Below, one piece after another: positions 1 to 27,476 of a DNA stretch of 27,476 bases (within the stretch, counting starts at the first letter, position 1; every line of letters begins with the position of its first letter). Position numbers and translations under genes: made by a program. The stretch is from a virus, in the IMG/VR virus record IMGVR_UViG_3300012964_000438, positions 1-27,476 of that record; one strand, 5' to 3'. A model generated the notes under the pieces. The model was not told the DNA's origin, searched no databases, and worked only from the letters and a program-made list of their open reading frames with translations.

Positions 1-60
1 TCCTCTCGAGGTACTCACTCAACTCGACTTGAGCTTGAAGTGTGTTCTCCCGTCACGTTC

Positions 61-750
61 TCACGCCGCGATCTCTGACTCTCGCGAGAACCAGAACGGC
101 AGCAAGATGGTGCCCTCGTAGCATCGGCAGAGAGCGTGAACGCCTCCTGGGCGCCCCAGTGGAAAATTCATGAAGAACGGAACCACGGTGCCGTTCGTCT
201 TCTCACAGCGTGGGCAGGTGTTGCGGTCGAGCGTCGCGTCCCACACTTTGAACAGCATTAGACTTCCGGACTTGGACTGTGCTTCACCGACGAGCCGGAT
301 GATGTTGTCGCGCTCATCCGTCATGGCCTCGGACGCTTCGGTCGCGCCGATCATCCGGAGCCTGGATTCGGTGGCGTCGAGCGCCTTCTGGCCGTCGCCG
401 AGTCGCGCGTACTGCTGGCGCCAGAAGGTCCCGTAGGACCACCCGACCGCGTAGGACCGGTCCTGGTCGTACTGTTCCCGGTGGGTGTCGGGAGGGTCCG
501 GGAGGTCGAGGAGCGTGGCCTCCGTCAGGTAGGACGCGCGACCCGCTTCCCGAGCGTCCTGGCGCCCACGGTGGACCGACATCGCGACCGCGACCCGCAG
601 AGCATGCTCAGAGTCCGTTGGCGAGCCCCCCAGGGCCGCCCTAGTCGTCGCCGCCAGGCTTACCCTGAGGCGAGCCTCCTGGGCCAGTAGGGCCCTTCGG
701 CCCTGGTCGTAGGCCTGGTCGAGCTCCGGGGGGATTGTTGCCTTGGCCAA
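61..750 (-). CDS. Phage minor head protein, Mu gpF / SPP1 gp7-like
   Basis: Minor capsid or head-morphogenesis protein expected to sit near the portal. The 229-residue product ends with a Cys/His motif (TCPRCEKTNG, then GGVHALCRC), which is the C-terminal signature of the Mu gpF/SPP1 gp7 family. The rest is alpha-helical and charged. The gene follows the portal, the usual order. The start is uncertain: the only long option is TTG at 750, giving a 110-nt overlap with the portal gene; the next in-frame ATG (582) would remove 56 residues. No strong ribosome site is visible at either. Family call is fairly sure, start is not. Confidence 0.8.
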   Translation of the reverse strand: MAKATIPPELDQAYDQGRRALLAQEARLRVSLAATTRAALGGSPTDSEHALRVAVAMSVHRGRQDAREAGRASYLTEATLLDLPDPPDTHREQYDQDRSYAVGWSYGTFWRQQYARLGDGQKALDATESRLRMIGATEASEAMTDERDNIIRLVGEAQSKSGSLMLFKVWDATLDRNTCPRCEKTNGTVVPFFMNFPLGRPGGVHALCRCYEGTILLPFWFSRESEIAA

Positions 751-2419
751 GTTTGCTCAACGCGTCGTGGGTGGCGGCCATCTTGCGGGACTCGGCGTCG
801 AGTTCCTTCTGCTCGGCTTCCTCCCGCTCTTCCTCGATGGCCGAAAGTTCGGCCTGGATGTCCTCAACGCCGAATTCTGGCGCTACGGCCTGGACGGCGG
901 TCTTGCGCTGGACGAGGTTCGCGTCGGTCGCCTTGGTGGATGCGTCGACCAGCGTCAGGACTTCCTGCGTGCTGGACTCGAAGAATCGGCCCCACTTGGG
1001 CTCGAGCCTCGGGCAGCGCCACTGGCCGTCCTGGTAGAACGACGTCAGGAGGGGCGTGACCTTGTCGGTCCCGGCGACGTTGACGGTCTGGCCGGGAGCG
1101 AGGTCCGCCACCATCCGCATCATCATCGACAGGATGGCCTTGAGACCGTGCCCCCACCACGTCGGTCGGTATTCCTGGACCAGTGCGATCAGGGGGGCGT
1201 GGGCGAGTTCGAGGAACTTGGCGCTCATCTCGGCGCCGGTCGTGATCCTGCTGACCGTGTCGGCCATCGACGTCAGCACGATCCCCATGGTCTCGATGAC
1301 GCGGGACCGGATGTCGTTGACGTGGTTGGTCGCGACTTCGAAGGCTTTCCCGCTTACCTCCAGCAGCCCTACCGTGACCTGTTGGCCCTGGTAGGTCCAC
1401 ATGAGGTCAGGGGACACTCGGCGCCGGCGAGCCGCCATCTTGCCGTGTGGCCCCTCGCCTTCGCCCTCGGATGGGGCCACGCCGCCGACCCCACCGCCAC
1501 TGCTGGCATCGGGTCCGTCACCGTCCTCGACTCCCGTCTCAAACGGCTGTGGTGCCCCCAGCACGATGACGCCCTGGTGGCGCCGGCTGAGCGTCATGTC
1601 GAGCGCTTCGAGATCTTCCTCGAGTCCCTCGTACAGCCCGCATCCGTCGATTCCGTTGGCCGCTTCGGATTCGTTGCGGATCCAGATGACGGGGCAGAAC
1701 GTCAGACCATGGGGCGTGACGGCGGGCGTGCCCCACACGACGGGATTCCCGAGTTCCTTCTTGACGTCAGCGTAGACCGAGACGTTGGTCGCGTCCCATT
1801 CGCGACGGAAGTAGTATCGCTCGCAGATGGGTTTCCCCTGCGGGTCCGTGACTTCCTTGTCGAACTCGTAGCACCACACGAGCCTCGTGACGGGGCGCGC
1901 GGGGTCGTCGAGCTCAAAACGAGCATAGCAGTCCTGCGGTCGGGGGAGCGACAGCGAGAACTCGCCGTCCTTGACCTCGATGACGACGACGGCCGTCTTG
2001 CGCGCGATGCCCATGCGGGCCACGGCGCGCGTCTTGGCCTTCAGCGAAGCGGACTCGATGAGGTCGTCAAGCCACCGGTCGAGTTGCTTGGCCTGCTCCT
2101 CGGAGAGGTCGCCCTCGGAAGCTTCCGGGGTGTCTGGGTCGTCGAACGGGACCGAGACCTTTGGAAACGTCTTGTCGCCGAACAGGAAGCGCACGACCTG
2201 GTTGGTCGCGGCAGCTGCGAGCTTGTAGCGGATGCAGGGTTTGCGCTCCCGAACCGGGACGGGGTCTTGCCCCTTGCGATGACATCCCGTCCACCAGTCG
2301 GGGCGCCCCTCGTACTGCTTCGCATCGAAGATCTGGTCGAGTTTGTTGATCTCGCGATATCGAGCCATCGCCGAGATGTGCTCGGGATGCTGGAAGGGGT
2401 CGAAGGGAGCGGATGGCAT
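641..2419 (-). CDS. Portal protein (SPP1 gp6-like)
   Basis: Forms the dodecameric ring at the capsid vertex through which DNA enters and leaves. The call rests on length (592 aa), position between TerL and the minor head gene, and overall composition: an acidic/aromatic N-terminal half (WWTGCHRKG, YRPTWWGHGL), a helical region with DIRSRVIETMGIVLTS around the middle, and a charged C-terminal tail. A Gly/Ser/Glu-rich stretch near residues 300-330 is probably a disordered loop. The last 40 residues are Gly/Pro-rich and overlap the next gene. The ATG at 2419 lies 3 nt after the TerL stop, so translation is probably coupled. Confidence 0.85.
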   Translation of the reverse strand: MPSAPFDPFQHPEHISAMARYREINKLDQIFDAKQYEGRPDWWTGCHRKGQDPVPVRERKPCIRYKLAAAATNQVVRFLFGDKTFPKVSVPFDDPDTPEASEGDLSEEQAKQLDRWLDDLIESASLKAKTRAVARMGIARKTAVVVIEVKDGEFSLSLPRPQDCYARFELDDPARPVTRLVWCYEFDKEVTDPQGKPICERYYFRREWDATNVSVYADVKKELGNPVVWGTPAVTPHGLTFCPVIWIRNESEAANGIDGCGLYEGLEEDLEALDMTLSRRHQGVIVLGAPQPFETGVEDGDGPDASSGGGVGGVAPSEGEGEGPHGKMAARRRRVSPDLMWTYQGQQVTVGLLEVSGKAFEVATNHVNDIRSRVIETMGIVLTSMADTVSRITTGAEMSAKFLELAHAPLIALVQEYRPTWWGHGLKAILSMMMRMVADLAPGQTVNVAGTDKVTPLLTSFYQDGQWRCPRLEPKWGRFFESSTQEVLTLVDASTKATDANLVQRKTAVQAVAPEFGVEDIQAELSAIEEEREEAEQKELDAESRKMAATHDALSKLGQGNNPPGARPGLRPGPKGPTGPGGSPQGKPGGDD

Positions 2420-2422
2420 GGG

Positions 2423-4645
2423 TCAGCGGACGGGGCCGAAGTAGTTGAAAATCGGATATCGGAGGCCATCCATGCAGTTGTGGACCAGAACACCATTGGC
2501 GAAGAACTCAGGAGGGCCATCAACCGTCAGGTCGTACACGGGAACGGCTCTTCCGCTTTCCGTAACGGACTCCACAGCTACGAGAACAACATGGGGTCTT
2601 TTGGTACCTGTTGATCGTGAACGAACCCCCGCATTCGAGACACGTTCGGGTGACGTCGTCGATTCCTGACGTCCTACGGAACCTAGACCTGCAGACGTTC
2701 GAGCAAAACCTGTCAGACACACGGCGCGTGATGCTGTCGAATGCTTGGTGGCAGACTTCGCACTCTCGGGTGACGGGGACTCGTTCCTTCCAAGACGCTT
2801 TTCCGTGTTCAGAATGCCAGGCTCTGCCCTCTGGGCTTCGGTGCCAAGCCACCGTGAGCGGACGAATCTGATCGGCCCAGGCGCGCGATCTAGCCCGCAA
2901 CTCTGGTGTGACGTGTCCGGCGATGTGGTCTCTGGCCGGCAAGCACTCGAGATTGTTGATCTCGTTGTTGAGGGGGTTCTTGTCCTTGTGGTGGACGTGA
3001 TGCCCTGCCGGGACCTTCCCGTGATGATGCTCCCAGATGGCGACGTGGAGGCGCCGGCCGTGCTGAGATGTGAAGTAGACACGGAGCTCTCTCCGCGGTG
3101 ATGTTGGGTATCTTCGGTACTGGGTTCCGTTGTAGACGATCCGTTCAGTGGTTTCGAGCATGGCGTGAGGCATGCCCAGAGCATATCACCGTATCGCAGA
3201 GCGTCCAATCTTTTCCAGCCGTCTGACGTGGCTACCAGGTGATCCGGCGTACCTTCCAGGACGTGACCAGACGAAGTCTTCAAGATCAGGGTGGCTCTCG
3301 AGTCCGATGTTTTCCCGGACCACGCGAGCGGAGCCAATCCCCTCCTGGTCCAAACCTTGTCCTGCAGCGTGATGCGTTCGATCGGAATCTGTCCTCGTAC
3401 CGTGGAGATCATCGTCCCGGCCGCGAGGCAATGGTTGTCCTTGTCGACGATGTCCTCGGTGTAGATCATGTCCTCGGCGTTGCGCGTCTCTGGGCGCCGC
3501 TTGTAGAGCCCCATCTCGCGGATGATGTTCGGGCACCGCTTGGAGACGTAGAGTCGAGCGTGTTCTTGTCCTTGCCACGAGAATTTCATCAGCCGGTGAG
3601 CAACGGCCGCGATACCGTCCTGGAGAGAGTTGTCGACGACGTTGTCGGCGCGCCTACCGCGCAGCCTGACGCCGGCTTTCTTCTTGTAGGCCTGGAGCAA
3701 AGCGGGTTGCGACGGATCTCCGTAGAACAGAGCCTGTGGGTACCACTTCATCCACGTGCGCCACTTGTCGCACCACCAGTCCTCGGTCTTGTGGTTCTCG
3801 TAGATCTCCTCGAGCACCCACGCCGTCGCGTCTTGACCGTGGCCTTGGATTCCGATCAGGAGACCGACGCCAGGGTCTTCGTAGCCGTGGTCGCAGCCGA
3901 TCAGGACGTCGTTCCACTCGATGTCGGCGGGCGGCTCGCGAACGTGGAAGTCCTCGTCGAACAGGTCGTATACGAGGCCTTCAGAGGCGTCGAAGTCACA
4001 CTCGTATTCCCGCTTGAAGATGCGGGGGTCGGTCGTGCGCTTGACCTCCGCGAGCCACGCTTGGTCGACCCAGTAGGAGTCTGAGCTCGGGACCCGGAAG
4101 GCAACGTGGCCGGGCTCGCCTTTCTTGGCCTTTTCCCAGCCAGCGTAGAGCGTCCCATGCCGCCCTCGGCGGGGAGTCCCGGCTCGGAGCCAGATGGATC
4201 TCTGTCCGCTGCGGGAAAACGTCGGCCGAATGACGGCCGCTTCGATCGCGGGGTCAATGTTGTCCGTCTCGTCCTGGACGATGACGTCGAACCGCTGCCC
4301 TAGGATGCCGTGGGCGTTCTCCGCGCCCCAGGTACTGAGCCGCGACCCGTTGCGGTACTCGACCGAGAGGTTCGTCTTGTTCGGAGGACCCGTGATGTAG
4401 TCGGACAGGTCGTTCGCGAACTGACCGAACAGCCTCGGTACCCAGTGGGTGTTTCGCGCTTGCTTGAGCTCGGGCATGATGAGCCCGATGTGGCGGGGCT
4501 CTTGGAGAGCTAGGTAATGGATCGCGTTGTCGAGGAAAACACTCTTTCCCGAACCGCGTCCCCATGCCAGCGTGATGATCCAACCGGGGACCAGAGCTTT
4601 CAGCGCGGCCCTCTGGTGCCGGTCGAGCCGGACCTCAAGCGTCAC
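2423..4645 (-). CDS. Terminase large subunit interrupted by an intein
   Basis: Packaging motor: ATPase that translocates DNA into the prohead and nuclease that cuts the concatemer. Walker A is GRGSGKS at residues 29-35 and Walker B VIVQDE at 121-126; the RuvC-fold nuclease starts around VLIGCDHGYEDPG (about residue 246). The 740-residue ORF is long because an intein (residues 406-723) splits the third acidic nuclease motif: the spliced product would read DNH-CMDGLRY. Exteins total 422 residues, a normal TerL length. The ATG overlaps the TerS stop by 4 nt. Without splicing the nuclease active site should be broken, so splicing is probably required for packaging. Confidence 0.93.
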   Translation of the reverse strand: MTLEVRLDRHQRAALKALVPGWIITLAWGRGSGKSVFLDNAIHYLALQEPRHIGLIMPELKQARNTHWVPRLFGQFANDLSDYITGPPNKTNLSVEYRNGSRLSTWGAENAHGILGQRFDVIVQDETDNIDPAIEAAVIRPTFSRSGQRSIWLRAGTPRRGRHGTLYAGWEKAKKGEPGHVAFRVPSSDSYWVDQAWLAEVKRTTDPRIFKREYECDFDASEGLVYDLFDEDFHVREPPADIEWNDVLIGCDHGYEDPGVGLLIGIQGHGQDATAWVLEEIYENHKTEDWWCDKWRTWMKWYPQALFYGDPSQPALLQAYKKKAGVRLRGRRADNVVDNSLQDGIAAVAHRLMKFSWQGQEHARLYVSKRCPNIIREMGLYKRRPETRNAEDMIYTEDIVDKDNHCLAAGTMISTVRGQIPIERITLQDKVWTRRGLAPLAWSGKTSDSRATLILKTSSGHVLEGTPDHLVATSDGWKRLDALRYGDMLWACLTPCSKPLNGSSTTEPSTEDTQHHRGESSVSTSHLSTAGASTSPSGSIITGRSRQGITSTTRTRTPSTTRSTISSACRPETTSPDTSHQSCGLDRAPGPIRFVRSRWLGTEAQRAEPGILNTEKRLGRNESPSPESAKSATKHSTASRAVCLTGFARTSAGLGSVGRQESTTSPERVSNAGVRSRSTGTKRPHVVLVAVESVTESGRAVPVYDLTVDGPPEFFANGVLVHNCMDGLRYPIFNYFGPVR
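2477..3430 (-). mobile_element. Intein in the terminase large subunit
   Basis: A 318-codon protein-splicing element. It begins with Cys1 in CLAAGTMISTVRG (block A), has a block B with the TxxH signature (TPDHLVATSDG), and ends with the F/G blocks VPVYDLTVDG and ANGVLVHN, followed by Cys+1 of the C-extein. All residues needed for canonical class 1 splicing (Cys1, block B Thr/His, penultimate His, terminal Asn, Cys+1) are visible. Between the splicing blocks the intein frame is low-complexity and rich in Ser, Thr and Arg, unlike a LAGLIDADG or HNH domain. That same DNA encodes an HNH protein in another frame (2520-3173). Confidence 0.93.
2520..3173 (-). CDS. HNH homing endonuclease nested out of frame inside the TerL intein
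   Basis: A 217-residue HNH nuclease, expected to cut an intein-less terL allele and so drive intein homing. The HNH core is visible at residues 46-90 (AIWEHHHGKVPAGHHVHHKD, NNEINNLECLPA, DHIAGH). Four CxxC or CxxxC pairs follow (CEVC, CSNVC, CLEC, CSRSC), suggesting two zinc fingers. The frame is -1 relative to the intein. A TGA in this frame at about 3186-3188 shows it cannot be an upstream in-frame extension. Start ATG 3173 or 3161; neither has a clear ribosome site, so internal initiation or -1 frameshifting are both possible. It ends 43 bases before the intein end, overlapping the C-terminal splicing block. Confidence 0.85.
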   Translation of the reverse strand: MPHAMLETTERIVYNGTQYRRYPTSPRRELRVYFTSQHGRRLHVAIWEHHHGKVPAGHHVHHKDKNPLNNEINNLECLPARDHIAGHVTPELRARSRAWADQIRPLTVAWHRSPEGRAWHSEHGKASWKERVPVTRECEVCHQAFDSITRRVSDRFCSNVCRSRFRRTSGIDDVTRTCLECGGSFTINRYQKTPCCSRSCGVRYGKRKSRSRVRPDG

Positions 4646-5142
4646 GCCTTCTTGTCCGTGTCTTCGAGCGGCATGAAGATGATGGCTGGCTTGCCGGCGT
4701 CCTCATTGATCGCCACCGCTCGCGTCCCGAGTTCGAGCGGCCACCGGCGCTCCGCAAGCCAGTGAAGCGAGTTCTGCTTCAGTTTCATCAGTCCCACGTA
4801 GGCGGGGTCGAAGGTCTCGCGCCTGTGGCCCTTGCGGTCGGTGAATTCAACCATCGGGATAGGCATCAACGCCATCGAGACGATCTCACCAACCGTCCTG
4901 TTCTGCGCGTTGGACTCGGCGGACCGGTAGCGCTTCGCCCATTCCTTCAGGGGGGCGGGTCCCTTCGGAGCCTCACCGGCCTTCAGCCAGTTTCGGATCG
5001 TGTCGTCATCGAGGTGGAGCTGCCGAGCGGCGCGCCCCATGATGCAACCGAGTTCGATCAGCTGGCAGAGCTTTCCGCCGATCTCCGGGTTGAACTTCGT
5101 GGGCCTTCCGGGCCCTCTCTTTTTGCTGGTTTTCTTCGCCAT
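4642..5142 (-). CDS. Terminase small subunit-like DNA-binding protein
   Basis: Recognises phage DNA for packaging and regulates TerL. The 166-residue product has a basic N-terminus (KKTSKKRGPGRPTKF) and a helix-turn-helix at about residues 34-54 (GRAARQLHLDDDTIRNWLKAG), followed by a helical region (AKRYRSAESNAQNRTVGEI) of the kind found in TerS oligomerisation domains. It lies directly before TerL with a 4-nt ATGA overlap. A strong ribosome site (GAGGGA) precedes the ATG. The call combines the HTH with position; a general HTH protein is less likely. Confidence 0.8.
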   Translation of the reverse strand: MAKKTSKKRGPGRPTKFNPEIGGKLCQLIELGCIMGRAARQLHLDDDTIRNWLKAGEAPKGPAPLKEWAKRYRSAESNAQNRTVGEIVSMALMPIPMVEFTDRKGHRRETFDPAYVGLMKLKQNSLHWLAERRWPLELGTRAVAINEDAGKPAIIFMPLEDTDKKA

Positions 5143-5208
5143 GGGCTTCCCTCAACGCCTGTTTTCCGGTGGCGAACCGTGAGAAGCATTCGAGCGATTC
5201 CCGAAATA

Positions 5209-5913
5209 TCACCGATGTTCTTCGTAGATCTTGCGCATCACGCGGCCACACTGCTCTCTGACATGTTCGATGCCGAGGGTGTTGCAAAACTCTTCACGTT
5301 CCTTCTGGTCCTCGAATACGACCAGCAGGTAGTATCCTTGGGTATCGCGATCCAGAGACTTCGCCACCAGACCGTCGTACTTCGCGCGAGTCTCTCTGAC
5401 CTTGTCCGCCAGTTCCTCGAGTTGGTCCGCGGTAGCATCGTCTACTGGAGCGTTGTCGAACATCCGATAGATGTCGGCAACGTCGAAGCCTGAAGCCGCT
5501 GGTTCTGCTCCTAGTTGGTACTGTGGGTCTTGAAAGAGCTCGCTCAGCTTGTCGATGTCGAAGGCCCCTTGGGCCTCATAGTTGTTCAGCAGGACGTTGG
5601 CTTGACGTTCCTGCTTGTCGTCGAGCTCGACTTGAGCGACTGTGAGTTCGTAGTCAGATGTACCGTAGAGTTCGTCGAGTTGATGGACTCTCTGGTGTCC
5701 CCCTACGATGTTGCCGGTGCGGACGTTCCAAATGGCGGCCGGGCCCAGCATGCCGTGTGTCTCAATCCCTTCTCGCAACTTTCGGCGTTGCGCGGGACTG
5801 ATGACACGAGGATTGTAGGGGGCGTCCGTGAGTTTGGATCGATGGACCTTGATGGTCTGGAATCGCTCCAGAGATCCCGGAACCCGCGGCTCATCCCGCT
5901 TGCCTCGTGCCAT
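5209..5913 (-). CDS. ParB-like nuclease-domain protein
   Basis: A ParB/sulfiredoxin-fold protein. The core is at residues about 20-105: a conserved APYNPRVISPAQRRKLREGI segment, then GNIVGGHQRVHQL, which corresponds to the ParB box II (G-E/H-x-R) motif. The C-terminal half is helical and charged. Members of this family in phages bind CTP or act as nucleases or modification partners; the role here is not known. ATG 5913 is preferred over ATG 5940 because a GGAG site lies upstream of it. It overlaps the PAPS-reductase-like gene by 23 nt, so the two are probably co-translated, and lies just before TerS. Confidence 0.8.
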   Translation of the reverse strand: MARGKRDEPRVPGSLERFQTIKVHRSKLTDAPYNPRVISPAQRRKLREGIETHGMLGPAAIWNVRTGNIVGGHQRVHQLDELYGTSDYELTVAQVELDDKQERQANVLLNNYEAQGAFDIDKLSELFQDPQYQLGAEPAASGFDVADIYRMFDNAPVDDATADQLEELADKVRETRAKYDGLVAKSLDRDTQGYYLLVVFEDQKEREEFCNTLGIEHVREQCGRVMRKIYEEHR

Positions 5914-6577
5914 AGAACTGCCGTCTCCAGACCGGGGCATCCGCGTAGGGGTAGTGTTCTAGCATCCGAGAGAAGTCTGCGGGGTGGTTGTCGTGAAGCC
6001 AGAGAAGGCTCGGGATGCTGTGGTCGATGCCCGTCGCATTTCCTTCGGAGGCTTTTGGGATCGGGATGGCTCGGCGCTTCAGGTACGCTAGGACATCGAA
6101 CTTGTTCCACCCTCGGATTGGGTAGACGACATCAGTCCATCGGGCTGCCCAAGTGGTGAAGTATCGGCGCCTCCAAAGGCTGTCGGATTCCTTCGCGCCG
6201 GTTGCCAAGAGTCGGCACCCTGACTCAGCCAACGCTGCATCGAAGACGTCGCGTAGCTTCCAGTCCTGCGGGTTGACGGTGTCGTACCGGACAGGTCCGT
6301 AGCTTCCGCTCCGAAGCATCTTGGGGACGATCCAGTGGGGGAATTGATGGATCGTTATGCCCCATCGCTTCCGGGCGTATTCCAACTGTCGTTCAACACA
6401 TTCCAGTCCTGGGACGACCCACATGAAGAAAGCGTCGACCTTGTCCCATGTTCGGCAGCAAAGATCGAGTACCGCCAGGGAATCCTTGCCGCCCGAGTAG
6501 GCGACGAGAATTCGATCGTACTTTTGCCGGGCCCCCCGCAAGACCTCAAGGGTCTGATCCAGAGGTCCTAGGGACAT
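5891..6577 (-). CDS. PAPS reductase-like PP-loop (adenine nucleotide alpha-hydrolase) protein
   Basis: An N-type ATP pyrophosphatase fold related to PAPS reductase and DndC. The PP-loop YSGGKDS is at residues 27-33. A second conserved region ATGAKESDSLWRRR (about residues 125-138) resembles the substrate-binding Arg/Glu-Ser element of the family, and VVYPIRGWNKFDVLAYL follows. These enzymes activate a substrate by adenylation, often in sulfur transfer. With the adjacent ParB-like gene it resembles phage pairs suspected of DNA or RNA modification; the actual reaction is unknown. ATG 6577 overlaps the previous stop (TGATG); a GTG codon precedes it. Confidence 0.85.
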   Translation of the reverse strand: MSLGPLDQTLEVLRGARQKYDRILVAYSGGKDSLAVLDLCCRTWDKVDAFFMWVVPGLECVERQLEYARKRWGITIHQFPHWIVPKMLRSGSYGPVRYDTVNPQDWKLRDVFDAALAESGCRLLATGAKESDSLWRRRYFTTWAARWTDVVYPIRGWNKFDVLAYLKRRAIPIPKASEGNATGIDHSIPSLLWLHDNHPADFSRMLEHYPYADAPVWRRQFYGTRQAG

Positions 6578-6744
6578 CACCCGCCTCCGCTGACTCCGCC
6601 TCCACCGGCGGCTCCGCGGCCTCCACTGGTCCGGTATCCACCAGCACGGCCCGCCCCTACTCGCCCGGCCGAGATCGCGCGCCCACGGGCCGCGCGCTCC
6701 CTCGCGGCCATCGCCCTAGCACGTCCACTTCTCGCAGCTGCCAT
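6577..6744 (-). CDS. Small Arg/Gly/Ala-rich protein of unknown function
   Basis: A 55-residue highly basic protein beginning MAAARSGRAR and ending in a Gly-rich tail (GGRGAAGGGG). It has 11 Arg and one acidic residue. An AGGAG site 9 nt upstream of the ATG and a TGATG overlap with the next gene support translation. It resembles the protein at 7481-7669 (same MAAAR start, GRAI motif and Gly-rich end), so the two are likely paralogues. Nucleic-acid or capsid-interior binding would fit the composition, but no function is shown. Confidence 0.65.
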   Translation of the reverse strand: MAAARSGRARAMAARERAARGRAISAGRVGAGRAGGYRTSGGRGAAGGGGVSGGG

Positions 6745-6786
6745 TTTACATTCTCCTACCTATTCGGGACAGTCTCCGTATTCGCA

Positions 6787-6822
6787 TTTGACCCGACTGT
6801 CTCGATATGATACTGTCTCATT
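6787..6822 (+). promoter_or_regulatory. Probable rightward promoter and operator of the HTH-DUF488 operon
   Basis: TTGACC at 6788-6793 and TACTGT at 6811-6816 are 17 bp apart, and an alternative -10 TATGAT lies at 6806-6811. The direct repeat ACTGTCTC occurs at 6796-6803 and 6812-6819, 16 bp apart, bracketing the -10 region, which suggests an operator. Predicted transcription would begin near the GTG at 6823, so the message may be leaderless; no ribosome site is seen. Confidence 0.4.
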
Positions 6823-7002
6823 GTGAGGCAGATTGACCACATACTGGTTTCGACCATTCGGTCGGCCATCAAGAGAAATTCCGGTAATCTACACCGGACG
6901 GCGCTCGACCTAGGCCTGGGCCGCGCCACCCTCTACAGGTGGATCCGCAGGCACCCGGAGCTACTCGTGGCCGTACAGTCGGCCAGAAAGGAACACCCGT
7001 GA
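6823..7002 (+). CDS. Small Fis-type helix-turn-helix protein
   Basis: A 59-residue DNA-binding protein. The segment GNLHRTALDLGLGRATLYRW (residues 21-40) matches the Fis/NtrC C-terminal HTH pattern, and the tail is basic. It is the first gene of a rightward two-gene unit facing an otherwise leftward genome. GTG 6823 has no ribosome site but lies at the expected transcription start; the stop overlaps the DUF488 GTG by 4 nt. It may autoregulate through the ACTGTCTC repeats upstream (inference). Confidence 0.7.
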   Translation: MRQIDHILVSTIRSAIKRNSGNLHRTALDLGLGRATLYRWIRRHPELLVAVQSARKEHP

Positions 7003-7484
7003 TTCTTAGCGTCGGATACCAGCGCTACAGCCAGGACTCGCTAGTCCGGCTATTCGACCAACTACACATTGATCGGGTCGTGGACGTCAGAGCGGTCCCC
7101 GTCAGCCGTCATCGGGGAATGGGTCGTCGACAGCTCGAGTCCAGACTCGGATCTAGGTACGAGTGGCACGGAGACTCTCTCGGGGGCCGCGTACATGGAC
7201 GACTTGGCCCCACGGAGTCGGGACTGGACTGGCTCTTGACCGAAGTCGCCGATGAGCCGACCCACACGGCTCTGATGTGCCTCGAGGAAGCCCCCGGTGA
7301 TTGCCACCGGCATCACCTGATCGCGGTCCCATTGATCGACCGTGGCATCGATATACTCCACGTCTACCAGGACCAGATTGTCTCGTCGTACGACCTAGCG
7401 ATCTCCATGACAGACGGGAGTGGCGAGTACCCATATTTTCGGATCGAGGATTGGGACGACATCCTCGCGGAACTAGCGGCCTAG
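6999..7484 (+). CDS. DUF488 family protein
   Basis: A 161-residue DUF488 protein of unknown biochemical role. Family marks: SVGYQRYSQDSLVRLF at the N-terminus, VVDVRAVPVSRHRGMG at about residues 27-42, and LMCLEEAPGDCHRH at about 93-106 with the conserved Cys-x7-Cys-His. GTG 6999 is chosen because AAAGGA lies just upstream and the start overlaps the HTH stop (GTGA); a longer reading to 6939 would overlap most of the HTH gene. It is convergent with the leftward gene at 7481 (4-nt overlap at the stops). The oppositely oriented unit looks like a moron. Confidence 0.82.
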   Translation: MILSVGYQRYSQDSLVRLFDQLHIDRVVDVRAVPVSRHRGMGRRQLESRLGSRYEWHGDSLGGRVHGRLGPTESGLDWLLTEVADEPTHTALMCLEEAPGDCHRHHLIAVPLIDRGIDILHVYQDQIVSSYDLAISMTDGSGEYPYFRIEDWDDILAELAA

Positions 7485-7669
7485 CCCCCGCCCCCAACAC
7501 CTCGTAGTCCCCCGATGGCCCCCTTGCTCATGAGGGCTCGGCCAGTCGTCAGGTTCTTGAGGTACGTGGAGCGGGCGTTGGGGTTGGGCTTTCGGGATTG
7601 GCCGGCGCGGCTGGCTTCGGCGGAGTCGATCGCTCGACCGCGAAAGCTCGCCTTGCGGGCCGCCGCCAT
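7481..7669 (-). CDS. Small basic Gly-rich-tailed protein, paralogue of 6577-6744
   Basis: A 62-residue basic protein starting MAAARKASFRGRAI and ending GGLRGVGGGG. The same start, GRAI motif and Gly-rich end appear in the 6577-6744 product. The ATG follows the stop of the 21-residue ORF directly (TAGATG), with only a weak upstream site. Both members flank the rightward HTH-DUF488 unit. Function unknown. Confidence 0.6.
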   Translation of the reverse strand: MAAARKASFRGRAIDSAEASRAGQSRKPNPNARSTYLKNLTTGRALMSKGAIGGLRGVGGGG

Positions 7670-7735
7670 CTACCGACCCTTGCCTTTGCCTCGGCCCTTT
7701 TTGGTGCCTTTGCCGCCACATTTGCTGAGTTTCAT
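7670..7735 (-). CDS. Tiny Lys/Gly-rich peptide
   Basis: A 21-residue ORF, MKLSKCGGKGTKKGRGKGKG then Arg and stop. Its ATG overlaps the previous stop by 4 nt (ATGA), and its TAG abuts the ATG of the next gene, so coupling supports translation. The composition suggests nucleic-acid binding. Function unknown. Confidence 0.5.
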   Translation of the reverse strand: MKLSKCGGKGTKKGRGKGKGR

Positions 7736-8001
7736 GCTGCCTCTGGGTCTGGTTGGTCTTCGGAGCCTGCCTCGACTTGGCGGGCCAGGACGCGCTCGGC
7801 AATGGTGGCTCGGCAGGAGCGACGGATCCTGGGCCTCGTGAGCCAGTCGGCCGGGACGTCGATTACGAGACGCCGCGGAGCTGGGCGTCGGTTCGGCTCA
7901 GCCTTTGGGGTCATGTTCGAGATCCGGAGTTGACCAGCCAACGTTGCCACGGTCTCCGCATAGCGTCTATGCCAAGGGATCTGTGTTGGCGTTTGGCTCA
8001 C
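7732..8001 (-). CDS. Hypothetical basic protein
   Basis: An 89-residue product from GTG 8001 (SQTPTQIPWHRRYAETVATLAG onset), rich in Arg and with an ARPRRLVIDVPADWLTRPR-like middle. An alternative ATG at 8058 would add 19 residues and overlap the previous gene by 38 nt; GTG 8001 is preferred for its AGGGTG site and 19-nt spacing from the previous stop. No family is recognised. It is linked by ATGA to the tiny gene downstream. Confidence 0.6.
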   Translation of the reverse strand: MSQTPTQIPWHRRYAETVATLAGQLRISNMTPKAEPNRRPAPRRLVIDVPADWLTRPRIRRSCRATIAERVLARQVEAGSEDQPDPEAA

Positions 8002-8020
8002 GGGACACCCTGCAGGGGTC

Positions 8021-8269
8021 TCAGGGGTCGTCTTTTGACCCGCTGGCCATGTGTTCAAACGCCCACTGTTCCAGACGATCCCACACCTCCGGGAAGGTCG
8101 CGCGGAGCAACGCTTCGGTCGTCACCACCCTGCCGCCTCGGCGGAGCAACGCGTGCTCGCGCTCAAGCCAGTCGGTGGCCTTCCGGGTCGTCCAACCGTG
8201 CTCCTCTCCGCCCATCAGGTCCCTGACGGTCGGCATGTCGATGTAGAGCGGGAGTTTGAGTCGAATCAT
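8021..8269 (-). CDS. Small winged-HTH/excisionase-like protein
   Basis: An 82-residue product. VRDLMGGEEHGWTTRKATDW followed by LLRRGGRVVTTEALL has the pattern of MerR/excisionase-like small DNA-binding domains (helix, turn, helix, wing, then a short helix). Its start overlaps the 8266-8994 stop by 4 nt and GGAG lies upstream. The DNA-binding role is inferred from the pattern only. Confidence 0.6.
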   Translation of the reverse strand: MIRLKLPLYIDMPTVRDLMGGEEHGWTTRKATDWLEREHALLRRGGRVVTTEALLRATFPEVWDRLEQWAFEHMASGSKDDP

Positions 8270-8994
8270 CGCTGTTCTCCGGCCCCGTAGGCGTCCTGTG
8301 CCTCATGGAGCAGGGCCCGCGCCGCGGTCTGGGCCGCCGTGAAGAGCCTTCGGCGCAGGTCGTCGTGCTTCTGCTGTTCAAGTTGCCACTCTGCGAGAAG
8401 CCGTTCCGCGGGTTGCCCGGCCTCGTCTCCGGTGCCAAGACGGCGAGCTCGGTTCGCTAGCAGTCTCTCGCCGGGCTCCGTCAGGGCCAGGATGACGACC
8501 AGGCGCCCCAGGCTGCCCGTCTCATGGCGGTTCGCCGCCAGGCCGTGGTAGGCAGCCAGGACCGAGTAGAGGCGCCCCTGGGCCGCCCTGAGGCGCCGGG
8601 AAACCCTACCGTACCGGCACAGCACATGGTCGGGGGGGCCGTCTCCCGAGACTCCACCGGATTCGTCCTGTCCGTCCGCGTCCAGTCCGGGATCGAATTC
8701 CTCGACGAACGGAGCCGCGGCACGCCGAAGCAGGTCTCTCAGGGAGGCGTCGAATCCCGTTGTGCTGCTCCGCCGGCAGTTCCGCTGTCGGTACTCCCAG
8801 ACCTGGACGCGGTGTTCCGGCGGGGACAGGACGCGCTCGCCGTCACTCGTCACGGACAGTGCCTCGGCCTTCTCCAGCATCCTGCCCCATGGGGACCCCT
8901 CGAATGCTGACTGGCCTTCCCCGAAGAACCAGCGGAGGTCGGCCTCGTCGTACGTCGTGAATCGTCTGCGGTTCGTTGCCTGTGGTTCGATCAT
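8266..8994 (-). CDS. Hypothetical phage protein
   Basis: A 242-residue protein of unknown family. It is mostly helical, with Arg- and Ala-rich helices in the second half (LYSVLAAYHGLAANRHE, ERLLAEWQLEQQKHDDLRRR) and an acidic/Gly linker around residues 105-125. The segment HRVQVWEYRQRNCRR near residue 62 is distinctive. It is the first gene of the leftward block after the hairpin at 9042-9071 and is coupled by ATGA to the next. Confidence 0.65.
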   Translation of the reverse strand: MIEPQATNRRRFTTYDEADLRWFFGEGQSAFEGSPWGRMLEKAEALSVTSDGERVLSPPEHRVQVWEYRQRNCRRSSTTGFDASLRDLLRRAAAPFVEEFDPGLDADGQDESGGVSGDGPPDHVLCRYGRVSRRLRAAQGRLYSVLAAYHGLAANRHETGSLGRLVVILALTEPGERLLANRARRLGTGDEAGQPAERLLAEWQLEQQKHDDLRRRLFTAAQTAARALLHEAQDAYGAGEQR

Positions 8995-9041
8995 GCGCTA
9001 GCCTTTCTGTTCAGGCCAGCCGGTTCTCATCATCCCACCAC

Positions 9042-9071
9042 AGCCCCCGAAGGTTGCCGCCTCCGGGGGCT
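9042..9071 (-). terminator. Intergenic hairpin, possible transcription terminator or processing site
   Basis: On the minus strand the arms AGCCCCCGGAGG and CCTTCGGGGGCT pair around a 6-nt loop (CGGCAA) with one mismatch-like step. It lies 8 bp past the stop of 9079-9306 in the only clear gap (84 bp) of the leftward operon. There is no following T-run, so termination efficiency is uncertain; it could instead stabilise or process the message. Confidence 0.5.
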
Positions 9072-9078
9072 TCGTCGT

Positions 9079-9306
9079 TCATGGTCTATCGGGGAACAGT
9101 TTCTCGGCCATGGTCGTGAGTTCCAGTTCGCTTTCCCTTTCCACTTCTCCCAAATTGGACAGTCCGATCTCAAGATCACGCCTGGTAACCGAGCTTCCAT
9201 AGGGACCTCCGGTGCCCATGTGGAGCATGTTGAGTGCATGCTTTTGCCCGGCCAGGAACGACCACTTGGACAGCTTCCTCATGTACTCGTGTTCTTCTTC
9301 TGTCAT
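9079..9306 (-). CDS. Hypothetical protein
   Basis: A 75-residue acidic/helical product starting MTEEEHEYMRKLSKWSFLAG; no recognised family. ATGA overlap with the gene before it. It is the last gene before the hairpin at 9042-9071. Confidence 0.6.
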   Translation of the reverse strand: MTEEEHEYMRKLSKWSFLAGQKHALNMLHMGTGGPYGSSVTRRDLEIGLSNLGEVERESELELTTMAEKLFPDRP

Positions 9307-9782
9307 GGTTCAACAACCCTCTGTAGGTCACGATCCAGGACGTCCAGCCTTTCGGCCTCTTCTTGCGCGACCCAGTACGCCTTCCCCGACTTCGCCCCCT
9401 CGCTCTCGAGACCCGTCATCTTGGCCAGCGCCTGGCTGACGTACGCCGTCTCGGTGTGGAGCTCCTTCGCGAGCTTCCGTGCCGTCATGGACGAACCCGG
9501 CGCCAATCCCCTCAGGACCATCAGGATGTTGGCCTGCACGTTGCGGAGCCCCTCCTCGTTGAGCTTCTTCGGCTTGGGCTTCGCTTCGGAGTTCTCCGCC
9601 GGCTTCCTCCCGGGCTTCTTCGGAGGCGGCGCCCCCGGCACGGCCTCTGGTGGGTCGAGGATGTCGACTTGTTCGTCCACTTCTCGGGCCTGCTTTCGGA
9701 AGGATTCAGCCTCACTTCGTAACGTGGCAGCCAATGCTTTGCGGGTCTCGGTGCTCATGTTGGTGATGTCGATTGTCGTCAT
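9303..9782 (-). CDS. Winged-HTH DNA-binding protein with coiled N-terminus and AT-hook-like linker
   Basis: A 159-residue product. Residues about 1-45 form a charged helix, probably for oligomerisation; a Pro/Lys-rich linker follows (PPKKPGRKPA, with an AT-hook-like GRKP); the C-terminal half resembles a winged HTH (NILMVLRGLAPGSSMTARKL, then AYVSQALAKMTGLESEG and a YWV wing). The layout resembles nucleoid-structuring proteins (coiled N-terminus, linker, DNA-binding C-terminus), but it is not a clear H-NS or Lsr2. ATG 9782 is chosen for its upstream AGGAG; a longer ORF to 9974 has no support. Confidence 0.68.
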   Translation of the reverse strand: MTTIDITNMSTETRKALAATLRSEAESFRKQAREVDEQVDILDPPEAVPGAPPPKKPGRKPAENSEAKPKPKKLNEEGLRNVQANILMVLRGLAPGSSMTARKLAKELHTETAYVSQALAKMTGLESEGAKSGKAYWVAQEEAERLDVLDRDLQRVVEP

Positions 9783-9814
9783 GGTTCCTACTCCTGCTCG
9801 GTTCGTTACTTCTC

Positions 9815-9937
9815 TCACTGCAACTTCATCAGTCTGGTGATGTGTGCGTCGATGATCTTTGTCACGGTGCGCCTCACGTACGATCCCCGTGGTCCAGTCT
9901 CGACTGCCGTCATGGCGCCGATCAGTCCACACGCCAT
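9815..9937 (-). CDS. Small hypothetical ORF
   Basis: A 40-residue ORF (MACGLIGAMTAVETGPRGSY onset; amphipathic basic C-terminal helix). It overlaps the previous stop by 16 nt and fills the otherwise empty interval before 9782. The ribosome site is weak. Coding status uncertain. Confidence 0.4.
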   Translation of the reverse strand: MACGLIGAMTAVETGPRGSYVRRTVTKIIDAHITRLMKLQ

Positions 9938-10407
9938 CTCGGGCTCTCGCTCCGCCAGCGCATCCAGCCTTCACCTTCGACCCAGTAGTACCCGCCCAGC
10001 ACCCACGCGGTACGTATGACGCGGAGCCAACCGAGGGCCGTCATGGGGCATCCCCCGAGGCCCAGATCGCTCCGCTCGGCATGGCGGGGCCAGGTGCGCT
10101 CAGCAGCTAGCTTTGGGATCCGAGATCTGGAGCGTTCCCGGGCAGAGTCCCGAATGTCTTCGAAATCATGTTCCCTCTGATGGTCAATCATCATGTTCCT
10201 CAGGCCCCCTGATGTTTCGTTGCAGTTCTCGGCCAGCGTCCGGGCCTCGTCCAACTGAATCCGCAGATTGGCGTTGTCCTGCTCGATGGCGGCCGTGTCG
10301 GCCTGGGCGTCCAGCACGGACTGCTCGAGCTCTCTGGCGTAGGAGTGTAGCCTCGTGATGGTGGGAAATACGACCCCCGCACCAAACAGCTCGTCTGCTT
10401 TGATCAT
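9922..10407 (-). CDS. Coiled-coil protein, perhaps two fused or re-initiated parts
   Basis: A 161-residue ORF. Residues 20-65 are coiled-coil (LEQSVLDAQADTAAIEQDN, LRIQLDEARTLAENC). After about residue 90 the sequence becomes Arg/Pro-rich, then ends in a Trp/Tyr-rich segment (MTALGWLRVIRTAWVLGGYY) that begins with an ATG preceded by GGGGGA. The tail could be a separately started 40-residue product. ATGA overlap with the upstream gene. No family recognised. Confidence 0.55.
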   Translation of the reverse strand: MIKADELFGAGVVFPTITRLHSYARELEQSVLDAQADTAAIEQDNANLRIQLDEARTLAENCNETSGGLRNMMIDHQREHDFEDIRDSARERSRSRIPKLAAERTWPRHAERSDLGLGGCPMTALGWLRVIRTAWVLGGYYWVEGEGWMRWRSESPRWRVD

Positions 10408-10613
10408 GGTGCTTCCGGCGGGTCCGTGGACTCAGTGTGGTGCACGGGCGTCATGCGACGCTCGTCCGGGACCCCGTGAGCAAAGCAGTGGTAGGCGTGC
10501 CAGTCCACCTGCTGGTAGGCCGCGATGTCGTGGAGGCGGCCCGAGATCTCGAGCAGCTCGGTGCAGTGGTCGGCGGGGAGTGGTGGGCAGTCGTGGTGAT
10601 GGTGCATCGTCAT
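10404..10613 (-). CDS. Hypothetical His-rich small protein
   Basis: A 69-residue product beginning MTMHHHHDCPPLPADHC, with further His residues (HAYHCFAHG, PVHHTE). The His/Cys content suggests metal binding, but there is no known family. ATGA overlaps on both sides. Confidence 0.58.
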   Translation of the reverse strand: MTMHHHHDCPPLPADHCTELLEISGRLHDIAAYQQVDWHAYHCFAHGVPDERRMTPVHHTESTDPPEAP

Positions 10614-10774
10614 TCCTTTCGTGGTTGCTGTTGCAGCTTCCAGAGCGCATCGGCCAGTTGGTCGCGCTCGCGCGTCAGCTCCACGACGCGCTCGAGCAGT
10701 AGGCGATTCTCGGCCCTCAGGGACTCGATGAGTTCGGCCGGCGTGTCGTGGCGGATGAAGCCTGGGGTCGTCAT
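10610..10774 (-). CDS. Small coiled-coil protein
   Basis: A 54-residue product; residues about 10-48 form a Leu-rich heptad helix (AELIESLRAENRLLLERVVE). ATG 10774 is chosen because it overlaps the previous stop by 4 nt; a longer reading to 10816 lacks support. Function unknown. Confidence 0.58.
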   Translation of the reverse strand: MTTPGFIRHDTPAELIESLRAENRLLLERVVELTRERDQLADALWKLQQQPRKE

Positions 10775-10989
10775 GGTGCCCCCCGTGTGGGGCCGCGCAG
10801 GACCGAGCGGGCCCACTCGACGAGCCTATGCCACCACGTCTTGCTCGGCTCTAGACCCATCGACACCAGGATCTTGTTCCGCAGTTGGTAGTCCGTGTCT
10901 CCAGGGTTGATCTCCAACCCGAAGACCTCAGCCCAGACCCGGGCGTTGCGGAGCAGCTCATGGCGCTTTGCTCGGCTGATCCTGATCAT
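10771..10989 (-). CDS. Hypothetical protein
   Basis: A 72-residue basic product starting MIRISRAKRHELLRNARVWA and carrying a WWHRLVEWARSVLRG helix near the C-terminus. ATG 10989 has a strong GGAGGAG site. No family recognised. Confidence 0.6.
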   Translation of the reverse strand: MIRISRAKRHELLRNARVWAEVFGLEINPGDTDYQLRNKILVSMGLEPSKTWWHRLVEWARSVLRGPTRGAP

Positions 10990-11030
10990 GTGGTCTCCTC
11001 CCACTTCGGGGTCACGGCCAACTTGGACAT
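10986..11030 (-). CDS. Tiny ORF, possible coupling peptide
   Basis: A 14-codon ORF (MSKLAVTPKWEETT) with GAGGTGAGG upstream of its ATG and an ATGA overlap with the next gene. It may be a leader that couples the two neighbours; it overlaps the end of 11012-11422. It could be chance. Confidence 0.3.
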   Translation of the reverse strand: MSKLAVTPKWEETT

Positions 11031-11422
11031 GTCCTCACCTCCGTCGGCGTCATGCTTCGTGGTCGGTTCCACCGCGCGAGCCGCAGGGCCAAGTCGTACC
11101 CCGGGACGGCAGGTGCTGGCGCCGGGATGGTCGGCGATGCCGCGTCCGCCGCCTGCAGCAGCCCCATGATGTCCTGCAGGCAATCGATGCAGTAGACCCC
11201 GGGGGCCGTGTCGTGGATGGAGCCAAGGGTCCTCTGGGCGCCGTGGATGATGTCGAGTTCCTCGGCCGTTGCCCAACCTCCACGTCTCAGGACGGTGGCC
11301 GCGGTCTCTACTGGTCTCCTCAGATCCAGCTTGAGCTCGTCGTCGCCCTGCGGGTTTCTGAGGCGCCACTCTCGCAGGAGCGCGATCGTGATGAGTTGCT
11401 CGGTGTCGTGCTGGTTCATCAT
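11012..11422 (-). CDS. Hypothetical protein
   Basis: A 136-residue protein, helical in its first 90 residues (TEQLITIALLREWRLRNPQG, TAEELDIIHGAQRTLG) with a Cys pair (YCIDCLQDI) and a Pro/Ala-rich linker. ATG 11422 has GAGG upstream; ATG 11434 would instead give an ATGA overlap with the previous stop. No family recognised. Confidence 0.6.
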   Translation of the reverse strand: MMNQHDTEQLITIALLREWRLRNPQGDDELKLDLRRPVETAATVLRRGGWATAEELDIIHGAQRTLGSIHDTAPGVYCIDCLQDIMGLLQAADAASPTIPAPAPAVPGYDLALRLARWNRPRSMTPTEVRTCPSWP

Positions 11423-11430
11423 GGTATGCC

Positions 11431-11766
11431 TCATTGGAAAGTGACATCCCCGTAGGGCGGACGCGGAAGGTATCGACGCTCGCTCTGGGTGTTTGCCCAG
11501 ACGACTCGACCGAGTTGACGATCGAAGTCCTCGAAAGTTACGGAGTCAGAAAGCTGCCAGTCCGGACAGCAGTCACACCATGCCTCGTCACCTTCGACGG
11601 GCTCTCCGATCATCCTGCCAATCATCCACCCGAAGTGTTCCGCTACGATGCGCTCGGCAGCGCGCCAGTCGGTCTCGGCGCGTGGTGAGACGTTGCACTC
11701 CACCGTGTCCTGGATGATCTGTGCGACCTTGCGGGTCAGGTAGTGGGTTGCGGTTTCTCGGTTCAT
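11431..11766 (-). CDS. Hypothetical protein with Cys motif
   Basis: A 111-residue product: an N-terminal helix (MNRETATHYLTRKVAQIIQD), then an acidic region with WCDCCPDW that could bind metal. ATGA overlap with the gene before. No family recognised. Confidence 0.6.
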   Translation of the reverse strand: MNRETATHYLTRKVAQIIQDTVECNVSPRAETDWRAAERIVAEHFGWMIGRMIGEPVEGDEAWCDCCPDWQLSDSVTFEDFDRQLGRVVWANTQSERRYLPRPPYGDVTFQ

Positions 11767-12113
11767 GTCTCCTCCTTGGCAAGACAGGACTCCAGTTCAG
11801 ATTGCTCGGCTGTTGTTTCCCAGTAAGTCAGGCCATTGGCCAAGTCTGTTGAGATCCCCATGGCGGCCAGTTCGTCCAGCCTGCCGGCGGTGAGCGCCTC
11901 GACAACACGCTGGTACCTTGACGCGCTCCTTTGCTCCAGTGTGGCGATCCGCTCCTCGGCCCGCGCGATACGATCCTCGTAGATCCTACGCAGTTGAGCA
12001 ACCATGCAGTCGCAGTACTCACGCATCGACTCTTCTGGATGCAACGGCATAACTCCCGGGACCTGGGGATGGCTGGAGACGGGATATGGGATGCCGTACT
12101 TCGGGCCTATCAT
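11763..12113 (-). CDS. Hypothetical coiled-coil protein
   Basis: A 116-residue product. Residues about 30-68 form a charged coiled-coil (QLRRIYEDRIARAEERIATL); the last 40 are helical and acidic. ATGA overlaps at both ends. No family recognised. Confidence 0.6.
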   Translation of the reverse strand: MIGPKYGIPYPVSSHPQVPGVMPLHPEESMREYCDCMVAQLRRIYEDRIARAEERIATLEQRSASRYQRVVEALTAGRLDELAAMGISTDLANGLTYWETTAEQSELESCLAKEET

Positions 12114-12298
12114 GGCAGCCTATCCACCATCCGTCGCATCTCATCGCACAACACCACCGCGACAGCCGGAGGGCCGTCCTTCGGTTGGATCGTTACCACG
12201 CACGTGGCATGCTGGTACCCAGCTGCCTCTGAGTCCATGGTCAGGATATCGTGCTCGTAGGGATCCTTCGCTGAGTCGGTTTTCATTGTGATCCTCAT
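12110..12298 (-). CDS. Hypothetical protein
   Basis: A 62-residue product from ATG 12298 (MRITMKTDSAKDPYEHDILT), chosen for the ATGA overlap; ATG 12286 is an alternative. Beta-rich, with CVVTIQPKDGPPAVAVVLC. No family recognised. Confidence 0.58.
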   Translation of the reverse strand: MRITMKTDSAKDPYEHDILTMDSEAAGYQHATCVVTIQPKDGPPAVAVVLCDEMRRMVDRLP

Positions 12299-12489
12299 GC
12301 GTCTGCTCCTTTGCCTTCTCCGAACAGCGGAGGTTGTCCTCCGGCGCCACGTCGCGAGAACTCGGCGTCGATGTAGGGTCGTCGGTCCGTCTTGCAGTAC
12401 TTGCTGAACTCCGACATCAGCGACGCGAAGTTCAGTTCCTGCAGCCACTCTGGATATCCGTAGAGGTGATCGGGTATGTGATTGCTCAT
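12295..12489 (-). CDS. Hypothetical protein
   Basis: A 64-residue product starting MSNHIPDHLYGYPEWLQELN. ATG 12489 has GAGAGGA upstream and overlaps the previous stop by 4 nt. No family recognised. Confidence 0.6.
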   Translation of the reverse strand: MSNHIPDHLYGYPEWLQELNFASLMSEFSKYCKTDRRPYIDAEFSRRGAGGQPPLFGEGKGADA

Positions 12490-12671
12490 GGTTTCCTCTC
12501 TGGGTCTTCCCTTGTCAGCGTGACGGTGGCGCCCATCACCTCCGACATGTCCCGAGAACCGACAAGTTCCACGTCCACCAGCCAAGTGCCTTTGTTGTTG
12601 CGGGGCCTCTTGCGCAGCACATACTCCGCGAGAGCTTCCTGGATCTGGTGCTTCGTCAGGTGGGTCTTCAC
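12486..12671 (-). CDS. Small hypothetical protein, HTH-like N-terminus
   Basis: A 61-residue product: a helical N-terminus (THLTKHQIQEALAEYVLRKR) then a beta-rich half (GTWLVDVELVG, GATVTLTRE). It starts with GTG, and its GGGAGG site is within the coding end of the DHH gene. No function assigned. Confidence 0.58.
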   Translation of the reverse strand: MKTHLTKHQIQEALAEYVLRKRPRNNKGTWLVDVELVGSRDMSEVMGATVTLTREDPERKP

Positions 12672-13552
12672 GGGTACCTCCCGTCGATGGCGTCGGGATC
12701 ATGTGGACTCGGAATAGTGAATCCTGCAGCGTGTGGATGACCCCCTCCACAGTAGTGACGTGCGATAGTGGAAACGTCCAGACCGTCGTCATCGCTTCTT
12801 AGCGAGTATAGGCGCTGGCCGTCGATGTCCCTCCACGTAGCGCTGAATGGCTCCCCATGGCAAAGCGCGTGCCCCACTTCGCTGATGAGCTGAGGGATTG
12901 GCATCGGAACGCTGGGCACGTCGTGCCCGGCAATCATGACTCGACTGCTGTGCTTCACTGCTTCCGCAACGAGGCGAGTTTGGTAGCGCGAAACGACCGC
13001 TCCGTACTTGCACAGCACACCGACACCGTCGTCGCTGAGACCGTCTCCGGCCGCCTTACGAATCGTTTCGATCGTGAGTTCCTCCGACGCGAGCCATGCT
13101 GCGAAGTCTCGCGTCCCGAGTAGGAGGAACCGCCACAGATCTCGGTCCTGGATGTAGCGCAGCGCTAGCGGAATCGTTTCGCCAGGGACCAGCACGTTCC
13201 ACGCCATCACACAGCCCGAGCGATCCATGTCAAAGAAGGCCCCAGCAAAGCCTTCGAGTTCAGTCTGTGCCGATGCGTGATGGTCCAGAATCGTCACGCT
13301 ACGGGCCACCTCCACTACCTGGTCCAACACTGGACGCTTGAAGCTGAAGTCCACCATCAGGACGTCGCGATCCTCGCAGCGCGTCAGATCGGGTGGCTCG
13401 TGATACTTTCCATCGACCAAGTCGCACTCTGGCCATCTCTGCCGGCACACCCACGCTGCCGCCACGCCATCTGGACAGTCCGCGTGGTAGATCACCAGAG
13501 GGTTCACGAGCGCGTTGCATCGGTCGATTGCCGCTTGGTCGTTCCTGGTCAT
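12668..13552 (-). CDS. DHH-family phosphoesterase
   Basis: A 294-residue DHH/DHHA1 protein (RecJ, NrnA and c-di-AMP phosphodiesterase superfamily), a metal-dependent phosphoesterase. Visible motifs: YHADCPDG (residues 22-29), MVDFS (67-71), DHHA at 90-93, and the DHHA1 signature GGGHPHAAGF near residue 277. ATG 13552 is chosen for its GGGAG site and the 4-nt overlap with the DnaB stop; a longer ORF to 13729 lies within the helicase gene. Possible substrates are short oligonucleotides, cyclic dinucleotides or replication intermediates; the sequence alone does not decide. Linkage to DnaB suggests a nucleic-acid role. Confidence 0.87.
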   Translation of the reverse strand: MTRNDQAAIDRCNALVNPLVIYHADCPDGVAAAWVCRQRWPECDLVDGKYHEPPDLTRCEDRDVLMVDFSFKRPVLDQVVEVARSVTILDHHASAQTELEGFAGAFFDMDRSGCVMAWNVLVPGETIPLALRYIQDRDLWRFLLLGTRDFAAWLASEELTIETIRKAAGDGLSDDGVGVLCKYGAVVSRYQTRLVAEAVKHSSRVMIAGHDVPSVPMPIPQLISEVGHALCHGEPFSATWRDIDGQRLYSLRSDDDGLDVSTIARHYCGGGHPHAAGFTIPSPHDPDAIDGRYP

Positions 13553-14988
13553 GGATATCTCCCGTCGATGGGGTCGTTGTCCACGTCCTGGTAGTTCGGT
13601 GGCGGGGCGTCGAGGTCGGACCATTCGCAGTCTTCTGCCAAACCGTCGAACCGTCCCCACTGTCCCGTGAACTTCAGCCGCACGGTCCCGGTCCTGCCGT
13701 TGCGGTGCTTGGACGTGATGACCTCGCAAAGCCCCTTGTCGGGCGAGTCCTCGTTGTAATACTCGTCGCGGTACAGGAAGTTGACCGAGTAGGCGTCCTG
13801 TTCGATCGCGCCCGACTCGCGCAGATCGCTGAGAATGGGTCGCTTGTTTGGGCGTCCCTCGAGTGACCGGTTCAACTGTGACACACCAATGAGAGCGACG
13901 TCGAATTCTCCCGCCATCGTCATGAGCGCCTTGCTGGTGTTCGCTACCGCCGTCTCCTGGGTGTCGCCGTGTTGGCGCGAGTGGTTCACGAGCTGCAGGT
14001 AGTCGACAACGACAAGCGCTAGATCGACCCCTTGCTCGCGCCGCATTCTGGTGGCCTCTCTGCGAATCGTCGATCGGATTGACGCGACAGTGGCCCCGGG
14101 CCGGTACCGAATCGATATCGGAAGTTGAGAGAGTCGCTCGGTCGCCGTCGTGATGAGCCTCCAGTCGTCCGCGTCGGGCTCCCCCGTCATGATGGTCTCG
14201 AGAGCGCGCTTGCTTTCGGCCGCCAGCATCCGCTGCGTGAGCTCAAGCTTCGTCATCTCGAGCGAGAACAGCAGGGAACCGCACTGTGGCCCGCACGTCT
14301 GCCGCATGAGCTCGGACGTAAATAGCGATTTCCCCATCCCAGGACGTCCGGCTACGATGTGCAGCTTCGACCTCATCAGACCAGCTGGGAACGTCCTCTT
14401 GAGCGCAGACCATGGCACCGGCACGTAGTGCGCGTCGTGGTACGCCTCCCCACCCTCGCACCGGCCCTGCATGTCCTGGTTGACACGAGGCAGGATCTGC
14501 CCCAGAGTCTCGGTCGCGCTCTCGGAAGTCGACCTGTCGGCCGAGGCATCGAAGAGACGTTGCTCGGACCGCTGCGCCCAGGCCTCCACGTCGTCGACCT
14601 GCCCCACGCCCTCTCCGGCGATGACCCGTGCGGCGTCCACGATGCGCCTCAGGCGCGCTTTGGCGGCGACCGCCCGGCAGTGGCTCGCGACGTCCGCGAC
14701 GTAAGGGCACCCCCCTGTAAGTTCAGCAATGGCCGCTGTGCCGCCGATTGCCGAAAGCTGCCCGCGTCCCTGGAGGTCGGTTGCGACCGAGACGGGGTCG
14801 ACGGCCTCTCCAGAGTCGTCAATCCTGAAGGCGGACTCCAGGATGCGGCGAGTCAGCATCCCGTAGCAATCCCCGGGCTGCAGGATGTCGCGCACGATGT
14901 CCAGCACGGACGGATTCGTCAGCACGGCCGACGCCACCGCGTGCTCGGATTCTAGGGCTGTCCCGGGGATCGCTTCGTTCTCAACCAT
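13549..14988 (-). CDS. dnaB: Replicative DNA helicase, DnaB family
   Basis: A 479-residue hexameric 5'-3' helicase for the replication fork. The N-terminal domain is residues about 10-120 (EHAVASAVLTNPSVLD, SAIGGTAAIAELTGG). The RecA-like motor has Walker A GRPGMGKS at 214-221, Walker B VVVDYLQL at 326-333, and the C-terminal motifs SQLNRSLEGRPNKRPILSDL and SGAIEQDA. Length matches the family. Its ATG overlaps the initiator-like gene by 8 nt. The C-terminus ends IDGRYP, as does the DHH protein after it. No intein is present here. Confidence 0.95.
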   Translation of the reverse strand: MVENEAIPGTALESEHAVASAVLTNPSVLDIVRDILQPGDCYGMLTRRILESAFRIDDSGEAVDPVSVATDLQGRGQLSAIGGTAAIAELTGGCPYVADVASHCRAVAAKARLRRIVDAARVIAGEGVGQVDDVEAWAQRSEQRLFDASADRSTSESATETLGQILPRVNQDMQGRCEGGEAYHDAHYVPVPWSALKRTFPAGLMRSKLHIVAGRPGMGKSLFTSELMRQTCGPQCGSLLFSLEMTKLELTQRMLAAESKRALETIMTGEPDADDWRLITTATERLSQLPISIRYRPGATVASIRSTIRREATRMRREQGVDLALVVVDYLQLVNHSRQHGDTQETAVANTSKALMTMAGEFDVALIGVSQLNRSLEGRPNKRPILSDLRESGAIEQDAYSVNFLYRDEYYNEDSPDKGLCEVITSKHRNGRTGTVRLKFTGQWGRFDGLAEDCEWSDLDAPPPNYQDVDNDPIDGRYP

Positions 14989-15952
14989 CCTTGCCGCCTA
15001 TCCCCGCAAGCCGACGTTGCAGCGCTGCCTTGCTCGGCGGCTCGAGTTCCGCTCCGGGCTTCTTGTGGGCCTCCGCCCACGCCAACAGCTCCGCGTCACC
15101 CTTCGCCTGCTCCCGAGCCATCCACTGGCGCTCCCGCTCCTCGAGGGCTGCCTTGCGAGTGGCTAGGGCCTCGGTGGTCTCCTCGACCGGAGCGGGCTTG
15201 AAGTGCTCAGGGTGAGCCCGGTAGTGCTTGGTTGCCCAAGACGCCCATGAAAATTCCCAGGAGCGACGGGAGTCGGTCTTGCCCAGGTGGATGTTCCTGA
15301 ACATGACGATGGCAGGCTCGGTGGCTGACGATGGGAGCGCGCCTCCGATGAGCAGGTTGTCGATCCGGTCTTGGCTTGGCCTCCAAGCCGAGGTCATCTC
15401 GACCGGGGCGTTCGGAGACGGACTGGGATCCGGACTGGCTAGGCTAGGATCAGGATCAGACTGGCGTACGTACGGTCTGGCTAGAGTGACGGCGCGTGAC
15501 GGCACGTGACGCGGTGTGACGGTTTCGTCACGTTTCGTGACGGCCGCGTCACGTTTCGTGACGGGTTCAGTGGTCGGCGTGACGGCGCGTGACGGCGCGT
15601 GACGAGACCTGTCCCGTCGCTTGGCGCGGTACTCGCGGGACCTCTGCTTGTCAGTTTGGGGCGTCTCCTGGGCTTCGAGGAAGTTCGGGATCAACAATCC
15701 AGGCTCCGAAAGTTCAATCACATTGTACTTTACAAGGGCACTGAGCCCGGACTCCACCACCTCGGAAGGCATGCCATTTCGGAGCAGCACCAGGACGTCC
15801 GCAGCATCGTGTACGTCGTCGATGAGCCCAGCTCGGTCGGCCTTGCGGAACAGCAACGCAAGCAGGCACTGCCCTTCCCATCCTAGAAGGCACCACGTCT
15901 TGGTGTCCCGGGTGTAGAGTCGCACGTACCGCTCGTTGGGCCAGTCCATCAT
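14981..15952 (-). CDS. Replication initiator / primosome-like protein with internal iterons
   Basis: A 323-residue protein directly before DnaB, the usual place of an initiator or helicase loader. The N-terminal 100 residues look like a winged helix (LLALLFRKADRAGLIDDVHD, SGLSALVKYNVIEL). A basic linker contains repeats VTKRD and APSRAVT, which are encoded by the GTGACG iterons at 15486-15604. The C-terminal part is helical (WASWATKHYRAHPEHFKP). ATG 15952 is chosen for the ATGA overlap with the previous gene and a GAGAA site; an upstream start at 16000 lies inside that gene. Function is inferred from context and pattern. Confidence 0.72.
   Translation of the reverse strand: MMDWPNERYVRLYTRDTKTWCLLGWEGQCLLALLFRKADRAGLIDDVHDAADVLVLLRNGMPSEVVESGLSALVKYNVIELSEPGLLIPNFLEAQETPQTDKQRSREYRAKRRDRSRHAPSRAVTPTTEPVTKRDAAVTKRDETVTPRHVPSRAVTLARPYVRQSDPDPSLASPDPSPSPNAPVEMTSAWRPSQDRIDNLLIGGALPSSATEPAIVMFRNIHLGKTDSRRSWEFSWASWATKHYRAHPEHFKPAPVEETTEALATRKAALEERERQWMAREQAKGDAELLAWAEAHKKPGAELEPPSKAALQRRLAGIGGKDG
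15486..15604. repeat. Helically phased GTGACG iterons, candidate replication origin
   Basis: Eleven copies of GTGACG (nine in the plus orientation, at 15486, 15496, 15506, 15516, 15537, 15558, 15579, 15589 and 15599) or its inverse CGTCAC (15526, 15547). The starts are 10 or 11 bp apart, with one gap of 21 bp, so they fall once per helical turn on one face. They lie inside the putative initiator gene, as lambda O iterons do. Function is inferred. Confidence 0.6.
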
Positions 15953-16419
15953 CTGTTCTCGAGAATAGAAATGGCCAAGTTCAGCGACTGTGTCGCGCAA
16001 CCGACCGGATTCCGGAACACGTCGGATCCCGTGAACCTGGCGGTGTAGATTCCAATCCCAAGAAGGATTCTGTCGCGCGCCCTGTCAGAACTTGCCTGCT
16101 TCTTGTCCCTCTCATGCCATTCGTGACCGTCGACCTCGACGGCCAAGAACGATTCCCGGATACCCTCCGTTTGCGATCGGCAACAAACTAGAAAGTCCAG
16201 GCTGTAGCGTCCTTTCTTCGCCTGTTGCCAGATGCTGAAACGATGCTCACCGCTGAGAACCTCCACGCATGGCGGAACGTCTTCTACGGCCTCCTGAAAC
16301 CACCAAGAGTTCCCAACCGTCAAGAAACCGGCCAGTAGCTCGCGCTCCATCGGAGACTCGCACCTACCGAATAGAGTCTCCAGAGTTCCTCGAAACTCCT
16401 GAAAGTCAGAGTCTTTCAC
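15949..16419 (-). CDS. DUF559/Vsr-like PD-(D/E)XK endonuclease-fold protein
   Basis: A 156-residue protein with the pattern of DUF559/Vsr-like nucleases: ESPMERELLAGF (residues 21-32), RYSLDFLVC with the first catalytic Asp, then AVEVDGHEWHERDKK, which carries the E-x-D-G-H-x-W-H core, and a charged helix ASSDRARDRILLGIG followed by FTGSDVFRNP. It may nick or process DNA in replication or recombination. It starts with GTG 16419 behind a GAGGTG site and is coupled to the initiator-like gene by ATGA. Confidence 0.75.
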   Translation of the reverse strand: MKDSDFQEFRGTLETLFGRCESPMERELLAGFLTVGNSWWFQEAVEDVPPCVEVLSGEHRFSIWQQAKKGRYSLDFLVCCRSQTEGIRESFLAVEVDGHEWHERDKKQASSDRARDRILLGIGIYTARFTGSDVFRNPVGCATQSLNLAISILENR

Positions 16420-16422
16420 ACA

Positions 16423-16533
16423 TCACCTCACGACGCCGGGGCCGGCCCCAACGGTTTGGCATGCGACAACGTATCGCCCGTTGGAGACGGCCCAGGGGTC
16501 ATGAAGTGCGCAGATACGTTGAGTGCATGCCAT
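16423..16533 (-). CDS. Small Cys-containing hypothetical protein
   Basis: A 36-residue ORF (MACTQRICALHDPWAVSNGR onset) with a good GAGGTG site before its ATG and a stop 4 bp ahead of the GTG of the nuclease gene. Its Cys residues (positions 3, 8 and 24) could bind metal. No family is recognised. Confidence 0.5.
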   Translation of the reverse strand: MACTQRICALHDPWAVSNGRYVVACQTVGAGPGVVR

Positions 16534-16565
16534 GTATCCACCTCTAGCGCGTCCTCCGGCCCCAG

Positions 16566-16742
16566 TCAAGCCGAATCATCTCCGTCGTCATCTGGATGCT
16601 CCGGGGCCACCCACCACGTCCACGTCCACGACGACTCGCCGTCGAACCAGTCAACTCTGGGTCCTTCGCCGCTCTCGTGGTCTCCGGCCCAGTGGGTGAC
16701 GACAGTCTCGGGGTAGACCGGGATGCAAGGCATGGCCGTCAT
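16566..16742 (-). CDS. Small acidic Trp-rich hypothetical protein
   Basis: A 58-residue acidic product with a Trp-rich segment (WFDGESSWTWTWWVAPEHP) and a DDDGDD tail. Its ATG lies 3 nt after the SSB stop, so it is probably coupled to SSB. Function unknown. Confidence 0.55.
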   Translation of the reverse strand: MTAMPCIPVYPETVVTHWAGDHESGEGPRVDWFDGESSWTWTWWVAPEHPDDDGDDSA

Positions 16743-16745
16743 GGT

Positions 16746-17177
16746 TCAAAATGGTACGTCATCCGGGAAGCCGTAGTCATCGTCCGAGTACCCACCGCCT
16801 CCACTCGTCTCCGGCTTTGGATCCGATTCCAGCTTTGATCTGCGTTGCTGGCCAGCGTCGCGTCCCCGAAGAAACTGGACGTTGTCGACCACGATCTGGG
16901 TGCGCTGTCGCTCCTCACCGGTTTTCCTGTCGGTGTACTTGTCGGTGCGGAGCTTTCCCCGGATGAGGAGTGGGTCACCCTTCCGGATGTACTGCGCGAT
17001 CTTGGGGCCACGTTCTCCGAAGATGACGCATGACAGCCATTCTGTCCGCTCTTGTTGCTGCCCGTCCTTCCCCTTCCACTTCTCCGTCACGGCCATGGAC
17101 CAAGACGTTGCGGGTCCGCGGATCTCGGCGTCGCGACCCACGTGTCCGACAGCGATTAGTTGCTGAAAATTCGGCAT
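16746..17177 (-). CDS. ssb: Single-stranded DNA-binding protein
   Basis: A 143-residue OB-fold protein that protects single-stranded DNA and recruits partners. Family signs: the N-terminus QLIAVGHVGRDAEIR, the TEWLSCVIFGERGPKIAQYI core, KGDPLLIRGKLRTDKYTDR, then a Gly/Asp-rich flexible tail ending DDVPF, the acidic tip that contacts replication and repair proteins. ATG 17177 has AAGGAAGG upstream. It sits among recombination and replication genes. Confidence 0.94.
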   Translation of the reverse strand: MPNFQQLIAVGHVGRDAEIRGPATSWSMAVTEKWKGKDGQQQERTEWLSCVIFGERGPKIAQYIRKGDPLLIRGKLRTDKYTDRKTGEERQRTQIVVDNVQFLRGRDAGQQRRSKLESDPKPETSGGGGYSDDDYGFPDDVPF

Positions 17178-17182
17178 GATGG

Positions 17183-17563
17183 TTACCTTCCTTGGCTTGG
17201 TTGTGGTCTATGGCTGAGCAGTAGCCGCATCGCTAGGACCTGCTCCTGAGGGCCCACTGCAGCCATCCCGGGCAAGGCCCCGCTGTCGACTGAGGATGCC
17301 CCAGGATGCGCCGCGTCGTCCGGGACGGACCAGAGCTCCAGGAGACCCGCCGGCGTCAGGGAGAGGCGCCACGTGCCACGGTCCGGGGACTCCAGAAGTC
17401 CGCTTCGCCTCAGGTGTGCTACCTTTGCATGCACGTTGATCTCGACCCCGTGGCGGCGGACCATCGTGGTGAGGTCTTTCGGAGTCGGGCCCCATCCGAA
17501 GGTTCTCCAGTGGGCCTCGACAGCGATCAGGATCGCCCACCTGGGCCACTCCGTGTGTCTCAC
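17183..17563 (-). CDS. Winged-helix protein of unknown function
   Basis: A 126-residue product; residues 1-75 look like a winged helix (RWAILIAVEAHWRTFGWGP, KVAHLRRSGLLESPDRGTWR, LSLTPAGLLEL), as in phage transcription or replication regulators. GTG 17563 has AGGAG 7 nt upstream and overlaps the stop before it. The Pro-rich C-terminal tail appears disordered. Role not known. Confidence 0.65.
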   Translation of the reverse strand: MRHTEWPRWAILIAVEAHWRTFGWGPTPKDLTTMVRRHGVEINVHAKVAHLRRSGLLESPDRGTWRLSLTPAGLLELWSVPDDAAHPGASSVDSGALPGMAAVGPQEQVLAMRLLLSHRPQPSQGR

Positions 17564-17790
17564 GTTGGTCTCCTAGCAGCTCGGCGTCCAGCACGCGCCG
17601 CGACCGTGTAGGCCGGAGGTCTCTGTGCGGCAGTGCGGACACCGTGGAATGGCTCGGACCGGTAGAGCGCGTTGAACACGCAATCCGCGACGCTATCCAG
17701 GTTGATGGGGCCGATCGATTCGAGTCTCCGAGTGCGGCGGTCCCGGTGTCCCAAGAACCGACATTCATCGCGATCGTGTCGAATTGCCAT
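17560..17790 (-). CDS. Hypothetical Arg-rich protein
   Basis: A 76-residue product beginning MAIRHDRDECRFLGHRDRRT. The first 50 residues look coding; the end (AAQRPPAYTVAARAGRRAAR) is of low complexity. It overlaps the resolvase end by 26 nt and the next GTG by 4. In the third frame of this DNA the last 25 codons read RCPHCRTETS then CWTPSC and a stop, a zinc-ribbon-like pattern, so the true C-terminal frame is uncertain. Confidence 0.5.
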   Translation of the reverse strand: MAIRHDRDECRFLGHRDRRTRRLESIGPINLDSVADCVFNALYRSEPFHGVRTAAQRPPAYTVAARAGRRAARRPT

Positions 17791-18292
17791 TGATCCTCTT
17801 ATTCATATTGCCACCGCAGATCGCCACCATAGCGGAGTCCCGTTCATGTTGGTTCGGAAGGTGTATCCCGAGCAAGGAAAGTGAAGCGTTGGCCTCCTTC
17901 TCGCTTGGCGCTCCCCGTCCCCGGATCCCCATCACGACCGCCCGCAGGGCCTCGTTGCGCGTCACCATGGTGGGCTCGATGCCTGACTGACGGCACTCCT
18001 CAGCCAGGGATCCAGCGAGTTCGGCGACCAGAAATCCTGCAGGGTTTCCTCGGCGAGTTGGTCCCTGATCGCAGTAGCGCTCCACGGCCGCATGCGTCAG
18101 ATCAGGAAACCTACTTGTCAGACGTCCAATCACATCTCCAACACGAGCCGTCATCTCGAGTACGCGGTCACCTGCAAACGACTTGGGAACCTTCATGGTA
18201 CCGTGGTCGATCACCTCGTGGCCGTCGAGCACGGACCAGCCGGTGTCGTGCAGTCCTGGGTCGAATCCGATGATGAGACCGAAACCGGTCAC
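17765..18292 (-). CDS. RuvC-like Holliday junction resolvase
   Basis: A 175-residue RNase H-fold nuclease expected to resolve branched DNA before packaging. The N-terminal LIIGFDPGLHDTGWSVLD (Asp11) matches the RuvC first acidic motif; AAVERYCDQG (Glu71) is the second; QHERDSAMVAI (Glu150, Asp152) is the third. A basic C-terminal tail follows. GTG 18292 is used: it overlaps the previous stop by 4 nt and has GGAGG upstream; a longer ORF to 18379 has no support. Confidence 0.85.
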   Translation of the reverse strand: MTGFGLIIGFDPGLHDTGWSVLDGHEVIDHGTMKVPKSFAGDRVLEMTARVGDVIGRLTSRFPDLTHAAVERYCDQGPTRRGNPAGFLVAELAGSLAEECRQSGIEPTMVTRNEALRAVVMGIRGRGAPSEKEANASLSLLGIHLPNQHERDSAMVAICGGNMNKRINGNSTRSR

Positions 18293-18558
18293 GACTTCCT
18301 CCGCATCTCTCTCCGGATCACCCGGAGTTTTGCGATCGCGACCTTGGTCGTGAGGCAATCCCCAAATAGGAAGAGGCACTCAGCGAGCTCAGCGAGATAG
18401 AATCGCTGCGTTTGCGTGGGTTCGCCGTACCGAGCCGCATGGGCTGCCTCGGCCCATCTTTCATCATTCAGGTCTGGGAACTGCCAGCGTGTCGGACCTT
18501 CACCGAAGATCAGACGTCCATTGGATCTGTGGCTGAGATCATCTTCACGTAGTGTCAT
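18289..18558 (-). CDS. Hypothetical protein
   Basis: An 89-residue product with an acidic N-terminus and a helical, basic end (FYLAELAECLFLFGDCLTTK, AIAKLRVIRREMRRK). It lies between methyltransferase and resolvase, coupled by 4-nt overlaps to both. No family recognised. Confidence 0.65.
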   Translation of the reverse strand: MTLREDDLSHRSNGRLIFGEGPTRWQFPDLNDERWAEAAHAARYGEPTQTQRFYLAELAECLFLFGDCLTTKVAIAKLRVIRREMRRKS

Positions 18559-20066
18559 CCGAACAGGCTCCTCTGCTTGGGTTCAGTCGCCACGTCCGTC
18601 ACGACCGGAGGCTTCCACGACGCGGCGTGGTGGATGCGGGCCCTCGCGATCGTGACGTACGGCGCGTAGTCGTCGGATTCCACGTCGGTGTTGTCGTTCA
18701 TCTCGATCCCGATGAAGCGGAAGTCCTCGAGACTGCACGCCACGCCAGTGGTGCCGCTGCCACAGAATGGGTCGAGGCAGACACCACGCGGAGGCGTCGA
18801 GAGTCTCACCAGCCACTGAATGAACGGAACGCGCTTGACCGTCGGGTGCACGTTGCGGGCGCCACCGCTGCGCCCTGCTCCAGACCGTGGGCAGTCCAGA
18901 GCGTCAGCCCCTTCCTTGCGCTTCGTGACCTTTCCGCGGCTCACCTTCGGCAGGTGCTCGCATCCAAGTTCCTTCTCGCTGCGGGATGGCTTAGCCTGGT
19001 ACAAGAAGGGCGTGACGTCGTCGAGCGGGTGGGGGCGGAACTGGTTGAAGAAGCGGGCTGAAGTTCCGGAATCACGGTACCCGCCGGTCACGTTTGCTTT
19101 CTCTCGACCTTTCGAAAGGTTGTCCCTCTCGCGGTTGTTTCGGGGTCTGTCAGTCGACACCGAGTGCCCGCTCTGCGCATCGATCTCTCCGCACGGGCAC
19201 CACTCAACGCACCGGTCTCCGCACTCAGCGTCGTGGCTGAGCACGATGTTCGCCGGCCACCTTCCCGCAGGGTGGCACTGGATTCCGATCCCAGGCGGGG
19301 CCGCTATCTTGTCGGCCTCTGGCTTGGCGCTGTGACCGCTTGCGTGCCAGGACGGTGGACGCTCGGTCCAGTCTGTGGACACTCGGCAGGAGTCCACATT
19401 GAGACATCCGCAGCCGTGGGCCAGGACGTTATCGACCAGCGTACCCTTGAACGGTTTGCGAGCGAGCCACCAGAATTCAGCACTCGGCTTCAGTCCCGTT
19501 CCGAACCCGTCCCACTGTTTCGCCTCTTTGCACCCTCCGGACGTGACCGTGAGTTCGATCGGCTCCGAATTCTCACAGCCCACCGAGTACGTCCCGCCCC
19601 TGTCTTTCGTCGACGTTCCGGCGTTGCCTCCGGCGGTGTACGTGTGCAGGACCACGCGCTGGTCCGTGGTGCCATTCTTACGGTCAATACCCTTGGAAAC
19701 ATTGAGACTTTTTGGCATCCCGCTGCCGAACAGGTGTGTGATGACGTCCCTGATCTCGAACCCAGCACGCTCGAGCGCCGTCCCGGTCCAGTGCGAGGTC
19801 CTGGGCAGGGACCACACCAAGGCATGCCCACCTGGTTTGAGCACGCGCAGCGTCTCTCGCATGACCTCGGTCAACCACGCGATCCACTGCTCTGAGCCCC
19901 CCTTGTCCTTGTCCCAATCGGCCCCCATGAAGGCAATCCCTGCCGGCGGATCCGTCACGACCGAGTCCACCGAGCAGTCCGGCATCTCCCGCAGAGCAGT
20001 CAGCGCCTCCGAGTGCACCACGCACCACCGCTCCCTGCCCTCGAGGACGTCGGAGATCGGCGTCAC
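18555..20066 (-). CDS. DNA N4/N6 methyltransferase (PF01555-like)
   Basis: A 503-residue DNA-modifying enzyme, likely protecting phage DNA from restriction. The catalytic motif IV is DPPAG at residues 39-43 (DPPAGIAFMGADWD), the SAM-binding motif I is DPFCGSGTTG at 432-441, giving the beta-class order (IV before I). Unlike the usual DPPY, position 4 is Ala, as in many phage members. A Cys-rich block (HGCGCLNVDSCRV, ECGDRCVEWCPCGEID) in the middle may bind zinc or form the target-recognition region. Sequence specificity cannot be told. Coupled by ATGA on both sides. Confidence 0.9.
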   Translation of the reverse strand: MTPISDVLEGRERWCVVHSEALTALREMPDCSVDSVVTDPPAGIAFMGADWDKDKGGSEQWIAWLTEVMRETLRVLKPGGHALVWSLPRTSHWTGTALERAGFEIRDVITHLFGSGMPKSLNVSKGIDRKNGTTDQRVVLHTYTAGGNAGTSTKDRGGTYSVGCENSEPIELTVTSGGCKEAKQWDGFGTGLKPSAEFWWLARKPFKGTLVDNVLAHGCGCLNVDSCRVSTDWTERPPSWHASGHSAKPEADKIAAPPGIGIQCHPAGRWPANIVLSHDAECGDRCVEWCPCGEIDAQSGHSVSTDRPRNNRERDNLSKGREKANVTGGYRDSGTSARFFNQFRPHPLDDVTPFLYQAKPSRSEKELGCEHLPKVSRGKVTKRKEGADALDCPRSGAGRSGGARNVHPTVKRVPFIQWLVRLSTPPRGVCLDPFCGSGTTGVACSLEDFRFIGIEMNDNTDVESDDYAPYVTIARARIHHAASWKPPVVTDVATEPKQRSLFG

Positions 20067-20527
20067 TTGGCCGCCTTTCGTGCCTGCCAGGCGAGCTTGC
20101 GCAACAGATCCGCCGCACGCTCGGCCTCGTCAGGCGTCAGGACCTTGTGCTCGGGATCAATTAGCACCTTTCCGTTGTCCACCCAGGCTCGCACGGTCCC
20201 GTTGAGTATTCGGTCTAGCTCGCTCTTCTGCGGAACAGGTTCCCCGAGCCTGCGGAGACGTGCCCTGGCATTCGTCTCCCGACGCTCGATCTCCTCGGTC
20301 CTCTTGGTTGCTAGTACTCTCCGCTGGTCGAAGTGTGTCACGTTCTCCGACCGATGAGCAATGCGGGCAAGGACGTCGATCGGGTCAAGCTCCCCTCCGC
20401 AGTCGTCGCAGGTGACCTTTCGTAGACCAGGCTGTACGGTCTGGGATGGGTGGTAGCAGACGTTGCGCCTGTCAATCTTGAGGCCGTCTGAAACGCACGT
20501 GGAGGGGACCAGCTTCAGCTCGGGCAC
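20063..20527 (-). CDS. Hypothetical zinc-ribbon protein
   Basis: A 154-residue product from GTG 20527, chosen because it lies 2 nt after the stop of the tiny membrane ORF; ATG 20545 is an alternative. It contains VTCDDCGGELDPID near residue 40, a possible zinc site, followed by a charged coil (TKRTEEIERRETNARARLRR). No family is recognised. Coupled to the methyltransferase. Confidence 0.62.
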   Translation of the reverse strand: MPELKLVPSTCVSDGLKIDRRNVCYHPSQTVQPGLRKVTCDDCGGELDPIDVLARIAHRSENVTHFDQRRVLATKRTEEIERRETNARARLRRLGEPVPQKSELDRILNGTVRAWVDNGKVLIDPEHKVLTPDEAERAADLLRKLAWQARKAAK

Positions 20528-20529
20528 GG

Positions 20530-20601
20530 TCAACCCAGCCTCCAAGCGATGAGCATGCCGACAGCAACACCAACCGCGAAGCAGACCATCTCAGCCACCA
20601 T
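20530..20601 (-). CDS. Tiny single-span membrane peptide
   Basis: A 23-residue ORF, hydrophobic: MVAEMVCFAVGVAVGMLIAW then RLG. It has GGAGG upstream and overlaps the previous gene by 11 nt. The next GTG starts 2 nt on. It could be a lysis or regulatory membrane peptide (inference). Confidence 0.5.
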   Translation of the reverse strand: MVAEMVCFAVGVAVGMLIAWRLG

Positions 20602-20743
20602 GCACCTCCGGCCATACTGCGGGCTGAGCCTCCGGGGGTCGCAGGTGGGCCACAACGGAATCGACACGCTTCTCCAGCCTGCTCAGCCGGATGGACTGAA
20701 TGAGCACAGCAGTTGTCGTCAAAATCAGAGCAATCCAGATCAT
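20591..20743 (-). CDS. Small membrane protein with coiled-coil tail
   Basis: A 50-residue product: one membrane span at residues 2-17 (IWIALILTTTAVLIQS) followed by a charged helix (RLSRLEKRVDSVVAHL) and a Pro-rich tail. ATG 20743 has GAGGAAGG upstream and overlaps the previous stop by 4 nt. The topology (N-terminal anchor and coiled tail) fits a small spanin- or holin-accessory-like protein, but no family is recognised. Confidence 0.58.
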   Translation of the reverse strand: MIWIALILTTTAVLIQSIRLSRLEKRVDSVVAHLRPPEAQPAVWPEVHGG

Positions 20744-20904
20744 GGCACCTTCCTCACGTCGACATCGATCCCCACTGCCTTCAGCCTCTTGACGCAGTCC
20801 CACGTTCCCCGGAGATCTTGGCGTCGGGAAAAGCGAGCCCTTGCCGCGCTTGCCTCGGCGCAGAAGCTCCGCGACGGCCCCCGCGATGGCAGATCACTGA
20901 CCAT
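20740..20904 (-). CDS. Hypothetical basic protein
   Basis: A 54-residue product, Arg-rich, with LRGTWDCVKRLKAVGIDVDV near the C-terminus. ATG 20904 has a strong GGAGG site; a longer reading to 20949 lies in the previous gene. No family recognised. Confidence 0.5.
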   Translation of the reverse strand: MVSDLPSRGPSRSFCAEASAARARFSRRQDLRGTWDCVKRLKAVGIDVDVRKVP

Positions 20905-21205
20905 TCTGTACCTCCGGCCAAAGCCGCGTCGGCAGCCCGTTGCGCCCATGCTCGACCCGGATCTTGGCTTTGCCGAGACGATTGAGCCCGCTGTTGATCT
21001 GGTTGCGCAGCGTAGCGACCGGGTTGGTCCACGATGTGCGACCGATTAGCAGTGGAGCGTATCCCTTCAGTGTGAGACCTGGGTGCTCCCGCACGACCTG
21101 GGCCAGGATCGCGATGTCGTCCTCGGTCTTGCGGATGCAGCGACGGCAGGTCTGGCGGACATGGCGGTTGGATGCGGCTGTAAGGCTCGGGGAGTAGTTG
21201 TTCAC
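20894..21205 (-). CDS. Hypothetical DNA-binding-like protein
   Basis: A 103-residue product: an N-terminal Cys/Arg segment (RQTCRRCIRKTEDDIAILAQ), then a helical region resembling a winged helix (PVATLRNQINSGLNRLGKAK). It starts with GTG 21205, overlapping the Lar-like stop by 4 nt. Family not recognised. Confidence 0.62.
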   Translation of the reverse strand: MNNYSPSLTAASNRHVRQTCRRCIRKTEDDIAILAQVVREHPGLTLKGYAPLLIGRTSWTNPVATLRNQINSGLNRLGKAKIRVEHGRNGLPTRLWPEVQNGQ

Positions 21206-21555
21206 GGATCTTCGCCCCCTGGTGGTCCGCTACGAACGCACCCGCAGGCGCTCAGGATGTCCCTCGGGCATTCCTCGATGGCCTCTTTGAGCGTCACGTG
21301 GCACCAACGTTCTCCTGCACCAATCATCGCCCACGCCGACAGCACGATCTCTTTGACCGCGCCGGGAATGACGACCTCGTCTGGAATTCTTGGGCCGTGG
21401 AGCTTGTCCCATGCGGCCCAAGCTTCCTCTGCTGATGCACGCTCGGGCCCAAACACACAGCCTGGCGAGCAGGCCACGTAGATGATGTCTTCATACCCAC
21501 AGAGGATAGGCGACGCCCCGCACACCGAGCACCTGGCGTGGTCAGCCACCTTCAT
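21202..21555 (-). CDS. Lar-like zinc-binding protein
   Basis: A 117-residue protein whose first 55 residues match the Lar (restriction alleviation) zinc-ribbon pattern: CSVCGASP (Cys9, Cys12), then VACSPGC (Cys29, Cys33) and SAEEAWAAWDKL. The Lar family is small; this protein has an added C-terminal helical domain with further Cys (ECPRDILSACGC). Function in a phage could be relief of type I restriction, but only the fold is supported. ATGA overlap with the membrane protein gene upstream. Confidence 0.6.
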   Translation of the reverse strand: MKVADHARCSVCGASPILCGYEDIIYVACSPGCVFGPERASAEEAWAAWDKLHGPRIPDEVVIPGAVKEIVLSAWAMIGAGERWCHVTLKEAIEECPRDILSACGCVRSGPPGGEDP

Positions 21556-21788
21556 GGGTCGTCTCCATCGTCAGATGGGTGCCTGCCGAACACCAGAATT
21601 CCGTACCCAACCCAGAGCGCCATCACCACGAGGAGCGGCCAGAGTAATACTCCTCCGATGAGCGCGACGGAGGTATCGTACAAGTCTGGGCCTGGTTCTC
21701 CGTCGCGCGTGTCCAGGTATGCCGTAATACCGATCATCCCTGCGTGAAACGCCGCCACCATCAGGTAGATTGACAGCAGGTCAGCCAT
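21552..21788 (-). CDS. Holin-like small membrane protein
   Basis: A 78-residue protein with at least two hydrophobic segments: residues 5-22 (LSIYLMVAAFHAGMIGIT) and about 41-66 (VALIGGVLLWPLLVVMALWV), and a short acidic C-terminal tail (DDGDDP). The size and layout suit a holin, and it lies two genes from the lysozyme-like gene. A non-lytic membrane role remains possible. Confidence 0.62.
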   Translation of the reverse strand: MADLLSIYLMVAAFHAGMIGITAYLDTRDGEPGPDLYDTSVALIGGVLLWPLLVVMALWVGYGILVFGRHPSDDGDDP

Positions 21789-21843
21789 CGGAGTGCCTCA
21801 CGATCGCGTCCATGTGCTTGACGTCGAATGCCTTGTCGCTCAC
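21781..21843 (-). CDS. Tiny ORF between lysozyme and holin-like genes
   Basis: A 20-codon ORF (MSDKAFDVKHMDAIVRHSDG) starting at GTG 21843 with a strong AGGAGG site 6 nt upstream. The start overlaps the lysozyme stop by 4 nt and its end overlaps the next ATG, so ribosomes would pass through it. Function unknown; may be a coupling leader. Confidence 0.45.
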   Translation of the reverse strand: MSDKAFDVKHMDAIVRHSDG

Positions 21844-22328
21844 AGCAATCCTCCTATCCTCCGCATGAGCGCGACACGACGCCGGGCCCAGGCAGCGTTG
21901 CACCTAGGGATTCCGCCCGCCTGGCTGGCGAATCCCCCTGCGTCTGTCTTGCAGCGGGCCACGCCGTAGCGCCAGTTGCGGAGCGCGCAGAGGGCCCCGG
22001 CATCGAGACGAGCACCGGGCGTCGGAGAATCCCATGCGGCTCGGCAGTGCCCGTGCACCTGCCAAGGTCCCCGGGCGCGGCCTTCGTCGCACCGCACCCC
22101 CTTGGGCATGTCCTGGCACCTCTCCTCGATGACTGCCCGGGCGAGCTTCGTCTCCGCGTACGCCTGGGCCGCCAGGAACCGACGCTCCCGTGGGTCCGTC
22201 GTCGCCCGGCAGATAGCCTCGGCCACCGGAAGGCGGAGCGCGTCGCGGGCCTCAGGGGTCTCGTCTCGGTCCTGATGCCACGTCGGCAGGATGGCCCAGG
22301 CGGCGAGGATGAGCAGGGGGCATGTCAC
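21840..22328 (-). CDS. Lysozyme-like / transglycosylase-like protein
   Basis: A 162-residue, probably exported cell-wall hydrolase. Residues 4-16 are hydrophobic (PLLILAAWAILPT), a signal anchor or signal peptide; the candidate catalytic Glu is Glu59 in AAQAYAETKLARAV, and GPWQVH at 87-92 corresponds to the GxxQ-hydrophobic pattern of lysozyme-like folds. Seven Cys residues suggest disulfide bonds outside the cytoplasm. Starts with GTG 22328. It is short and lacks a separate cell-wall-binding domain. Confidence 0.68.
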   Translation of the reverse strand: MTCPLLILAAWAILPTWHQDRDETPEARDALRLPVAEAICRATTDPRERRFLAAQAYAETKLARAVIEERCQDMPKGVRCDEGRARGPWQVHGHCRAAWDSPTPGARLDAGALCALRNWRYGVARCKTDAGGFASQAGGIPRCNAAWARRRVALMRRIGGLL

Positions 22329-22414
22329 TTGGACGCCCAGACTGCGAGCGCAACGATCGCGAAGCCAGCAAAGAACGTCGAGTGTGCCTCGATGAAACGA
22401 ATCAGGTCAGCCAC
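22325..22414 (-). CDS. Tiny holin-like membrane peptide
   Basis: A 29-residue ORF from GTG 22414 behind a strong GGAGG site. It has an amphipathic start (ADLIRFIEAHSTF), then a hydrophobic span (FAGFAIVALAVW) and a Lys end. It overlaps the previous gene by 8 nt and the lysozyme start by 4 nt, so it probably belongs to the lysis block. Confidence 0.52.
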   Translation of the reverse strand: MADLIRFIEAHSTFFAGFAIVALAVWASK

Positions 22415-22553
22415 GTTTCCTCCAGTACTTCCCCCGCTCGCACCAGGGCGTCCGCGGGTCAGGTCTTCGTGCCGGCAACAGCCACCAGATCAGCACGATA
22501 TAGAGCGCGACGGCACACGCTATTGACATGGTGTCGAGGTCCAGATCAGGCAC
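22407..22553 (-). CDS. Small membrane protein
   Basis: A 48-residue product from GTG 22553 (GAGG 6 nt upstream): one membrane span (MSIACAVALYIVLIWWLLP) and a basic tail (RRPDPRTPWCERGKYWRKRG). It overlaps the previous gene by 8 nt. Pinholin or membrane-regulator roles are possible; no family recognised. Confidence 0.55.
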   Translation of the reverse strand: MPDLDLDTMSIACAVALYIVLIWWLLPARRPDPRTPWCERGKYWRKRG

Positions 22554-22767
22554 GCTCTGCCTCCGCTTTCCGCAGTTCGTCCTCGGCAACGTGCCACAGG
22601 CAGTTGACCTCGGCGTCCTTGAGCTTCCCCCGGTGCGGTGCGAGTAGGTGAATGAATCGCACTCCCTGGCCGTTCCAGTGGATTTCTATGAACCTCCGGC
22701 TCCGGTGCGTGACGCGGCAACCCACTGAGCGGTGGCCGTCGGTCAGGATGATGTAGTGGTCAGGCAT
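22546..22767 (-). CDS. Hypothetical protein
   Basis: A 73-residue protein starting MPDHYIILTDGHRSVGCRVT; beta-rich, with IEIHWNGQGVRFIHLLAPHR and a charged helix at the end. ATG 22767 has GGAGGA upstream and overlaps the ASCH gene by 25 nt. A longer ORF to 23118 is not supported. Confidence 0.62.
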   Translation of the reverse strand: MPDHYIILTDGHRSVGCRVTHRSRRFIEIHWNGQGVRFIHLLAPHRGKLKDAEVNCLWHVAEDELRKAEAERA

Positions 22768-23669
22768 TGATCCTCCGGTCCCGGTAGCAGCCGGGCCTGG
22801 TTGGTTGTGATGGTCCTCCGGAACGTGATGACGGTGACGAGCGGGTTGCTCGACCACGGGGCGTTCTTCCCGTGAATCTCGTCCCACTTGTTGGCGAACG
22901 CCATCCACGGCGACTGGTCGTCGTACCATGGGCGGAAGTGCCGAACGTACTCCTCGGAGATCCCCTCGGCGTAGACGTCGGCCTTGGGCATAGCGTGCAA
23001 ATGCTCCGCTCGCACGCCGATGACGTCGAGCCACCTGTGCCCCATTAGCGGCAGGTCTGGCGTCGACATACCTGTTCGCCTTCTGCCATTCAAAATCCTC
23101 GAAACCTGGGGTTGGCATATTCTGAAATGCTCAGCGAGTTCCCGTTGTTTAGCGCCTGAAGCTCTCATCCTGAAAAGCTCCGTGACCCGCTCATCGCTGA
23201 GCACACAAGCGGCGTTGTCTTCCCCATTCAAATGACGCATGCGGCCGCGGCGGGTTTGGTCGCTGCGATTGTCAGCACTGTTACCTAGGTACAGGTGCTC
23301 AGGATTGACGCACCACCCAACGTCGCATGTATGCAACACCTGTTTGCCGCCCGGATCGCCACGATGAATCATGTATGAGTACCTATGTGCCGAAATCTTT
23401 CCGGTGCTCACAGAGAGCTTCCCGTGTCTGGCGTGTCCTGTGCCGGTCCCCATCCATTCCCAACACGATCCGGGTTTTATGACTCGCGACCAGAATCGTT
23501 CTTCATCTGTTTTCGGTAGCGGTTTCGGGGATTGCATTCCCATGAACACCCGATCCCCAACAGCCCACTTGACCGGACGCTTGCCGATGAGCCGCCGGGT
23601 CATTGTCTTGCGACCCGCGAGAATGGCCTGCACGGATTCGCCGGTGAAGATCAGGGGCCTGTCGGTCAT
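22743..23669 (-). CDS. ASCH-domain protein interrupted by an HNH endonuclease domain
   Basis: A 308-residue hybrid. The ends match a phage ASCH protein: residues 7-46 (IFTGESVQAILAGRKTMTRR, VGDRVF) and about 200-286 (LMGHRWLDVIGVRAEHL, ADVYAEGI, WDEIHGKNAPWSSNPLV). Between them, residues 57-198 are a complete HNH homing-type nuclease: RFWSRVIKPGSCWEW, then SAHRYSYMIHRG, VLHTCDVGWCVNPEHLYLGN, and a C-terminal HTH (RELAEHFRICQPQVSRILNG). ATG 23669 has GGAGG upstream and an ATGA overlap; an earlier start at 23762 is inside the preceding gene. No intein splice residues or room for a self-splicing intron exist, so this is likely a fused or domain-inserted protein. Confidence 0.82.
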   Translation of the reverse strand: MTDRPLIFTGESVQAILAGRKTMTRRLIGKRPVKWAVGDRVFMGMQSPKPLPKTDEERFWSRVIKPGSCWEWMGTGTGHARHGKLSVSTGKISAHRYSYMIHRGDPGGKQVLHTCDVGWCVNPEHLYLGNSADNRSDQTRRGRMRHLNGEDNAACVLSDERVTELFRMRASGAKQRELAEHFRICQPQVSRILNGRRRTGMSTPDLPLMGHRWLDVIGVRAEHLHAMPKADVYAEGISEEYVRHFRPWYDDQSPWMAFANKWDEIHGKNAPWSSNPLVTVITFRRTITTNQARLLPGPEDQCLTTTSS

Positions 23670-24127
23670 CGTTCTCCCTCCACGAACATGATGGCCGCCT
23701 CGCGGGCCACGTCGGCGTTTGTAGCCTCGGTCATGTACTGGACCCCGGACTTGAGCAGGCACAGGGCCAAAGCTTCGGGGTCGATGTCGCTCGGAAGTTC
23801 AGCGAGCCAGGCATCGAGCAGCGGGTAGACTCGGTCGATCTCGCGCTGAAGCGTGGTCGGCAGGCGGGGCGTGATGACCGTCCAACTCCACCCGTAGCCC
23901 CAGTCAGTGCAGTACCGGAGCCAGCGGATCAGTGTGGCATCGAGCTGCTTTTCCGTCGCGGTCGAGGGGTTGGCTCCGATGAGCAGCGCCCGGCGCTCGT
24001 TGGGGAGCCCGGTGGGCCAGCGGAGCAGGTAGCGGTACCGGCCGCATGCCGAGAACTCGGCGCTCGGGGTGTCAAAGAACCGGTCCACCTCCTCGGCGTC
24101 GAAGAACTGGAACTGACGGCGGGTCAC
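23666..24127 (-). CDS. DUF1643-like protein with atypical C-terminus
   Basis: A 153-residue product from GTG 24127. The first 80 residues follow DUF1643: SACGRYRYLLRWPTG, ALLIGANPSTATEKQLDATL, LRYCTDWGYGWSW. The C-terminal half (TTLQREIDRVYPLLDAWLAE onward) does not look like the family and may be a replacement. A longer ORF would start at TTG 24211, inside the preceding gene, and is disfavoured. DUF1643 function is unknown. Confidence 0.65.
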   Translation of the reverse strand: MTRRQFQFFDAEEVDRFFDTPSAEFSACGRYRYLLRWPTGLPNERRALLIGANPSTATEKQLDATLIRWLRYCTDWGYGWSWTVITPRLPTTLQREIDRVYPLLDAWLAELPSDIDPEALALCLLKSGVQYMTEATNADVAREAAIMFVEGER

Positions 24128-24161
24128 GCCAGCACCACCATCCGGTGGGTGAGCCGTCGGG

Positions 24162-24347
24162 TCATTCGACCCTTCCCTTCTGCCGGTCACGATCTCGCAG
24201 AAGCGAAGCAAACTCGGCCTCCCAGATCCACGACCAGAGCATCCTCGGTCGACGGCCGATGATCCACAGTGTCAGCCGACAGACCCGCAGAATCTGGCTC
24301 CGAAGACCTCGACGGATTCGAACTCCTGATGTCTGGAGGCCACTCAC
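24162..24347 (-). CDS. Small basic, partly hydrophobic protein
   Basis: A 61-residue product from GTG 24347 (GTGA overlap). Basic N-terminus, then LTLWIIGRRPRMLWSWIWEA, possibly membrane-associated, and a charged tail. No family recognised. Confidence 0.5.
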   Translation of the reverse strand: MSGLQTSGVRIRRGLRSQILRVCRLTLWIIGRRPRMLWSWIWEAEFASLLRDRDRQKGRVE

Positions 24348-24586
24348 GTCAGCACCCCTTCGTCCTGGTCCCCCTCGAGCAGCCACGTCAGGTCGACCCC
24401 AAGCGCACGGGCCAGGACCAGGAGTGATCGTGTTGGCTTTCCAGACACCTTCCCGGCCTCGACCATCTTCAGCCAGGATTCTGATTTGTCGTCGCCTGCT
24501 CCAGCCATTAGTTCAGCGACCTCTGCCTGGGTTAACCCAGCCTTCTCTCGGGCCGACTTAGCTCGGTCCGCCATCGTTTCTGCCAT
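24344..24586 (-). CDS. Cro/CI-type HTH regulator
   Basis: An 80-residue Xre-family DNA-binding protein: SAREKAGLTQAEVAELMAGA is helices 1-3 of the HTH, then SESWLKMVEAGKVSGKPTRS and VLARALGVDLTWLLEGD, the standard end. It is the first leftward gene and faces the rightward operon from 24667, the layout of a lysogeny or early switch. ATG 24586 has an AAGG site; ATG 24574 is an alternative. No peptidase domain is present. Confidence 0.82.
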   Translation of the reverse strand: MAETMADRAKSAREKAGLTQAEVAELMAGAGDDKSESWLKMVEAGKVSGKPTRSLLVLARALGVDLTWLLEGDQDEGVLT

Positions 24587-24666
24587 GACCAGGACCTTGC
24601 CACAGCCAGAAGCGTGACGCCAGAAAAATGTTGCAGGCCTCCCGGGGCTGTGCCAAGGTAGGCCGT
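24587..24666. promoter_or_regulatory. Divergent intergenic region
   Basis: An 80-bp gap between the leftward HTH regulator and the rightward operon, so it must hold opposing promoters and probably regulator sites. No confident -10/-35 pair or long inverted repeat is seen. Its exact right edge depends on the start of the next gene. Confidence 0.4.
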
Positions 24667-25500
24667 ATGGTCAGAGTACCGAGACGACCAGGGACGTCAC
24701 CGCCCAGCCCAAGAGAGCCGTTCCCAGAGGTCAGAGGAAGCCATCTCGCTGGCCAACTCGAGCGGGAGCGCGTGCTCCGACAACGCGAGAAAAACCGCAG
24801 AAAACGCGAGAAGCGCAAGGCTAGAAAGCAGGGAAAGCCCATCATGCACCAGCAACCGTTGCCGAAAGTTACGAAGAAGCCCAGGAAACCACGTGTCGTC
24901 AACAAGGTGTACCTCGACCCTTCGGTCACCGAGGAGCTCGTGCGTCGCATCTCAGTTGACCGTGATGCTATGGTCGAACTCTACAACAAGCATGCCCCCA
25001 GCAAGGTTGCTAGCGGCGCTGCTACGTCGGCAGTCGGGGCCCTGGTTAGGAAGTACCAAAGGCGGACGCCCTACTCGATGGCCCCGGAGACTCACCGGAT
25101 CTGGACCGCGATCTACAGAGGAGAAGCACCATCGAACACACCCCCCATACCGGCGGCGGCGTCTGCTCCGGCCCCAACAACACTCCAGGTTGTGCCAGAG
25201 GATCTGGACGAACGGATTGCTGCTGCTGTTTCCAAGGCACTCAAAGGGTTCGTTCGGCAGACCTCAGAGTTGGACTACGTCTCCGAGATCAAGCGGCTTG
25301 TGACGGACTATGTGGCGCGTCGGTGGGGGGCATCGAAGGTCGCCTACCAGACGGCCTGGAATACCCTCTATCTCGAGTATCAGACTGCCCAGACTCTCCC
25401 AGAAGGTGACCGAGACGAGTCTCTGGTTCGAAGGATCGTATCCGACGGGCATGGGGCTGACCTGCTTGCGATCGCGAAGCGCCTGTTTTCGGAGAAGTGA
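24667..25500 (+). CDS. Hypothetical protein with basic N-terminal extension
   Basis: A 277-residue product if ATG 24667 is used; ATG 24628 and ATG 24844 are alternatives. Residues about 38-60 are extremely basic (REKNRRKREKRKARKQGKP), which may be a nucleic-acid-binding tail or an untranslated leader misread as coding; 24844 has a GGAAAG site. The core after VYLDPSVTEELVRRI is helical, with a Pro/Ala linker and YVSEIKRLVTDYVARRWGAS near the end. Its stop overlaps the ParB-J start, so they form an operon; a partner role is possible. No family recognised. Confidence 0.6.
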   Translation: MVRVPRRPGTSPPSPREPFPEVRGSHLAGQLERERVLRQREKNRRKREKRKARKQGKPIMHQQPLPKVTKKPRKPRVVNKVYLDPSVTEELVRRISVDRDAMVELYNKHAPSKVASGAATSAVGALVRKYQRRTPYSMAPETHRIWTAIYRGEAPSNTPPIPAAASAPAPTTLQVVPEDLDERIAAAVSKALKGFVRQTSELDYVSEIKRLVTDYVARRWGASKVAYQTAWNTLYLEYQTAQTLPEGDRDESLVRRIVSDGHGADLLAIAKRLFSEK

Positions 25501-26621
25501 TGGCCAACACTACCAAGAAGCTGACCATCGATCAGATCCGTAGGAACGGAGGGACACAATCGCGGGTCTCGCTCAACGAGGCGACGATCCTCGAGTACGT
25601 TGAGATCCTGGAATCTGGAGTCGACTTCGACGCTGCGATCGTCTCCTTCTACGATGGCACCGACTACTGGCTAGCGGATGGTTTTCACCGGTGCGCGGCC
25701 TACGAGCGCTACGGTGCGGCAAAGATAGATGTCGACGTCAAGCAGGGGACCCTAAGGGACGCTATCCTCTACAGCGTCGGGGCGAACTCGAAACACGGGT
25801 TGCCGAGGACGAACGCCGACAAGCGCCGGGCGGTCGAACTGCTGCTGCGGGACGAGGAATGGTCCAAGAAGTCGGACCGGTGGATCGCGGAAACATGTGG
25901 GGTGAGCAACAAGTTCGTGTCGGCCCAACGGAAGGAGGTGTTACCGGGTAACACCTCCAAGCGTCCGGCCGGACAAGACGGCAAGTCGTACTCGAAGCCT
26001 GGAACGGCGACGTCGCCTGGCGCCGAGCGTAAGCGGCAGCCGGCAGACACGGGGGTTGTTGTTACTGACCTTCCGGCGCCGTCGCAGCCGAAGGAACTGA
26101 CACCTAGGTGCCCGGATTGCGGAGTGAGTCTCCGGATCGGATGTTGCTGCTCGAAGCCCCCCCCGACGTCGTCTGCCTCGATGGAATCACCTACTGAGGA
26201 ACCGGTCAGGGAGGTTCCGTTGAGCGCGCGGCTCGCGTGCATTCGCACCGCTTGGGCTCAGCTCTCGACCTCGGACAGATTGGCGTTCCTGCGTGATATC
26301 GAAGCGGTTCGCATCGCAGATTTGGACGCACTCTCCGAAGAACGAGGGCGCAACTCGAAGTACGAAGCTTCTCGTAAGGCTCTCCGTGGCAACCAGATCC
26401 CCGGAGAACGCATGATTGCTCTGGTCCTGGACGGAGGAGAGCGCGCTATGGCGCTTCTCGGACTCGGTTGGGGGCACACGCAAGAAGACCTCAAGAAGGC
26501 CTGGAAACTCGCTTCTCTAGGGGCCCATCCAGACCGGGGTGGGTCGAACGCGAAGCAAGCACAGATCAACCAAGCCCACGCTCTGCTTGAGAAGTGGCAC
26601 GACAAGGAAGCACCACTGTGA
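25500..26621 (+). CDS. ParB-like / HTH / zinc-ribbon / J-domain fusion protein
   Basis: A 373-residue multidomain protein. Residues about 8-90 are a ParB-like domain (YWLADGFHRCAAYERYG carries the G-x-x-R motif at 61-64); 105-145 a helical HTH as in ParB proteins (DKRRAVELLLRDEEWSKKSD, then WIAETCGVSNKFV); a linker; CPDCGVSLRIGCCC at 204-217, a zinc-ribbon-like knot; and a C-terminal J-domain at about 318-368 with the HPD motif at 343-345 (LGAHPDRGG, INQAHALLEKW). J-domains recruit Hsp70 (DnaK). ParB-like proteins bind DNA and CTP. The combination suggests DNA-bound recruitment of host chaperone (inference). Start ATG 25500 follows GGAG. Confidence 0.85.
   Translation: MANTTKKLTIDQIRRNGGTQSRVSLNEATILEYVEILESGVDFDAAIVSFYDGTDYWLADGFHRCAAYERYGAAKIDVDVKQGTLRDAILYSVGANSKHGLPRTNADKRRAVELLLRDEEWSKKSDRWIAETCGVSNKFVSAQRKEVLPGNTSKRPAGQDGKSYSKPGTATSPGAERKRQPADTGVVVTDLPAPSQPKELTPRCPDCGVSLRIGCCCSKPPPTSSASMESPTEEPVREVPLSARLACIRTAWAQLSTSDRLAFLRDIEAVRIADLDALSEERGRNSKYEASRKALRGNQIPGERMIALVLDGGERAMALLGLGWGHTQEDLKKAWKLASLGAHPDRGGSNAKQAQINQAHALLEKWHDKEAPL
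25934..25958. promoter_or_regulatory. Perfect 25-bp palindrome inside the ParB-J gene
   Basis: Arms GGAGGTGTTACC and GGTAACACCTCC, each 12 bp, separated by one G. It lies in the linker-coding part after the HTH. It could be a binding site of the encoded ParB-like protein or another regulator. The one-base centre makes a tight RNA hairpin less likely than a protein site. No other exact copy was noticed in the window. Confidence 0.5.
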
Positions 26622-26863
26622 ACACCCTAGCATCCCGCGTGCACCAGGCACGCACGACGGCAGGCCTCGGCCTCGAGGAACTGGCCCAGGCCGTACGACA
26701 CCGGTACCCAGGGGTAGCCCTGACGCGGCAGACGCTCACGCTCATCGAGGATGGCGCGATCGCGAACCCGAAATCCCTAGTGATTGCCGGCATCGCCGAC
26801 GCATGTGGGGTGACGTCGGATTGGCTTCTTGGCAGGTCGCAAAAAAAAACTTGCGCTCGGTGA
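26618..26863 (+). CDS. Xre-family HTH regulator ending in an A9 run
   Basis: An 81-residue Cro/CI-type protein: TLASRVHQARTTAGLGLEEL then LTLIEDGAIANPKSL and IADACGVTSDWLLGR, the usual C-terminal end of the domain. GTG 26618 overlaps the ParB-J stop by 4 nt, with AAGGAAG upstream. The coding end contains nine As (26841-26849) read in frame as A AAA AAA, a slippery heptamer; a -1 shift would add a different tail (NLRSVTGRS onset) ending at the next ATG. Regulates the operon or the divergent promoter (inference). Confidence 0.8.
   Translation: MNTLASRVHQARTTAGLGLEELAQAVRHRYPGVALTRQTLTLIEDGAIANPKSLVIAGIADACGVTSDWLLGRSQKKTCAR
26841..26849 (+). other. A9 homopolymer, possible -1 frameshift site
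   Basis: Nine consecutive As, the longest A-run noticed here, span CAA AAA AAA ACT in the regulator frame. A -1 slip would extend the product to a TGA that overlaps the next ATG (CCATGA), the same coupling pattern used across the genome. It could also be a sequencing or replication-slippage artefact. Confidence 0.35.
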
Positions 26864-26903
26864 CGGGACGGTCCATACTAGCTGGTAGCTCCAGGAGGAC
26901 CCC

Positions 26904-27020
26904 ATGAAACTCACCCCCACCGACAAGCGAGAGACGAAGCGGGCGCGCCGCCAACGCAGGGCCCGAGAACGCGTCGAAGGAACAGCCCAGCTCGACAGCC
27001 AGGGGAGGCACATCCGATGA
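26904..27020 (+). CDS. Small basic helical protein
   Basis: A 38-residue, Lys/Arg-rich product (MKLTPTDKRETKRARRQRRA onset) with a strong AGGAGG site. ATGA overlap with the next gene. Probably nucleic-acid binding by composition; function unknown. Confidence 0.58.
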   Translation: MKLTPTDKRETKRARRQRRARERVEGTAQLDSQGRHIR

Positions 27021-27310
27021 GCCACGCATCACCAGAGCCCGTCCCGTGCCGCCCAGCCAAGCGGAGCTCCGTCCGCGGTGACGACGTCCGCGCCGCCTCC
27101 GCGCTGGCCTACGCCTGCGAGGACGACCCAGAGATCAACGGCTGGGTTCAGGAGAACCCCGGAGCAGCCCTGGCGGTCGCTCGGTACGTTGCCGGAGAGC
27201 GCCCCCACCATGAGCCACGCGAGCTCGTGGCGTACCTCCAGGTGCGCCTGGACGTGGTCCGGATGCTGGGCGCGGAGCGGGGGCTGAGCGCTCTACGGGG
27301 GACGCTGTGA
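27017..27310 (+). CDS. Hypothetical protein
   Basis: A 97-residue product, helical (DDVRAASALAYACEDDPEIN, NPGAALAVARYVAGE, ELVAYLQVRLDVVRMLGAE). AGGGGAGG lies upstream of the ATG, and GTGA overlaps the next gene. No family recognised. Confidence 0.6.
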   Translation: MSHASPEPVPCRPAKRSSVRGDDVRAASALAYACEDDPEINGWVQENPGAALAVARYVAGERPHHEPRELVAYLQVRLDVVRMLGAERGLSALRGTL

Positions 27311-27476
27311 CCGCCTCCCAAGCAGCCCGACTGCAGGTCCTGACGGTCTCGGCCCGCCTCGGCGTCCCGCTCGAGACGGTCGAGTCGTGGCCCCAGGAGT
27401 CTCACAAGACAACGATCGGGGGACAGCACTACGACCTCGACGATCCGGAGCTCGACCGGCTGCGGGCCGACGAAGA
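27307..27476 (+). CDS. Excisionase/MerR-like small DNA-binding protein, partial
   Basis: The window ends within this gene. It starts at GTG 27307 (GTGA overlap) and is open for 56 codons. VSARLGVPLETVESW then GGQHYDLDDPELDRL looks like an excisionase-type winged HTH, with a helix, short turn and wing. Only the N-terminus is seen, so the assignment is weak. Confidence 0.5.
   Translation, partial: MTASQAARLQVLTVSARLGVPLETVESWPQESHKTTIGGQHYDLDDPELDRLRADE

What the first reader, a model, noticed from the sequence alone, without database searches (positions are those of the whole stretch)
2477..3430. HNH endonuclease encoded out of frame inside a terminase intein
The intein frame has all splice blocks and is open across 318 codons, yet 218 of those codons also encode, in the -1 frame, a recognisable HNH nuclease with two zinc-finger-like pairs. 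In that overlap the intein frame is Ser/Thr/Arg-rich and looks like filler, whereas the HNH frame looks conserved. Canonical inteins carry the nuclease in frame as a fused domain. Here the nuclease would be a separate protein, or a frameshift product of the intein N-half. The HNH end also overlaps the coding of the C-terminal splicing block, so that segment is constrained in two frames. Non-canonical intein layouts have been discussed for phages, so a literature check for novelty is needed.
Basis: partly seen in the sequence, partly recalled or inferred. Interest (0 to 1): 0.87.

Follow-up and report, generated by a model that had tools for sequence, protein, structure and literature searches.

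The report
Phage intein with hidden overlapping nuclease
A self-splicing insert in a virus's DNA-packaging gene carries a second gene, for a DNA-cutting enzyme, written into the same letters in a shifted reading frame, and many other phages use the same trick, in two unrelated versions.

Summary
Confirmed and extended. The terL gene (2423-4645, minus) holds a 318-codon intein (2477-3430) with all splicing residues. A 217-residue HNH nuclease (2520-3173) is encoded in its -1 frame with its own ATG. It is neither a sequencing artefact nor a one-off: 86 phage and prophage loci carry it, always in -1, never in frame. The intein frame has 0 stops across the HNH region in 83 unique loci (181 expected under synonymous shuffling); substitutions follow the HNH codons. 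AlphaFold folds HNH (pLDDT 94.5) and the two intein halves (~95), but not the shared stretch read in the intein frame (~33). HNH starts show Shine-Dalgarno enrichment; slippery sites are rare. The HNH gene therefore looks separately translated. Searching by intein halves exposed an independent second version: a DUF559/Vsr-like nuclease nested in the -2 frame of helicase DEAD-box inteins (69 unique loci, 0 stops versus 541 expected), including cultured phages CP-T1 and MR14. Best reading: dual-coding inteins in which splicing and homing functions are separate proteins made from overlapping frames. Closest published precedent is the ShiLan out-of-frame HNH, which lacks splicing domains. A 2025 preprint on non-canonical phage inteins could not be read, so priority is unsettled.

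The parts
2423..4645 (-). terL, large terminase (GTG start), interrupted by an intein
   Evidence: Pfam Terminase_6N 1.1e-5 plus Intein_splicing 2.3e-10
3431..4645 (-). N-extein of TerL, ending ...IVDKDNH
   Evidence: alignment with L008, L088; uninvaded homologue L362 reads ...IIDKDNHGMDALRY
2423..2476 (-). C-extein of TerL, C(+1)MDGLRYPIFNYFGPVR
2477..3430 (-). intein, 318 residues, Cys1 to His317-Asn318
3158..3430 (-). N-terminal splicing half (residues 1-91), pLDDT about 95
2606..3157 (-). unstructured filler of the intein frame (residues 92-275), pLDDT about 33; it is HNH coding sequence in the other frame
2477..2605 (-). C-terminal splicing half (residues 276-318), pLDDT about 95; its first part (2520-2605) overlaps the HNH gene
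2520..3173 (-). HNH endonuclease gene, 217 aa, own ATG, in the -1 frame of the intein
   Evidence: Pfam HNH_3 6e-15; pLDDT 94.5; conserved in 86 loci
2925..3053 (-). HNH_3 motif (residues 41-83)
2691..2762 (-). first Cys4 cluster of the HNH protein (C138, C141, C157, C161)
   Evidence: conserved columns
2574..2642 (-). second Cys4 cluster of the HNH protein (C178, C181, C196, C200)
   Evidence: conserved columns
3186..3188 (-). TGA stop in the HNH frame just upstream of its ATG, formed by the intein's Gly-Asp codons (GGT GAT)
   Evidence: distances
3185..3190 (-). GGTGAT, weak Shine-Dalgarno-like string 11 nt before the ATG (spacing long)
   Evidence: the same string at a similar place in L008, L024
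2520..2522 (-). TGA stop of the HNH gene, formed by the Val-Asp codons (GTT GAT) of intein block F

Best explanation
This is a dual-coding mobile intein. The terL mRNA is read in two frames. The long frame makes a TerL precursor whose intein (two folded halves joined by about 184 unstructured residues) should splice out and restore the TerL nuclease motif. A ribosome starting inside the intein's N-half makes a separate 217-residue HNH homing nuclease from the -1 frame. That nuclease would cut uninvaded terL alleles at the conserved DNH/xDALRY sequence, so that repair copies intein and nuclease together. The intein frame over the nuclease is kept free of stops because terL needs it, but is otherwise little constrained. 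Shown: dual open frames, conserved splice residues, selection on the HNH frame, absence of stops in the intein frame, fold predictions, ribosome-site enrichment across the family, and uninvaded homologues. Inferred: actual splicing, actual translation of HNH, and cutting of the empty site.
For: 86 nested loci, all in -1, none in frame. All 85 other loci keep Cys1 and a terminal Asn, and +1 is C in 76 or S in 9. Stops in the intein frame 0 against 181 expected. Codon-position differences in the HNH frame sum to 792/596/1351 (p1/p2/p3), so the intein frame is hit most at its second position. AF2: HNH 94.5; intein ends about 95, middle about 33; Foldseek matches the intein to mini-inteins. Shine-Dalgarno match of 5 nt or more at 36/81 HNH starts against 223/2938 control ATGs. 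HNH stop codons cluster at two block-F junctions. Uninvaded TerL L362 and L363. Freestanding relatives sit next to terminase genes in BP10 and PAE1.
Against: No experiment shows splicing, HNH translation or cutting. The window's own ATG has only a weak, badly spaced Shine-Dalgarno string. Foldseek found no confident whole-chain PDB match for the HNH model, so the nuclease call rests on the Pfam match and conserved motif. Target specificity is inferred from location only. Requiring one uninterrupted ORF makes 'zero stops' partly definitional, although 86 of 88 loci with both blocks in the -1 phase are uninterrupted.
Confidence: 0.87

Rival explanations
1. The nuclease is made as a fusion by -1 ribosomal frameshifting from the intein N-half into the HNH frame.
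For: The phase is -1, the usual direction of bacterial programmed frameshifting; in L003 the HNH frame is open far upstream.
Against: X XXY YYZ heptamers near the junction in 4 of 86 loci; an in-frame stop often lies 3-30 nt before the start; Shine-Dalgarno enrichment at the start. The helicase family uses -2 and has the same start signature.
Confidence: 0.05
2. Assembly or sequencing indels have put an ordinary in-frame intein nuclease out of frame.
For: Two indels could mimic one locus; L099 and L112 do look like single frame breaks.
Against: 86 loci all in one phase, including complete phage genomes TJE1, Highwayman and LS06 and the isolate genome of Piscinibacter sakaiensis (L140); 69 unique loci of another nuclease in another phase.
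Confidence: 0.01
3. The HNH ORF is a decaying remnant and the element is now only a splicing mini-intein.
For: Related mini-inteins without a nuclease exist (L207, L218, L237, L247, L254, L269).
Against: HNH and Cys clusters conserved across 51 sequences; third-position excess in the HNH frame. For the window itself the test is only against relatives about 54% identical.
Confidence: 0.06
4. The insert is a group I or II intron carrying an HNH ORF, and the open frame is accidental.
For: HNH genes are common in phage introns (general knowledge).
Against: No Rfam match in the window; full intein motif set and Hint fold prediction; zero stops across the family.
Confidence: 0.01

Closest known systems
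[quoted passage not shown] a further case announced in PMC12613952)
   Same: HNH with zinc fingers hidden in another frame of an insert that leaves the host ORF open; thought to home and to be translated separately
   Different: ShiLan has no detectable splicing domain and is thought to stay in the host protein; here a complete intein surrounds the nuclease, in TerL (-1) or helicases (-2), across many phages
Canonical large inteins with in-frame LAGLIDADG or HNH nuclease domains
   Same: Hint halves interrupted by a nuclease; conserved host motif as target
   Different: The nuclease is not in the intein frame and would not be part of the spliced-out intein protein; L276 is an in-frame LAGLIDADG control
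Fractured genes with split inteins and a freestanding nuclease between (Dassa et al. 2009; seen only as a citation, content from memory)
   Same: Nuclease as a separate gene between intein halves; L052, L064, L075, L076, L078, L096, L100, L104 look like this, with HNH relatives
   Different: In the window the host ORF is continuous, so splicing would be in cis and the DNA is read twice
Mycobacteriophage TerL inteins (PMC5050341)
   Same: Inteins in phage TerL
   Different: Those lie in the ATPase domain and the passages read do not mention an out-of-frame HNH; the window's site is in the C-terminal nuclease motif
Gosselin, Arsenault and Gogarten preprint 'Actinobacteriophage Inteins: ... Non-Canonical Architecture' (10.1101/2025.01.02.630785)
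   Same: Title suggests unusual phage intein layouts; may describe this
   Different: Not held; could not be compared

Membership tests
Intein (class 1 Hint protein-splicing element) | Cys/Ser at position 1, block B T..H, terminal (H)N, Cys/Ser/Thr at +1 | tested here: met
   C1, T61, H64, N318 invariant; +1 Cys in the window
Intein (class 1 Hint protein-splicing element) | Hint fold | tested here: met
   AF2 pLDDT about 95 in both halves; Foldseek to mini-inteins, best E 4e-6
Intein (class 1 Hint protein-splicing element) | In-frame insertion in a conserved host motif, with uninvaded homologues | tested here: met
   L362 DKDNH/GMDALRY, L363 DKNNH/ACDAIRY
Intein (class 1 Hint protein-splicing element) | Actual protein splicing | not testable with these tools
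   needs expression
Canonical intein with fused homing nuclease | Nuclease domain in the intein reading frame | tested here: not met
   HNH in -1 frame in all 86 nested loci
HNH_3 homing endonuclease | Profile match and conserved HNH and zinc residues | tested here: met
   HNH_3 6e-15; conserved columns
HNH_3 homing endonuclease | Site-specific cutting of the uninvaded allele | not testable with these tools
   target inferred from position and from freestanding relatives next to terminase genes
ShiLan-type hidden HNH insertion | HNH out of frame inside an open host ORF | tested here: met
ShiLan-type hidden HNH insertion | No splicing domain in the insert | tested here: not met
   Intein_splicing 2.9e-11
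Fractured gene with split intein | Host gene broken into two ORFs around the nuclease | tested here: not met
   terL is one ORF, 2423-4645; met by L052, L064 and others
Programmed -1 frameshift product | Slippery heptamer before the frame change | tested here: not met
   none found in the window; 4 of 86 loci

The most novel reading that the evidence does not exclude
Dual-coding inteins are a general class, evolved at least twice. HNH_3 nucleases are nested in -1 in TerL inteins, DUF559/Vsr-like nucleases in -2 in helicase DEAD-box inteins, and a classic HNH in -2 in L219. Splicing and homing are separate proteins translated from overlapping frames, with the phase fixed per family and lying in the less stop-prone of the two alternatives.
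Probability: 0.75. Interest if true: 0.86.

Novelty: new variant of a known kind. Interest (0 to 1): 0.8.

Why it matters
It changes the picture of what an intein is: splicing and mobility need not be one fused protein, and the nuclease can be made at its own level, independently of splicing. It offers more than 200 natural cases of long same-strand overprinting with a clear division of labour (one frame constrained, the other only kept open), which is a clean test bed for how overlapping genes arise. It also means that nucleases are missing from annotation: in TJE1, Highwayman and CP-T1 only the host gene is annotated there. The unstructured middle segments suggest long-linker, near-split inteins that could be of use in protein engineering.

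Tried and rejected
Frameshift-fusion model: slippery heptamers rare. Indel artefact: rejected by recurrence. Intron: no Rfam match. Foldseek of the HNH model against PDB gave no confident whole-chain match. The IntN alignment A7 was too diverged to search with, so other alignments were used. A single-protein search with the HNH found only one locus; the alignment search found 515 relatives, of which 80 were returned. The idea that -1 is a general mechanistic requirement was dropped when the helicase family turned out to use -2. An embedded promoter in GGTGATATAAT-like strings was seen by eye only and not tested.

Full report
OBSERVATION. The minus-strand ORF 2423-4645 is a large terminase with an intein (Terminase_6N 1.1e-5; Intein_splicing and Hint_2 matches). 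The intein runs from Cys1 (3428-3430) to His-Asn (2477-2482), 318 codons, followed by Cys+1. A second ORF, 2520-3173, lies in the -1 frame and encodes 217 residues with a strong HNH_3 match (6e-15) and two Cys4 clusters. A TGA stop in the HNH frame lies shortly before its ATG and is formed by the intein's Gly-Asp codons. Its own stop is formed by the Val-Asp codons of intein block F. In this window alone the open intein frame over the HNH gene is unremarkable (P = 0.15 under synonymous shuffles), while an open HNH frame given the intein frame occurred in 0 of 5000 shuffles. G+C by codon position peaks at the third position in the HNH frame (0.57, 0.52, 0.67), as it does in terL itself.

RECURRENCE. 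A tblastn search of phage records with the HNH protein hit the terL genes of Tetrasphaera phage TJE1, Acinetobacter phage Highwayman and Rhodobacteraceae phage LS06. In each, the HNH is out of frame in the same -1 phase inside an intein, and only terL is annotated there. An alignment search of viral contigs and of bacterial and archaeal genomes, both selecting on the HNH only, gave 86 loci (window and named phages included) in which intein halves flank the HNH in one continuous host ORF. All 86 have the HNH in -1; none has it in frame or in the third phase. Host contigs come from Myxococcota, Bacteroidota, Pseudomonadota, Patescibacteria, Acidobacteriota, Thermoplasmatota and Nitrososphaerota. 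Of 52 hosts scanned, 50 match Intein_splicing; terminase models match 31 (Terminase_6N) and 29 (Terminase_3) of them. Other relatives are freestanding, sometimes next to terminase genes (BP10, PAE1), or sit between the parts of a broken terL with split intein halves (L052, L064, L075, L076, L078, L096, L100, L104).

SELECTION. In 83 unique nested loci the intein frame has no stop across the HNH region, where synonymous shuffling predicts 181; the third frame has 1465 against 1544 expected. Freestanding relatives show no depletion (53 against 57). Requiring one continuous ORF makes this partly definitional, but only two loci with both blocks in the -1 phase were interrupted (L092, L115). In 15 informative pairs, differences at HNH codon positions 1/2/3 sum to 792/596/1351, the pattern of a protein under purifying selection. 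Read in the intein frame the same changes fall mostly on its second position, as expected of filler. Stops per locus expected in the two alternative phases are about 2 and 19, so the phase in use is the permissive one.

STRUCTURE AND SPLICING. AlphaFold2 gives the HNH protein mean pLDDT 94.5. The intein frame gives about 95 for residues 1-91 and 276-318 and about 33 for 92-275, which lies wholly within the HNH-coding stretch. Foldseek matches the folded intein parts to mini-inteins (6frg, 3ifj). All 85 other nested loci keep Cys1 and a terminal Asn; +1 is Cys in 76 and Ser in 9. The insertion point lies in the TerL nuclease motif, and homologues without an intein read straight through (L362 DKDNHGMDALRY, 45% identical; L363).

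EXPRESSION. Shine-Dalgarno matches of 5 nt or more precede 36 of 81 HNH starts against 223 of 2938 control ATGs (Fisher p 1.6e-18). Slippery heptamers near the junction occur in 4 of 86 loci. The window's own ATG has only a weak, badly spaced GGTGAT, so for this phage separate initiation is an inference from its relatives.

A SECOND, INDEPENDENT VERSION. To escape selection on the HNH, viral contigs were searched with the C-terminal and N-terminal intein halves. Of 114 paired inteins, 94 carry the HNH in -1; 9 are mini-inteins of 124-147 residues with no nuclease; one has an in-frame LAGLIDADG domain (L276); L219 has a classic HNH (PF01844) in -2; and five carry a different ORF in -2. That ORF matches DUF559 and MTES_1575 (restriction-endonuclease-like, probably the Vsr-like group; the group name is from general knowledge). 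Four of the five sit in inteins at a DEAD-box motif of phage helicases (...IIVDE/C...HN/CH...). Searching with those four nucleases plus named phages gave 84 loci, of which 69 unique ones have both intein halves in a continuous ORF. All are in -2, with 0 intein-frame stops against 540.7 expected and a third frame at 959 against 914. Its nested starts also show Shine-Dalgarno enrichment (9/30 against 58/733 at 5 nt or more, p 6e-4), and nested-frame third positions vary most. Vibrio phage CP-T1, Vibrio phages 1.194.O and K391, and Pseudomonas phage MR14 carry it.

HISTORY. A quick tree of 114 HNH proteins mixes nested, freestanding and split forms (at least 6 changes of the nested label forced by supported branches). 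The nuclease has therefore moved between arrangements. The window groups with viral contig L008 and with a Byssovorax (Myxococcota) contig L088 (SH-aLRT 98), a hint at the host.

LITERATURE. The nearest description found is the ShiLan insertion: an HNH out of frame in a methylase insert without splicing domains (PMC11855218). Known mycobacteriophage TerL inteins lie in the ATPase domain (PMC5050341). Ten searches found no account of an out-of-frame nuclease inside a splicing-competent intein. The preprint 10.1101/2025.01.02.630785, cited by the ShiLan paper, is not held, and neither is Dassa et al. 2009.

VERDICT. Real, conserved and general. The mechanism (cis-splicing intein plus separately translated homing nuclease) is strongly supported by sequence and untested at the bench. 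It fails the membership test for canonical nuclease-fused inteins and for ShiLan insertions, and is best filed as a new variant of inteins.

Noticed in passing
L282-L361, L278 (Vibrio phage CP-T1), L279, L280, L281 (Pseudomonas phage MR14): DUF559/Vsr-like nuclease ORFs nested in the -2 frame of helicase DEAD-box inteins; 69 unique loci, no intein-frame stops.
   Followed up: yes
L219:722-1654: A classic HNH (PF01844) nested in the -2 frame of an intein in a terminase: apparently a third nuclease type in this layout.
   Followed up: partly
L200:3303-4046: MTES_1575/DUF559 ORF in the -2 frame of an intein whose host looks like a terminase (weak Terminase_6C match) rather than a helicase.
   Followed up: partly
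L052, L064, L065, L075, L076, L078, L096, L100, L104: terL broken into two ORFs with intein halves and the same HNH family between: likely split inteins with trans-splicing.
   Followed up: partly
L173, L178, L187, L234, L243: Short inteins (133-183 residues) that still give an HNH-frame match; may be deletion derivatives.
   Followed up: no
window 22743-23762 (-): A second HNH_3 ORF (E 1.6e-5) with a zf-His_Me_endon match, not inside an intein.
   Followed up: no
window 3174-3190 (-) and relatives L019, L032, L033, L051: GGTGATAT(AAT) strings just before the HNH start look like an extended -10 element as well as Gly-Asp-Ile codons; could be an internal promoter.
   Followed up: no
window 5891-6580 (-), 6939-7484 (+), 12668-13729 (-), 18555-20066 (-): PAPS-reductase-like, DUF488, DHHA1-domain and N6/N4 methylase genes in the same phage contig.
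   Followed up: no
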